Positions 1-64,000 of a DNA stretch of 64,000 bases are shown one piece after another. The position numbers and the translations under genes are program-made. The stretch's first letter is position 1; each line of letters opens with the position of its first letter. Source of the stretch: an uncultured Pelagibacteraceae bacterium (GTDB lineage: Bacteria > Pseudomonadota > Alphaproteobacteria > Pelagibacterales > Pelagibacteraceae); contig CACFIL010000003.1 in the NCBI GenBank assembly GCA_902566315.1, forward strand, positions 20,654-84,653. Reading direction: 5' to 3'. The notes beneath the pieces are model-generated. The model was not told the DNA's origin, made no database searches, and saw only the letters and a program-made list of their open reading frames with translations.

Positions 1-432
1 GATTTTATTAAGGATAAGAAAATTATTATACATAATGCTGAATTTGATATTGGTCATTTAAATAATGAATTAACTTTAATTGGAAAGCCAAAGATAAGTA
101 CTGCAAATGTTATTGATACTTTAGAATTAGCACGAAATAAATTTCCAGGATCAGGAATAAGCTTAGATGCACTTTGCAAAAGGTTTAGAATTGATAATTC
201 AAGGAGAGAAAAACATACTGCTCTGATTGATTGTGACTTACTTGCAAAAGTTTACATAAATTTAATTGATCAAAAAGAACCTACTCTAAATCTAGTTGAA
301 AATAGTGAAAATAATATTTTTTTGTCTAATGTTAGCGCAGATTATTATAAAAAAGTTATTAAACCAACCGAACAAGAGCTACTGAACCATAAAGAATTTC
401 TTAAAAAAAACTTAAAAAAAAATTATTTTTAA
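1..432 (+). CDS. dnaQ: DNA polymerase III epsilon subunit (3'-5' exonuclease), C-terminal part, truncated by window edge
   Basis: Frame 1 open from base 1 to TAA at 430-432; translation DFIKDKKIIIHNAEFDIGHLNNEL...LDALCKRFRIDNSRREKHTALIDCDLLAKVYINL is typical of the DnaQ exonuclease domain. Confidence 0.9.
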   Translation, partial: DFIKDKKIIIHNAEFDIGHLNNELTLIGKPKISTANVIDTLELARNKFPGSGISLDALCKRFRIDNSRREKHTALIDCDLLAKVYINLIDQKEPTLNLVENSENNIFLSNVSADYYKKVIKPTEQELLNHKEFLKKNLKKNYF

Positions 433-851
433 TTTTGTCTTGCTTTATATAATTCCTCAAAATCAATCTTTTTTCCAAATTTTAAATCAGGAAGTCCTGA
501 ATTTCTAAGTATATTTAAAAATTTTTTCTCTAAATCAGGATAAATCTCTGTCTGTAAATCACACAAAATTATTTTTTCTAATTCTTCTTTTTTAATCTTT
601 AAGTCTAATATATTTATCACTGTAGCATATTTGATTTGAAAAAAACCCTGGGCTTTTTTTTTACTTGGATTTGAATAGGTTAAAGTGGTTAAAACTTCTA
701 TCATCTTTCTTTTTGATGGTTTAGTATTTATTTCAACTCCCATTCGATATTCAGGAGTTGTATTTCTAATTGTTATGAGGCTTTCTGGACTTGGTATTTC
801 AATTGATAAATCTTGGATGTAACTTATTATTATTTTGTATCTATTTTCCAT
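429..851 (-). CDS. secB: Protein-export chaperone SecB
   Basis: ORF product resembles SecB (VEINTKPSKRKMIEVLTTLTY...); neighbour of dnaQ and fxsA as in other alphaproteobacteria. Confidence 0.75.
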   Translation of the reverse strand: MENRYKIIISYIQDLSIEIPSPESLITIRNTTPEYRMGVEINTKPSKRKMIEVLTTLTYSNPSKKKAQGFFQIKYATVINILDLKIKKEELEKIILCDLQTEIYPDLEKKFLNILRNSGLPDLKFGKKIDFEELYKARQN

Positions 852-1266
852 CTTTATCCTCTATATCTTCATACTCACCCTCAATATAATTTTTTTTTCC
901 GGTATTACTTTTGTTTTTTGAATACTTTTTAGAATACTTACTTAAAATAAACTTTCTTGTAACTGGAAAAATTAATAGAATTCCTATTATGTCAGTAGCA
1001 AATCCAGGCAATATTAATAGCAGAGCTGCAAATGCTATTGCAGTACCAGAGACTATTTCATAAAGAGGAAGCTCATTTTTGACTAATTGAGCCATTCCTG
1101 AGCGTAGAGTATTAAAACCCTCGTATCTTGCATACCAAATACCTACAATAGCAGTTAAAAGTATTAGCAAAATTGTATTCAAGGCTCCTATTTGAGAGCC
1201 AACCTTTATTAATAGATAGATTTCTATCAGAGGTATCCCTAAAATTATAATTAAAGCTGTGTTCAT
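841..1266 (-). CDS. fxsA: FxsA family membrane protein
   Basis: MNTALIIILGIPLIEIYLLIKVGSQIGALNTILLILLTAIVG...PGFATDIIGILLIFP is the FxsA signature. Confidence 0.85.
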   Translation of the reverse strand: MNTALIIILGIPLIEIYLLIKVGSQIGALNTILLILLTAIVGIWYARYEGFNTLRSGMAQLVKNELPLYEIVSGTAIAFAALLLILPGFATDIIGILLIFPVTRKFILSKYSKKYSKNKSNTGKKNYIEGEYEDIEDKDGK

Positions 1267-1324
1267 TTGTCTATAATGTAAATTGCAGGTTGAAATTAAT
1301 CAACATAGTAAATATTATTAGTAT

Positions 1325-1915
1325 ATGAGTTATAGCTTCGAGTACATCGATATAATATTATTAGCAATGATAGCAGGTTTCATTTTCCTAAGATTAAGAG
1401 GAATTTTAGGAAAAAAGACTGGTTTTGAGGAAAATATTAATTCAAGTTTCCCTCACGAAGAAGTTCCCGAAACTAAAGCTTCACCTAATTTAAACGCTGA
1501 CACTTTTGATGATGCAGCAAAAAAAAATTTCTTGAATGGTGCAAAAATAGCTTATGAAAGTATTATTACAAATTTTTCAAAAGGAGATTTAAAATCAATA
1601 AAAAATCTTTTAGCGAAAAATGTCTATGATCAATTTGAAGAAGCTGTAAAAGATAAAAAATCAAGAAATGTAACTTCTGAAACTACATTTATTGGTATCA
1701 ATTCTGCAGAAATAAAAGAGCATAGCCAAAATAAAAATATGCTTGAAGTAAGTGTTGAATTTGTAAGCGAAATTATATCTTGCATTAAAGATAAAGATAA
1801 TAAAGTTATTTCAGGTGATGCTCAAAAAATTAAAAAAGTCTTAGATACCTGGAAATTTACTAAGGATAGTACCTCAAAAAACCCTAACTGGCTAATAGTA
1901 GATACACAGGCTTAG
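1325..1915 (+). CDS. Tim44/TimA domain protein
   Basis: N-terminal TM MSYSFEYIDIILLAMIAGFIFLRLRGILGKKTG plus Tim44-like domain; position next to secB/fxsA. Confidence 0.8.
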   Translation: MSYSFEYIDIILLAMIAGFIFLRLRGILGKKTGFEENINSSFPHEEVPETKASPNLNADTFDDAAKKNFLNGAKIAYESIITNFSKGDLKSIKNLLAKNVYDQFEEAVKDKKSRNVTSETTFIGINSAEIKEHSQNKNMLEVSVEFVSEIISCIKDKDNKVISGDAQKIKKVLDTWKFTKDSTSKNPNWLIVDTQA

Positions 1916-2332
1916 TTGAATAAAAAATTATCAGATAAAGATAAACAAGATTGGCAAGAGTTTTTAAATAGTACTGATAAGTTAGAAAATAAAGATCAAA
2001 AATTATCTGCAGTACCTAAAAGATATATCGAAAGATCAATTGATTTGCATGGTTATACTTTAGAGGAAGCAAATCAAAAGATGACTTCTTTTATAGAGGA
2101 ATGTTTTACTAATGAAGTTACCAAAATTAATGTCATTACAGGAAAGGGTCTAAGATCAAAAAATTTAGATGACCCATATCAATCAAATAATTTAAGTATA
2201 CTAAAGTTCTCAGTGCCTTATTTTATAAAAAGTAATAATCAATTGATGAGTAAAATTATTAGTATTGATTTTGAAGCTGTTGAAAATCCATCTCTTGGAA
2301 ATTTTGATATTCTTTTAAGAAAAAAAAAATAA
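1916..2332 (+). CDS. Smr domain protein (TTG start)
   Basis: SIDLHGYTLEEANQKMTSFIEEC...INVITGKGLRSKN is the Smr motif. Confidence 0.85.
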   Translation: MNKKLSDKDKQDWQEFLNSTDKLENKDQKLSAVPKRYIERSIDLHGYTLEEANQKMTSFIEECFTNEVTKINVITGKGLRSKNLDDPYQSNNLSILKFSVPYFIKSNNQLMSKIISIDFEAVENPSLGNFDILLRKKK

Positions 2333-2335
2333 TAA

Positions 2336-3706
2336 TTATAAAATAAATTTTGAAAGATCTGCGTCCTTAACAAGTTCACCAATATTTTTCTTAATATAAT
2401 CTGAATCTATGCTGATTTTTTCACCAGCTCTATCTGTTGCTGTAAAGCTAATTTCATCTAAAACTCTTTCAATTATAGTATGTAGTCTCCTAGCGCCAAT
2501 ATTTTCAACTGTTGTGTTTACTTCACTTGCAATTGTTGCAATCGTATCAATTCCATCTTCAGTAAATTCTAAATCAACGTTTTCGGTTTTAAGTAAAGCT
2601 TTGTATTGTTTAATTAAACTATTGTCTGGCTCTTTTAAAATTCTCTTAAAATCCTCACTATTCAACGCATCTAGCTCAACTCTTATCGGCAATCTTCCTT
2701 GAAGCTCAGGTAAAAGATCTGATGGTTTTGCTAACTGAAAAGCTCCTGAAGCTATAAATAATATATGATCAGTTTTTATTGGACCATATTTAGTACTCAC
2801 TGTTGTGCCTTCTATTAATGGAAGTAAGTCTCTTTGAACACCTTCTCTTGAAACATCTCCGCCAACTCTATCAGTTCTTGCTGAAATCTTATCTATTTCA
2901 TCTAAAAATACTATTCCATTATTTTCAGTCGTATTTTTTGCTGATTTAATGATTTTGTCTTGTTCTATTAATTTGTCTGCTTCTTCATTAAGTAAAATTT
3001 CATGAGACTCTTTTACTGACATTTTCTTCTTCTTAGCTTTCTGGCCCATAGATTTACCGAGCATGTCTGAAATATTAATCATACCAACATTAGCTCCAGG
3101 CATTCCCGGGATTTCAAATGATGGCATTCCACCACCACTTTCAGTAACAGCAATCTCTATTTCATTTTCATCTAAATCACCATCTCTTAATCTTTTTCTA
3201 AAACTTTCCCTTGTAGCAACACTTGCTTTATTTCCAACAATTGCATCAAGAACTCTATCCTCTGCTAATTTTTGTGCTTTTGCGTGAACTTCTTTTCTTT
3301 TTTTTACTTTCTCCATTGCAATAGCAATTTCTAAAAGATCTCTAATAATTTGTTCTACGTCTCTTCCAACATAACCTACTTCAGTAAATCTTGTAGCCTC
3401 AACTTTTACAAAGGGTGCCTCAGCTAATTTTGATAATCTTCTAGATATTTCTGTTTTACCAACACCTGTTGGTCCCATCATCAAAATGTTTTTTGGAAGC
3501 ACTTCATCTTTCATATCACCTTCTAAAGCTTGCCTTCTCCATCTATTTCTTAAAGCAATAGCAACAGCTCTTTTTGCATTATTTTGTCCAACGACAAATC
3601 TGTCTAATTCAGAAACAATTTCTCTTGGAGATAATGAATTTTGAATATTATTTTTTTCTTTTTTTACTTTAGCGTTTGGTAGAGTTGTGACGTTTGATTT
3701 TTCCAT
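2336..3706 (-). CDS. hslU: ATP-dependent protease ATPase subunit HslU
   Basis: [34 protein letters not shown]; Walker [10 protein letters not shown]; followed by hslV. Confidence 0.97.
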
Positions 3707-3707
3707 T

Positions 3708-4223
3708 TTAAATTTTCTCTACATTTAAATTATCATTTGTGAACACGCATATTTCAGAAGCAACTTTAATTGCTTTTTTTGCAATTTCTTCTGCCGACAA
3801 ATCTGTATCCATTAATACTTTTGCTGAGGCTAGTGCATAATTTCCCCCAGATCCAATTCCAATTACATCACCTTCAGGCTCTAAAACATCACCAGTTCCC
3901 GAGATAATAAAACTATTTTCTTTGTCACCAACTGCCATTAAAGCTTCTAATCTTCTTAAATATTTATCTGTTCGCCAATCTTTAGCTAATTCAACAGCTG
4001 CTCTAGCTAGATTTCCAGCGTGTTTTTCTAACTTAGACTCTAATCTTTCAAATAATGTTAAGGCATCTGCAGTAGAACCAGCAAATCCTGCGATCACATT
4101 TCTTTTCTCAATCTTACGAACTTTGTTTGCAGTTTTCTTAATTACTGTATTTCCCATACTAACTTGGCCATCTCCTGCAACTACTACTTCACTGTTTTTT
4201 CTCACTAATACTATTGTTGTCAT
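3708..4223 (-). CDS. hslV: ATP-dependent protease peptidase subunit HslV
   Basis: [38 protein letters not shown]-terminal catalytic Thr. Confidence 0.97.
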
Positions 4224-4314
4224 GAAATATAGATGGATACTAAATCTAATAGTTCAAGACCAAGGCTAGAATTATTGCCATAATTGAATAATAGATATAT
4301 ACATTTTTCAAACT

Positions 4315-4905
4315 ATGAAACGTAAAGCCAAAATAAGTAGAAAAACAAAAGAGACTAACATCAGTGTTGATTTAAACATTGATGGTAAGGGTAAGTACAA
4401 AGTTGACACAGGCATAGGATTTTTAGATCACATGCTTGAGCAATTATCGAAACACTCTTCGATGGATATGAATATTAAAGCTAAAGGTGATACGCACATT
4501 GATCTTCACCACACAACTGAAGATACAGGAATTGCAATTGGTGAATGTTTAAAAAAAGCATCTAAAAAATTTGTTGGTATAAAAAGATACGCTCATGCAA
4601 TGATACCAATGGATGAAACATTAACTAGAGTTGCAATTGATGTATCAAACAGACCTTATTTAATTTGGAAAGTAAAATTGAAAGTAGAAAAATTAGGTGA
4701 GATGGATACAGAATTATTTAAAGAATGGTTCCAAGCTTTTTCACAAGCTGCAGGAATTACTTTGCATGTTGAAAATATTTATGGCGATAACAGCCACCAC
4801 ATAATAGAGTCTTGCTTTAAAGGATTGGCGCGATCATTAAGAGCTGCTTTAGAAATGGATCCAAGAAATAAAACTACAATACCTTCTACAAAAGGTTCTT
4901 TATAA
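4315..4905 (+). CDS. hisB: Imidazoleglycerol-phosphate dehydratase
   Basis: [31 protein letters not shown] motifs. Confidence 0.97.
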
Positions 4906-4910
4906 ATTTA

Positions 4911-5537
4911 ATGAATGTCACAATTGTTGACTACAATTCAGGCAATATAAGTTCTGTAATAAATTCGTTTAAAGAAGTTGCAAAAGATAAAGTAAATATT
5001 GCAGTAACATCTAATCTTGAAACAATTAAAACTAGTGATAAAATTGTACTACCTGGGCAAGGATCTTTTAAAAGCTGCATTGATGGGCTTAATAGTATTG
5101 AGGGTTTGACAGATACTCTTTATGAGTTTGCATTGGAAAGTAAAAAACCACTACTTGGAATTTGTGTTGGACTTCAAATGTTTGCAGATGTTGGTTATGA
5201 GGAAGTTGAGACTAAAGGTTTAGGTTGGATTTCAGGAAAAGTGTCGAAAATTGATAATCAAGGCGGTAAATTTAAGCTTCCACACATTGGTTGGAATGAA
5301 ATTAATATTAAGAGAGAAAGTAAGATTTTTAAAGGCATAGAAAATAATTCTCACATGTACTTCGTTCACAGTTATGAATTTGTACCTGAGGATAAATCTG
5401 TAATTTTAGCAACAACTGATTACTCATCTAACGTTGTTTGTGCTGCTGAAAAAGAAAACATATTTGGCACTCAATTTCACCCTGAAAAAAGTGATAAAAT
5501 GGGGTTAAAAATAATCGATAATTTTATAAATTTATAA
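4911..5537 (+). CDS. hisH: Imidazole glycerol phosphate synthase glutaminase subunit HisH
   Basis: VDYNSGNISSV, LGICVGLQMF, GTQFHPEKS. Confidence 0.97.
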   Translation: MNVTIVDYNSGNISSVINSFKEVAKDKVNIAVTSNLETIKTSDKIVLPGQGSFKSCIDGLNSIEGLTDTLYEFALESKKPLLGICVGLQMFADVGYEEVETKGLGWISGKVSKIDNQGGKFKLPHIGWNEINIKRESKIFKGIENNSHMYFVHSYEFVPEDKSVILATTDYSSNVVCAAEKENIFGTQFHPEKSDKMGLKIIDNFINL

Positions 5538-5539
5538 GA

Positions 5540-6610
5540 ATGAAAATTTTTTATTTGATATTTTTTATTATGCTATTTTCTCAAGCTGCTAATGCTAATA
5601 AAAAAGATATAACAAACATAAATTTTAAGTCATCAGTTGCTAAAGGCAAAATAGGAAAATCATATGAAATAGTAAAAGTTGGTTCTGGAGAACCTGTTAT
5701 AGGTAAAAGCGCTTATAAATTTGTTGCAATTCCATTCGACTGCGGAAGAGATGATAAGCATACCGATTGTGGAGAAATTGTTTTGTATAAGGAAAATAGA
5801 TATCGATCCAAAGGCGATAGAGTTCGAAGTGAGCTAAGTTCTCATGACAACACTTTCAAAGGTGAACGATGGTTAACATTAAGTATTTACTTGCCAGAAG
5901 ATTATAAAACCATATCTCCTACTGTTACTTCATTTTATCAAATTTACGAAAAACATGGTGGTCCTGCTTTCAAAATCGAGGATTTTTATGGAATAATGGT
6001 AGGTAGCATAATGCATTCAGGTAAATTAATTGCTAAAACTAAATTATTAGAGATTGATAATATGAAAGGTAAATGGACACACATAGTTATGCACAATAAT
6101 TATTCAAAAAAAAAGGATAAAGGATTCTATAACATTTGGGTTAATTCAAAATATAAAGCCTCATTCAATGGACAAACATATGGCAGTTCAACAACTAAAG
6201 GATTATATGTTAAGGCTGGGATTTATCAAACTTATTTAAGTAGATATCTAAAAAAGATTGGTATGAATCCTAAATGGAAAAAAGGTCAAGCAGCTGGAGA
6301 TTTTCCAACTCAAATTATTTATATGGATAATATTTTCAAATCTAGATCTAAAGAAAAATTAAAAAAAAATATAGCAAAGGTTTATAAAGATTTAGAGATA
6401 CCCAAAGGTTTTGATCTAGACAATTTAGAACACAAAGTACTAAATGAAAATTCAGGAAAATATTTTGCTATTGTATTTTCAAAATCAGATCCATCAGTAG
6501 AATTTATTGCTTATGATATAAATAAAAGTAAAGCAAATATTAAAGCAATGAAAAAATGTTTTGAAAAATATGATGATTGTACAATCGGATCTTCTTACAA
6601 GTTAAATTAA
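5540..6610 (+). CDS. Secreted polysaccharide lyase-like (heparin lyase I / jelly-roll fold) protein
   Basis: Signal peptide MKIFYLIFFIMLFSQAANA; RVRSELSS...W.TLSIYLPEDYK...FYQIYEKHGGPAFKI...GKWTHIVMH resembles polysaccharide lyase jelly-roll proteins. Confidence 0.6.
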   Translation: MKIFYLIFFIMLFSQAANANKKDITNINFKSSVAKGKIGKSYEIVKVGSGEPVIGKSAYKFVAIPFDCGRDDKHTDCGEIVLYKENRYRSKGDRVRSELSSHDNTFKGERWLTLSIYLPEDYKTISPTVTSFYQIYEKHGGPAFKIEDFYGIMVGSIMHSGKLIAKTKLLEIDNMKGKWTHIVMHNNYSKKKDKGFYNIWVNSKYKASFNGQTYGSSTTKGLYVKAGIYQTYLSRYLKKIGMNPKWKKGQAAGDFPTQIIYMDNIFKSRSKEKLKKNIAKVYKDLEIPKGFDLDNLEHKVLNENSGKYFAIVFSKSDPSVEFIAYDINKSKANIKAMKKCFEKYDDCTIGSSYKLN

Positions 6611-6611
6611 A

Positions 6612-7337
6612 GTGAAAATATTTCCAGCAATAGACATTAAAGACAAGAAGTGCGTGAGGTTAGTTAAAGGAGACTTTGATAATAAAACTGAATATGAAAT
6701 GTCGCCAGTTGAACAAGCTGGAAGATATAAAGACCATGGATTTAAAAATTTACACATAGTTGATTTGGATGGAGCTTTAACCGGAAAGACTGTAAACATT
6801 GAAATTATTGAGGAAATTGTAGGTAAATTCGATCTTAAAATTGAAATAGGTGGAGGCGTAAGAAATTTTGAAAGTATTCAAAAGTATGTTGATGCAGGAG
6901 TTGAGAAAGTAATTTTAGGAAGCGCTGCAATCAAAGATAAAAATTTTTTAAAAGAAGCATGTGAAAAATTTCCAGGTAAAATTGCTTTAGGTCTAGATGC
7001 TAAAAATGGTTATTTATCTGTATCTGGATGGAAAGAAAATTCTAATTTAAAGACTTTGGATTTTTTAAAAGAAGCAAATGATTATGGAGCTACGAGATTG
7101 ATTTATACAGATATAAATAGAGATGGAATGAAGTTAAGCCCAAACTTTCAAGAAACAGAGAATGTGGCTAATATTTCAAACTGTCCAGTAATTATATCTG
7201 GAGGTGTTTCATCAATAGATGATATTAAAAAGGCTAAAGAATTAGGAAATAAAAATATTGAAGGAATTATTGTTGGTAAAGCTATATACGATGGTGATAT
7301 TAAATTAGATGAACTTTCAAAAGAAATAGATGCTTAA
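6612..7337 (+). CDS. hisA: Phosphoribosylformimino-5-aminoimidazole carboxamide ribotide isomerase (GTG start)
   Basis: [37 protein letters not shown]. Confidence 0.96.
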
Positions 7338-8085
7338 AAATAGAATTATACCCTGTTTAGATGTTAAAAATGGAAGAGTTGTAAAAGGTATAAACTTTGT
7401 TGATTTACAAGATGCAGGAGACCCAGTAGAGCAAGCTAAAATTTATAGCGATGGTGGTGCAGATGAAATTTGTTTCTTAGATATCACTGCTTCAAATGAA
7501 AAGAGGGATACCATTTATGAAGTAGTTAAAGATACTTCTAAAAAATGTTTTGTACCTTTAACTGTTGGTGGTGGTGTTAGAAGTGTAGAAGATATTAGTA
7601 AACTTTTAAACTGCGGGGCTGATAAAGTTTCAATTAATACAGCCGCAGTACAAAATGCTGATGTTGTAGTTCAAAGTTCAAAAAAATTTGGATCTCAATG
7701 TATAGTCGTTGCAATTGATGCTAAAAAAAATGGAGATAAATGGGAAGTTTTTACCCACGGAGGTAGAAATAACACTGGAATTGATGCTTTAGAATTTGCA
7801 AAAAAGATGGAAGGGAGTGGAGCAGGCGAGTTGCTAGTCACCTCAATGGATAGAGATGGTACTCAGGTAGGCTATGACATAGATTTGATGTCTAAAATTT
7901 CATCTATGGTAAACATACCCACAATAGCATCAGGAGGAGTTGGAGATCTTGACCACTTAGTCGATGGTATCAAATTAGGCAATGCTAGTGCGGTTTTAGC
8001 AGCTTCTATATTTCACTACGGTAAATATTCTGTCAAAGAAGCCAAAGAATATTTGGACTCAAAAGGAATACCTGTTAGGATTTGA
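7330..8085 (+). CDS. hisF: Imidazole glycerol phosphate synthase cyclase subunit HisF
   Basis: [23 protein letters not shown]. Confidence 0.97.
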
Positions 8086-8086
8086 G

Positions 8087-8359
8087 ATGCTTAATACCCT
8101 TGAGAGCCTATTTAAACTTGCAAGAGAAAGAAAATCTTCACCAGTTGATGGATCGTATACCAATAAACTTTTGAGTGATAAATCTTTGAGTAAAGCAAAA
8201 GTTTTAGAAGAAATAAATGAATTGATAGAGGCAGTAGAAGAAGATACAAATAAAATTCATGAGGCTGCAGATGTGTTTTATCATCTAGCCATGTACCTTG
8301 AAGCAAACAATATTAAAATTGAAGATGTAATGAGCGAATTAGATAAAAGAAAAAAATGA
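8087..8359 (+). CDS. hisE: Phosphoribosyl-ATP diphosphatase
   Basis: TLESLFKLARERK...SYTNKLLSD...KVLEEINELIEAV...EAADVFYHL; follows hisF. Confidence 0.9.
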   Translation: MLNTLESLFKLARERKSSPVDGSYTNKLLSDKSLSKAKVLEEINELIEAVEEDTNKIHEAADVFYHLAMYLEANNIKIEDVMSELDKRKK

Positions 8360-9294
8360 GCCATAAATTTTATAAACCTGCAAGATCAAGATTACAAAGA
8401 AGTGAATTAGCAGTTCCAGGATCATCTCCTAAAATGTTTGAGAAAGCTCTTATTTCAGCAGCAGATTATGTTTTTTTAGATTTGGAAGATGCAGTTTCTC
8501 CTAATGATAAAATTACCGCTAGAGCAAATGTTATTAAGTCTTTAAATGAAATGGATTGGAGAGGTAGTGGTAAAACTATTTCTGTAAGAATAAATAGTTT
8601 AGATACTCATTACATGTATTCTGATTTAATTGAGATTGTTGAACAAGCTGGAAAAAATGTAGATACAATTTTAATTCCAAAAGCAGGAACCGCAAGTGAC
8701 GTTTATATGGTTGATTGTTTGTTAACTCAAATTGAGACAAATAAAAAATTAAAAAATAAAATTGGTATTGAGTGTTTAATCGAAACTGCTTTGGGAATGT
8801 CGAATATAAAAGAAATTGCAACCTCAAGTGAAAGATTAGAGGCATTACATTTTGGCGTTGCAGATTATGCAGCAAGCTTACGAGCGCGAACTACAGTTAT
8901 AGGTGGATTAAATCCTAATTATCCAGGTGACCAGTGGCATCATGGTTTATCAGAATTGGTCATGACTTGTAGAGCATATGGACTAAGACCAGTTGATGGA
9001 CCATTTGGAGATTTTAACGATCCTGCTTCATATACAGATGCCGCTAAAAGAGGTGCTGCAATTGGTATTGAGGGCAAATGGGCAATACATCCTTCACAAA
9101 TTGAACTAGCAAATAATGTATTTTCTCCACCAGAGGCAGAGGTTATTAAGGCTAAAAGGATCCTAGAAGAATTAGAAAAGGCCGCCAAAGAAGGTAAAGG
9201 AGCTGCACAGCTTGATGGTAGGATGATAGATGCTGCATCAGCTAGAATGGCTGAAAACATTGTAAATATAGATAACTTAATCCATAATAAATAA
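8356..9294 (+). CDS. mcl: CitE/HpcH family lyase, likely malyl-CoA lyase
   Basis: RSELAVPGSSPKMFEKAL...DYVFLDLEDAVSP...GLRPVDGPFGDFND...WAIHPSQIELAN; next to malate-CoA ligase-like genes. Confidence 0.8.
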   Translation: MSHKFYKPARSRLQRSELAVPGSSPKMFEKALISAADYVFLDLEDAVSPNDKITARANVIKSLNEMDWRGSGKTISVRINSLDTHYMYSDLIEIVEQAGKNVDTILIPKAGTASDVYMVDCLLTQIETNKKLKNKIGIECLIETALGMSNIKEIATSSERLEALHFGVADYAASLRARTTVIGGLNPNYPGDQWHHGLSELVMTCRAYGLRPVDGPFGDFNDPASYTDAAKRGAAIGIEGKWAIHPSQIELANNVFSPPEAEVIKAKRILEELEKAAKEGKGAAQLDGRMIDAASARMAENIVNIDNLIHNK

Positions 9295-9302
9295 ATAAAA
9301 TT

Positions 9303-10466
9303 ATGGATATTCACGAATACCAAGCAAAGAAAATACTTTCAAACTTTGGAGTAACAATTCCTAGAGGTGGAATTGTTTATAGTCCAGAGAATGCTGAGAA
9401 TAAAGCTAGAGAAATTGGTGGATCAAGATGGGTAGTAAAAGCACAAATCCATTCTGGTGCTAGAGGAAAAGCCGGAGGAATAATTGTTTGTAATACTCCA
9501 TTAGAAGTTGCTCAAGCTACAGATAAACTATTAGGAAAAAAATTAGTAACAAACCAAACAGGACCTGAAGGTAAAATTGTAAATAGAATTTATATTGAAG
9601 AAGCTACAGATATTGAAAAGGAATTATATTTAGGATTGGTTTTTGATAGAAGCTCAGAAAGTATTATGGTAGTCGCATCAACAGAAGGTGGAATGAGTGT
9701 TGAAGAAATTTCAAAGGAAAAACCAGAAACAATTATTAGATCTAAAATTGAAGTTGCAGTTGGTATGCAAAATTTTCAAGCTAGAGAATTAGCATTTGGT
9801 CTTGGTATAGAGCCAGATTTAATTAGAAGAGCTTCTGATACTATTATTGGATGTTATAAAGCTTTTAGTGAATTAGATGCAACAATGGTTGAGGTTAATC
9901 CATTGGTAATTTCAAAACAAAAACAAATTTTAGCTTTAGATTGTAAAATGAGTTTTGATAACAATGCAATGTTTAGAAGAAGCCAAGTTTCAGAGCTAAG
10001 AGATAAAACTCAAGAAGATTCAAAAGAAATTTTTGCATCAGACAGAGGTTTAAATTATGTCAGTTTAGATGGAAATATAGGTAATATAATTAATGGTGCA
10101 GGACTTGCAATGGCATCTATGGATATGATTAAGTTAGCTGGAGGAGCTCCTGCAAATTTTTTAGATGTAGGAGGTGGAGCAACGCCAGAAAAAATAGTTA
10201 AAGCCTTTAAATTAGTTACAATGGATGAAAAAGTTAAAGTAATTCTTGTAAATATTTTTGCTGGTATCAACAGGTGCGATTGGGTTGCAGAGGGAATTGT
10301 AGATGCATTAAAAAAAATTGAAATTAAAGTTCCATTAGTTATCCGTTTAGCAGGTACTAATGTCGAAAAAGGGAATAAAATCTTAAAAGAGAGTAAAATA
10401 AATTATATAGAGGCAAATACTTTAGAAGATGCAGCTAATAAAGCAGTTGCAGCACTAAATAAATAA
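9303..10466 (+). CDS. mtkA: ATP-grasp CoA ligase beta subunit, malate-CoA ligase (MtkA)-like rather than SucC
   Basis: MDIHEYQAKKILSNFGV...AQIHSGARGKAGG...GMQNFQARELAFGLGI...; adjacency to malyl-CoA lyase. Confidence 0.7.
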   Translation: MDIHEYQAKKILSNFGVTIPRGGIVYSPENAENKAREIGGSRWVVKAQIHSGARGKAGGIIVCNTPLEVAQATDKLLGKKLVTNQTGPEGKIVNRIYIEEATDIEKELYLGLVFDRSSESIMVVASTEGGMSVEEISKEKPETIIRSKIEVAVGMQNFQARELAFGLGIEPDLIRRASDTIIGCYKAFSELDATMVEVNPLVISKQKQILALDCKMSFDNNAMFRRSQVSELRDKTQEDSKEIFASDRGLNYVSLDGNIGNIINGAGLAMASMDMIKLAGGAPANFLDVGGGATPEKIVKAFKLVTMDEKVKVILVNIFAGINRCDWVAEGIVDALKKIEIKVPLVIRLAGTNVEKGNKILKESKINYIEANTLEDAANKAVAALNK

Positions 10467-10469
10467 ATC

Positions 10470-11357
10470 ATGACTGTACTAGTAGATAAAAATAGTAAGA
10501 TAATTATCCAGGGTTTTACAGGTAAAATGGGATCTTTTCATGCGGATGAGATGATAAAATATGGCTCAAATGTAGTCGGTGGAGTAACTCCAGGAAAAGG
10601 AGGCTCAAAGCATTTAGATTTACCGGTTTTTAATACAGTTAAAGATGCTGTTAATGAAACAGGAGCTGATGCATCTATTTTATTTGTTCCCCCAGCTTTT
10701 GCAGCCGACTCTGCGATGGAAGCAGCAGATGCTGGAATAAAAATATGTGTAGCAATAGTTGATGGAATACCTTCTCACGATATGATCAGAATAAAAAGGT
10801 ATATGAGAAGATACACTAAAAGTTCTAAAATGACATTAGTTGGACCAAACTGTGCTGGAATTATTAGTCCTGGAAAATCAATGTTAGGAATAATGCCTGG
10901 ACATATTTATAAAGAAGGTAGAATTGGAATTATTAGTAGATCAGGAACATTAGGCTATGAGGCTGCCCAACAACTAAAAAACTTGAATATTGGTGTTTCA
11001 ACAAGTGTAGGAATTGGAGGGGACCCAATTAATGGTAGCTCGTTTAGAGATATAATAGAAAAGTTTGAAACAGATGACGAGACGGATGCAATATTGATGA
11101 TTGGTGAAATTGGTGGTCCACAAGAAGTAGCTGCAGGAGAATTTGCAAAGGAAAATATGAAGAAACCAGTTATTGCTTATATAGCTGGACTAACTGCGCC
11201 AAAAGGAAGAGTGATGGGTCATGCAGGTGCAATAGTTTCAGCTTACGGAGAAAGCGCAATTGAAAAAGTTGAAATTTTAAAAGAGTGTGGAATAACAATT
11301 TCTAAAAATCCATCTGTTATGGGTGATACGGTAAAATCAGTTTTAGAAAAAATGTAA
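10470..11357 (+). CDS. mtkB: CoA ligase alpha subunit, malate-CoA ligase (MtkB)-like rather than SucD
   Basis: YGSNVVGGVTPGKGG...YMRRYTKSSKMTLVGPNCAGIISPGKSMLGIMPGHIY...GIGGDPINGSSF. Confidence 0.7.
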   Translation: MTVLVDKNSKIIIQGFTGKMGSFHADEMIKYGSNVVGGVTPGKGGSKHLDLPVFNTVKDAVNETGADASILFVPPAFAADSAMEAADAGIKICVAIVDGIPSHDMIRIKRYMRRYTKSSKMTLVGPNCAGIISPGKSMLGIMPGHIYKEGRIGIISRSGTLGYEAAQQLKNLNIGVSTSVGIGGDPINGSSFRDIIEKFETDDETDAILMIGEIGGPQEVAAGEFAKENMKKPVIAYIAGLTAPKGRVMGHAGAIVSAYGESAIEKVEILKECGITISKNPSVMGDTVKSVLEKM

Positions 11358-11359
11358 CT

Positions 11360-11725
11360 ATGAGTTACGATGATAATAATATATTTGCAAAAATATTGAG
11401 AAATGAGATACCTTGTAATAAAATTTATGAGGATGAATTTGTTTTATCTTTTCATGATATAAATCCTCAAAAAAAAATTCATGCTTTAGTAATTCCAAAA
11501 GGAAAATATGTTGACTTAGATGACTTTAGTCAAAACGCATCATCTGAAGAAATGGTTGGATTATTAAAAGGCATAAATACTGTAGCAAAGAAATTAAATA
11601 TATCTGTTGATACCGGCAAAGGATATAGAGCGCTAGCAAATATAAGCGAAAATGGAGGACAAGAAGTTCCACATTTGCATTTTCATTTGTTTGGCGGGGA
11701 GAAAATCGGTAAAATGGTCTCGTGA
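11360..11725 (+). CDS. HIT family protein (HinT-like)
   Basis: NIFAKILRNEIPCNKIYEDEFVLSFHDINPQ...QEVPHLHFHLFGG (HxHxHxx triad). Confidence 0.93.
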   Translation: MSYDDNNIFAKILRNEIPCNKIYEDEFVLSFHDINPQKKIHALVIPKGKYVDLDDFSQNASSEEMVGLLKGINTVAKKLNISVDTGKGYRALANISENGGQEVPHLHFHLFGGEKIGKMVS

Positions 11726-12234
11726 AAATTAATGTAGATAGAATTTTTTTAGAGATAAATTCAATAAGTGATCTAAACCATTCAAAAAATCCAGGTTCAA
11801 ATTTTAAAATTAGTGAAGTAGACCCACCAGATTTCCATCTAAACAAATTTTTCTATAAGCAAATTGGAAAAAAGCATAGATGGATAGATAGATTAACCTG
11901 GGGAGATAAAAAATGGATTGAGTATGTTGAAAATCCTAGAATAAAAACCTTTATTTTAAAGGATAATAACAACCTAGCTGGATATTATGAAACTATTCGT
12001 GATCTGGACCATAATCATTCTGAAATCGCATATTTTGGTATTTTGGAGGAATATTTTGGAAAGAAATGTGGCGGCTATCTTCTTTCTGAGGCAATTAAGA
12101 AATTATTTGAGGAAGGTATGACAAGAGTTTGGCTCCACACTTGTTCACTAGATCATGAAAATGCAATTAAAAATTATTTAGCCAGAGGAATGCAGGTATT
12201 TAAATCTGAAAAAATAAATGTTGAGGTTAATTAA
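11722..12234 (+). CDS. GNAT family N-acetyltransferase (GTG start)
   Basis: AGYYETIRDLDHNHSEIAYFGILEEYFGKKCGGYLLSEAIKKLFEEGMTRVWLHTCSLDHENAIKNYLARGM. Confidence 0.85.
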   Translation: MKINVDRIFLEINSISDLNHSKNPGSNFKISEVDPPDFHLNKFFYKQIGKKHRWIDRLTWGDKKWIEYVENPRIKTFILKDNNNLAGYYETIRDLDHNHSEIAYFGILEEYFGKKCGGYLLSEAIKKLFEEGMTRVWLHTCSLDHENAIKNYLARGMQVFKSEKINVEVN

Positions 12235-12784
12235 TATACTTTTGTAAAGAAAATATATTTTCTTCAATATTAACATTTGTATTAATATCACTTAAAAAAG
12301 TTTGTATTAGATTTTGGTATATGTCTTTTGTCTCCCAACCTATTAAATCTAAACTTTCTTTATCAAAAAAAACCTTAATTCGATTATTTTCGTATTCAAA
12401 ATTAAATACATAATAAAAAGGATAATTTTTGTCATTTTCTACTTCTTTCATTTTTGAAATTAAAAATTTTTTATCTAAAATAAAATTTAAAGGTGTTTCA
12501 TCTAAAGGATATCTATAATAATTTTTGATTTTATCTGAATTAATAACTAAAGATTTACCGTTCGAAACTAGGATTTTATTGTAAATATCATAATACTTAC
12601 AAAGAATTTTTTTCGGATATAAAATAATACACTCACCTTTTTCAATATTATTATTGTCTATCTTCTGTATAAATTTAAATTCCAAAGAATTTATTTTTTC
12701 TAAATGACTTATAATTTCTTGATTTGAACTATGTGCATTTAAATTAAAAAATAAAATGAAAAAATAAATTAAATATTTTCTCAT
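12227..12784 (-). CDS. lolA: Outer membrane lipoprotein carrier protein LolA-like
   Basis: Signal peptide, EIISHLEKINSLEFKFIQKI, downstream of ftsK as in many alphaproteobacteria. Confidence 0.75.
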   Translation of the reverse strand: MRKYLIYFFILFFNLNAHSSNQEIISHLEKINSLEFKFIQKIDNNNIEKGECIILYPKKILCKYYDIYNKILVSNGKSLVINSDKIKNYYRYPLDETPLNFILDKKFLISKMKEVENDKNYPFYYVFNFEYENNRIKVFFDKESLDLIGWETKDIYQNLIQTFLSDINTNVNIEENIFSLQKYIN

Positions 12785-14868
12785 TTAAGCACTTCTCTTT
12801 TACCAACGTGATTCGCTTGACTTACTTCTCCGTTTGCCTCCATTTGATCAACTATTCTAGCTGCTCTATTGTAACCAATTTGTAATTTTCTTTGTAGAAA
12901 AGATGTCGATGCTTTTCTCTCAGATTTAACTATTTCAAGGGCTGTATTGTACAATTCATCTAAGTTTTCATTATCTTTTGAATTATTATTAACTTCTTTT
13001 TCGTCTGCAAAATTTAGAATTTCATCCACATAATCTGGCTCAGCCTGATTTCTTAAGAAGTTATTTATTTTCTCAATTTCTTCTTCCGATACAAATGGAG
13101 CGTGGACTCTTGTAATCCTGTTAGCTGAGGTCATATAAAGCATATCTCCTTTCCCCAACAATTGCTCAGCTCCTTGTTCTCCCAGAATTGTTCTACTATC
13201 TATTTTAGATGTAACTTGAAATGATATTCTAGTTGGAAAATTAGCTTTTATCGTTCCTGTGATTACGTCAACGCTTGGTCTTTGAGTAGCCATTATAATA
13301 TGTATTCCAGCGGCTCTCGCCATTTGTGAAAGTTTTTGAATATAATTCTCTATATCCTTCCCAGCGACCAGCATCAAATCTGACATTTCATCAACAATTA
13401 CAACGATATAAGGCATAGAAAGCTTGTGTTTTTCGTTATATCCGTCAATATTTCTCACTCCAACTTTGGTCATTAATTTGTATCTACTTTCCATTTCTTT
13501 AACGACCCATCCAAGAACTGAAGCAGCTCTTTTTGCTTCTGTAATTACTGGACACAGCAAATGGGGAATTCCTTCGTATGTTGATAATTCTAACATTTTA
13601 GGATCGATCAATATAAATTTGCATTTTTCTGGAGAGTGCTTGTATAAAAGGGATAAAATAATTGTATTAATACAAACTGATTTACCTGAACCAGTTGTAC
13701 CAGCTATGAGCAAATGAGGCATACTGGTTAAATCACTAGTTATTGGTAACCCAGAAATACTTTTTCCAAGAGCAATTGGGAGCTTTATGTCTTTTTTTTT
13801 ATACCTAGAGTCAGAAATTATTTCACTCAGGAAAACATTTTCCCTTTGAGGTTTAGGTAATTCAATTCCTATAGTATTACTTCCTGGAATTGTTGCAATT
13901 CTAGCAGATTCTGAACTAGTATTTCTTGCAATATCCTCAGAAAGATTAATTATTTTTGATACTTTAACACCTGGGGCAGGTTCAAACTCATATAATGTAA
14001 CAACAGGACCTTGACTAACCTTCTTAACTTCTCCTTCTACTCCAAAATCTAATAAAATTTTTTCTAGCGTTTTTTCATCGATTTTATTTTCTGATAAATT
14101 TTTATCTTTTTTTGAAGGATTTTTTAAAAAGTCTAATGAGGGTAATTTATATTTAATAACCTTTTTATCTGAGTGTATAGTGTTTTTATCAAATGAAAAA
14201 TTTTCTTGGACCCTAGTTTCATTATTAAGATTTTCCACTTCATTTAATAAATTTTCATTATAATTTTCAACAAGACTTTCTGACGGCACTTTTTTAGATC
14301 TTGAGAAAATTGAAAACACGAATTTTAAATGTCTTAATTTTAAATTAATACTTAGAAAAAAAAACGTTGATATTAAAATAATTAAAATTACATAACTAAT
14401 CTGATTATTTATGTTTATTAAATTAATAATGAAAGTTTCTTCAAATAAATTACCTAAAAATCCGTTATTTCCGTTAATTGTAAGCCAGTAAGTTTCAGTA
14501 TGGAAGACTGTAAAGAATAATGTTCCTATTATTGAATATAGAATTGTAAAAAATAAACATTCAATAATATGTAAAATTTTTTTATCAATTATTACTGATA
14601 TAGATATAAGCAAAAAAGAGATCGGTACTAACAATGAGATTAAACCAATTGATTGAAATAAAATATCAGAGGCATAGCTACCTTTTGAGCCTAATAAATT
14701 CTTAATTTCTATATTTTCAGGAAAAATAAAGTTAGGATCCTCAGGTGAATAGCTAATTAATGATACCAGGAGTAAAATAGACAAACAAAGTAAGGCTAAA
14801 CCAACTAACTCAGACAACCTTTTAAGGAGAAAACTTGTTGTATTATCTACTAAATTTTTAATTTTCAT
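12781..14868 (-). CDS. ftsK: DNA translocase FtsK
   Basis: Membrane N-terminus, Walker A AGTTGSGKSVCINTII, C-terminal gamma domain QRKLQIGYNRAARIVDQMEANG. Confidence 0.97.
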   Translation of the reverse strand: MKIKNLVDNTTSFLLKRLSELVGLALLCLSILLLVSLISYSPEDPNFIFPENIEIKNLLGSKGSYASDILFQSIGLISLLVPISFLLISISVIIDKKILHIIECLFFTILYSIIGTLFFTVFHTETYWLTINGNNGFLGNLFEETFIINLININNQISYVILIILISTFFFLSINLKLRHLKFVFSIFSRSKKVPSESLVENYNENLLNEVENLNNETRVQENFSFDKNTIHSDKKVIKYKLPSLDFLKNPSKKDKNLSENKIDEKTLEKILLDFGVEGEVKKVSQGPVVTLYEFEPAPGVKVSKIINLSEDIARNTSSESARIATIPGSNTIGIELPKPQRENVFLSEIISDSRYKKKDIKLPIALGKSISGLPITSDLTSMPHLLIAGTTGSGKSVCINTIILSLLYKHSPEKCKFILIDPKMLELSTYEGIPHLLCPVITEAKRAASVLGWVVKEMESRYKLMTKVGVRNIDGYNEKHKLSMPYIVVIVDEMSDLMLVAGKDIENYIQKLSQMARAAGIHIIMATQRPSVDVITGTIKANFPTRISFQVTSKIDSRTILGEQGAEQLLGKGDMLYMTSANRITRVHAPFVSEEEIEKINNFLRNQAEPDYVDEILNFADEKEVNNNSKDNENLDELYNTALEIVKSERKASTSFLQRKLQIGYNRAARIVDQMEANGEVSQANHVGKREVLK

Positions 14869-14931
14869 TTTATCATTAATGATTTGTCACTTTGTATCAT
14901 TTAATTTTTGCTGATAAAATTAAATAATATT

Positions 14932-15993
14932 ATGAATATTTGTCTTTTAGGAAATAATTTAACAAATCTAGTTTTGGCAAACATATTACTTAAGAAAAAG
15001 ATCAACGTTGACATTATCTTTCAAGATAAATTACCCCCATTAATAAATACTATTAGAACAATTGCTATTTCAAATGAAAATTACAAATTTTTGAGAGAAA
15101 ATATAAAAGAAATTTCTAAATTAGGATGGCCGACAGAAAAAATCAAAATTTATTCAGATAAAAATAAATCACCAGAGTTGTTTGAGTTCAAAAATAAAAA
15201 TCAGAATAATTTTTATTTATTCAAATATAGTTCTTTATATAATTTAATGAAAAAAAATAAATATTTAAAATTTAAAAAATTTAAAAATTATAATTTAGAT
15301 ATGATTGAAAAACGAAATTATAATTTAATTATCAATTCAGAGCAAAATAATCCAATTACAAAAAAATACTTTCAAAAAAAAATAGAAAAAAATTATAAAT
15401 CTTTAGCTCATACTTTAATAATCGATCACAAAAAAATCGAGAATAAAATTGCTACTCAAATTTTTACTAAAAATGGTCCTTTAGCATTTCTCCCTTTATC
15501 AAATAATCAAACCTCAATTGTATTTTCCAATAATTCAACAAACTTAATTGATAAATCTAGTCTTATGAAAATAATTAATAAATATAATTACCAATATGAG
15601 ATATATAAAAGCAGTGAAGTTGAGTCTGTAGGTATCAAGTTTTTAGTTCTTAGAGACTACATTTTTAAAAATGTTTTATCATTTGGAGATTTGATACATA
15701 AAGTCCATCCACTGGCCGGACAGGGTTTTAATATGACCATCAGAGACATTAAATCTCTATCTAATTTATTAGATGAAAATATTAGATTAGGCATTGATGA
15801 TGGAAAAATAATTGCTCAAAAGTTTCAAAAAAATAATAAACATTTAAATTTTGTTTATGGATTAGGAATAGATGCTATAAATTCTTTTTTTAAACTTGAT
15901 AATAAGCTAGAAAATAATTTATCAGAACCAATTTTTAAAGTCCTAAAAGGAAATAAAATATTGAATAAGTATGCAACATTTTTGTCAAATTAG
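14932..15993 (+). CDS. UbiH/UbiF-type FAD-dependent monooxygenase-like protein, divergent
   Basis: FGDLIHKVHPLAGQGFNMTIRDIKSLSNLL resembles the second FAD motif of the family; ORF opens at 14908 but ATG at 14932 (MNICLLGNN) is the more likely start. Confidence 0.6.
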   Translation: MNICLLGNNLTNLVLANILLKKKINVDIIFQDKLPPLINTIRTIAISNENYKFLRENIKEISKLGWPTEKIKIYSDKNKSPELFEFKNKNQNNFYLFKYSSLYNLMKKNKYLKFKKFKNYNLDMIEKRNYNLIINSEQNNPITKKYFQKKIEKNYKSLAHTLIIDHKKIENKIATQIFTKNGPLAFLPLSNNQTSIVFSNNSTNLIDKSSLMKIINKYNYQYEIYKSSEVESVGIKFLVLRDYIFKNVLSFGDLIHKVHPLAGQGFNMTIRDIKSLSNLLDENIRLGIDDGKIIAQKFQKNNKHLNFVYGLGIDAINSFFKLDNKLENNLSEPIFKVLKGNKILNKYATFLSN

Positions 15994-16002
15994 TTTATAT
16001 TT

Positions 16003-16644
16003 TTATTGTAAAGTTTTGTTGTTAAAATTATCTACAATATAAGTATTTAGAATTTCTTCTAACTTTTCCTTTCTTATATTTAAATCTTTACTTTCTAATA
16101 AAACTTGTTTTTCCTCTAATGAGAATGGGGATGCCATTGAAAGAGTATTTATGGTTTGGTCTAAACTTTGCTTTTCGATTTCTTTCCAATTAATTTCATA
16201 TCCTTGTCTCTTAAATAACCCTTTAAGATTTTGAAATATTAATTTTAAGTCTGAAAATTTTATTTCATCTGATTTTTCAATTAAATCACTTGAAAAGTCT
16301 TCATATTTGACCTCACATTCTCTAAATAAGTTATCGTTATTTACTTCTTCCGTGATCTTAAATCTACATACACCATTCAAAACTATCAAGTATCTACCGT
16401 CATCTGTTTCATTAAAACTTGTTATTTTCCCAGCACAACCTACATCGTGTAAATCAGGCTTCTTTAATTCACCAGTTTTTTTTGGTTGTATCATGCCTAT
16501 CATACGGTCACTTTTCATACTTTTATCTATCATTTGAATGTATCGGGGTTCAAAAATATTTAATGGCACCGTTGTCCGAGGAAAAATTATAAAATTTGAT
16601 AATGGAAAAACTGGTAAAATTTTTGGAAGATCTTCTTTTTTCAT
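16003..16644 (-). CDS. LON-domain (Lon N-terminal substrate-binding) protein
   Basis: LPKILPVFPLSNFIIFPRTTVPLNIFEPRYIQMIDKSMKSDRMIGM; start trimmed from the listed ORF (16812) to internal ATG (MKKEDL) because the upstream part overlaps the divergent TPR gene. Confidence 0.88.
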   Translation of the reverse strand: MKKEDLPKILPVFPLSNFIIFPRTTVPLNIFEPRYIQMIDKSMKSDRMIGMIQPKKTGELKKPDLHDVGCAGKITSFNETDDGRYLIVLNGVCRFKITEEVNNDNLFRECEVKYEDFSSDLIEKSDEIKFSDLKLIFQNLKGLFKRQGYEINWKEIEKQSLDQTINTLSMASPFSLEEKQVLLESKDLNIRKEKLEEILNTYIVDNFNNKTLQ

Positions 16645-16670
16645 ATAATTTAAATTATAACATCTAATCA

Positions 16671-17417
16671 ATGAATTCAAATTATTTAGAAAAAAAAAAA
16701 GTTTTAATTGCTTTTGAAAAGAAAAATTTTCAAGAGGTAATACGTACAGGTGAAAAATTACTAAAAGAGAGACAAAATGATACACAATTAATATTTTTAT
16801 TAGGATTAGCATCTATAAATATTCATAATTTTATTAATGCAGAAATTTATTTTGAAAAATTAATTTTACTAAAAAAAAATGCAGAAAATTTATATACATT
16901 AGGAAATATTCAAAAAAGGTTAAAAAAATTTAATCAAGCTCTTGTTTCATTTGAAGAGGCTATAAAATTAAAACCTCATTTTTCTGAAGCATATAACAAT
17001 TTAGGTAGCACATTAAAGTCTTTAAATAAATATGAAGAGGCAATACTTAGTTACAAGAAATCAATTAAAATAAACAAAAGTAATTTTGAGGCAAACTATA
17101 ATCTTGCAAACTTATTTTTTTTTTTAGAAAACTATATTGAAGCAATAGATTATTATAAAAGTATAATTAATTTAGAGACAAGAAATGAAGAAAGTTGTGA
17201 AAAATATACAATATGCTTATCTAAAACAGGTAAGAAAAATGAGGTAAAAGATTTTGTTTTAAATATTATCTCAAAATATCCAAATAACAGAGTTTTAAAT
17301 AATTTATTGGGACAATCATTGTTATCTTTAAATTACCATAAAGAAGGTTTATCTTACATAAGGAAGGGAGCAGGTTTTTTACAACTTGATAAAAATGGAG
17401 TTAACTTATTAAAATGA
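16671..17417 (+). CDS. TPR-repeat protein
   Basis: Repeated TPR units (AENLYTLGNIQKRLKKFNQALVSFEEAIKLKPHFSEAYNNLGSTL...). Confidence 0.85.
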   Translation: MNSNYLEKKKVLIAFEKKNFQEVIRTGEKLLKERQNDTQLIFLLGLASINIHNFINAEIYFEKLILLKKNAENLYTLGNIQKRLKKFNQALVSFEEAIKLKPHFSEAYNNLGSTLKSLNKYEEAILSYKKSIKINKSNFEANYNLANLFFFLENYIEAIDYYKSIINLETRNEESCEKYTICLSKTGKKNEVKDFVLNIISKYPNNRVLNNLLGQSLLSLNYHKEGLSYIRKGAGFLQLDKNGVNLLK

Positions 17418-18010
17418 AAAGAATAAATATAAGTACTGAAAAATCACCAAATTTTATTGGATGCTGGTACCTTAATAATGAAAATATTAGCAAAGGTATA
17501 ATTAATTTTTTTGAGTCAAACCAATCTTTCCAAAAAAAAGGAACTACAGCAAAAGGAGTTGAAGAAAATAGAAAAAGATCAACAGATATAACAATAAGCC
17601 CAAATAAATTATCAGATCCTAAATATAAAGTTTTTCAAGATTATTTTTCTGAACTTCAAAAATGTTTTTTGGACTATAGAGAACAGTGGCCGTTTGTGAA
17701 AGAGTTTTTAACAAAAGTTAACGTTGGACCTTTTAATGTCCAAAAATACTTTCCGGGAGATCATTTTGCAGCTCTACATTCTGAAAGAACAAATTTGTCA
17801 ACGCTGCATAGAATCTTTGCTTTTATGACATACTTAAACGACGTTAATGATGGAGGAACCACTAACTTCGATCACTATGGATTAAAAATTAAGCCTGAAA
17901 ATAATAAAACATTAATTTGGCCAGCTGAATGGACACACGCGCATACAGGGTCTGTATTAAAAAGTGGAACGAAGTATATAATTACAGGTTGGTTTGATTT
18001 TGCATCTTAA
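17414..18010 (+). CDS. 2OG-Fe(II) oxygenase (prolyl-4-hydroxylase-like)
   Basis: QKYFPGDHFAALHSERTN...FAFMTYLNDVNDGGTTNFDHYGLKIKPENNKTLIWPAEWTHAHTGSVLKSGTKYIITGWFDF, with HxE/H...K-type residues of the DSBH fold. Confidence 0.8.
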   Translation: MKRINISTEKSPNFIGCWYLNNENISKGIINFFESNQSFQKKGTTAKGVEENRKRSTDITISPNKLSDPKYKVFQDYFSELQKCFLDYREQWPFVKEFLTKVNVGPFNVQKYFPGDHFAALHSERTNLSTLHRIFAFMTYLNDVNDGGTTNFDHYGLKIKPENNKTLIWPAEWTHAHTGSVLKSGTKYIITGWFDFAS

Positions 18011-18045
18011 AATAAACACTCAAAATCTTTATTTCATTTATTTAA

Positions 18046-19686
18046 ATGAGCTCTAAAAACTTCTTATATAACAAAAAGATTATTTTAGATAATTTTAACA
18101 AAGGCAAATTTGAAAAAGTTGTTAAACTTGGAAAGAAATTGCTAAAATTAAAAAAAGATTTTCAAATATTATATGTATTAGGATTAACTTATTTAACCTT
18201 AAAGAATTATTTAGAAGCTGAAAAATATTTTAGTAATATTGTTTTATTGAAGCCTGATGCAGAAAATTATTACATATATGGGAATATTCATAAGCAATTG
18301 AAAAATTATAATAAAGCCTCAGAATATTTTTTAAAAGCCATTAGTCTAAAGCATGACTATTCAGAAGCTTATAATAATTTAGGAAATACTAAATTTAAAT
18401 TAGGGTTAACTGAAGAAGCAATCAAAAATTACAAAAATGCAATAAAATTTAGTAAAAAAAATATTCAGGCTTATTTTAATTTAGCACACGTCTTCAGTGA
18501 AGAAAAAAATTTTGAAGACCTAAAAAAAATACTTCAAGAAGTATTGAAATTAGATGAAAAAAATACCACAGCCTTGAATGACTTAGGATACCTAAATTTA
18601 ATTCTTGGAAATATAGATGAAGGAAGAAGATTATTTAAAAAAGTAATTGAAATTGACAACAAACACATAAGAGCCTTTAAAAATTATTTTTTAATTACAA
18701 AAGTAGAAAAAGATAACGAATTTTTAAAAAAACTAGAAAAAATTGACTTATCAAATGTAAATAATGAGGATAAAATATTTGCATACACTAGTCTTAGTAA
18801 ATGTAACTTTGATTTAGATAATTCTGATTTAGCTCTTAAGTATCTCGCAGAGTCACATAAAATAAAAAAACTAAAGTCAAACTTTAGTTTTGAAACAGAA
18901 AAAAAACTCTTTGATAAAATAAAAAATATTTTTAAACAAAATGAAGATAGACCAAATAAGCATACAAATAAGCTTGATTTCATACCAATTTTTATTCTTG
19001 GTATGCCAAGATCTGGAACAACTCTATTAGAACAAGTTCTTTCATCTCACTCAAATATACATGGTGCTGGTGAACTTAATTACTTGCCTAAAATTATAGA
19101 TGATGTTGGGTTAGATAAGATTAAAAACTTTGATAGCTTTATTAAAAATATAAGATCTGAATATTATAAAAAAATTATGCAATTAAGTAACAAAAAATTT
19201 ATTATTGATAAATTACCAATGAATTTTAGATGGATAGGCTTCATAGTCAAAGCCTTTCCTGAAGCTAAAATAATTCACGTGCAAAGAAATCCAATGGCTA
19301 TTTGTTGGTCAAATTACAAAATTAATTTTCCTGATCCAGGTATGGATTATTCTCTAAGTCAAAAGGACACTGCAAAATATTATATATTGTATGATGACCT
19401 CATGAAATTTTGGTCAGAAAGACTAAAAAAAAAAATAATAAACATAAACTATGAAAATTTTGTAAATAATTTTGTAAATCAAACACACAGTTTAGTTGAG
19501 AAACTTGAAATTAAATGGGAAGAAAATCTTAAAAATTATAGGAAAAATGCTAGACCAGTACAAACCGCATCTCTCTTGCAGGTGAGGGGAACAATTAAAA
19601 AAAATACCTCTGAAGATTGGAAAAAATATAGACATCATTTAAAAGTAATGCAGGAAACTCTAGATGCAGCTAAAATAGAATATTAA
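18046..19686 (+). CDS. TPR-domain sulfotransferase
   Basis: TPR N-terminus; FILGMPRSGTTLLEQVLSSHSNIHGAGELNYLP (5'-PAPS loop) and IIHVQRNPMAICWS (3' motif). Confidence 0.9.
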   Translation: MSSKNFLYNKKIILDNFNKGKFEKVVKLGKKLLKLKKDFQILYVLGLTYLTLKNYLEAEKYFSNIVLLKPDAENYYIYGNIHKQLKNYNKASEYFLKAISLKHDYSEAYNNLGNTKFKLGLTEEAIKNYKNAIKFSKKNIQAYFNLAHVFSEEKNFEDLKKILQEVLKLDEKNTTALNDLGYLNLILGNIDEGRRLFKKVIEIDNKHIRAFKNYFLITKVEKDNEFLKKLEKIDLSNVNNEDKIFAYTSLSKCNFDLDNSDLALKYLAESHKIKKLKSNFSFETEKKLFDKIKNIFKQNEDRPNKHTNKLDFIPIFILGMPRSGTTLLEQVLSSHSNIHGAGELNYLPKIIDDVGLDKIKNFDSFIKNIRSEYYKKIMQLSNKKFIIDKLPMNFRWIGFIVKAFPEAKIIHVQRNPMAICWSNYKINFPDPGMDYSLSQKDTAKYYILYDDLMKFWSERLKKKIININYENFVNNFVNQTHSLVEKLEIKWEENLKNYRKNARPVQTASLLQVRGTIKKNTSEDWKKYRHHLKVMQETLDAAKIEY

Positions 19687-19751
19687 ATGTTCAAGATTAA
19701 TATTTGACTATTGCTTAATTTCAAAAAAACTACTACTTTCAACCATTATAG

Positions 19752-19797
19752 AACAAGCGGGCATAGCTCAGTGGTAGAGCGTCTCGTTGCCAACGAG
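19752..19797 (+). repeat. 46-bp partial tRNA-Gly(GCC) copy: 5' flank aacaa plus 5' half through the anticodon stem
   Basis: aacaagcgggcatagctcagtggtagagcgtctcgttgccaacgag is identical to 21399-21444; sequence diverges immediately afterwards. Confidence 0.95.
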
Positions 19798-19856
19798 GTA
19801 GTCCTTGGTTTTTTATCCTTGCTAATCTTAGTCTTTCTCAACGTCTAGTTAATCTT

Positions 19857-19873
19857 GACACACTCACGACACA
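19857..19873 (+). repeat. 17-bp direct repeat, left copy (gacacactcacgacaca)
   Basis: Identical to 21312-21328. Confidence 0.9.
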
Positions 19874-19990
19874 CTTTGACACAGAAAAGAAAAATTATGG
19901 TGAGTGGAATAAAATATAATTGTAATTAAACTGTTACAAATTTTTCATCTTGTTTTGATAACTTTTCAGAAAATCAAATAGGAATATATA

Positions 19991-21241
19991 ATGATAAAAT
20001 TAATCTTAGCAGGCCTTCTGTCCTCAACTGCATTTGTTAGCACAGTAAATGCAGACTTTAAAGAAATTGGGAAATTTGGAACACCAGCAAATAACCCTAG
20101 TGCAGAAGAAACTTCAGCAGAAATAATTGCAGCAACAGCAGATGGCATGAAACTGGTATATAGCGATAGCCCTGCAAACGCATTAGGCATGATTGATATT
20201 ACTGATCCAGCAAATCCGAAACCATTAGGCCACATGAATTTAGGTGGTGAACCAACTAGTGTTGCAATCAAAAATGGACAAGCATTTGTAGGTATTAATA
20301 CTTCTCCAAACTATGTAGAGCCAAGTGGTCACTTATTAGTTGTTGATCTTGCCTCAGGAAAAGAAGTTACAAAAGTAGAACTAGGTGGACAGCCAGACTC
20401 GGTTGCAGTTAGTCCAGATGGAACTTTTGTGGCAATAGCTATTGAAAATGAACGTAACGAAGATATCAACGATGAAAAAATTCCACAACTTCCAGGGGGT
20501 TTTGTGGCAATTATTAATTTAGCAGATAACAGTGTTACTAAAGCGGACTTAGTTGGTTTTTCAACTATTGCTCCTAACGATCCAGAGCCTGAGTTTGTTG
20601 ATATCAATAATTTAGGTGAAATAGTTGTTACTATGCAAGAGAATAACTGGATGGCGGTTATTGATCGAAGTGGAAAAGTAATTTCAGAGTTTGATGCAGG
20701 ACTAGTAACATTAGAAGGTGTTGACAATAAAAAAGACGGTGAACTAAAGATGGTTGATACCATTGAGAATGTTCGTAGAGAACCAGACGCAGTTAAGTGG
20801 ATTGACAATGATCATTTTGCAACTGCAAATGAAGGTGACTATAAACATGAAGCACCGGGTCAAGCAAAACGTGGTGGTAGTCGTGGATGGACAATCTTTA
20901 ATAAAAATGGTTCGGTGGTATACGAGTCAGGTTCGTCATATGAAAGAGCACTCGCTTCAGCAGGTTACTGGCCAGAAAAACGTGCAGAGAAAAAAGGTGT
21001 AGAACCAGAGTCAGTTGAAGTAGCAATGTATGGTGATACACGTTATATCTTTGTTGGTGCTGAAAGAGCAAATGCTATCGGTGTTTATAAAGCAAATGAT
21101 TTAACAAACCCAGAATTAGTTACTATATTACCAACAGGTATTGGACCAGAAGGTTTGGTTGCTATTCCACAACGGAACTTATTTATAAGTGCTAATGAAG
21201 TTGACAAAGAAAAATCAGTTACAATTTATAGCTTAGATTAA
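19991..21241 (+). CDS. Secreted beta-propeller protein (choice-of-anchor-I / LVIVD-YVTN-like), probably horizontally acquired
   Basis: Signal peptide MIKLILAGLLSSTAFVSTVNA; repeated blades (GEPTSVAIKNGQAFVGIN, GGQPDSVAVSPDGTFVAIAIENERNE, PEGLVAIPQRNLFISANE); 8 of 11 Arg codons are CGN. Confidence 0.75.
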   Translation: MIKLILAGLLSSTAFVSTVNADFKEIGKFGTPANNPSAEETSAEIIAATADGMKLVYSDSPANALGMIDITDPANPKPLGHMNLGGEPTSVAIKNGQAFVGINTSPNYVEPSGHLLVVDLASGKEVTKVELGGQPDSVAVSPDGTFVAIAIENERNEDINDEKIPQLPGGFVAIINLADNSVTKADLVGFSTIAPNDPEPEFVDINNLGEIVVTMQENNWMAVIDRSGKVISEFDAGLVTLEGVDNKKDGELKMVDTIENVRREPDAVKWIDNDHFATANEGDYKHEAPGQAKRGGSRGWTIFNKNGSVVYESGSSYERALASAGYWPEKRAEKKGVEPESVEVAMYGDTRYIFVGAERANAIGVYKANDLTNPELVTILPTGIGPEGLVAIPQRNLFISANEVDKEKSVTIYSLD

Positions 21242-21258
21242 TAACTAAATTAAGCCTG

Positions 21259-21276
21259 TGGGGGCGTTAGCCCCCA
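21259..21276 (+). terminator. GC-rich hairpin downstream of the island beta-propeller gene (no strong U-tract)
   Basis: tgggggc-gtta-gccccca perfect stem just after the stop codon at 21241. Confidence 0.6.
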
Positions 21277-21311
21277 ACATAAACTTTCATGTAAAGTTTT
21301 AAAAAAATCTC

Positions 21312-21328
21312 GACACACTCACGACACA
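21312..21328 (+). repeat. 17-bp direct repeat, right copy (gacacactcacgacaca)
   Basis: Identical to 19857-19873. Confidence 0.9.
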
Positions 21329-21361
21329 GTTGGTGATAAATTTTACTAATTTAACTAATAC

Positions 21362-21390
21362 TTGCATTTCTAAAAACCGCTATCTATAAT
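21362..21390 (+). promoter_or_regulatory. Sigma70-type promoter of tRNA-Gly
   Basis: TTGCAT - 17 bp - TATAAT located 13 bp before the tRNA 5' end. Confidence 0.7.
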
Positions 21391-21403
21391 GATTTTTTAA
21401 CAA

Positions 21404-21478
21404 GCGGGCATAGCTCAGTGGTAGAGCGTCTCGTTGCCAACGAGAAGGTCGTGGGTTCGAGTCCCATTGCCCGCTCCA
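21404..21478 (+). tRNA. tRNA-Gly (anticodon GCC), CCA encoded
   Basis: gcgggcatagctcagtggtagagcgtctcgttgccaacgagaaggtcgtgggttcgagtcccattgcccgctcca; acceptor gcgggca/tgcccgc, anticodon stem ctcgt/acgag, T-loop gttcgag. Confidence 0.96.
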
Positions 21479-21483
21479 AAATT

Positions 21484-22329
21484 ATGATTATTTGGATCGC
21501 CTCCTATCCCAAAAGTGGAAATACATATCTAAGATCTTTCATTTCTTCATATTTTTTTTCAAAAAAAGGGAAATTTGATTTTGATTTACTTTTAAATATT
21601 CTCCAATTTCCATCGGTTAAATTTGCAAAAAAAAAAATTTATTCTGAATTAGAAGCAAGTCAAAGTTGGATTTTTAATCAGCAACAGTTTTTCTCAGATG
21701 GAAACATACATTTTATAAAGACACATAGCAATTTAAATGAATACAAAGGAAATAATTTTACTACCAAAAATTTAACGCTTGGTGGAATTTATATAGTCAG
21801 AGATCCAAGAAATTTAATAACTTCAATGACTCATCATTATTCATTAGATTATGATCAAGCATATTCAAAGCTAATTAATGAAAATCAAACTCTTTTAGAA
21901 AAACCTATGGATGGTGATTATAGTAATTTTACGTTTTTGGGATCATGGTCTAGTCATTACAAGTCTTGGAAAAATACAAATGAATTTAAAATTTTGTTTA
22001 TAAAGTATGAGGATTTAGAAAATAATAAATATGAGACTTTTAAAAAAATAGTCAATTTTATAAATACTTTAAAAAAAAATAAATCGTCAATTAATGAAAA
22101 AAAACTTATTAATTCTATTAACTCTACAAATTTTTCTAATTTAAAAAATAAAGAGGAAAGGGAGGGTTTCGAAGAAAGTATATATTCAAGATTGGGAGAA
22201 AAAAAACCTTTTTTCAATTTAGGTTTTAATAATAGATGGCAAAAAATCTTGCCAAAAAATATTTTAAATAAATTAAATAATGCTTTGCAAAATGAATTAA
22301 ATGACTTAAATTATATTATTCATGAATGA
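21484..22329 (+). CDS. Sulfotransferase family protein
   Basis: MIIWIASYPKSGNTYLRSFISSYFF and GGIYIVRDPRNLITSMTHHYSLDY; the listed ORF start (21418) lies inside the tRNA, so start moved to ATG 21484. Confidence 0.88.
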   Translation: MIIWIASYPKSGNTYLRSFISSYFFSKKGKFDFDLLLNILQFPSVKFAKKKIYSELEASQSWIFNQQQFFSDGNIHFIKTHSNLNEYKGNNFTTKNLTLGGIYIVRDPRNLITSMTHHYSLDYDQAYSKLINENQTLLEKPMDGDYSNFTFLGSWSSHYKSWKNTNEFKILFIKYEDLENNKYETFKKIVNFINTLKKNKSSINEKKLINSINSTNFSNLKNKEEREGFEESIYSRLGEKKPFFNLGFNNRWQKILPKNILNKLNNALQNELNDLNYIIHE

Positions 22330-22657
22330 TCTAGCAGACAAAAAATGTATTCCGTGTGAGGGTGGTATACCAAGTTTTAACTTAGAAGAAATACACAAGT
22401 ATCTCAAGAAGGTTGATGGCTGGGATGTAGAGTCAATCGAAAATAAGAACTATTATATTATTAAAAACTTCAAATTTAATAATTTCTTAGAGAGTCAGAC
22501 TTTTGTGAATAAAGTCGGAGAAGTAGCTGAAAATGAAGGTCATCATCCTGATATATGGTTTGGATGGGGATACGCAAAGATTAAAATACAAACCCATGCA
22601 ATAAATGGATTGCATGAAAGCGATTTTGTTCTTGCCGCAAAAATAGATAAAATATAA
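22322..22657 (+). CDS. phhB: Pterin-4-alpha-carbinolamine dehydratase
   Basis: VGEVAENEGHHPDIWFGWGYAKIKIQTHAINGLHESDFVLAAKID. Confidence 0.92.
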   Translation: MNDLADKKCIPCEGGIPSFNLEEIHKYLKKVDGWDVESIENKNYYIIKNFKFNNFLESQTFVNKVGEVAENEGHHPDIWFGWGYAKIKIQTHAINGLHESDFVLAAKIDKI

Positions 22658-22663
22658 AAATTT

Positions 22664-24226
22664 TTAATGCTTAAAGTGTCTGGTTTTTGAAAATACTAAT
22701 ATAACACCTAATTTGTCTGCAAACTTAATAATTTCTTTATCACGAATGGATCCAGAAGGTTGAATTATTGCGCTTACTCCATTTTGAACTAAAGTTTCAA
22801 TTCCATCTACGAATGGAAAAAATGCATCTGAGGCTCCTATGATTATGTCATTTTCACGAATTTTTTGGAATTTTTTCATTTTATTTATCGCTATTTTACA
22901 ACTATCTAACCTACTTGATTGACCCGATCCAATCCCAATAGTTGAGCTGTCTTTTGTTAGAACGATTGCATTAGACTTTACGCTTCTACATATATTGAAA
23001 GCAAATATTAAGTCATCCAAAATTTTCTTTGTTGGTTTAACTTTAGATACAACTTTAAAATTATGTCTAGTAAAAATTTTGTTATCTGCACTTTGAAGTA
23101 ATAAAGAATCGAAGTGGCTAGTGATATTGTTTAAGTTTTGTTTACCTAATTTTGACGCATCAATTAATCTTAAATTTTTCTTTTTCCTTAGAATTTTAAG
23201 TGAATCTTTATCAAAACCAATTCCAATGATTACTTCTAAAAAAATTTTATTCAATTCTAAGGCTATTTTTTTATTTACTTTAAAATTACATGAAACAATT
23301 CCTCCAAATGCACTTATAGGATCACAAGCCAAAGCTTCTTTATAACTTTCAATTTTATTATTATTAATCGATACACCACATGGATTCGCGTGTTTTACAA
23401 TTACAGTTCCAGTATTTTTTGGAAGTGTTCTTGAAATATTAAGAGCTGCATAAATATCATTATAATTGTTATAACTGAGTTTTTTCCCATTCAATTTGGA
23501 TATATTTAAATTATTACTTTTAGAATAAATTGCAGAATATTGATGAGGGTTTTCACCGTATCGTAAAACTTCAACTAAATTACCATGAATAGTTTTTTTC
23601 TGAGGAAAGTAGTCTTTATTTTCATTATTCAAATATTCTGAAATGACAGAGTCATAGTATGCTGTAAAATTAAAAGCTTCTTGAGATAATTTTTTTCTAA
23701 ATTCCAAACTTGTGGAACCTTTATTTTTTTTTAAATTCAAAACAAATTCTTTGTACTGATGTGGAGAGGTTAGAACGGTCGTATATTTATAGTTTTTAGC
23801 CGCTGCTCTAACAAGTGTTGGTCCTCCAATATCTATATTTTCAATGAGTTTATTATGATTTCTTGTACTTCTTAACTTTGCTTCAAATGGGTAAAAATTA
23901 ACAATAACTAGATCTATTTCATCATAACTATTCTTCTTGAGCTGTTTTTTATGAATTTTGTTTTCTCTTTTATTTAAAATACCCGCATATAACTTTGGAT
24001 GAAGTGTTTTTACCCTACCATCTAAAATCTCATCAGTATTTGTATATTCTGATACTTCTGTGCATTTAAAGCCTAATTTCTTAATCTCTCTAGATGTACC
24101 CCCTGAGCTTATAATATTCACTTTGTATTTTTCAAGGGTATTTAATACTAACTTTAAATCAGATTTATCTGAAAGAGATATAATTGCTCTTTTAATTTTA
24201 TTACTCATATTTTGCTTATCTGCCAT
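22664..24226 (-). CDS. purH: Bifunctional AICAR transformylase/IMP cyclohydrolase
   Basis: KRAIISLSDKSDLKLVLNTLEKYKVNIISSGGTSREIKKLG...GRVKTLHPKLYAGIL...LRYGENPHQ. Confidence 0.96.
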   Translation of the reverse strand: MADKQNMSNKIKRAIISLSDKSDLKLVLNTLEKYKVNIISSGGTSREIKKLGFKCTEVSEYTNTDEILDGRVKTLHPKLYAGILNKRENKIHKKQLKKNSYDEIDLVIVNFYPFEAKLRSTRNHNKLIENIDIGGPTLVRAAAKNYKYTTVLTSPHQYKEFVLNLKKNKGSTSLEFRKKLSQEAFNFTAYYDSVISEYLNNENKDYFPQKKTIHGNLVEVLRYGENPHQYSAIYSKSNNLNISKLNGKKLSYNNYNDIYAALNISRTLPKNTGTVIVKHANPCGVSINNNKIESYKEALACDPISAFGGIVSCNFKVNKKIALELNKIFLEVIIGIGFDKDSLKILRKKKNLRLIDASKLGKQNLNNITSHFDSLLLQSADNKIFTRHNFKVVSKVKPTKKILDDLIFAFNICRSVKSNAIVLTKDSSTIGIGSGQSSRLDSCKIAINKMKKFQKIRENDIIIGASDAFFPFVDGIETLVQNGVSAIIQPSGSIRDKEIIKFADKLGVILVFSKTRHFKH

Positions 24227-25833
24227 TCAATTAATTGTTCATTAGTCTGAGTATTACCAGATATGAAAATATTCTGGTTCTCAATATATTGATTTTTATT
24301 ACCAAAGTATAGCCCAGTTTCAACTCCTATCAATCCATCATTTGAAAAAAATCTCCAACCAGAATTCTCTAATTCAATCAAAATAGATTTATTATCTTGA
24401 AGCTTTGTTACTTTAATATTTGGTAACAGATGGAACCTTATTTCAAAGTTTGTAACTTTAAAATTTTTTTTTTTTATAAGTTTTTCTTTTCCAAAAATAA
24501 TATTTTTATCTACATCAAATTCTAAACTTCTTTGATGAATTACTCCATATCTAGATAAATATCCATCATGCGAACATTTGATACTCCAATAATTTTTTTG
24601 ATAAGTTACTTCATTGTCAAAGGTTTTGAATCCTTTGCTTACTACACTAGGCCCTGCGGTATTTTTTTTGAAATTACAAGTTGAAGAACTATCCAAAATT
24701 AATGTTGAGTGAGTTGCAGTTGATTTTGAAATTGAATTCAGTTGATGATTATAATCCTGAAAATAACCAGAGTTTGTAATGAGTTTTTTATCTTTAAAAA
24801 AAAATTCAAATGATAATGGTCCACTTTGATAATTTTCTGAATAATTTTTTACTGGATTACTTCCTGTATCCATAGCAAGAATCACATTTTTATTTCTTAA
24901 TATTGTATAGCCAGATGTTTCCAACTTACTATTCTTAAACTTATATCTAAAAAGTGAAAGATACTTATCAAAGTCTTTATTATCTAAATTATTATTTCCA
25001 TTAAATAATAAACTCTGTTTTAACGACCCCCAAATTAACTCATAGGATTTACCAAGGAAATGAATTATTTCATTTAAGTATTCTGGAACATCATTTAAAG
25101 AGTCTTTTAAAAGTTCTCTTATTAAAATAAAATATTTTAAATAAAAAACCATCTGTCTTATATTTCTTGATTTAGGAAAGTAATTATTATCAAACGAAGT
25201 ATTTATAATTTTTTTAAGTAAATCTAATCCATACTCCAAAAATCTATTGTTTTTATATGCTATTCCCGAGAGAGTTATCGCTGTACACCCTATCATCTTG
25301 TCGTTGAAATCTAAGGATCTGTCAATTTCATTCATTAAATGATTTACTTGTTTACTAATTATTTCGTTAAAACTATTTTTATATTTATTTCCAGATTCAT
25401 CATAGGTTATTTTTGAATTTGATATCCAAGCAATTACTCTTTTAGAAAGAATATCTATTTCCCAACTTTTTGTTTCATAGTTTTGGTTCTTTTTAATCCA
25501 ATTTTCAATAATTGACTGTGTAACTTTATTAGATGATTTAAGATCTATTGAAAACAACCAATAAAAACTATGAAGTTTTTTAAAATCATTGTATTTTAAA
25601 TTTTTATTTTCCCATATAGATTGAATATTAAAATCCTCAATCTTCTTTTTTTGTTTTTCGTATTTTATTAATGAACTAAGTATATTAAGACTTGGTTGAT
25701 AAACTAAAACATTCTCATCAACTCTTGAAATTCTTCTATTATAAATAGATGATTTTAAATAAATTTTTCGTATTTGGTTTTTAAAAATAAAATAAAATTC
25801 ATTGATATAATTAAAAGAACTTTTTAAAAACAT
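24205..25833 (-). CDS. Heparinase II/III family protein
   Basis: SGYTILRNKNVILAMDTGS...GPLSFEFFFKDKKLITNSGYFQ...THSTLILDSSSTC; rpe-purH neighbourhood. Confidence 0.8.
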   Translation of the reverse strand: MFLKSSFNYINEFYFIFKNQIRKIYLKSSIYNRRISRVDENVLVYQPSLNILSSLIKYEKQKKKIEDFNIQSIWENKNLKYNDFKKLHSFYWLFSIDLKSSNKVTQSIIENWIKKNQNYETKSWEIDILSKRVIAWISNSKITYDESGNKYKNSFNEIISKQVNHLMNEIDRSLDFNDKMIGCTAITLSGIAYKNNRFLEYGLDLLKKIINTSFDNNYFPKSRNIRQMVFYLKYFILIRELLKDSLNDVPEYLNEIIHFLGKSYELIWGSLKQSLLFNGNNNLDNKDFDKYLSLFRYKFKNSKLETSGYTILRNKNVILAMDTGSNPVKNYSENYQSGPLSFEFFFKDKKLITNSGYFQDYNHQLNSISKSTATHSTLILDSSSTCNFKKNTAGPSVVSKGFKTFDNEVTYQKNYWSIKCSHDGYLSRYGVIHQRSLEFDVDKNIIFGKEKLIKKKNFKVTNFEIRFHLLPNIKVTKLQDNKSILIELENSGWRFFSNDGLIGVETGLYFGNKNQYIENQNIFISGNTQTNEQLIEWQISKI

Positions 25834-25834
25834 T

Positions 25835-26494
25835 TTACATTGATTTTAATTTTTCAATATTAGTTTTAATATCCCCATCGTTCTCTTTAAAAACTGTGGT
25901 TCCAGATACCAAAATATCAGCTCCAGCTTCTAAAATTATTTTTGAATTGCTAAAATTAATCCCCCCATCAACTTCAATATCAAAGTGATATTGGTTTTTA
26001 TCTTTTATTTTTTTCAATTCTTTTATTTTATCTAATACTTCAGGCATAAATTTTTGCCCACCAAAACCAGGGTTAACGCTCATAACAAGAACTAAATCAA
26101 TATTGTCTATTTCATCAATTAAAGTTTTTATTTCAGTTTTTGGATTTAATGATACGCCAACTTTTTTGCCAAATTTTTTAATCAAACTTATAGATTCTTT
26201 TAGTTTTTCGGTAGCTTCAGGATGAATAGTTATTATGTCAGCGCCAGCATTTGCATAATTTTCAATGTACTCATGTACTGGAGAAATCATCAAATGTACA
26301 TCAAATGGAAGTTTAGTGTATTTTCTTAAGTTTTTTATTACTGGTGGTCCTATCGTTAGATTTGGCACAAAGTGACCATCCATAACATCGACGTGAATTA
26401 AGTCAGCTCCACCTTGTTCCAGCTTCTTAATTTCATTACCTAATTGACTGAAGTCTGCAGATAGTATTGATGGTGATATTTGTATTTTTTTCAT
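25835..26494 (-). CDS. rpe: Ribulose-phosphate 3-epimerase
   Basis: QISPSILSADFSQLGNEI...HVDVMDGHFVPNLTIGPPV...VMSVNPGFGGQKF. Confidence 0.97.
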   Translation of the reverse strand: MKKIQISPSILSADFSQLGNEIKKLEQGGADLIHVDVMDGHFVPNLTIGPPVIKNLRKYTKLPFDVHLMISPVHEYIENYANAGADIITIHPEATEKLKESISLIKKFGKKVGVSLNPKTEIKTLIDEIDNIDLVLVMSVNPGFGGQKFMPEVLDKIKELKKIKDKNQYHFDIEVDGGINFSNSKIILEAGADILVSGTTVFKENDGDIKTNIEKLKSM

Positions 26495-26536
26495 TTGATA
26501 CTAAAATATTAGTATCAATTTTTTTTTTTATTTGAA

Positions 26537-26887
26537 TTAATTTTTACTAAATATTCTATATAATTCTTGAGCTATTTCACTTTCTAAAGGAAAAGAAAGC
26601 ATACCCATCACTGAATATCCAAGTAAATAAGGCATTAAATAGAAACGAGCCATATAAAAAAACCAAGCAACGTAAAGTGGTACCAAGGGACCTATTATAA
26701 AGCTCGGAGTTATTGGTCTGAATATATTTATAAGTGGATTAGTAAGCTTAACGAAAACTTTCATAAAGAAGAAACTAGAGTCTTCCCTTTGAAAGATGTT
26801 CATCGCAACTCTACCAATTAAAGTCCACATAATTACTCCTAAAATATAATCAATTATATAGACTAAAGGGTGAAAGTTTGCAGACAT
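26537..26887 (-). CDS. Small membrane protein, YggT-like (tentative)
   Basis: Hydrophobic helices; VKLTNPLINIFRPITPSFIIGPLVPLYVAWFFYMARFYLMPY. Confidence 0.45.
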   Translation of the reverse strand: MSANFHPLVYIIDYILGVIMWTLIGRVAMNIFQREDSSFFFMKVFVKLTNPLINIFRPITPSFIIGPLVPLYVAWFFYMARFYLMPYLLGYSVMGMLSFPLESEIAQELYRIFSKN

Positions 26888-26892
26888 AATTT

Positions 26893-26920
26893 AAAAAAAA
26901 GGGGCGAATTAAATCGCCCC
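26893..26920 (-). terminator. Rho-independent terminator of the symporter operon
   Basis: Reverse strand: ggggcga-tttaat-tcgcccc followed by tttttttt. Confidence 0.85.
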
Positions 26921-26934
26921 TAAATTTGAATTGT

Positions 26935-28746
26935 TTATTTTTGTGCTAGTACCGTTTTACCACTTGGTATACGCACATCATCAACCATTTTCTGAGTAGC
27001 TGAGTCTGGTGCTGCAGTTATTAAACTGACAACAATCATTGAAACTAAACTTACGGCAGCTCCAACTATTCCAAAAGTAAGTTGAGTTATGCCTAAGAAA
27101 CCAGACCCTCCACTTCTTACCCATATTAGGTAAGCAGTTCCAGATATAAGCCCTAGTAGCATTCCCGCAACAGCTCCTGGTGCATTAGCTCTCTTCCACC
27201 ATACACCAAGTACAAGTGGGAAGAATAGTCCTGACATAGCAAAGTCAAAAGCCCAAATCACCGAACCTAAGATACCTTGTATCTCTAATGCGGCTATTGT
27301 TGCTCCTGCAAAACCAATTAATACAAGTAATACCCTTGCAACAATTAGTCTTTTTGCTGTCTCAGCTTTTGGATTAATTATTTTGTAGTAAATATCATGA
27401 GATAACGCATTTGATATTGCTAACACTAATCCATCTGCAGTTGACATTGCAGCTGCCATACCTCCAGCAGCAACAAGACCTGAAATTACATAAGGTAATC
27501 CTGCAATCTCTGGTGTTGCTAATACAACAGCTTTACCACCCATAAAGAACTCGTTAAGCTCAAGAGTTCCATTACCGTTAAAGTCACTGATAAACATTAA
27601 GTTTGCTTGGTTCCAGTTTTGATACCAATCAATAGCTTGAACTTCAGCAATTGTTTTACCAATAATTCCAGTCGGTAGTGTTGGGTCTATTAAAGATAGC
27701 TTAGATAATGTAGCTAACATCGGTGCAGAAGAATAAAGTAGGAAAATAAAGAATAATGACCAACCTACTGATCTTCTTGCAGTTCTTACACTTGGAGTAG
27801 TAAAGTATCTCATCATAACGTGAGGTAATGATGCAGTTCCTGCCATCATACAAACTGCTAATGAAATAAACGCCCAAGGAGTTGCATTAACTGATGAGTG
27901 CGCTTTAGTTATTCCAGCTAAACCTTTTGGAACTGTCGCTAAATCAGCAGCAGAGTTTTTAACAAAACCAAATTGACCTTCTAGTTCTGCAATTCTTGCA
28001 ACTTCATCAGCTAACATAAAGTGTGGGAAGAAACCTGCTCCCAACTTACTGCTAATCCAAAATACTGGAAGTAAGTAAGCTATAATTAATACAATGTATT
28101 GAGCCACTTGTGTCCAAGTTACAGCTCTCATTCCACCAAGCATTGAGCACATCAAAATACTTGCTAATCCAACATAAACAGCTATTCCAAATGGAATATC
28201 TAATGCTACAGATGCGATTGTACCTGTTGCATTAATTTGTGCTGTTACATAAGTGAATGAAGCAACTGTTAAAACTATTACTGCACTAAATCTTGCTAGG
28301 TTACCACCATAACGAGTTCCTATGAAATCTGGAACTGTATAACATCCAAATTTTCTAAGATATGGTGCTAACAACGAAGCAACTAGTACATATCCACCAG
28401 TCCACCCAACAAGTAGAGCCATATATCCATAGCCTTTGAAATAAATTCCACCTGCCATAGCAACGAAAGATGCACCTGACATCCAGTCAGCGGCGGTTGC
28501 CATTCCATTAAATACAGTCGGAACTTGTCTTCCAGCTACATAATAAGCGTCAACTTGAAGTGTTCTAGACAACCAACCAATTAAAGCATAAATCAAAACT
28601 GTAAAGGCAACAAAAAAGATACCAATCAATTTTGCAGACATTCCAGCTTGTTCAGCTATAGCCATCAGAATAATAAATACAAGGAAACCTCCAGTATATA
28701 TTCCGTAGACTTTTGGTAGATTATCAATAAATTTACCTTTTATCAT
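26935..28746 (-). CDS. Sodium:solute symporter family protein (acetate-permease ActP-like)
   Basis: DAYYVAGRQVPTVFNGMATAADWMSGASFVAMAGGIY; partner DUF4212 protein upstream, near acs. Confidence 0.9.
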   Translation of the reverse strand: MIKGKFIDNLPKVYGIYTGGFLVFIILMAIAEQAGMSAKLIGIFFVAFTVLIYALIGWLSRTLQVDAYYVAGRQVPTVFNGMATAADWMSGASFVAMAGGIYFKGYGYMALLVGWTGGYVLVASLLAPYLRKFGCYTVPDFIGTRYGGNLARFSAVIVLTVASFTYVTAQINATGTIASVALDIPFGIAVYVGLASILMCSMLGGMRAVTWTQVAQYIVLIIAYLLPVFWISSKLGAGFFPHFMLADEVARIAELEGQFGFVKNSAADLATVPKGLAGITKAHSSVNATPWAFISLAVCMMAGTASLPHVMMRYFTTPSVRTARRSVGWSLFFIFLLYSSAPMLATLSKLSLIDPTLPTGIIGKTIAEVQAIDWYQNWNQANLMFISDFNGNGTLELNEFFMGGKAVVLATPEIAGLPYVISGLVAAGGMAAAMSTADGLVLAISNALSHDIYYKIINPKAETAKRLIVARVLLVLIGFAGATIAALEIQGILGSVIWAFDFAMSGLFFPLVLGVWWKRANAPGAVAGMLLGLISGTAYLIWVRSGGSGFLGITQLTFGIVGAAVSLVSMIVVSLITAAPDSATQKMVDDVRIPSGKTVLAQK

Positions 28747-29009
28747 TGATCACCCTCTCTTTCAGAGAACCCAAATTCATCATCTATTTTTTCTTGTCGA
28801 CCTGCAAACCAAAAAATGAGAATGACGAAGATTGCAAGTGATCCCTGGCATGTAAACCAATACGTTAAAGGATATCCAAATGGTCTAATGCTTGATTCTT
28901 GCATTTCGGCTCCGAAAAGAAAGATGCCAATTGAGAAAACAAACCAAATTGCTAATGTAATAAAGAGCAAGTTCCTGGTTTTTTCCCAGTGTTGTTCTTG
29001 TTTTGACAT
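28743..29009 (-). CDS. DUF4212 family small subunit of solute symporter
   Basis: HWEKTRNLLFITLAIWFVFSIGIFLFG...PLTYWFTCQGSLAIFVILIFWFA. Confidence 0.88.
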   Translation of the reverse strand: MSKQEQHWEKTRNLLFITLAIWFVFSIGIFLFGAEMQESSIRPFGYPLTYWFTCQGSLAIFVILIFWFAGRQEKIDDEFGFSEREGDQ

Positions 29010-29129
29010 TTTTTCTCTCTCCTATAGGTTAAAAAAATAACCATACCGATAATCAAACATATTTAAACCCCTAAAAATGCTCGATATTGTGTCATTTTTA
29101 CATTATACATCATCATATTAGTTAACTAA

Positions 29130-29756
29130 ATGGCCCTTAAATACAGATTCAACTTAAAAGATATAAAACTTGAGGACTTTAAAGTTTATTTAGTTGCAAT
29201 GTTTAAAGGCATTCTGCCAAAAAAAAAAATTAAAAATATTGAAGATCTTAAAGAATTTATTCAGCAAAAATCAGCATGGGTATCTCAAGTTACTTTATAT
29301 AACTATTTGAAAACAAGAATGGGTACTAAATGGGTTCTTCATTTTGACGATGAAACATTTTTAAAATCAATTAACACTGCTAAATGGAATATATATGCTA
29401 TCTCACTTCAGGATTTGTCATTTTATACAATTTCATATTTAAATGTTTATTTTAATTATAAAGAAACAAATAAAGCTTCTGAAATCTATAATAATATCTT
29501 GGACAAAGAATTAGAAAATGGAATGCCTAAAGAAGTTGTTGATGAAGCGAGGATAAGTTTTCAGAAAAGATTTGATCAAATTAAATGGGACGACTATTAT
29601 AAATCTTGGCCATTTAACGAAAGCGCATTAGCTTTGTATAATTGGGCTCCAGTTGCTAACGAATTAAAATCTTTAGATAGAAAAATAGTCCTTAATTCTA
29701 TGATTTTAAAATGGGATAATATTAAGGAAGAGTTCTCTAAACTAATAAAGATTTAG
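29130..29756 (+). CDS. Conserved hypothetical protein
   Basis: Open 208-aa reading frame, no recognised domain. Confidence 0.6.
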
Positions 29757-31726
29757 ATATTTTTTCTATTATCTACTAAACTTTCAACAACGGAAGGATC
29801 AGCTAAAGTGGTTGTATCTCCTAACTGACCATGCTCATTAGCAGCGATTTTTCTTAAAATTCTTCTCATTATTTTTCCAGATCTAGTTTTCGGAAGACCC
29901 GGAGCAAATTGAATTAAGTCAGGAGTTGCAATTGGACCAATTTGTTTTCTCACCCATAGCTTCAAATCTCTTTCTAAATCAAGAGTGCTTTTCTCTCCTG
30001 CATTTAAAGTTACATAACAGTAAAGACCGTTTCCCTTAATATCATGAGGATAACCAACTACTGCTGCTTCAGCAACTTTTGGATGAGCTACAAACGCACT
30101 TTCAATTTCTGCAGTACCTAAATTATGGCCTGAAACAATAATTACATCATCTACTCTTCCAGTGATCCAATAGTAACCATCTTTATCTCTTCTACATCCA
30201 TCTCCTGTGAAATATTTTCCATCAAACTGTGAGAAATAAGTATCTATAAATCTTTGATGGTCACCATACACACTTCTCATTTGTCCAGGCCATGATTGAG
30301 AAATACAAAGTCTACCTTGTGCTTCTCCTTTTAAAACCTTGCCGTCTTTATCAAGAATTTCTGGTTTAATTCCATAAAATGGTTTTGTTGCAGAACCAGG
30401 TTTTAAATCTATTGCACCAGTTTGAGGGCTGATCAAAATTCCGCCTGTTTCTGTTTGCCACCAAGTATCAACGATTGGGCATCTACTACCACCAACAGTT
30501 TTGTAATACCATTCCCAAGCTTCAGGATTAATTGGTTCACCAACAGTACCTAAAAGTTTTAAAGTTTTTCTAGATGTTTTCTTTACAGGTTTATCACCTT
30601 CCCTCATTAAAGCTCTAATTGCCGTTGGAGCTGTATAAAAAATATTTACTTTGTATTTATCAACTATTTCCCACCATCTAGATGTATCAGGATAAGTAGG
30701 TATTCCCTCAAACATAATTGTAGTTGCACCATTAGCAAGTGGACCATAAATAATATAACTATGTCCTGTAACCCAGCCTATATCAGCCGTGCACCAGTAA
30801 ATATCTTTAGGTTTGTAATTAAAAATATATTGGTGAGTCATTGATGCATAAACCATATATCCTCCAGTAGTATGTAGAACACCTTTTGGTTTCCCAGTTG
30901 AACCAGATGTGTAAAGAATGAATAATGGATCTTCAGCATTCATTTCCTCAGGCTCACATTTTGCTGAAACTTTACTAATCATTTTGTGATACCAAACATC
31001 ACGATCATTGTACCAATCAATTTTTTTGGTACCTGTTCTCTTTACAACGATACATTTCTTTACGTTTGGACAGCTTTGTAAAGCTTCATCTGTAATAGAT
31101 TTTAAAGGGATTGTTTTACCACCTCTTACTCCTTCATCTGCGGTTATCACATAATCAGATTCGCAATCATTTATTCTGCCTGAAATACTATCTGGTGAAA
31201 AACCTCCAAATATTATGGAGTGAACCGCACCTATTCTTACACACGCAAGCATTGTGTAGGCAAGTTCAGGTATCATAGTAAGATAAATTGTTACTCTGTC
31301 ACCCCTTTGAACTCCCAGATTTTTTAATCCATTTGCTGCTTTTGAAACTTCTTTATGAAGTTCTTTATATGTAATTTTTTTTTGAACTTTAGGATCGTCT
31401 CCTACCCATATAATTGCAGTCTTATTAGCATTTTTTTTAAGATGCCTGTCAATGCAATTCGCTGAGGCATTTAAAGTACCATCATAGAACCATTTGATAT
31501 GAACATCATCTTTACTATATTTAACGTCTTTAATTTTTTTATAAGGCTTAATCCAATTAATTCTTTTTCCTTCTTTTTTCCAAAATCCATCATTGTCTTT
31601 AATCGACTCGTTATATTTCTTTATATATTGAGATTTATTAACGGTAGCTTTACTTATCCATTCTTTCTTTGTTTTATAAACTGTCTCTTTGGGTTTTTTA
31701 GAGATTACTTTTTTTTTCTTAGGCAT
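29753..31726 (-). CDS. acs: Acetyl-CoA synthetase
   Basis: [31 protein letters not shown]...[10 protein letters not shown]...[16 protein letters not shown]. Confidence 0.97.
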
Positions 31727-31736
31727 GAATTTTTTT

Positions 31737-32153
31737 TTAATTAATTCTACCCATCTTCAAAATTATTTTCCAGCTTTTAGTATCAATAGGCATTACAGAC
31801 AGTCTACTTTGTCTAATTAGAGATAAGTTCTCCAAAGCCTTAGTTTTTTTGATGTTTTCAAGTGTTACAGGATTTTGAAGTTTACTTTTAAACTTAACTT
31901 TAACTGCAACAAACCTTTTTTTCTTATCAGTTGGATCAATGAATGCCGTTTTAATAACTTCGACTATACCAACTATCTCTTTTCCAATATTAGAATGATA
32001 AAAAAAACAAAGATCTCCTTTTTTCATTTTTTTTAAGTTGCTTGCTGCTTGGTAATTTCTTACACCATCCCAGTCAGCTCCTATTTCTCCAGCTTTGATT
32101 TGTTGATCAATTGACCATACATCTGGCTCTGATTTCATTAACCAATATTGCAT
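31737..32153 (-). CDS. EVE domain-containing protein
   Basis: [18 protein letters not shown]...[28 protein letters not shown]. Confidence 0.95.
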
Positions 32154-32270
32154 TTAATTTTTTTTCTTTTTCTTTTCTTTTTTAAGTTTTCTTTTTTCCT
32201 TTAAAGAAAGTTTAGCTTGTTTCATTACGCTAGCATCCTTAAATGATTTACCACTATATCTTTTCGACAT
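32154..32270 (-). CDS. 38-aa Lys-rich small protein
   Basis: My reverse translation: MSKRYSGKSFKDASVMKQAKLSLKEKRKLKKEKKKKKN*; fits exactly between EVE gene and tsaD; below the ORF-track cutoff. Confidence 0.5.
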   Translation of the reverse strand: MSKRYSGKSFKDASVMKQAKLSLKEKRKLKKEKKKKKN

Positions 32271-33344
32271 TTATAATCTAACTCCCGCTCCTTTTAAAAA
32301 CTTTGCTTTTTCGTCAAGTGGTAGTCTTGGACTTGCAGGAAGACCTAAATTATCAAATTTTTTGATTTTATACTTTTCAAGACCAACAAGTGCAATCATA
32401 GCTGCATTATCCCCACATAATTTTGGTTCAGGGAAAATTGGTCTAAAATCATTCTTCTTACATACTTTTATTAATTTCTTTCTAATACCCTTGTTGGCAG
32501 CAACACCTCCAGCGATTACAAAAGTTTTATTTTTCTTTTTACAAGTCTTTTTGAACTCATCAAATGCTATTTGTGTTTTTACTTCTAAAATTTCTTCAAT
32601 TGTTTTTTGAAAAGATGCTGCAAGATCATATTTTTCTTGTTTAGATTTTAAAGTGCTTGATATTCTCAAAATAGCCGTTTTAAGACCTGCAAATGATAAA
32701 TTACATCCCCCTTTATTTATAATTGGTTTAGGAAGTTTAAATTTATTTGCATCTCCCTGTTTTGCATAACCTTCTAACTTTGGTCCTCCTGGAAATTCAA
32801 TACCTAAAAGCTTTGCAGTTTTGTCAAATGCTTCTCCTAAAGCATCATCAATTGTTGTTCCTAATCTTTTATATTTTCCAAGTCCATTCACACTAAGATA
32901 TTGTGTGTGACCTCCTGAAATTAATAATAATAAGTATGGGAAATCTAAACTTGTACTAAGTTTTGGACTTAAGGCATGCCCTTCAAGATGGTTCACACCA
33001 ATAAAAGGTATATTTAGACTAGCAGATAATGCTTTTCCAAAATTTAAACCAACAGTAAGGCAAACAATTAAACCTGGTCCAGATGTTGAAGCAATTGCAG
33101 AAACATCATTTAAATTCACACCGCTTTCACTAATTGCTTTTTTTGCAATTAAATCGATTTTTTCAACATGAGATCGTGCTGCAAGCTCAGGAACCACACC
33201 TCCAAATTCTTTATGAATATTAAATTGACTTGAAACTACATTAGATAATATTTTTATCTTACCATTTTTATCTTCTTCTATGATTGATACTGCTGTTTCA
33301 TCGCAACTTGTCTCAATTCCAAGGATTATTTTTTTTTCATTCAT
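32271..33344 (-). CDS. tsaD: tRNA N6-threonylcarbamoyladenosine synthase TsaD
   Basis: ILGIETSCDETAVSII...HLEGHALSP...LLISGGHTQ...VAGGVAANKGIRKKL. Confidence 0.97.
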   Translation of the reverse strand: MNEKKIILGIETSCDETAVSIIEEDKNGKIKILSNVVSSQFNIHKEFGGVVPELAARSHVEKIDLIAKKAISESGVNLNDVSAIASTSGPGLIVCLTVGLNFGKALSASLNIPFIGVNHLEGHALSPKLSTSLDFPYLLLLISGGHTQYLSVNGLGKYKRLGTTIDDALGEAFDKTAKLLGIEFPGGPKLEGYAKQGDANKFKLPKPIINKGGCNLSFAGLKTAILRISSTLKSKQEKYDLAASFQKTIEEILEVKTQIAFDEFKKTCKKKNKTFVIAGGVAANKGIRKKLIKVCKKNDFRPIFPEPKLCGDNAAMIALVGLEKYKIKKFDNLGLPASPRLPLDEKAKFLKGAGVRL

Positions 33345-33398
33345 AAATATTTATAATTAATACAATTAAACTATAAGAATGTAATAAAAATAAGAATT

Positions 33399-34310
33399 AT
33401 GAAAAGGGATAAATTTATTATTGGTACTCGAGGAAGTCAGTTAGCTCAAATTTATACTGAAAAAGTGGTAAACCATCTCAAAAAAGTTTCATCGACCCAC
33501 ATAGAAACAAAAAAAATAGTTACAAGTGGAGATGAAAACCAAAAGGATAGGTTGTCAAATATTGGAGGAAAAGGATTATTTTCAAAAAAAATTGAAATAG
33601 AATTAATTAATCATAATATTGATATAGCTGTTCATGCTTTAAAAGATATGCCATCAATTGAAACAGAGGGCCTAATAACAAATTTTTATTTAAAAAGAAA
33701 TTCGCCCAATGAAATTTTTATTAGCAACGACAATATAAATTTTCTAGACCTTAAACCTAATTCGATTATAGGCACTTCTTCTTACAGAAGGGAATACCAA
33801 TTAAAAAGTATTAGATCAGATCTGAAATATAAATTAATAAGAGGAAATGTGGATACTAGGATAAAGAAATTAGAGAATGGAACTTACGATGCAATTTTAC
33901 TTTCTAAAGCTGGTATTGAAGCTTTAGGTTTGACAAATAAAATTACGCATGAATTTAATACTGAAGAATTAATACCCTGTGCTGGACAGGGTATTATCGC
34001 CGTACAGTGTAGAGAAAACGATCAAGAAATAATTAATATCTTAGAAAAGATTAATGATGATCAGTCCAGAATTATTGCAAATGCTGAAAGAAAAGTCTTA
34101 AAAATACTCGAGGGTGATTGCGATACAGCAGTTGGTGTGTATGCAAAGATTGATAAAGATCTTGTAAATATAAAAGCTGAACTTTTTTCAGTAGATGGCA
34201 AACAAAGATTTTTTGTTGAAGAAAGTGAAAATAAAACAATGGTTAAAGATTTAAGTATTAAGATTGGAGAAAAATTAAAATCAGAGTCAATGGGATCTTA
34301 TAAAAGGTAA
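33399..34310 (+). CDS. hemC: Hydroxymethylbilane synthase
   Basis: FIIGTRGSQLAQIYTEKV...VHALKDMPS...GEGDCDTAVGVYA-type dipyrromethane Cys region. Confidence 0.96.
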   Translation: MKRDKFIIGTRGSQLAQIYTEKVVNHLKKVSSTHIETKKIVTSGDENQKDRLSNIGGKGLFSKKIEIELINHNIDIAVHALKDMPSIETEGLITNFYLKRNSPNEIFISNDNINFLDLKPNSIIGTSSYRREYQLKSIRSDLKYKLIRGNVDTRIKKLENGTYDAILLSKAGIEALGLTNKITHEFNTEELIPCAGQGIIAVQCRENDQEIINILEKINDDQSRIIANAERKVLKILEGDCDTAVGVYAKIDKDLVNIKAELFSVDGKQRFFVEESENKTMVKDLSIKIGEKLKSESMGSYKR

Positions 34311-34311
34311 A

Positions 34312-35010
34312 ATGCATATTTTATTAACAAGACCATTAGAGGATAGTAAAGAATTAATATTAAAATTTAGTTCTTTAGGACATAAAGTTTCTCATTTACC
34401 TGTAATAAAAGTTGAACCAATTAAATACGATGAACCTGACTATAGCCAATTTAAGGGAATAATATTTACAAGTTCAAATGCGATTAAGAATTTAGAAATA
34501 AATAAAGTTGATAAAAAAATTGAATGTTATTGTGTTGGCTCTGCAACAGAAATAGTTGCAAAGCTAAAGGGTTTTCAAAATATTATCTCTGCAGAAGGAA
34601 ACGTAAATAATTTAAAAGAGTTAATATTACAAAACTTCAACCCAAAAAATGGATCACTTCTTTACGTAAGTGGTGAGATAGTTTCTAGTAGGTTAGATAA
34701 AGATTTAATTTCTGAAGGTTATTCTTTAAAGAGATTGATTAACTATACGGTGTTATCAACTCAAGAAATAAAAGAGGAATTTAGAGCACAATTAAAAGCT
34801 TCAATCCCTGATATAATTTATGTTTATTCAGAAAATAGCGCTAAGAGTTTATTAAATTTACTTAAAAAATACGATCTTTTAGACAGTTGGATGGATACCA
34901 ATTTGATGTGCATGGGTGAAAAAGCATCAGCAATTTTAAATGAGATAAAGTGGAAAAAAATTTTTCTATTTAACTCTGGTGAAGAAGAGTTTTTGCTATA
35001 TAAAATTTAG
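34312..35010 (+). CDS. hemD: Uroporphyrinogen-III synthase
   Basis: MHILLTRPLEDSKELILKFSSLGH...FTSSNAIKNL; follows hemC. Confidence 0.9.
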   Translation: MHILLTRPLEDSKELILKFSSLGHKVSHLPVIKVEPIKYDEPDYSQFKGIIFTSSNAIKNLEINKVDKKIECYCVGSATEIVAKLKGFQNIISAEGNVNNLKELILQNFNPKNGSLLYVSGEIVSSRLDKDLISEGYSLKRLINYTVLSTQEIKEEFRAQLKASIPDIIYVYSENSAKSLLNLLKKYDLLDSWMDTNLMCMGEKASAILNEIKWKKIFLFNSGEEEFLLYKI

Positions 35011-35012
35011 TC

Positions 35013-36098
35013 ATGGGTGTTTTTGAGAATTTTTCAGGACTTTTTTTGTCTGTATGGCAAAAGGGAATTTTAGGCGTAAACTTTGTTGAGATCTTAATAG
35101 GTCTTGGAATATTCTTTATATTCTTAGTTTTTAGAGGGTTAATTAGCAAATTAATCATTAAAAAATTAGAACTAATTACTAAAAGAACTACAAATAAACT
35201 TGATGATACCTTCGTTAAGGCAATGGAGGGGCCAGCTAGATTTCTTCCAATTGTTCTTGGAGTATTTTTTGCAAGTTATTATATGTCTTTCGCGGAGGAT
35301 ACGAGGTTATTTTTAGACAACGTAAATAGAACGTTGATTACAATTTTACTTTTTTGGATTATTCATCAAATTATTGAGCCAATTTCCTATATACTAAGTG
35401 GATTTGATAAGATTTTAACTAGAGAACTAATTGGCTGGATAATCAAATCATTAAAAATTTTAATTTTAATCTTAGGTGCTGCAGCAGTTTTAGAGTTATG
35501 GGGAATTAAAATTGGTCCAATTATTGCGGGACTTGGATTATTTGGTGTTGCAGTTGCTTTAGGAGCACAGGATTTATTCAAAAATTTAATATCAGGAATT
35601 TTAGTACTTGTTGAAAAAAGATTTAAAATGGGCGATTGGATTGAAGTTGAAGGAATAATCGAGGGTGTAGTTGAAAAAATAGGTTTTAGATCAACTGTTA
35701 TACGAAAATTTGACAAGTCTTTAGCAATTATTCCAAACTTTCAGTTTGCAGAGAATGCTGTAATCAATAAGAGTCAAATTACAAATTGGAGGATTAGTTG
35801 GACGATAACACTTCAGTATGATTCTACTGTTGAACAATTAAAAACTATACGAAATGAAATAGAAGATTTTATAAATGGTTCAGAAGATTATGATACTAAA
35901 GTTGGTGTTTCAGTTAGGGTTGATAAATTTGCTGATAGCTCAATAGATATGTATGTAAGATGTTATACAAAGACAAATAGTTGGAGCGACATGTTGTTGG
36001 TTAAAGAAAGACTGGCAATTAAAATTAAAGAAATTGTTGAGGGTAATAAAGCATCTTTTGCTTTCCCAAGCACTTCTGTATATGTAGAGAAGAAATGA
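35013..36098 (+). CDS. MscS family mechanosensitive ion channel
   Basis: GLGLFGVAVALGAQDLFKNLISGILVLVEKRFKMGDWIEVEGIIEGVVEKIGFRST. Confidence 0.95.
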   Translation: MGVFENFSGLFLSVWQKGILGVNFVEILIGLGIFFIFLVFRGLISKLIIKKLELITKRTTNKLDDTFVKAMEGPARFLPIVLGVFFASYYMSFAEDTRLFLDNVNRTLITILLFWIIHQIIEPISYILSGFDKILTRELIGWIIKSLKILILILGAAAVLELWGIKIGPIIAGLGLFGVAVALGAQDLFKNLISGILVLVEKRFKMGDWIEVEGIIEGVVEKIGFRSTVIRKFDKSLAIIPNFQFAENAVINKSQITNWRISWTITLQYDSTVEQLKTIRNEIEDFINGSEDYDTKVGVSVRVDKFADSSIDMYVRCYTKTNSWSDMLLVKERLAIKIKEIVEGNKASFAFPSTSVYVEKK

Positions 36099-36385
36099 TA
36101 GCTATTTTTTATTTAGCTTTACAATTATTAAAATTGTATTCTTATGTAGTAATCGCTAACGTTGTTATAAGCTGGTTAATAGCTTTTAATGTTTTAAATA
36201 CTTCAAATAGATTTGTTTATTCAATATTAGAGTTTACTTATAAGCTTACTGATCCAATACTTAATAAAATAAGGGGGTTTTTGCCCAGTCTAGGTGCTTT
36301 TGATATATCACCTATCATTCTTCTTTTGTTGATCTGGTTTGTAGAAATGTGTATGAAACTCTACATAGCACCACTTATTTTTTAA
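36095..36385 (+). CDS. YggT family membrane protein
   Basis: YVVIANVVISWLIAFNVLNT...FTYKLTDPILNKIRGFLPSLGAFDISPIILLLLIWF. Confidence 0.9.
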   Translation: MIAIFYLALQLLKLYSYVVIANVVISWLIAFNVLNTSNRFVYSILEFTYKLTDPILNKIRGFLPSLGAFDISPIILLLLIWFVEMCMKLYIAPLIF

Positions 36386-36390
36386 TAATC

Positions 36391-37239
36391 ATGATTTTAA
36401 TAGACGGAAAAAAACAATCTGCTGAACTTAGAGAAGAATTAAAAACAGAAGTAGATGGCCTGAGAGAAAAATATAACAAAGTTCCAGGTCTTACAGTGAT
36501 ATTAATTGGAGATTTAGCTCCAAGTCAGATTTATGTAAGAAATAAAGAAAAATCAGCAACGCAAGTTGGTTTAAAATCTGAAGTTATTAAATACCCAGAT
36601 ACTGTAGATGAAAAAACAGTCTTAGATAAAATTGAAGAACTTAACAAAGATGAAACTGTTTCAGGAATTTTGGTTCAATTGCCGCTTCCAAAACATATTA
36701 ATAAGCAACACGTTATAGAAACTATCTCACCACACAAAGATGTTGATGGTTTACATCCTATGAATGTTGGTAATCTTTCATCTGGATACCAAGGTTCAAT
36801 TCCTTGTACACCTCTTGGATGTTATTATTTATTAAAAAAAATAGAACCTAACTTAACAGGAAAAAAAGCTGTAATGATTGGGCGGTCAAACTTGAATGGT
36901 AAAGCGATGGCACAACTTTTACTTCAAGAAGATTGTACGGTAACAATTACTCACTCAAAAACAAAAGACCTTCAGCATGAATGTTTAGAAGCAGATGTTA
37001 TTGTTGCTGCTGTTGGAATTCCTGAACTTATAAAAGGTAATTGGGTGAAAAAAGATGCAATAGTAATTGATGTTGGAATAAACAAAACAGAAAATGGTTT
37101 AGTAGGTGATGTTAATTTTGAAGAAGTTTCAAAAGTTGCAAAAGCTTTAACTCCAGTTCCAGGAGGAGTTGGACCAATGACAATTGCTTGTTTGTTAAAA
37201 AATACAATTGAGTGTTTCAAAAGAACCTTAAACAACTAA
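36391..37239 (+). CDS. folD: Bifunctional methylenetetrahydrofolate dehydrogenase/cyclohydrolase
   Basis: MILIDGKKQSAELREELK...VQLPLPKHINKQ...PCTPLGCYYLLK...PVPGGVGPMTIACLL; start trimmed from 36349. Confidence 0.96.
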   Translation: MILIDGKKQSAELREELKTEVDGLREKYNKVPGLTVILIGDLAPSQIYVRNKEKSATQVGLKSEVIKYPDTVDEKTVLDKIEELNKDETVSGILVQLPLPKHINKQHVIETISPHKDVDGLHPMNVGNLSSGYQGSIPCTPLGCYYLLKKIEPNLTGKKAVMIGRSNLNGKAMAQLLLQEDCTVTITHSKTKDLQHECLEADVIVAAVGIPELIKGNWVKKDAIVIDVGINKTENGLVGDVNFEEVSKVAKALTPVPGGVGPMTIACLLKNTIECFKRTLNN

Positions 37240-37245
37240 AGATTA

Positions 37246-38304
37246 TTGTCAAAGTTAACAATTTTAATTGTTATATTTTTTATTTATAATTCTTTTACAT
37301 TAGCTATGGAAAAAACACCTTATCATCATTTACCAGACGGTAGTTTTAGAAATCCTGAAGGATCTCCAGAGAGAAACTCAAATTTTAAGTGGTCATTTAA
37401 AATATTTAATAAGGAAAAGAAAAAACTTGATATGGCTATTCCTGAAGGTCACGCTATTGAAAAACAAAAAGTACTTTCAGATTTAGAAAATCTAAAAAAT
37501 GACGATTATGTTGGCTGGATAGGACATGCAACCTTCTTAATTAAGCTAGGAAATACAATAATAATAACTGATCCAGTCTTTTCAAAAAATGCAGGACCTT
37601 TAATTTTTGGTCCAAAAAGATTTAGCAAAACAGCCTTAAACCTAAATGAACTTCCAAAAACTGATTTATTTCTTCTGACACATAATCATTATGATCACCA
37701 AGATATGAGAACAATAAGAAAATTTCCTTTTAAAGATGCAAAGGTTCTACTTCCTTTAAGACTTGGAAAATATTTTACAAGAAACAAATATAAAGATGTG
37801 AACGAAATGGATTGGTATGACGAAATTAAGATTAATGAGGATCTAAAAGTAACATTAGTTCCTGCGGTACATTGGTCAAAAAGAAGTTTGACAGATACTA
37901 ACAAAACATTGTGGGGAAATTTTTTAATCGAATATAAAAATAAAAAAATACTTTTTGCATGTGATACTGGTGTAGGGAATGTTTATAAAGAATTAGGTGA
38001 GAAGTATGGGCCTATTGATTTAACTTTTATTAATATTGGTGCTTATAATTTTTATCCATTATCTCCAAATAAAGATAAATCTTCTTTTCATACTAACCCT
38101 GAAGAGGCTTTAAGTATTGCAAGAGACCTTAAAAGTAAAAAAGTTTTAGGGATGCACTGGGGTACTTTTGTTTTATCTTTAGAGCCAATAATGGAGCCAC
38201 CCGTTAGATTTAAAGATAATGCAGAAAAATATGGTTTTAAAAAAGAAGATGCAATTATTTTTAAAATTGGTGAATTTCAGTCTTTAAAAAATTTAGGAAT
38301 TTAA
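37246..38304 (+). CDS. MBL-fold metallohydrolase (NAPE-PLD/RomA-like), signal peptide
   Basis: WIGHATFLIKLGNTIIITDPVFSK...LTHNHYDHQDMRTI...HWSKRSL. Confidence 0.9.
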   Translation: MSKLTILIVIFFIYNSFTLAMEKTPYHHLPDGSFRNPEGSPERNSNFKWSFKIFNKEKKKLDMAIPEGHAIEKQKVLSDLENLKNDDYVGWIGHATFLIKLGNTIIITDPVFSKNAGPLIFGPKRFSKTALNLNELPKTDLFLLTHNHYDHQDMRTIRKFPFKDAKVLLPLRLGKYFTRNKYKDVNEMDWYDEIKINEDLKVTLVPAVHWSKRSLTDTNKTLWGNFLIEYKNKKILFACDTGVGNVYKELGEKYGPIDLTFINIGAYNFYPLSPNKDKSSFHTNPEEALSIARDLKSKKVLGMHWGTFVLSLEPIMEPPVRFKDNAEKYGFKKEDAIIFKIGEFQSLKNLGI

Positions 38305-38537
38305 CAACAGCCGCAAGTTTTCTTTTGCTTACTTTTTTCTTCTTTTAATAATTCTGCTTCAGCTTTTGCTATTTCTAGTTCTCTTGCACTTTCTTCTATA
38401 GCAGTTTTTTCTCGCAAAAGTTTGTTTTCAAAATATGCATAAAGAGAGTTAAAGCCTAGCTTAGAAGCTTTTTTTTCTTCGTAGTTTCTTCTTCCCTTTA
38501 AATTTTCAATTAATTCTAATATTTGTGGGTTCTGTAT
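38301..38537 (-). CDS. Small conserved-looking ORF with C-terminal CGCC, no canonical start codon
   Basis: Reverse translation ...NPQILELIENLKGRRNYEEKKASKLGFNSLYAYFENKLLREKTAIEESARELEIAKAEAELLKEEKSKQKKTCGCC*; in-frame TGA upstream at 38550-38552 with no ATG/GTG/TTG near the N-terminus (ATA at 38535-38537 assumed as placeholder start). Confidence 0.4.
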   Translation of the reverse strand: MQNPQILELIENLKGRRNYEEKKASKLGFNSLYAYFENKLLREKTAIEESARELEIAKAEAELLKEEKSKQKKTCGCC

Positions 38538-38578
38538 GTTATTTTTATCTCATAAATTAAAAAAATTTCAATTATAAT

Positions 38579-39721
38579 TTATTCAAGGTTTTCAACTATT
38601 TTAGGAATATATTTTTTAAAGTTAAAAAAACCTTTGTTACAAAACTTCCATGAATTTTGATCTAATTTTCTAAAAAGAAACTCAATATTTTTTAGCGAGT
38701 TTTGATTTATGTAATCTAAATTTTCTCCAACAGTTGGATAAAGGCAGTAACAACTTTCTAAGTTTTTAATTTCGTTTATATCAATAATCTCACAATTAAT
38801 TGATTTTTCCTCTAACCTTTTTTTTTGTTCCTTAATCAAACTAGCCTTAAAATTCACTACATTTTCACTAAGTTTAATATTTCTATTTTCATTTTTATTA
38901 TCAATAAGAAGAATTTTTTTGAATTTATGAATTGCAAAGTCAGTGATTTCAAATGCTAAGTTATTTTCAAAAACTAGTAAGTTTTTTTTTTCAATATTTA
39001 TCGGATTTTCAAAAGTTTTATGAAGAATATTATAATTTTTATCATTTATTATTGGAGGTGCATTTTCGTTAAGTTTAATATTTTCAAATCTATTATTTGT
39101 AAATTTTTTAATATTCCATTCACTTGCAAGATAATGTTTCCCTTGAGTTTGAATACCTGCAACCCAACGCCAGCCCAATGTATTAGATGCAGTATCACCA
39201 TCATACAAGTGTTGCATAAAAAATTCAGCACCAAGTTGCCAAGGCAGGTCTAGTGTAAATATCCAAATGCTCGCAAACCACATTCTGGTATGATTATGCA
39301 AATAATTATAAGTCTTAAGTTCATTTACCCATTCATTGAAGCATTCAATTTCAGTGTTACCTTCAATGGCATTTAAGTAACTTTTATTATCTTTAAACTC
39401 TTCTTTTATTCTTTTTAAATCTAATAAATAATCATCCCAAACTCCTGATCTTAGTTCCAGCCAACCTTTCCAGTATGTTCGCCATAAAACTTCTTGAATA
39501 AATTTTTCATTTTTTGAAAATGAAAATTTTTCCAGTGACTTACTAATCACTTCTTTTTCATTAATCACCCCATGTGTAATATATGGTGATAAGCATGATG
39601 TATTTGATCTTCTGTCAGGACCAAAATCAAAATTTCTTAGCCTTGAATATTCCTCTAAATTTTCTTCAATAAAGGTACTGAGATTTTCAATAGCTGTTTG
39701 TCTTGTTGGTTTTAAATTCAT
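38579..39721 (-). CDS. Cryptochrome/photolyase FAD-binding-domain protein
   Basis: FDFGPDRRSNTSCLSPYITHGVI...VLWRTYWKGWLELR...YNYLHNHTRMWFASIWIFTLDLPWQLGAEFFMQHLYDGDTASNTLGWRWVAGIQTQGKHYLAS. Confidence 0.85.
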   Translation of the reverse strand: MNLKPTRQTAIENLSTFIEENLEEYSRLRNFDFGPDRRSNTSCLSPYITHGVINEKEVISKSLEKFSFSKNEKFIQEVLWRTYWKGWLELRSGVWDDYLLDLKRIKEEFKDNKSYLNAIEGNTEIECFNEWVNELKTYNYLHNHTRMWFASIWIFTLDLPWQLGAEFFMQHLYDGDTASNTLGWRWVAGIQTQGKHYLASEWNIKKFTNNRFENIKLNENAPPIINDKNYNILHKTFENPINIEKKNLLVFENNLAFEITDFAIHKFKKILLIDNKNENRNIKLSENVVNFKASLIKEQKKRLEEKSINCEIIDINEIKNLESCYCLYPTVGENLDYINQNSLKNIEFLFRKLDQNSWKFCNKGFFNFKKYIPKIVENLE

Positions 39722-39821
39722 AATTTTAAATTTTATTTTTAATAATTTAAATTTAAAAAATGTAAATAGCTTAAAAAAACATAACTGGAGTCCTTTATTA
39801 TTGGAAAATAATTTCTTTATT

Positions 39822-41006
39822 TTATCTTAATTTTTTCTTATGAAAGTTAATAAATCTTTCTACATTTGATTTATTAAAAGTTTTATTTTCTTCGAAAGAA
39901 ACTTTTTTCATCGAGTAAGCATTACTGGAAGTTTGTCTCGATTGAATTGTAATATTACCTTTATAAAGTTTTAGTCTAACTGATCCATTTACTTTATTTC
40001 TTTTTAAATCGACTATTTTTTGAAGTTTAAATCTTTCCTTAGAATACCAATAACCATTGTAAACAAGCTCTGCATACCTTGGCATAACCTCATCTTTTTT
40101 ATGCATTGTATTTTTGTCTAGAGTAACAGATTCTATTGCTCTGTGTGCAACAAGCAATAATGTTCCTCCAGGAGTTTCATAAACTCCTCTAGACTTTATT
40201 CCAATAAATCTATTCTCGACTAAATCCACTCTTCCTATTCCATTTCTTCCAGCTAATAGATTTAATTTATCCAAAACTTTTGCTGGAGATAATTTTTTTC
40301 CATTTAAACCAACAGGGTCACCATTTTTGTAATTAATAGTAATAAAGCTTGGTTTATTTGGAGCCTTTTCAGGGGAAGTTGTTCTTTGAAAAATAAATTC
40401 AGGTGCAGAATTTTTAGGATTTTCTAAAACTTTTCCCTCTGTTGAAGTATGAAATAAGTTATCATCAACTGAGAAAGGTGGTGCACCTTTTTTATCTTTT
40501 GGAATTGGTATTCCATGTTTTTTTGCATAATTGATTAGATCTGTTCTTGATTTTAATTTCCAAATTCTCCATGGCGCAATTATTTTAATTTTAGGACCAA
40601 AGTAATGATACCCTAGTTCAAATCTTACTTGATCATTTCCTTTTCCTGTTGAACCATGTGAGACAGCATAAGCATTAAATTTTTTAGCTACTCTAATTTG
40701 ATCTTTTGCAATCAGTGGTCTTGCAATAGATGTTCCTAATAAATAAACACCCTCATAAAGAGCATGACCTCTTATCATAGGATACACATAATCTTTAACA
40801 AAAATGTTTTTTAGATCTTGAATTATGATTTTTTTAACTCCCAATTTTTTTGCATTCTTTATTATTTTTTTTCTATCTATTTCCTGCCCAACATCAGCAG
40901 TGTAGGCTATAACTTCAGCATCGTAATTTTCTTGAAGCCATTTAAGAATGATAGACGTATCCAAACCACCTGAATAGGCGAGTACAATCCTCTTTTGTTT
41001 TTTCAT
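39822..41006 (-). CDS. argG: Argininosuccinate synthase
   Basis: RIVLAYSGGLDTSIILKWLQENYDAEVIAYTADVGQ. Confidence 0.97.
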   Translation of the reverse strand: MKKQKRIVLAYSGGLDTSIILKWLQENYDAEVIAYTADVGQEIDRKKIIKNAKKLGVKKIIIQDLKNIFVKDYVYPMIRGHALYEGVYLLGTSIARPLIAKDQIRVAKKFNAYAVSHGSTGKGNDQVRFELGYHYFGPKIKIIAPWRIWKLKSRTDLINYAKKHGIPIPKDKKGAPPFSVDDNLFHTSTEGKVLENPKNSAPEFIFQRTTSPEKAPNKPSFITINYKNGDPVGLNGKKLSPAKVLDKLNLLAGRNGIGRVDLVENRFIGIKSRGVYETPGGTLLLVAHRAIESVTLDKNTMHKKDEVMPRYAELVYNGYWYSKERFKLQKIVDLKRNKVNGSVRLKLYKGNITIQSRQTSSNAYSMKKVSFEENKTFNKSNVERFINFHKKKLR

Positions 41007-41519
41007 TTAAGTGCAGCTTTTTTTTGCAGCGTTATAAGCTTTTGTAAAACCCATCAATGAATAGTCATCTGAAGTTTTTGTGCCACTTTGTTTGTATGCT
41101 GTTATCATTAATCTAGATGCCTTTTTCATTCTTTTAATAATTTTTTGCTCTGTTTTCCCGCTTGAAATCCATGCAAATTTATTTTGTGGTAAATCAAATT
41201 CAAATTTAGACTTGCCTGATGTGGCTAAAATTGCATTTTGTGGATTAAAATCGTAACCAGATGTTATGCTTACTTCATCAGAAATCTTATCCTCAGGTCT
41301 AAATGATACAAATAATCTTGCTTCTCTATTGCTTGCCTTAGGAGATTGGCTTACTGGTATCGAATAAGCAAAACAGATTTTTCCAGTTTCATTAAAAACT
41401 GCAACAGCATTCCAATCTTTGAATGTACCTAATTTTGTTAAATCTTCAGACTGAGCAAAGGTTATTAAAAATACAGATAATATTAGTGTTTTTACAATTA
41501 TTTTTTTAATTATGGACAT
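41007..41519 (-). CDS. Invasion-associated locus B (IalB) family protein
   Basis: Signal peptide, FKDWNAVAVFNETGKICFAYSIP...ARLFVSFRPEDKISDEVSITSGYDF. Confidence 0.75.
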   Translation of the reverse strand: MSIIKKIIVKTLILSVFLITFAQSEDLTKLGTFKDWNAVAVFNETGKICFAYSIPVSQSPKASNREARLFVSFRPEDKISDEVSITSGYDFNPQNAILATSGKSKFEFDLPQNKFAWISSGKTEQKIIKRMKKASRLMITAYKQSGTKTSDDYSLMGFTKAYNAAKKSCT

Positions 41520-42544
41520 GGATTAGGATATTTTTTTTGTACATTGTTTATTTCTTTTATTACTTCACTATCAAGTTTCACTTTTACACTTTCTACGTTA
41601 GTTTTCAACTGCTCCATAGTTGTTGCTCCAATAATTACACTAGTCATAAAGTCTTGTACTTCACAGAATTTTATAGACATTTGACTCATATCCAGATCAA
41701 ATTTTTGACTAATTTTGTAATAATCTTCAACAGCCTCTTCCATATTTGGTTTTCTATACCTTGTCCAAAAATCAAAATCTCTTTCCATTCTTGATCCTTT
41801 TGGAAATTGTTTATTCCTATATTTGCCTGTTAAATAACCACTAGCTAAAGGTGAATATGACAAACAACCTATATTTTCCCTTATAGATACTTCTGCTAAG
41901 CCAACTTCATAAGACCTATTTAATAAACTGTATGGATTTTGAATTGACATCATTCTTGGTAGATCTTTGTCTTTAGCAAGTTGAAGATAATTCATAACTC
42001 CCCATGGGGTTTCATTTGACAAACCAACATACCTAATTTTGCCTTCCTTAATAAATTTTTTTAAATTTTCCAATACATCTTCAAATTTATTCCAGTCATT
42101 TTCTTTGTGCTCGTAACCCAATCTTCCAAAGTTATTCACGTTTCTTTCAGGCCAATGTAATTGATAAAGATCAATATAATCAGTTTTTAATCTCTTTAGA
42201 CTTCCATGAAGAGCATCCGCTAAGTTTTTGCCTGTAAAACTATTTTCTCCATTTCTCATATATTTTCTACTAGGACCACCTACTTTGGATGCGAGTATTA
42301 CGTCTTTTCTTTTTTTTGTTTTTTCAAACCAATTTCCAATTATAGTTTCTGTATGACCGTATGTTTCAGCTTTTGGTGGAACTGCATAAAGTTCAGCTGT
42401 ATCCCAAAAATTTACTCCATTATCTAAAGAGTAATCCATTTGTTCAAATGCCTCATTTTGGCTATTTTGTTCACCCCAAGTCATTGTCCCAAGACAGATT
42501 GTACTTACATTTAGCTCTGTATTTCCTAGTTTTTTATAATTCAT
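41510..42544 (-). CDS. Aldo/keto reductase (Tas-like)
   Basis: MNYKKLGNTELNVSTICLGTMTWGEQNSQNEAFEQMDYSLDNGVNFWDTAELYAVPPKAETYG. Confidence 0.92.
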   Translation of the reverse strand: MNYKKLGNTELNVSTICLGTMTWGEQNSQNEAFEQMDYSLDNGVNFWDTAELYAVPPKAETYGHTETIIGNWFEKTKKRKDVILASKVGGPSRKYMRNGENSFTGKNLADALHGSLKRLKTDYIDLYQLHWPERNVNNFGRLGYEHKENDWNKFEDVLENLKKFIKEGKIRYVGLSNETPWGVMNYLQLAKDKDLPRMMSIQNPYSLLNRSYEVGLAEVSIRENIGCLSYSPLASGYLTGKYRNKQFPKGSRMERDFDFWTRYRKPNMEEAVEDYYKISQKFDLDMSQMSIKFCEVQDFMTSVIIGATTMEQLKTNVESVKVKLDSEVIKEINNVQKKYPNPCP

Positions 42545-42615
42545 AATTTATGTAGTATTTGTTACATTTATTTTGACGACTTGAAAATCTTAAAAAAAAA
42601 TCTTATATAAACAAT

Positions 42616-43374
42616 ATGGAATTCAATAAAGATAATATTTTAAACAAAGCAACAACAGCCAAACAAACTGTTGTTATGGATGAGGGCTTAAGAGCCTACA
42701 TGCTTAAAGTTTATAACTACATGGCGACTGGTGTTTTGCTTACTGGAATAATAGCACTTTTATCATTTAAAATGTCTGTTGTAACAGATCCAAATGGAGC
42801 AATTGTTGGATTAACAGAATTTGGAAATGCAATTTATTTATCAGGTTTAAAATGGATTGTAATGTTAGCCCCATTAGGAATTGTATTTTACATGAGTTTT
42901 GGAATTAATAAAATGAGTGCTTCAAAAGCTCAGACAACTTTCTGGATATTTGCTGCATTAATGGGATTATCACTTTCATCAATATTACTTGTTTATACAG
43001 GTTTAAGTGTAACAAGAGTATTCTTTATTTCTTCAGCAACGTTTGGCGCAATGAGCATCTATGGTTACACGACTAAAAGAGATTTGACTAAGATGGGATC
43101 CTTTTTAATGATGGGTTTAATAGGGATCATAATTGCATCAATAGTTAACATATTCTTAAAATCTTCAATGATGTATTTTGCAATATCAATAATTGGTGTT
43201 TTAGTTTTTGTTGGCTTAACTGCATACGATACACAAAAAATTAAGAATATGTATGCAGCATCTGACAGCGGTGAGTTAATTGGTAAAAAAGCTGTTATGG
43301 GTGCTTTAACTTTATACTTAGACTTTATAAACCTATTTATAATGCTTTTAAGATTATTTGGCCAAAGAAGATAA
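42616..43374 (+). CDS. Bax inhibitor-1/YccA family membrane protein
   Basis: LRAYMLKVYNYMATGVLLTGIIAL...GLTAYDTQKIKNMY...ALTLYLDFINLFIMLLRLFGQRR. Confidence 0.95.
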   Translation: MEFNKDNILNKATTAKQTVVMDEGLRAYMLKVYNYMATGVLLTGIIALLSFKMSVVTDPNGAIVGLTEFGNAIYLSGLKWIVMLAPLGIVFYMSFGINKMSASKAQTTFWIFAALMGLSLSSILLVYTGLSVTRVFFISSATFGAMSIYGYTTKRDLTKMGSFLMMGLIGIIIASIVNIFLKSSMMYFAISIIGVLVFVGLTAYDTQKIKNMYAASDSGELIGKKAVMGALTLYLDFINLFIMLLRLFGQRR

Positions 43375-43498
43375 ACCCCTAGTTGTAGATATTTCATCTA
43401 ATAATACCTTACAGAATTAAAAATCTACATTTCTGGTATGTGTTTGATGCACGACATTTTTCTATGATAATACCTTTAATTAAATTACAGTTGAAATT

Positions 43499-45727
43499 GT
43501 GATTAAACTAAAACAATTATTCTTAATATCGCTAACTTCACTTTTTTTGTCAGCTTGTGGAGGTGGAGGTGGAGGCAGTAGTGGTAGTAGTGGGAGTTCT
43601 GTGGCAACAACTTGCTCTACTTCTACATCATCTTTCTGTACTTCAGAATTCAATGCAAATTACGGTTTAGTAACAACAAAAGCTTATGAAGCTTTTGACG
43701 ATGGTTATGATGGAGATGGCATTAAGGTTGCTGTATTGGATGGCGGCTTTGATACTAGCCATGCCGATTTGGACGCAAATATAATCACAGGTTATGATGA
43801 AGAAGATGACAATAATACTCCAAATGCCGATAGTCATAATACAACAATGGCTGGACATGGAACTCATGTAGCTGGAATTATAGCGGCAGAGAGAAATGGA
43901 ACTGGAATGATGGGCATTGCTTACAATGCATCAATAATGCCAATTAAAGTTTTTCAAGATAGTGGAACATTTGTTACTGGTGGGATTCAAAATTCAATAA
44001 ATTATGCAACAGACAACGATGCAATTGCTTTAAATAATAGTTGGGGCACATCTAGAACAGTTAATGCGACTTGTAGTGGTGTGAGTTGTTATGTAGTCGT
44101 TCCAGCAGAAAGCACAACAGGAGGTTTTAGTGCTGCTGAAAGAACAGCATGGGCAAGTGTAGCAACTGATAATAATGTTGTGGTCTTTGCGGCTGGTAAT
44201 AATGGTATGAATTCAGTAAATGGACAAGTGAAAGCATATAGATCTAGTGATGATTCTTACTTACGATCATATGATTCTCAAGTAGTAGTGGATGCTCTCA
44301 GTGCTGTGTCATATGTAAATAGATCAACGCAAGAAGCGCAGTATGCTGCTAACGTTTCAGCAGTCGCACAAAATTGGTTAAATGTAATTTCAGTAGACAG
44401 CACGAATACTATTTCAAGTTTTAGTAATGCATGTGGAAATACTAAAGCATATTGTATAGCAGCACCTGGATCCTCTATTTATTCTACATTACCAACAGAT
44501 TTAGCTACATCTGGATATGGAACATATAATGGTACGTCTATGGCAGCGCCACATGTTTCGGGAGCAATTGCAGTCATGAAAGAAAAATGGCCAAACTTAA
44601 CTGGGGCACAAATAGTTGATTTAATTATAAGTAGTGCAACTGATTTAGGAGATAGTGGTGTTGATGAGGTTTATGGTGTTGGTATGCTAAATATGGCAGG
44701 AGCCATGACCGCAACTACAGCTCAAAGTTTTTCCTATGTCGACTCGAATGGGGAACTTAAAAAAATATCAAAAGAAGGAAGTAGAATAAAAACTAACTCT
44801 ATACTTAGTAATCTTTCTTCAGGCAATGCTGCCATTGGATTCGTTGACAGTTACGATAGAGTTTACTCCAATAGATCTACTCAATTCAATTCTTTAAAGT
44901 CGGACAGGCTCACAGATGAGCAAAATTTCTTTAAGTTTAGAAATGGTTTTACTGATGCAAATCTGATTAATTCGAATTTAAACTTAAATTTTGGATTCGC
45001 TGATTACGGCAATAATCAAAATAAGTTTGATTTAAAACATAGGTCATATCCTTTTCAAGTTGATGAGTATCAAAATATTTTTTTAGGTGATGATATAATG
45101 AGCTTAGGATTTTTGACTAATCAAACATCATTATTATCAAATTTATTAGATAATAATAATAATTTTTTGATTAAAACAAATTTTTCAAAAATAAAAAAAA
45201 ATTCAATAAATTCATTATCTGTGGGTTTTGGGTATGAACATGACACAATTTTAAATTCAGAATTTAGTGGAGCTTTTGAAACAAAAAATAATACAACTTT
45301 TTATGCGAATTTCATTAGAGATCAAAGATTGACCGAGAAAGATAATTTGTACTTTAAACTTGGTTATGGTCATACCAAATCTAATTTTGAAAATGAAGAA
45401 TTTTTTCATTTGTCTGATTTAGTTACAAGTACCGCAGCAATAGGATACGTCCACTCTGAAAAAACAAATAAATTTGCTTTATCTGTAGAAGCTCCATTAT
45501 CAGTTATGTCTGGAAGTGCCAAATATTACAGTGTTTCTGGTTATGACAATGATGGTAATTACAAGAATGGCTCAAATTCAATAGACTTAAAACCATATGA
45601 GCAAGAATTTAAACTTAGTGTGTACTATGATAAATCTATTGATGAAAATACAAACTATGGAATTGAATTATATCAAAGCAATATGGGAAACAATAACATA
45701 CAAGTTATCTATTCTAAGAGTTTTTAG
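43499..45727 (+). CDS. S8 subtilisin-like serine protease, lipoprotein-type signal, probable C-terminal autotransporter/OM barrel (GTG start)
   Basis: Lipobox LSACGGGGGGSSGSSGSS; triad regions VAVLDGGFDTSHADL (D), GHGTHVAGI (H), YNGTSMAAPHVSGA (S); beta-rich C-terminus ending in IQVIYSKSF. Confidence 0.88.
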   Translation: MIKLKQLFLISLTSLFLSACGGGGGGSSGSSGSSVATTCSTSTSSFCTSEFNANYGLVTTKAYEAFDDGYDGDGIKVAVLDGGFDTSHADLDANIITGYDEEDDNNTPNADSHNTTMAGHGTHVAGIIAAERNGTGMMGIAYNASIMPIKVFQDSGTFVTGGIQNSINYATDNDAIALNNSWGTSRTVNATCSGVSCYVVVPAESTTGGFSAAERTAWASVATDNNVVVFAAGNNGMNSVNGQVKAYRSSDDSYLRSYDSQVVVDALSAVSYVNRSTQEAQYAANVSAVAQNWLNVISVDSTNTISSFSNACGNTKAYCIAAPGSSIYSTLPTDLATSGYGTYNGTSMAAPHVSGAIAVMKEKWPNLTGAQIVDLIISSATDLGDSGVDEVYGVGMLNMAGAMTATTAQSFSYVDSNGELKKISKEGSRIKTNSILSNLSSGNAAIGFVDSYDRVYSNRSTQFNSLKSDRLTDEQNFFKFRNGFTDANLINSNLNLNFGFADYGNNQNKFDLKHRSYPFQVDEYQNIFLGDDIMSLGFLTNQTSLLSNLLDNNNNFLIKTNFSKIKKNSINSLSVGFGYEHDTILNSEFSGAFETKNNTTFYANFIRDQRLTEKDNLYFKLGYGHTKSNFENEEFFHLSDLVTSTAAIGYVHSEKTNKFALSVEAPLSVMSGSAKYYSVSGYDNDGNYKNGSNSIDLKPYEQEFKLSVYYDKSIDENTNYGIELYQSNMGNNNIQVIYSKSF

Positions 45728-45953
45728 TTTATTTTTAGTTTCTTTAATTTTAATTGGATGTGAAAAAACCAATATAGAAAGTATTAAAATTGATGATGAT
45801 CTGATGTTAATGCCTGGTCCAAAAGATAGTAGAGGTTGCACTCAATTTGTATTAAAATCTAAATTAGGAAACCCAACCATACAAATTATTTATTTTGTTG
45901 ATAAAAATGGAAACTACTCAGCTAATCAGGATGAAATAAAAAATTGTATTTGA
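45657..45953 (+). CDS. Small putative lipoprotein overlapping the 3' end of the protease gene in another frame
   Basis: RVFSLFLVSLILIGCEKTNIESIKIDDDLMLMPGPKDSRGCTQFVLKSKLGNPTIQIIYFVDKNGNYSANQDEIKNCI; lipobox LIGC; start uncertain (ORF opens at 45597). Confidence 0.6.
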   Translation: MELNYIKAIWETITYKLSILRVFSLFLVSLILIGCEKTNIESIKIDDDLMLMPGPKDSRGCTQFVLKSKLGNPTIQIIYFVDKNGNYSANQDEIKNCI

Positions 45954-45955
45954 CT

Positions 45956-46513
45956 TCAACCATTCTTAAAAATTTCAATTGAACTTAAAATTTTGTGAAT
46001 ATTTTTGTGTTTAAGTTTTATTTCTGTTGAGCACCCGACTCCATTTAATAATTGTCTATATAAATTATTATTATTTTTCATAGTTCCAGCAACAAATATT
46101 AAACATTTTTCACCTTTTAATTTTTTATTTTCAAAAATTCGATAATAAAACACATTTTTTTTATTTATATCAATAAATGAGTAAATATCGGTCAATTGAG
46201 TAGGTTGTAAGTTTTTCATATAAGATAATTTTTTTTTAGAAATTAAATCAAGTTTACTATACGTGCTAAAGAATTGATTATTTTTATCTGATGTTCTGAG
46301 TGTTATTTCAATAAATGAGTTTTTCTCGATATAATTTATAAAATAAAAAAAAATATTATCTTTAATCAGATAAGTTTTTTTTTCTTGAATATCCCTATTT
46401 TTTAAAAATATATTTTCTAGATCGATTTTTACTTCAAATTTGGGCTTATCCTCAGCTATTGTATTATTAAAAATTAATAAAAATAAAAAATTTAAAAATA
46501 AGATACTCCTCAT
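45956..46513 (-). CDS. Secreted hypothetical protein
   Basis: Signal peptide MRSILFLNFLFLLIFNNTIA; no recognised domain. Confidence 0.55.
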   Translation of the reverse strand: MRSILFLNFLFLLIFNNTIAEDKPKFEVKIDLENIFLKNRDIQEKKTYLIKDNIFFYFINYIEKNSFIEITLRTSDKNNQFFSTYSKLDLISKKKLSYMKNLQPTQLTDIYSFIDINKKNVFYYRIFENKKLKGEKCLIFVAGTMKNNNNLYRQLLNGVGCSTEIKLKHKNIHKILSSIEIFKNG

Positions 46514-46524
46514 TAAAAATTAAA

Positions 46525-46863
46525 TTAAAGATTTTTCCACTTAGTGTGGGAAAGTAAATTTTTTAAATCAGAAGAATTTTTTAAAATTTTCCCATTCGTG
46601 TCTGTTATTAAGTATTTTAGATTTTTATTCGATGGCTTAAAATTTTTACAAATTTTATATATCGCATTTTCAGCTGCATTTTTAAAAACACTAAAACTTA
46701 CTTGTTTTGATGAAATTGAAAGGCCATAATCTTTCCAAGAACCGTTTGATACCATCTTTGCATATAAGTTTAATATAATTTTTAGTTCTTCTTTTTTAAA
46801 AAAATATCTTTGGTTTTCTTCTTTAAGATCATTATTTATGACAAGTTTTAAATTTCTACTCAT
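46525..46863 (-). CDS. DUF2794 family protein
   Basis: FFKKEELKIILNLYAKMVSNGSWKDYGLSISSKQVSFSVFKNAAENAIYKICK. Confidence 0.75.
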   Translation of the reverse strand: MSRNLKLVINNDLKEENQRYFFKKEELKIILNLYAKMVSNGSWKDYGLSISSKQVSFSVFKNAAENAIYKICKNFKPSNKNLKYLITDTNGKILKNSSDLKNLLSHTKWKNL

Positions 46864-47407
46864 TCAATTTATATTTATTTATTAAGCCGATTTGGAATGC
46901 TGTAAAAATAAAGGTTATTGGCAGCATTCCCCAAACTTTAAAGTTTACCCAAAATTCTTCAGATTGAGTTCTCCAAATTATTTCATTTAAAATTGCCAGA
47001 GCAAAAAAGAAATAAGTCCATCTTTTATTTAAAATTTCCCATCCTTCATTACTTAAGGGCATAGATTTTCCAAGTAATTTTTTTAAAACTGGCTCATTTG
47101 TAAAGTATTTGCCAAACATTAATGCAAGACCAAACAAAATATTTATTATTGTTGGCTTCATGTAAATAAATATAGGGTCGTCAAAATAAATTGTTAACCC
47201 ACCAAATAATGTGATCAATATTCCACTTATTAGTGGCACTTTTGGAATTGTTTTTTCAACAATCCACATAATTAAAACTGCTATGATAGTTGCAACTATA
47301 AGTGGAGGTATTGCAACAATTAAATTTTTATCATTGTTATAATAAAAATAAAAAAATATTACTAAAGGCCCTAAATCAGTTACAAATTTCAAAATAGATT
47401 TATTCAC
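46856..47407 (-). CDS. Inner membrane-spanning protein YciB / septation protein A
   Basis: LKFVTDLGPLVIFFYFYY...TLFGGLTIYFDDPIFIYMKPTIINILFGLALMFG...WTYFFFALAILNEIIWR. Confidence 0.93.
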   Translation of the reverse strand: MNKSILKFVTDLGPLVIFFYFYYNNDKNLIVAIPPLIVATIIAVLIMWIVEKTIPKVPLISGILITLFGGLTIYFDDPIFIYMKPTIINILFGLALMFGKYFTNEPVLKKLLGKSMPLSNEGWEILNKRWTYFFFALAILNEIIWRTQSEEFWVNFKVWGMLPITFIFTAFQIGLINKYKLNE

Positions 47408-47484
47408 TGCTACATATTAGCAGAATAATAAAACATTCACATTTTTTTTATTGATTTTTATTTTTAAATATCCATATTTATTAT

Positions 47485-47805
47485 GTGAGTATTCAAAAAG
47501 GAAAATTTTCTATCGGAGACGTTGTAAAACATAAGCACTTCGACTTTAGAGGTGTAATTTATGATGTTGATTTTGAGTTTAATAATTCAGAGGAATGGTA
47601 TCAATCAATACCAAAAAATGTTAGACCCAGAAAAGACCAACCATTCTATCATTTGTTAGCTGAAAATGACGAAATCACTTACGAAGCATACGTTTCTGAG
47701 CAAAATTTATTAGTGGATGACTCAGATGAACCAATTAAACACCCTCTAATCAATGAGATATTCTCAGGGAAAAAAGGCTCCGGTTACTTTAAGCCTTCTA
47801 ATTAA
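47485..47805 (+). CDS. hspQ: HspQ/YccV-like heat shock protein (GTG start)
   Basis: FSIGDVVKHKHFDFRGVIYDVDFEFNNSEEWY...PFYHLLAENDEITYEAYVSEQNLL. Confidence 0.9.
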   Translation: MSIQKGKFSIGDVVKHKHFDFRGVIYDVDFEFNNSEEWYQSIPKNVRPRKDQPFYHLLAENDEITYEAYVSEQNLLVDDSDEPIKHPLINEIFSGKKGSGYFKPSN

Positions 47806-47987
47806 GCTAATTTACATTATTTAAACACATTTCGTGCAAACCTTCGTCATAGATTATGTCTAACATAAATTATATTTTGACCAAGGATGCTTTAATCCCA
47901 TTTATTTTATCTCCCTCTGTGTTCTTGGTCAGAATAACCCACCAGAAAAATTTTCATAATTTAAATTTGTGTTATAGATAACAGAAA

Positions 47988-48695
47988 ATGTTTAAGTATT
48001 TAAAACCAAACAACTTATTAAAAATAATAAATAAAACACAAAAGTATGTATTTATTATTTTTTTAGCAATTATAAGCATTGGTCTTGTTGAGGCATTAAT
48101 ACTTTCTCCTGAAGACTATAAACAAAGCGACTCAGTGAGAATTATGTATGTCCATGTCCCAGCAGCTTGGATTTCTCTTGGAATTTTTTCTTTAATTGCT
48201 GTTTTGTCATTTGGTATTTTAGTTTTTAAAAATAAAAATCTTTCTTTAATAACAAAAAGCTTGGCACCATCTGGTTTTGTCTTTAACGTTATTGCTTTGG
48301 TTACAGGATCTATCTGGGGTAAACCTACTTGGGGAACCTGGTGGGCATGGGATGCAAGAATAACATCAATGTTATTACTTGCTTTTTTCTATTTGATGTT
48401 TCTTCTAAGTTGGAGGGTAACTGACAATGAGGAAAAAGCTGTAAAGATTAGTTCGTACATAGCAATAATAGGTTTAATAAATGTCCCTATAATCAAATTT
48501 TCTGTTGAATGGTGGTCAACATTGCACCAACCTTCGTCAGTAAATATTTTTACAGAAACTTCTATTCATGCTTCCATGTTGTTACCTTTAGGTATAATGA
48601 CTGCGGCATTTGCACTTTTTTCGCTTTTGATATTTTTGATGAAATATAATACAGAACTGATAAAAATAAAAAACAAAGGATTAGATAGATTATGA
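47988..48695 (+). CDS. ccmC: Heme exporter CcmC
   Basis: MYVHVPAAWISLG...GSIWGKPTWGTWWAWDARITSMLLL...WWSTLHQPSS. Confidence 0.97.
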   Translation: MFKYLKPNNLLKIINKTQKYVFIIFLAIISIGLVEALILSPEDYKQSDSVRIMYVHVPAAWISLGIFSLIAVLSFGILVFKNKNLSLITKSLAPSGFVFNVIALVTGSIWGKPTWGTWWAWDARITSMLLLAFFYLMFLLSWRVTDNEEKAVKISSYIAIIGLINVPIIKFSVEWWSTLHQPSSVNIFTETSIHASMLLPLGIMTAAFALFSLLIFLMKYNTELIKIKNKGLDRL

Positions 48696-48925
48696 TTAAC
48701 GAAGTTTTATACATGAATGGATATGGTCTCTATGTATGGTCTTCTTTTGCATTTACTCTTTCTTGTTTCTGTATTTTATATTCAGTAATTAAACTTCAAT
48801 TAGTTAAAGAGCAAAAGAAATTTAGGGCTCGTTTTGAAAGTTTAGAGACTGATAAAATTGAAATAGCAAAAAAACAAGAAACTTATAAAGAAATACTAGC
48901 TACTTCATCTACATCTAAAATTTAA
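48692..48925 (+). CDS. ccmD: Heme exporter CcmD
   Basis: [33 protein letters not shown]; between ccmC and ccmE. Confidence 0.8.
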
Positions 48926-48936
48926 TTTTTATTTTC

Positions 48937-49359
48937 ATGTATGGTAAAAAAGTTAAATTAAGAGCCATCTTTATATTATCTATATTCTTTTCATCAATCT
49001 TAATTGTTTTTTTAGTTTTTAAATCCCTTGAGGAAAACGTTGTTTATTTTAAATCACCTACAGAAATAAAAAATTTAACAGAGTTGACAGCAAAAAAAAT
49101 AAGAGTCGGCGGGATGGTTAAAGAAAAATCAATTAATGTTAACCAGTCAGAAGTTAACTTTGTAATCACTGACTTTAAAAATGAATTAGTCGTTAATTAT
49201 AGTGGTTCCGTTCCAAATTTATTTGAAGAAGGAAAAGGAGTTGTGGCTGAAGGTTTTTTAAAAGATCGTAATTTTTTAACTGCAGTTAAAATATTAGCAA
49301 AACATGATGAAAATTATATGCCACCCGAGGTGGAAGAGGCATTAAAAGAGAGTAATTAA
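48937..49359 (+). CDS. ccmE: Cytochrome c maturation protein CcmE
   Basis: [11 protein letters not shown]...[22 protein letters not shown]...[12 protein letters not shown]. Confidence 0.97.
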
Positions 49360-51230
49360 TGCTAAATCAAATTGGAAATTATTCACTTTATATTGCATTA
49401 ATCTCGTCTATTTTGATAATCATTCAGTCTCCAATATTATTAAATCGAAATAATATAAATGTCAGTGGAAGAATTTTTTCACTAATTTCTATTCAATCAT
49501 TAATGATTATAATAAGTTTCATTGCTCTTATAATAGCTTTTATAGTTTCAGATTTTAGTAATGAGACAGTCTATAATAACTCTCATACTTCTAAACCCTT
49601 GTTCTATAAAATTTCAGGAACATGGGGAAACCATGAGGGAAGTTTACTTCTTTGGTTATTAGTATTATCAATTTTTTTATTAATTTTTACAATTACTTCG
49701 AAAAATCTTTCAAACAAATATAGAATTTTAACTTTATTTTTTCAGGAAATAATAATTTTAGGATTTTTGTTATTTATTCTTTTTACTTCCAATCCCTTTA
49801 TGAGTTTATTTCCAATTCCAAACGAGGGAACCGGTTTAAATCCAATACTTCAAGACCCTGCACTAGCAATTCACCCACCAATATTATACTTAGGATATGT
49901 TGGAGCATCTATTATTTTCTCTTCTTCTCTTGCAGCCTTAATATCAGGTTCTGTAAATAAAACTTGGGCTAAGCATATAAAGACTTGGGTACTAGTTTCA
50001 TGGATTTTTTTATCTATTGGAATTTTATTAGGATCTATTTGGGCTTATTACGAGTTAGGATGGGGAGGTTTTTGGTTTTGGGATCCAGTTGAAAATGTAT
50101 CCCTTATGCCATGGTTTTGTTTAACAGCTTTATTTCATACTGTTTTAATTTTAGAAAAAAGAGAAATGTTTCAGTCTTGGGCAGTAATTTTATCAATTAC
50201 AACTTTTTCATTAAGTATGAGTGGAACATTTCTCGTTAGATCTGGTATTTTAAATTCAATACATACTTTTGCAAATGACCCATCAAGAGGAGTTTTTATA
50301 CTTTGTTTTTTATTTATATTAATTACTTTATCTGTTTTTATTTATTTTTTTTATCAAAACAAAATCAAAAACGATTTCTCAAAAACTTATATTGTTAGTA
50401 AAGAAGCAGCAGTTCTTGTCAATAACTTGTTCATGATGTTTTTTTTATCAGTTGTCTTAATTGGTACAGTTTATCCAATATTTCTAGAGGTATTAAATAA
50501 TGATAAAATTTCAGTTGGTCCCCCTTTTTATCATAAATTAATTGTACCTTTTATGATCCCTTTTTTAATTTTTATGGCAATTGGACCAAATCTTAATTGG
50601 ATAAAAGATAAAATAAATAAAATTAATCTACAGCAACTTTTATTTTTCATTTTATCAATAATTGTTTCTTTTATTTTTTTAAAAAGAGTTGGAATTTCCT
50701 ATTTACTTTCACTCCCACTTTTTATAGCAAGCTTTTTTCTTTTCTTTATTACTATTAAAGATTTTTCAGTAAAAAAAACAAATTTATCACAAAAAATTTC
50801 TCATTTTGGTTTTAGTTTGTTTATTTTAAGTGTTTTAATTAATGGTGTTCTTGCTAAAGAATATTCATCTAATATGAAAGTTGGCGATGAAAGAAAATTT
50901 TTAAATAAAACAATCAAATTTGAAAGTCTAAAAATTAATGAAAATAAAAATTATCAATCTTTAGAAGCAAACTTTAAAATTACAGATAAAAATAATTCGA
51001 TTAATTTAAAACCAGAAGTTAGAGTTTATGATCAGCCACAGACAATAACCAGTGAAGCTGATATTAAATCAACACTATATTCAGATAATTTTTTAGTGTT
51101 TAATATATTAAAAAATGATGGATTTTATAATGTTAGATATCAAATAAAACCATTTATGATATGGATTTGGATATCAATAATATTAATTTCCTTTGGAGGG
51201 ATATTAAGCATTGTAAAAAAAAATGGTTAA
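49359..51230 (+). CDS. ccmF: Heme lyase CcmF
   Basis: GTWGNHEGSLLLWLLVLS...HPPILYLGYVGASIIFSSSLAALI...GWGGFWFWDPVENVSLMPW. Confidence 0.97.
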   Translation: MLNQIGNYSLYIALISSILIIIQSPILLNRNNINVSGRIFSLISIQSLMIIISFIALIIAFIVSDFSNETVYNNSHTSKPLFYKISGTWGNHEGSLLLWLLVLSIFLLIFTITSKNLSNKYRILTLFFQEIIILGFLLFILFTSNPFMSLFPIPNEGTGLNPILQDPALAIHPPILYLGYVGASIIFSSSLAALISGSVNKTWAKHIKTWVLVSWIFLSIGILLGSIWAYYELGWGGFWFWDPVENVSLMPWFCLTALFHTVLILEKREMFQSWAVILSITTFSLSMSGTFLVRSGILNSIHTFANDPSRGVFILCFLFILITLSVFIYFFYQNKIKNDFSKTYIVSKEAAVLVNNLFMMFFLSVVLIGTVYPIFLEVLNNDKISVGPPFYHKLIVPFMIPFLIFMAIGPNLNWIKDKINKINLQQLLFFILSIIVSFIFLKRVGISYLLSLPLFIASFFLFFITIKDFSVKKTNLSQKISHFGFSLFILSVLINGVLAKEYSSNMKVGDERKFLNKTIKFESLKINENKNYQSLEANFKITDKNNSINLKPEVRVYDQPQTITSEADIKSTLYSDNFLVFNILKNDGFYNVRYQIKPFMIWIWISIILISFGGILSIVKKNG

Positions 51231-51756
51231 AAATATTAAGCTAATCTCAGTAGTTTTTTTAGTTATTGTAAGTTTTTTTATTCTTCTTAAAGGCTTGAAT
51301 AAAACAAATAACTATTCCCCTAATTTAAACTCAAGTAGAATTGATTTTAACTTTAAGGCAAAGTTTCTTTACTCTGATGAAGAAACAACATTATATGAAT
51401 TGATAAATGATAAAGATTTTTCAATAATTAATATTTGGGCTTCATGGTGTCTACCATGTAGGGATGAGCATTCTTTTCTATTAAACCTCAAATCATTGGA
51501 CAAATTAAATATAATAGGAATTAATTATAAAGATAATGAGATTAATGCAAAAAAATTTATTAAAGAACTGGGTAACCCTTATTCTAAAATTGTAGTTGAC
51601 CCTTCTGGAGTTAATTCAATTGAGCTTGGAGCATATGGTGTACCCGAAACAATTCTTATAAATAACAATTCTAAAACTATTTTAAAAAAATATATAGGTC
51701 CACTAGATGATGAGAAATTTTCTGAACTTAAATTGATAATTAAAAATGAAAATTAA
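51223..51756 (+). CDS. ccmG: Thiol:disulfide interchange protein CcmG/DsbE
   Basis: IINIWASWCLPCRDEHSFL; YGVPETILI. Confidence 0.95.
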   Translation: MVKNIKLISVVFLVIVSFFILLKGLNKTNNYSPNLNSSRIDFNFKAKFLYSDEETTLYELINDKDFSIINIWASWCLPCRDEHSFLLNLKSLDKLNIIGINYKDNEINAKKFIKELGNPYSKIVVDPSGVNSIELGAYGVPETILINNNSKTILKKYIGPLDDEKFSELKLIIKNEN

Positions 51757-52108
51757 AATTTTGATATTTATAATAATTTGGTTTGTTAGCTTCCTTAATT
51801 TTTCTTATGCAGATAATTCTGAAAAGGTCGATCAAATTTCCAAAAATTTGAGATGTCTAATTTGTCAAGGTCAATCAGTTTACGATTCCCAATCGGATTT
51901 TGCTTTAAGTATGAAAATTTTAATACAAAATAAAATCGATGAAGGTAAGAATGATGAGCAGATTTATAATTTTCTTAAGAGTAAATATGGAGAGTGGATA
52001 GTGTATGATCCAGAAATTAACAAAAACACAGTTTTGCTTTGGGTATTACCTTTGATTTTGTTCATTTTTGGCGGTATTTTAATTCTTAGAAAAGTATCTA
52101 TAAAGTAG
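51746..52108 (+). CDS. ccmH: Cytochrome c maturation protein CcmH
   Basis: LRCLICQGQSVYDSQSDFALSMKILIQ...YGEWIVYDP. Confidence 0.96.
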   Translation: MKIKILIFIIIWFVSFLNFSYADNSEKVDQISKNLRCLICQGQSVYDSQSDFALSMKILIQNKIDEGKNDEQIYNFLKSKYGEWIVYDPEINKNTVLLWVLPLILFIFGGILILRKVSIK

Positions 52109-52122
52109 ATACAAATTTTTTT

Positions 52123-52623
52123 ATGCAAACCATATTAAAAATATTTTTAATTTATTTTTTGCTGGGATTTAACATATTAAAAGCAGATGGACATACCTCT
52201 AATGAAAATTGGAGTTTTTATACTGGAACTTTTGATTTTAGCGATGAGGGAAAAAAGTCAACTTTATTTGGTATACAGCATATTAATACTGGAAAAAATA
52301 AAGAAAGTTTTTTAGGAATTCTTCAACCAGTAACAGGCCTAATGGTGACTGCAGACAACGCAGCATATGTATATACAGGCTTTCAAATTTATAATGAGGG
52401 TCCTTTGAGATTTACACCAAGTTTTACGCCTGGGCTATATTCAGAAGGCGATGGTAAGGACTTAGGTCATGTTATAGAGTTTAAAACAGAGATACAAATT
52501 TCGTATGAATTTTCATCAAATAGCGAAATAGCTGTGTCTTATAATCATATATCTAATGCGAGCCTTGGAGATAAAAATCCTGGGGCAAATAGTTATATGT
52601 TTAATTATATAAAAAAATTTTAA
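52123..52623 (+). CDS. Acyloxyacyl hydrolase / PagL-like lipid A 3-O-deacylase family protein
   Basis: Signal peptide; SYNHISNASLGDKNPGANSYMFNYIKKF matches the PagL C-terminal His-Ser motif. Confidence 0.7.
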   Translation: MQTILKIFLIYFLLGFNILKADGHTSNENWSFYTGTFDFSDEGKKSTLFGIQHINTGKNKESFLGILQPVTGLMVTADNAAYVYTGFQIYNEGPLRFTPSFTPGLYSEGDGKDLGHVIEFKTEIQISYEFSSNSEIAVSYNHISNASLGDKNPGANSYMFNYIKKF

Positions 52624-52632
52624 TTTAATAAT

Positions 52633-53787
52633 ATGAATTTAAAAAATTGTCACAATTACGGTGATTTTAGAAAATTGGCTAAAAAAAAATTACCTTCTCC
52701 AATTTTTCATTACATAGACGGCGCGGCAGATGATGAGATAACGTATGCTAGAAATACTAGCGCTTTTGACGATGTTGATTTAGTTCCAAATGTTTTAAGG
52801 GGAGTTGAAAATGTTGATCTCTCAACAACAATTTTTGGAAAAAAATTGGATTTACCATTTTATTTATCACCTACAGCATTACAAAGACTTTTTCATTATG
52901 ATGGAGAAAGAGCAGTTGGAAAAGCAGCTAAAAAATTTAATACTATGTTTGGTGTTTCAGCTTTAGCTACTGTTAGTGTAGAAGAAATTTCTTCTATGAT
53001 TGACACACCTAAGATGTTCCAATTTTATTTTCATAAAGACAGAGGCCTTAACGACTCTTGTTTGGAGCGAGCGAAAGCAGCAAAATTTGATGTAATGGCT
53101 TTAACAGTGGATACTATTACGGGTGGAAACCGAGAGAGAGATTTAAGAACTGGTTTTACATCTCCACCAAAACTAACTTTATCAAGTTTATTTAGTTTTG
53201 CTACTAAGCCAATGTGGGGAATAAACTATCTAACAAAAGGTAAATTTGAATTACCTCATCTTCAAGATTTTGTTAAAGAAGGTACAAGTACTAACTCTTC
53301 GATTGGAAAGTATTTTTCTACCATGTTAGATCAATCTATGAATTGGAAAGATGCTGAAAATCTTTGTTCCAAATGGGGAGGTCATTTTGCACTTAAAGGC
53401 ATTATGAGTGTTGAGGACGCTAAAAGAGCAGTAGATATTGGATGTACAGGTATAATGGTTTCTAATCATGGAGGAAGACAACTCGACGGTTCTAGATCTC
53501 CATTTGATCAATTAGCAGAAATTGTTGATGCAGTTGGAGACAAACTTGATGTCATTTGTGAAGGAGGAATACATAGAGGAACTCATATGCTTAAAGCGTT
53601 ATCTATGGGTGCCAAAGCTTGCTCAGGTGGAAGACTTTATCTTTATGCCTTAGCAGCAGCAGGTCAAGCAGGTGTAGAGAGAGCACTAAATCAATATAAA
53701 ACTGAATTGCAACGTGATATGAAATTAATGGGTTGTACAAAAATTAGTGATCTAAATAGAGGTAATTTAAGATTTAGAGGACAATGA
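52633..53787 (+). CDS. FMN-dependent alpha-hydroxyacid dehydrogenase (LldD-like), copy 1
   Basis: FHYIDGAADDEITYARN...SNHGGRQLDGSRSPFDQL. Confidence 0.93.
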   Translation: MNLKNCHNYGDFRKLAKKKLPSPIFHYIDGAADDEITYARNTSAFDDVDLVPNVLRGVENVDLSTTIFGKKLDLPFYLSPTALQRLFHYDGERAVGKAAKKFNTMFGVSALATVSVEEISSMIDTPKMFQFYFHKDRGLNDSCLERAKAAKFDVMALTVDTITGGNRERDLRTGFTSPPKLTLSSLFSFATKPMWGINYLTKGKFELPHLQDFVKEGTSTNSSIGKYFSTMLDQSMNWKDAENLCSKWGGHFALKGIMSVEDAKRAVDIGCTGIMVSNHGGRQLDGSRSPFDQLAEIVDAVGDKLDVICEGGIHRGTHMLKALSMGAKACSGGRLYLYALAAAGQAGVERALNQYKTELQRDMKLMGCTKISDLNRGNLRFRGQ

Positions 53788-54935
53788 GTTTAAAAAATTG
53801 CTATAACTTTGATGACTTTAGAAAGTTAGCAAAGAAAAAACTTCCAGCACCTATATTCCATTATATAGATGGAGGAGCTGATGATGAAGTTACAATGAAT
53901 AGAAACACTGATTCATTTAATGACTGTGATTTAATTCCAAATATACTAAATAGCGTTGGTGAACCTGATTTAAAAACAGAGGTTTTTGGAACAAAGATGG
54001 ATATGCCAATTTTTTTGTCTCCTACAGCTATGCAAAGTTTATATCACCCGGACGGAGATAAAGCATCTGCTAGAGCTGCTGAAAAATTTGGAACGATTTA
54101 TAGTATGTCTACCATGGCATCTTTTTCGATTGAAGAAATTTCAAATCTTTCAAGTGGGCCAAAAATTTTCCAATTGTATATTCATAAGGATCAATCGATA
54201 ACTAATGACTTAATTGATAGATGTAAGAGAGCAAACTTTAACGGAATGTGTATTACAGTTGATACAATTGTTGCTGGAAATAGAGAAAGAGATCATAGAA
54301 CAGGTTTTACCACACCACCTAAATTCACCTTAGATAGTCTGATGAGTTTTGCGATGAGACCTCAGTGGGTGTTTAATTATTTTACGAATAAGAAATTTGA
54401 GTTAGCTAATCTCAAAGACAAAGTTGAGAAAGGTACTAATATTGCTCAATCTGTTATGGGATATATAAATGAACAATACGATCCTGCTATGAATTGGGAA
54501 GATGCAGAGTATTGTATAAAGAAATGGAACGGTCCTATTGCACTTAAAGGAGTTATGTCAGTTGAAGATGCTAAAAGAGCAATAGATATTGGATGCACCG
54601 CTATAATGATATCAAATCACGGTGGAAGACAACTTGATGGGTCAAGATCTCCATTTGATCAAGTAAAGGCTATCAAAGATGCTGTAGGAGACAAATTAGA
54701 GGTAATTTTAGATGGGGGAGTAAGAAGAGGAACGCATGTTCTAAAAGCATTAGCCGCGGGTGCGACAGCTTGTAGTTTTGGAAAAGCATTCTTGTTTAGT
54801 TTAGGTGCTGGCGGACAGCAAGGTGTCGAGAGATTATTACAAAATATGCATGATGAAATAAGACGAAATATGATTTTGATGGGATGTAAAAGTATAAATG
54901 ATCTAGACGAGTCAAAAATTATATATCGAAGATAA
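53784..54935 (+). CDS. FMN-dependent alpha-hydroxyacid dehydrogenase (LldD-like), copy 2
   Basis: FHYIDGGADDEVTMNRN...SNHGGRQLDGSRSPFDQV; tandem paralog of the preceding gene. Confidence 0.93.
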   Translation: MSLKNCYNFDDFRKLAKKKLPAPIFHYIDGGADDEVTMNRNTDSFNDCDLIPNILNSVGEPDLKTEVFGTKMDMPIFLSPTAMQSLYHPDGDKASARAAEKFGTIYSMSTMASFSIEEISNLSSGPKIFQLYIHKDQSITNDLIDRCKRANFNGMCITVDTIVAGNRERDHRTGFTTPPKFTLDSLMSFAMRPQWVFNYFTNKKFELANLKDKVEKGTNIAQSVMGYINEQYDPAMNWEDAEYCIKKWNGPIALKGVMSVEDAKRAIDIGCTAIMISNHGGRQLDGSRSPFDQVKAIKDAVGDKLEVILDGGVRRGTHVLKALAAGATACSFGKAFLFSLGAGGQQGVERLLQNMHDEIRRNMILMGCKSINDLDESKIIYRR

Positions 54936-54997
54936 AAAATTTTAATTAATAGACATAGTTAATCTTTTCAGTTAGTTTCCATGTTCAAAATAATTTT

Positions 54998-56164
54998 ATG
55001 AGACTAGCAAAGAATTTAGAAAATTTAGGAACCGAATCCGCTTTTAGTGTATTAGCCGAAGCAAAAGCATTAGAGGCTAAAGGCCACCCAATGATACACT
55101 TAGGTTTGGGACAACCAGATTTTAAAACTCCCAAACATGTAGTTGAAGCTGCAAAAAAGGCTTTGGATGATGGTCATCATGGATATGTTATGTCAAATGG
55201 AATTCCAGAATGTAGACAAGCTGTAACCAGATGGATTAAAAAACGTTATAATACTGACATAGATTTTGAGAGAATATTAATTATGCCAGGTGGAAAACCA
55301 ACAATGAGTTATGCAATTCAGTGTTATGGTGAACCTGGAGCAGAGATAATTCATCCAACACCCGCTTTCCCAATTTATGAGTCAATGATTAACTATACTG
55401 GTTCTACTCCAGTGCCATATGATTTAACTGAGGATAAAGATCTAAAATTTGATCCAGATAAAATATTGTCACTAATAACAGATAAAACTAGATTATTAAT
55501 TTTAATTAATCCAAATAACCCAACAGGAAGCTTTGTTGAAAAACCAGTCATAGATTATTTTGCCAAAGAATTGGAAAAACATCCACATGTTACGATCTTA
55601 AGTGATGAAATCTATAGCAGACAAATATTTGACTACAAAGAAATGCCATCGTTTTTTCATTATGAAAGTTTAAGAGACAGATTAATTGTATTAGAAGGTT
55701 GGAGTAAAGCATATTCAATGACTGGATGGAGATTAGGTTGGAGTTTTTGGCCAAAGGAACTAGTAGAGCATGTAAATAAATTATTAATCAACAGTGTATC
55801 TTGTGTAAATGCTGCAGCACAATTTGCTGGTATAGCAGCTTTAGATGGTCCAGATGACTCAATTAAAGATATGTTAGACAAGTTTACTTTAAGAAGAAAT
55901 TTAATTCACAAAGGTTTAAATGATTTACCAGGAATTGAATGCAGTCTTCCAGGTGGAGCTTTCTATGCATTTCCAAATGTAAAAGGCACTGGTATGACAG
56001 GTGCAGAATTTTGTAAAAAAGCAATGCATGAGGCAGGGGTTGCAATAGTTCCAGGAACTGCTTTTGGGAAGACTTGCCAAGATTATGTGAGATTTAGTTT
56101 TGCCGCATCTAGAGATAACATACAGCAAGCCTTAGAAAACATAGGCAAGATGCTTTCGAAATAG
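54998..56164 (+). CDS. PLP-dependent class I/II aminotransferase
   Basis: MIHLGLGQPDFKTPKHVVEAAKKALDDGHHGY...NPNNPTGSF...EGWSKAYSMTGWRLGW. Confidence 0.95.
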   Translation: MRLAKNLENLGTESAFSVLAEAKALEAKGHPMIHLGLGQPDFKTPKHVVEAAKKALDDGHHGYVMSNGIPECRQAVTRWIKKRYNTDIDFERILIMPGGKPTMSYAIQCYGEPGAEIIHPTPAFPIYESMINYTGSTPVPYDLTEDKDLKFDPDKILSLITDKTRLLILINPNNPTGSFVEKPVIDYFAKELEKHPHVTILSDEIYSRQIFDYKEMPSFFHYESLRDRLIVLEGWSKAYSMTGWRLGWSFWPKELVEHVNKLLINSVSCVNAAAQFAGIAALDGPDDSIKDMLDKFTLRRNLIHKGLNDLPGIECSLPGGAFYAFPNVKGTGMTGAEFCKKAMHEAGVAIVPGTAFGKTCQDYVRFSFAASRDNIQQALENIGKMLSK

Positions 56165-56201
56165 GCTGTATTTTTTATAGAATTTTCTATAATATTTAAT
56201 T

Positions 56202-57575
56202 ATGAACGAAATAGCTCAAACAGAATTAAAAAAAATCTTTAACGGTAGATTTTCGACATCAGAATCCACTAGAGCAAACTATGCTAGAGGTGAAGATACG
56301 TATGATCCAATTCTTTCAAAAGCTGTAGTATTTCCAGAAACAAATGAAGAAGTTTCTCAATTATTAAAGCTATGTAATGAGCATAAAATTCCAGTTGTTC
56401 CATTTGGTACAGGCACTTCTTTGGAAGGTCACGTTGTAGGAAATCAAAATGGTATTACTATTTCTCTTGAAAAAATGAATAAAGTTTTAAGCGTAAATGC
56501 TGAGGACTTTGATTGTAGAGTTCAAGCAAATGTAACAAGAAAGCAATTAAATGAATATTTAAGAGAGGATGGAGTATTTTTTCCAATTGATCCAGGTGCA
56601 GATGCAGCTCTTGGTGGAATGGCTGCCACCTCAGCTTCAGGAACAATGGCTGTTAAATATGGTACTATGAGAACTGTAATTTCAGGTCTCACAGTTGTTC
56701 TTCCCAATGGAGATATTATTAAAACAGGAGCTAGAACAAAAAAAACATCAGCAGGATACAATTTAACAAATTTATTCATTGGATCAGAGGGAACTTTAGG
56801 TATTATTACAGAAGTTCAATTAAGATTGTCCCCTATACCTGAGAGTATTATGAGTGCAGTTTGTTATTTTCCAGATTTAGACTCAGCAGTTAAAGCGTCT
56901 CAAGAAGTTATTCAGTATGGAGTTCCTATTGCAAGAATTGAAATGCTTAACAAAGATCAGATGGAAATTAGTATTAAATATTCAAAATTAGAAAACATAA
57001 AAGCATCACCAACATTATTTTTTGAATTCCATGGGAGTGAGGCTTCAAATAATGAAAATATTGGTATTGTAGAGGAAATTTCTAAAAGTAATGGTGGGAG
57101 TGATTTTCAATGGGCATCTTCTCCCGAGGAACAAAAAAAATTATGGAAAGCAAGACATGATGTTTATTACTCTGTTAAAGCTTTAGGAAACGACATGAAA
57201 GTTTATTCAACAGACGTTTGTGTTCCAATTTCAAGATTAGTCGAGTGTATATCTTGGGCAGAAAAAGAAGTACAAAAACTAGGTTTAACTGCTCCAATGG
57301 TAGGCCACGTAGGTGATGGAAATTTTCACTCTATTGTTCTTTATGACCCAGAGGATCAAGAAAAACAAAAAAAAATTCGACAATACAGTGATGATTTAAT
57401 AAACAAAGCACTTGAGCTTGAAGGAACAATCACTGGAGAACACGGTATAGGTCTTCAAAAGAAACATTATTTGCTTAGAGAACATCCAGACAATGTACCC
57501 GTTATGAAATCTATTAAAAGATCCTTAGATGTAAATAACATAATGAATCCCGGTAAAATTTTCGATTTAAATTAA
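56202..57575 (+). CDS. FAD-binding oxidase, GlcD/D-lactate dehydrogenase-like
   Basis: VPFGTGTSLEGHVVG...GMAATSASGTMAVKYGTMR...GHVGDGNFH...GEHGIGLQKK. Confidence 0.93.
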   Translation: MNEIAQTELKKIFNGRFSTSESTRANYARGEDTYDPILSKAVVFPETNEEVSQLLKLCNEHKIPVVPFGTGTSLEGHVVGNQNGITISLEKMNKVLSVNAEDFDCRVQANVTRKQLNEYLREDGVFFPIDPGADAALGGMAATSASGTMAVKYGTMRTVISGLTVVLPNGDIIKTGARTKKTSAGYNLTNLFIGSEGTLGIITEVQLRLSPIPESIMSAVCYFPDLDSAVKASQEVIQYGVPIARIEMLNKDQMEISIKYSKLENIKASPTLFFEFHGSEASNNENIGIVEEISKSNGGSDFQWASSPEEQKKLWKARHDVYYSVKALGNDMKVYSTDVCVPISRLVECISWAEKEVQKLGLTAPMVGHVGDGNFHSIVLYDPEDQEKQKKIRQYSDDLINKALELEGTITGEHGIGLQKKHYLLREHPDNVPVMKSIKRSLDVNNIMNPGKIFDLN

Positions 57576-57585
57576 TTACATATCT

Positions 57586-58539
57586 ATGAAAAAAATTTTG
57601 GTCACAAGAAGATTGCTAAGATCTTGTGAAGACAAAGCTAAAGAAATTTTTGATGCAAATTTGAATTTAAACGATGAACTATATTCTCAAAAAAAACTTG
57701 TTGAAATGAGCGATGGCTGTGATGGAATATTATCAGCACTAACTGACAAGCTAGATGCTGAAACAATTAAACAATTACCTGATAGTATAAAAATATTATC
57801 AAATTTTGCAGTTGGTTTTGGAAATATTGATTTGGATGCAGCTAGGAATAAAGGGATTGTAGTAACAAATACTCCTGATGTTTTAACAGATGCAACAGCT
57901 GAAATAGGAGTTCTCCTAATATTAGGTGCCTGCAGGAGAGCCTCGGAAGGTATTGAAAGAGCAAGAGAAGGAGGTTGGGTTTGGTCAGCAGATTTATTAA
58001 TAGGAAAACAATTAACTGGAACTAGATTGGGAATATTAGGAATGGGAAGAATTGGACAAAAGATTGCAAAAGTTGCTAAATCGCTGGGTATGGTTATTCA
58101 TTATCACAATAGATCAAAGCTAACTGAGGATAAGGAGCAGGGAGCAGTTTATCATGACAACCTAAAAGATTTGTTATCAGTTTCAGATGTATTGTCTGTT
58201 TGCTGTCCAGCATCGAAAGAGACAATTAACATGATTAATAAAGATACAATAGAATATTTGCCTAAAGGAGCAATTGTAACTAATGTTGCAAGGGGCGATA
58301 TAATAGAGGATGAGGCTATGGTAGATGCTCTTGATAGAAGAAAAGTTTATGCAGTTGGATTAGATGTCTACAAAAATGAGCCAAATTTAAACAAAGGTTA
58401 TTATAGGCATAAAAGCGCGTTTATTCTTCCACATTTAGGTAGTGCAACCAAGGAAACTAGAACAGCAATGGCTAATTTAGCAATAGACAACCTTGATGAA
58501 TTTTTTAAGACAGGAAGTTGTAAAAATAAAGTCAATTAA
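57586..58539 (+). CDS. D-2-hydroxyacid dehydrogenase (glyoxylate/hydroxypyruvate reductase-like)
   Basis: LGILGMGRIGQKIAKVAKSLGM...NVARGDIIEDEAMVDAL...PHLGSATKETR. Confidence 0.93.
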   Translation: MKKILVTRRLLRSCEDKAKEIFDANLNLNDELYSQKKLVEMSDGCDGILSALTDKLDAETIKQLPDSIKILSNFAVGFGNIDLDAARNKGIVVTNTPDVLTDATAEIGVLLILGACRRASEGIERAREGGWVWSADLLIGKQLTGTRLGILGMGRIGQKIAKVAKSLGMVIHYHNRSKLTEDKEQGAVYHDNLKDLLSVSDVLSVCCPASKETINMINKDTIEYLPKGAIVTNVARGDIIEDEAMVDALDRRKVYAVGLDVYKNEPNLNKGYYRHKSAFILPHLGSATKETRTAMANLAIDNLDEFFKTGSCKNKVN

Positions 58540-58643
58540 CAATCTCAAGTTGTATTTAACCTATTTGTCCTAATTTTTAAAATGACTCTAAGTTACATTT
58601 ATGTTTAATTATCATTAGTTAATTAACTAAAGAGGAGAAATAA

Positions 58644-59777
58644 ATGATTAAAGACAAAAAACTAATGAAGGTAAAAAAAACGCCTTCAAGACGTAAGTTC
58701 TTTAAAGCTGCTGCTGCAACAGGTGTTGCCGCTGTAGCTGCATCATCTTTGTCTGCTCCAGCTGTTGCCAAAGACAGAATTGAAGTATCAATGGTAGCAA
58801 CTTGGGGAAGAGATTTCCCAGGTCTAGGTACTGGTGCACAAAGATTTGCGCAAAGAATTGGTGATGTAAGTGATGGAAGAATTCAAGTTACTTACTACGC
58901 TGCTAACGAAAGAGTTAAGGCATTTGACTCATTTGATGAAGTTGCTTCAGGTAACTCTCAAATGTATCATGCTGCAGACTATTACTGGGTGAAAAAAGAT
59001 CCTGCTTGGGGTTACTTCACTGCAGTACCTTTCGGTTTCACTTACACAGAAATGAATGCTTGGATCAGATTTGCTGGTGGTCAACAATTATGGGATGAAT
59101 TAGCAGATAAATTTGGTCTAAAAAATTTCATGTGTGGTGATACAGGAGTTCAAATGGGTGGATGGTTTAACAAGAAAATCAGAAGTCCAAATGACTTTAA
59201 AGGTTTAAAAATGCGTATGCCTGGATTAGGTGGTCAAGTTATTGGTAAACTTGGAGGATCTCCAGTTTCACTTCCTGGTGGACAAATTTATGAAAACTTA
59301 GTGTCTGGTGCAATTGATGCAACAGAATGGGTTGGTCCATGGAATGATGAAGCAATGAAATTCCAAGAAGCAGCTAAATACTACTACTATCCTGGAATGC
59401 ACGAACCTGGTTCAATGTTAGCTTGTGGATGTAATAAATCTTGGTTTACAAGTTTATCAAAATCAGATCAGTTGTTAATCGAAGCTTGTGCGTCTACTGA
59501 GAACGACGTTATGATGTCAGAGTACAATGCTAAAAACGGAGCAGCATTAGCTAGATTGATAAACGACCATGGTGTTAAACTAGAGAAGTTTAGTGATAAA
59601 GTTTACGATGGTTTTGGAAAAGCAGCAGAGGAAGTTTTTGAGGAAACTAGAGCAAGTAGTGGTCTCGCTGAGAGAATCCACACAAGTTTCTTGAAAGCTA
59701 GAAAAGAAATTGGTGCTTGGACAAACCTATCAGACTCACCTTACATTCAGCAAAGAAACAGAGTGCTAGGAATGTAA
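58644..59777 (+). CDS. TRAP transporter substrate-binding protein DctP family (Tat-like signal)
   Basis: KTPSRRKFFKAAAATGVAAVAA; ANERVKAFDSFDEVASGNSQMYHAADYYW...GLKMRMPGLGGQVIGKLGGSPVSLPGGQIYENLVSGAIDATEWVGPWND. Confidence 0.95.
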   Translation: MIKDKKLMKVKKTPSRRKFFKAAAATGVAAVAASSLSAPAVAKDRIEVSMVATWGRDFPGLGTGAQRFAQRIGDVSDGRIQVTYYAANERVKAFDSFDEVASGNSQMYHAADYYWVKKDPAWGYFTAVPFGFTYTEMNAWIRFAGGQQLWDELADKFGLKNFMCGDTGVQMGGWFNKKIRSPNDFKGLKMRMPGLGGQVIGKLGGSPVSLPGGQIYENLVSGAIDATEWVGPWNDEAMKFQEAAKYYYYPGMHEPGSMLACGCNKSWFTSLSKSDQLLIEACASTENDVMMSEYNAKNGAALARLINDHGVKLEKFSDKVYDGFGKAAEEVFEETRASSGLAERIHTSFLKARKEIGAWTNLSDSPYIQQRNRVLGM

Positions 59778-59798
59778 TTACGTCTTTAATGTAATTAA

Positions 59799-59827
59799 AA
59801 GGGCCCTTAATTGGGCCCTTTTTTTTA
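59799..59827 (+). terminator. Rho-independent terminator/attenuator between dctP and dctQM
   Basis: aagggccc-ttaatt-gggccctt followed by tttttt. Confidence 0.9.
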
Positions 59828-59867
59828 GTTTCAATAAAAGTAAATTTTTAGTATTAAAAAAAAAACT

Positions 59868-60920
59868 ATGGACTCCGAAAGTAAGATTACAGCACGTTAT
59901 TTGAGAATTTTAAGCTACTCTGTATTAGCTTTTACTCTAGCATTTTTAATAAATAATATTCTTACAGTTTGGGTCGACTGGCCAGGAGTAAAAAAAATTT
60001 TTTCTCATTACGAATTATTTGGTTTTAAACAAAAAGCTCTTCAAGGATCAGAATTAAATTATGGTTATTTGCAAATTGGAATTTATTTGATTTGTATTGC
60101 TGGGGTTATTTTATACGTTTTTAAAACATATTCTCAGACACTGGAACATGATTCAGAAATATTATCAAAATTTTCTGCATATTTAGTTAGATCATCTTTT
60201 TGGGCTGTATTTCTAGTTGGTGTTGCTGATTTTATAATTTCATTCATGGTTGTGGAAAGACTATGGGAAGCTATTTTTAATCCTGAGGTTAAAGCTTTTA
60301 TGGTTAAAGCTCCTGAAAGAATTACATTTATACATTTTCCAATTATTTTAGGATCTTTCATAATTGGATATTTTACAAAATCGGTTGGATTTATTTGGCT
60401 TGCAGTTCTAGTCGTGCTAAGTGAATTTGTAATAGTACTATCAAGATTTATATTTTCTTATGAGCAAGCTTTTCAGGGAGACCTTGTGAGATTTTGGTAT
60501 GCAGCGCTATATCTATTTGCAAGTGCATATGCTCTAATTCATGAAGGTCACGTAAGAGTAGATGTTCTTTACTCTTCTTTTAGTGAAAGAAAAAAAGCAT
60601 GGACTAATTCGATAGGTTCAGCACTTCTTGGAGTACCACTTTGTTTAATAGTTATTTTTTATGGTTTAAACGGTAAGGCAAGCATTATTAATGGACCAGT
60701 AGTTGCTTTTGAAGTAACTCAACAAGGTTCTAATGGACTGTATCTACTTTATTTAATGGCAGTTTATTTAGCAGTTTTTGCAGTTACGATGTTATTACAA
60801 TTCACAAGTTATTTTATGAGTAGTAGTCACAAACTCCTTCAAAACGTGGAAGAAATGAATATTTCTAATGTCAATAAAGAAAATGACGTAAGTATTGAAA
60901 ATATAGAGAGCAGCAAATAA
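59868..60920 (+). CDS. TRAP transporter small permease DctQ family
   Basis: Hydrophobic helices, ALIHEGHVRVDVLYSSFSERKKAWTNSIGSALLGVPLC. Confidence 0.9.
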   Translation: MDSESKITARYLRILSYSVLAFTLAFLINNILTVWVDWPGVKKIFSHYELFGFKQKALQGSELNYGYLQIGIYLICIAGVILYVFKTYSQTLEHDSEILSKFSAYLVRSSFWAVFLVGVADFIISFMVVERLWEAIFNPEVKAFMVKAPERITFIHFPIILGSFIIGYFTKSVGFIWLAVLVVLSEFVIVLSRFIFSYEQAFQGDLVRFWYAALYLFASAYALIHEGHVRVDVLYSSFSERKKAWTNSIGSALLGVPLCLIVIFYGLNGKASIINGPVVAFEVTQQGSNGLYLLYLMAVYLAVFAVTMLLQFTSYFMSSSHKLLQNVEEMNISNVNKENDVSIENIESSK

Positions 60921-63571
60921 TGGAATTATTTTTTTTAGCTATACTAGTTTTAATAATGATTGCAGCACTAGCTTCAGGGTATCCAGTTGCCTTTGCTCTT
61001 CCTGGTTCAGCTATCATATCTATCGGTTTAGCCGCTTTTTTTGGTTATCTTTTTGCTGGAGATGTTGATGCTTATTTTGCTGTGGATGGTCCAACCGAAT
61101 GGCTTGTTGCTGGTATCACAAATTTTAGAAGTAATTACTGGGACGTCGAGACCGATACTTTAATTGCAATTCCCTTATTTATTTTTATGGGAATTATGCT
61201 TCAAAAATCAAAAATTGCTGAGGATTTATTAATAACTATGGGTCAATTATTTGGCCCAATTCCAGGAGGTTTAGGTATTTCGGTAATATTTGTTGGTGCA
61301 TTATTAGCTGCAACTACAGGTATTGTTGGAGCAACAGTCATTGCAATGGGATTAATTTCATTACCTACAATGTTAAACAACAATTATGACAGAAAACTTG
61401 CAAGTGGAATTGTTTGCTCATCTGGAACTCTAGGACAGATTATTCCTCCATCGATTGTATTGATTATCATAGCGGACCAATTAGCGAGCGCATCAGATGT
61501 TGCCAATAATATGAGGCAGAACGACTATAAAGCTTTAACAGGAGAATTTAACATGCCAGGTGAATTTAGAGTAGGTTCATCTAGTGCCGGTGACATGTTC
61601 CTTGGAGCACTTTTACCAGGATTAGTTCTTGTAGCTTTATATATGATCTATGTATTTTTCTATGCAAGAATAAAAAAAGGGGTTGCACCACCTGTTCCAT
61701 TTAAAGGTAATTTTGATTTCAAATTTTGGATGAGAGTTATTGTTATAATTATTCCTCCACTTGCATTAATTTTTGCTGTTTTAGGATCGATTCTTATGGG
61801 TATTGCAACTGTGAACCAAGCTGGTTCTATAGGAGCAATTGGAGCAACATTAATGGCGGGTTACCGTCTATTTCAAGGTAAGAAAAGTGCATTCTATCCA
61901 CTTATAATGATAATTGGATCATTAATACCCATTACTTTTTTTGCATCAAATTATGAACTTAACATAAAAAATATAGAAGAAAGAGATTTAGGAGCAATTT
62001 ATATAACTGGTATTTTTGTAATCACTTTAGTTTATGGAATAGCATGGAGTTTTTGGAGAACATATAAAACAGAAAATGTTCTTAAAGAAGTAGTAACTGA
62101 AACATGCGTTACAACTTCGATGGTATTTATTATTCTATTAGGTGCTGCCATGCTTACATCAGGATTTAGAGCATTTGGTGGTGAAGAATTAGTAAGAGAC
62201 TTCCTTCAAGATTTACCTGGCGGCTTTTGGACTCAGTTTGTAGTTGTCATGATTGTAATATTCTTACTTGGGTTCTTTTTAGATTTTATTGAAATCGCTG
62301 TTGTGGTTGTTCCAATAATTGCACCTATATTATTAGCTGAGACAGGAGCAAATGTCACAGCGGTCTGGTTAGGTGTTATGATTGGTGTTAATTTACAAAC
62401 CTCCTTTTTAACTCCCCCTTTTGGTTTTGCCTTATTTTATTTAAAAGGTGTTGCTCCAAAAGTGGTACAAACATTGGATATTTGGAAAGGTGTTGTTCCA
62501 TTTATAATTTTACAACTCATTGGCTTAGCAATTGTAGGTTCTTATCCAAGTCTTGTGAATTATCTTCCAAATAGAGTTTATCTGACTTCAAATGTTGCAC
62601 CTCCTCCTATGAATCCAAAACTTCAGTATTGTTTGCAAGAATATAAATTTGCAAAATATACAAACAACGCAGATGAAATAAAGAATAGCATAGATGATTT
62701 TGATTCAATAATACTTGCAAATTTACCAGCCGATAAGTTAAGTTATTTCCAACGTCATGTTGATAATTCAAATTATACATTTGAATTAGTTGATGATGTA
62801 AAAAGTGCCGAAGCTATTTACAATGATTATGCTGTTGACTATCGAGATTTGCATTTCAAAACAAGAAAAAAACAAAAGAAAATTTTTAAACTCAATAAAA
62901 AAATAGATAAATTTAAAGCTGAAATTAGAAATTTAGATGATGATGAGGTTTCTGAAAAAAATAAAATTGAACAAAGAATTGAGAACACAAAACTTGAAAT
63001 TGATGAAATAGCAAACTCAATTTCTAAAGATTGGAAATCTAAAAATGATGAATTTAACAAGATTAATAAAGCAAAAAACTTAGCAGTAAAAAAATATCGT
63101 AAAACTGCAGACAATGCATACGATGATTTAATGTTGATAAAATTATTCATTTTAGATGCTGAAAAATTTGAAGAATTAAATGAAGACATTCAAATTCTTA
63201 AATCTAAAATTGATAATAGAGGCTATTTAGATGCTATTGATCATATTGATAATATGTTTGATAAAGTAGGAGAGATTTCTGGATCAGACGAATTTGCAGA
63301 TAAATTAGATTATCTAATAACTATAATGGATGAAGATGAAAAAGATCCAGAACAAATTCAAAAAATAGCTAGTGATACTTATGCACATTTTGACCAAGAA
63401 GTAAGTTGGAGAAATGAATTTGACAAAAAATATATGGATAGAATAAATAATCACTTAACTGTATTAAGTGAAACTATTGGATTGAGGTTACAACAAAAAC
63501 TTACAAAAGAGCAAGCAATTTATGTTTCAAAATGTAATTCAGTACACAGAGATATTTCTCTCAATTTTTGA
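60920..63571 (+). CDS. TRAP transporter large permease DctM family with long charged C-terminal extension
   Basis: PLFIFMGIMLQKSKIAEDLLITMGQLFGPIPGGLGISVIFVGALLAATTGIVGATVIAMGLISLPTML...SSGTLGQIIPPSIVLII; Lys/Glu/Asp-rich tail after about residue 550. Confidence 0.93.
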   Translation: MELFFLAILVLIMIAALASGYPVAFALPGSAIISIGLAAFFGYLFAGDVDAYFAVDGPTEWLVAGITNFRSNYWDVETDTLIAIPLFIFMGIMLQKSKIAEDLLITMGQLFGPIPGGLGISVIFVGALLAATTGIVGATVIAMGLISLPTMLNNNYDRKLASGIVCSSGTLGQIIPPSIVLIIIADQLASASDVANNMRQNDYKALTGEFNMPGEFRVGSSSAGDMFLGALLPGLVLVALYMIYVFFYARIKKGVAPPVPFKGNFDFKFWMRVIVIIIPPLALIFAVLGSILMGIATVNQAGSIGAIGATLMAGYRLFQGKKSAFYPLIMIIGSLIPITFFASNYELNIKNIEERDLGAIYITGIFVITLVYGIAWSFWRTYKTENVLKEVVTETCVTTSMVFIILLGAAMLTSGFRAFGGEELVRDFLQDLPGGFWTQFVVVMIVIFLLGFFLDFIEIAVVVVPIIAPILLAETGANVTAVWLGVMIGVNLQTSFLTPPFGFALFYLKGVAPKVVQTLDIWKGVVPFIILQLIGLAIVGSYPSLVNYLPNRVYLTSNVAPPPMNPKLQYCLQEYKFAKYTNNADEIKNSIDDFDSIILANLPADKLSYFQRHVDNSNYTFELVDDVKSAEAIYNDYAVDYRDLHFKTRKKQKKIFKLNKKIDKFKAEIRNLDDDEVSEKNKIEQRIENTKLEIDEIANSISKDWKSKNDEFNKINKAKNLAVKKYRKTADNAYDDLMLIKLFILDAEKFEELNEDIQILKSKIDNRGYLDAIDHIDNMFDKVGEISGSDEFADKLDYLITIMDEDEKDPEQIQKIASDTYAHFDQEVSWRNEFDKKYMDRINNHLTVLSETIGLRLQQKLTKEQAIYVSKCNSVHRDISLNF

Positions 63572-64000
63572 TTAACTTGTAATCTGTTCAATTATATTTG
63601 TCCTTTGATATAAACTAAGTCTTTCTGCTTTGTCTTTTAATTTGTTATACTCAGTTTTTAATGTAAAGGTTTTTACATTAATTTTATTTCCAATTTCAAT
63701 TATTGATCCAATAATTGGATCTATTTCTAAAGGACGTTTTGCATGTAAGTCTTGCGTTGTCGAAGGTTTGTGACCAATAATAGAGACAGCAGCTTTAATT
63801 CTTTGATCGATTGAGACGTTAAATTTTACACCTATTTTCTCTCCTACTAACTGACATTCTTCCATCAATTTTCTAACGGTGTTTAATAATTCTGGGTCAT
63901 TACCAATTTCATCCAAAGTCTTATCATATAATGCGCTTACTATATTAAATGAGCAATTACCCCAGAGCTTTATCCATATTTCATCTCTTAGATTACTTTT
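63572..64000 (-). CDS. Ketopantoate reductase (ApbA/PanE) C-terminal part, truncated by window edge
   Basis: Frame stays open from the listed TTG (63916) to the window edge: KSNLRDEIWIKLWGNCSFNIVSALYDKTLDEIGNDPELLNTVRKLMEEC...RIKAAVSIIGHKPSTTQDLHAKRPLEIDPIIGSIIEIG. Confidence 0.85.
   Translation of the reverse strand, partial: KSNLRDEIWIKLWGNCSFNIVSALYDKTLDEIGNDPELLNTVRKLMEECQLVGEKIGVKFNVSIDQRIKAAVSIIGHKPSTTQDLHAKRPLEIDPIIGSIIEIGNKINVKTFTLKTEYNKLKDKAERLSLYQRTNIIEQITS

Follow-up and report, generated by a model that had tools for sequence, protein, structure and literature searches.

The segment at 19757-21444 of the window, by which we mean the whole 64-kb stretch of a SAR11 genome analyzed here, is very probably a non-autonomous integrative element of ~1.65 kb with a single gene. 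It has tRNA-Gly(GCC) as its precise insertion target and encodes no recombinase. The first-pass annotation of this DNA had suggested a cargo-only element that depends for its movement on an integrase gene located elsewhere, and this is still the best reading: an empty site, other cargo, and integrase-bearing kin were all found at the same tRNA, and mobilization in trans by the integrase of another element is what we infer from them.

Attachment sites and gene content of the element

An exact 46-bp repeat (aacaa plus bases 1 to 41 of the tRNA) was found at 19752-19797 and again at 21399-21444; in a longer register the same repeat covers 109 nt with 77% identity. An exact repeat of this length within 64 kb is not a chance occurrence. 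The sole tRNA detected by ARAGORN in the window was tRNA-Gly(GCC) at 21404-21478, and repeat and prediction together agree with the earlier observations that the tRNA is complete at the right-hand copy and that its 5' half is the duplicated part. The left copy (attL, 19752-19797, plus strand) is the displaced tRNA-Gly 5' half, which still lies downstream of the original host promoter region and whose upstream sequence matches an empty site in genome G640. The right copy (attR, 21399-21478, plus strand) is the restored, intact tRNA-Gly(GCC), and in its counterparts host-specific 3' halves follow identical element ends. Bases 1 to 41 of the restored tRNA are element-derived and bases 42 to 75 host-derived. 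At four sites (L095, L096, L112, and L128), the same element end is joined to four different tRNA 3' halves. Because the 3' half goes with the host, and the 5' half goes with the element, as does the promoter, the crossover lies inside the tRNA gene. The probable core is the anticodon stem-loop palindrome CTCGTTGCCAACGAG (19783-19797, not assigned to a strand, repeated at 21430-21444), where a crossover had been proposed before; left copies in some other elements are identical only up to ...AACG, which fits this position, and the 3' halves beyond it vary with the host. The tRNA gene is apparently single copy, with one match per genome, several single-contig genomes included, a count that reflects a pattern search and not a full tRNA annotation. 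RNA folding of the displaced half-tRNA was unremarkable (z = -1.23), and a terminator-like match at 19794-19807 was discarded, as shuffled sequence gives as much.

A second repeat pair, not noticed in the earlier annotation, lies slightly inward of both ends, with TGACACACTCACGACACA on the left (19856-19873) and CGACACACTCACGACACA on the right (21311-21328); it has the consensus (T/C)GACACACTCACGACACA and a chance expectation of 0.00 by shuffling. The left, P'-like arm (19857-19883, plus strand) has three GACACA boxes, at 19857, 19868, and 19878, and the right, P-like arm (21312-21328, plus strand) has two, at 21312 and 21323. A palindromic core with arm-type repeats on both sides is the layout of a lambda-type tyrosine-recombinase attachment site, which these ends would represent. 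Measured from the core, left arms are located at +53 to +57 in the window, in most cargo-only elements, and in the integrase-bearing elements L119 and L120; right arms are located at about -95 in most cargo-only elements and at about -133 in L119 and L120. Left and right arms matched better within one element (mean, 16.7/20) than across elements (14.6/20), with exceptions such as L059, L076, and the hybrid L100, whose own two arms were not better matched. This is the pattern expected if the arms are putative binding sites for integrases of differing specificity. The right arm was present upstream of tRNA-Gly in 23 GTDB SAR11 genomes; the right-arm loci belong to Pelagibacteraceae/Pelagibacterales, mostly named single-cell isolates (AG-, SAG-), with some labelled MAG.

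The only substantial gene occupies 19991-21241 (plus strand) and no recombinase domain was found, in line with the earlier description of ~1.6 kb holding one secreted beta-propeller gene and no integrase. The product, a 416-aa protein with a signal-peptide-like N terminus, is related to choice-of-anchor I proteins (Pfam choice_anch_I, 1e-10, and NHL; NCBIfam choice_anch_I, 3.5e-37, under the cut-off of that model). The gene is rare, occurring at ≥97% identity in 6 of 247 family genomes. Downstream of it, two features were read from the sequence: a GC hairpin GGGGGC-GTTA-GCCCCC (21260-21275, plus strand) as the likely end of transcription and a promoter-like TTGCAT-17-TATAAT (21362-21390, plus strand), which is borne by the element, accompanies it in the propeller copies, and now stands before the tRNA. 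A consensus promoter scan left the latter unranked. At L162 (G191:C23:10000-20000), a propeller gene 97% identical to that of the window was found, but arms of the window type were not detected in its vicinity; the cargo therefore exists outside such elements as well.

Integrase-bearing relatives and probable traces of a lost integrase

Two tRNA-Gly elements, L119 (8,355 bp) and L120 (6,066 bp), carry a tyrosine integrase directly after the left arm, accompanied in L120 by a DUF5906 primase. In L059, a circular IMG/VR contig of 6 kb, the 5' half of tRNA-Gly precedes the same layout with an integrase, wrapping around the contig ends; the contig also encodes a terminase small subunit (TerS; PF03592, 7.5e-7; phrog_51, 2.4e-12) and a RepA/primase-like protein. 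The circular IMG/VR contigs L076 and L077 resemble L059 in size and integrase and have a tRNA-Val 5' half, and L080 is a truncated, integrase-bearing tRNA-Val copy in the genome of G017. Terminal repeats of 123, 99, and 55 bp were present in L059, L076, and L077, respectively. The integrases of L059, L076, L077, L119, and L120 were 56 to 86% identical, and that of L078 was more distant (41 to 47%). None of the conjugation genes searched for was found in the closest integrase-bearing relatives, which carry TerS and RepA/primase-like genes. Integrase relatives in phage records were at most ~33% identical and none was informative.

A full-length integrase with the exact arms of the window was found neither in viral contigs nor in 147 family genomes (exact pattern). 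The single IMG/VR match to this pattern, L075, falls within coding sequence of a tailed phage and was taken as chance, as were four further IMG/VR arm-pattern matches lacking the tRNA half (L114-L117). Among the IMG/VR contigs that contain the 5' half of tRNA-Gly, most have an apparently complete tRNA, and L059 alone is an attP. An apparently complete tRNA-Gly with near-identical 60-bp upstream sequence was seen in L052, L056-L058, L060, L062-L068, L071, L072, and L074. The predicted attP junction of the mini-element (right end, tRNA half, left end) would read ...ttttttaacaa-tRNA 1-41-GTAGTCCTTGG; no circular form of it was seen, IMG/VR having yielded only the 6-kb relative.

After the left arm, the window has agaaaagaaaaattATGGTGAG at the position of the RBS and ATG in the integrase-bearing elements. 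The stretch that begins there (agaaaagaaaaattATGGTGAG..., 19884-19929, plus strand), a 10-codon ORF, is a probable remnant of an integrase gene start, judging from an alignment by eye with L059, L076, L077, L080, L119, L120, and a remnant in G167. In that genome (L160, G167:C1:184000-193000), the propeller gene lies outside tRNA-Gly, and a right-hand window-type arm is followed by aaaaaagaaagggaaaagcaATGCCGACACTA, with an integrase-like RBS and start and a stop codon soon after. We read the G167 remnant as the probable vestige of an integrase that formerly acted on arms of the window's sequence; the sequence expected before the start of a full-length integrase of this kind is CGACACACTCACGACACACTT. 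The neighboring genes of L160 recur, together with phnDCE-ubiE, in L147, a larger island at tRNA-Gly in G485.

A single PF00589 protein of ~325 aa is present in each of the near-complete carriers G043 (99%), G141 (96%), and G058 (94%) and likewise in G003, G035, and G078, which have no second tRNA copy; G000 has one of 305 aa (also given as 305 to 311 aa), and extra PF00589 matches occur at the element in G407 and G457, the hosts of L119 and L120. Since the near-complete carriers have no extra integrase, the mover must be either a resident recombinase or one from outside; many relatives are incomplete genomes, and outside the near-complete ones the absence of an integrase is weak evidence. The resident protein (~325 aa, or 305 to 311 aa in G000) might move the elements with no helper satellite needed, and its family is represented by at least one member in 21 of the 26 genomes examined and by a sole member in several near-complete carriers. 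This is nevertheless unlikely, because the resident proteins differ from the integrase family inside the att sites, no match to the L059 integrase was found in G000, G043, or G141, and the arm sequences vary by element, as for several integrases and not one. A mover from outside is therefore favored.

Other cargo in the same slot and a second tRNA target

Other cargo at the same tRNA, foreseen by the first-pass annotation, was found in relatives at 12 further tRNA-Gly sites of 861 bp to 8.4 kb, of which two, L119 and L120, are integrase-bearing. The cargo includes a pilin-like protein (L122), a sulfotransferase-like protein recognized by eye (L126), a DUF4268 protein matching the PADLOC candidate defence family PDC-S11 (L033), a trypsin-like protease (L113), a GHKL-type ATPase (L103), a 915-aa protein (L032), and phnD-phnC-phnE-ubiE (L099). 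L100 and L105 are hybrids that combine the cargo and right end of the window element with a left end and arm of the L125 type.

The window and L099 were 96% identical in the left end, 98% in the right end, and 55% in the middle, where unrelated stretches, such as middles with different cargo, score ~40 to 55% in global alignments. The L099 record is AG-899-N21, the Pelagibacter cell used to illustrate phnCDE-ubiE transfer between Pelagibacterales and HIMB59, which was the only cross-order transfer that the GORG-Tropics study accepted under its criteria; the presence of tRNA genes and tyrosine recombinases near phnCDE-ubiE had already been noted there (PMC12416821). The phnCDE-ubiE operon of this cell sits inside an element with the window's ends, which makes the mechanism of the transfer testable. 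SAR11 is among the most abundant bacterial groups of the ocean and its gene acquisition is poorly known; the element is a tangible vehicle for it, and its defined ends allow any SAR11 genome or metagenome to be screened.

Cargo-only elements of the same architecture, with matching arm repeats and sizes of 1.7 to 4.7 kb, were also found at the 5' half of tRNA-Val(UAC), namely, L166 (G102, 1.9 kb), L167 (G383, 4.7 kb), L170 (G367, 1.7 kb), and L171 (G409, 3.3 kb). L167 has a 196/197-aa protein in common with L119. The mini-element L171 (TTTTTGCACACTGTGTGCACAG) and the integrase element L080 (TTTTGCACACTGTGTGCACACTT) have nearly the same left arm and are a likely arm pair. An 8.8-kb tRNA-Val element, L168 (G382:C2:49800-61500), encodes a TerS-like protein by sequence resemblance and, at its far end, a different, longer integrase-like protein of 467 aa.

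Empty sites and horizontal movement

Of 399 genomes sampled from this genus, 315 contained a match to the 5'-half pattern of the tRNA, two mismatches being allowed, and a second tRNA-Gly copy was present in 19 of the 315, the window's own genome included; the site frequencies are those of the sampled genomes under this pattern. Both copies in all relatives at conserved divergence, the outcome named earlier as pointing to an old tandem duplication, were thus not found. The wider family sample contributed the carriers G043, G058, and G118, and 30 distinct occupied sites were collected, 18 with the propeller element and 12 with other cargo. The anticipated empty site, with one tRNA-Gly right after the TPR-sulfotransferase gene, is present in G640 (L144), where caacacttatagaacaa, the whole tRNA-Gly, and aaattatgattatttggatcgcctc follow one another as the window's left flank joined directly to its right flank, and the same layout occurs in L145, L146, and L150-L152. 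The upstream flank of the window was 86% identical to G640 over 1,252 bp. Around tRNA-Gly, the window carries TPR, 2OG-Fe(II) oxygenase-like, and two sulfotransferase genes (16671-22326), a neighborhood that differs among relatives.

The propeller element occupies 18 sites (the window and 17 others in SAR11) with lengths of 1,646 to 1,689 bp, a mean identity of 97.1%, and a minimum of 90.7%. Mean identity of the flanks was 52.5% for the upstream 600 bp and 58.5% for the downstream 1 kb, again in global alignments with the background for unrelated stretches given above. Both flanks were below 60% in 61 of 91 comparable pairs, at element identities of up to 99.9%, and the upstream flanks formed 12 groups at 70% identity. 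By these comparisons, the window element has moved horizontally between SAR11 lineages.

Recombination is frequent in SAR11 (PMC7542561), and the hybrid ends of L100 and L105 show that it takes place between elements. A spread of the cargo by ordinary homologous exchange between conserved flanks, as in a replacement-type flexible island and with no site-specific step, is nevertheless very unlikely, since identity ends at the anticodon stem both left and right, near-identical elements often have flanks below 60% identity, the 5' and 3' halves of one tRNA differ in history, and the arm repeats and integrase relatives would be left unexplained. A dead relic, be it a satellite or island that decayed, lost its integrase in place, and was inherited vertically or a tandem duplication with pseudogenisation, would suit the missing integrase, with its 10-codon remnant at the expected start, and the decayed-looking sites (a mutated left half in L163, no left copy in L147), but is most improbable given that empty sites exist and that the integrase-less form is 97 to 99.9% identical in most pairs across 12 upstream contexts, which argues for movement after integrase loss.

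Proposed mobilization and relation to known elements

The favored cargo-only element moved in trans would descend from an integrase-bearing, satellite-like element of which only the two ends remain, everything between the arms having been lost and cargo acquired. On entry of a related satellite or phage into a carrier cell, the integrase of the newcomer may recognize the sites of the mini-element in trans and excise it as a circle, which could reach a new cell by packaging or uptake and integrate again. There it would supply the 5' half and promoter of an apparently single-copy tRNA gene, so that imprecise loss of the right end should be lethal and the element stabilized. A broader proposal, on which we are evenly divided, is a three-tier SAR11 system of phage, integrase-bearing satellite, and cargo-only elements of 0.9 to 4 kb that parasitize satellite integrases and occupy the 5' half of two or more tRNA genes; it would provide general cassette exchange across SAR11, phosphonate uptake genes included, and its elements would be hard to delete because they carry the promoter and 5' half of a tRNA that is essential.

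The nearest concept for att-flanked elements lacking an integrase is the CIME, or cis-mobilizable element, which comes from the decay of ICEs and IMEs (PMC5704250). Like a CIME, the window element has attL and attR with a shared core and no integration or transfer genes, and it would be moved by the recombinase of another element. Unlike CIMEs, which derive from an ICE or IME, it has satellite-like integrase-bearing kin and a parent resembling a phage satellite; the elements here have 0.9 to 4 kb with one or few genes and spread widely alone, not in tandem with an ICE. As phage satellites, VEIMEs, and PICMIs are outlined in PMC10803314 and PMC11389934, the integrase-bearing relatives resemble them in their integrase and primase/helicase genes and, for L059, in TerS. 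The DUF5906 primase domain of L120 is shared with PICMIs, but neither L059 nor L120 showed the complete PICMI complement (AlpA, Fis). An own integrase with replication genes, characteristic of phage satellites, is present in L059 and L120, an integrase in L119, and neither in the window element.

Tycheposons of Prochlorococcus are summarized in PMC10872708 as tRNA-bordered elements of 4 to 200 kbp with a tyrosine recombinase. Cargo at tRNA genes of streamlined marine bacteria, the tyrosine recombinase family, and, in one sister element, nutrient-uptake cargo are points of likeness; by that description, the window element shares the tRNA border and is set apart by its 1.65 kb and lack of a recombinase. 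MITEs and CALINs, termed "hitchers" (PMC11389934), are likewise non-autonomous DNA dependent on a recombinase or transposase encoded elsewhere, but they rely on transposases or integron integrases, whereas here phage-integrase-type sites at a tRNA gene are used. According to one review (PMC8371274), restored bacterial tRNAs usually retain their original promoter, and use of the tRNA 5' half is confined to pTN3 within the archaea and rare in bacteria. pTN3-like integrative elements share the 5'-half use but are archaeal (PMC8371274), and the window element is a clear bacterial case of it, with promoter replacement.
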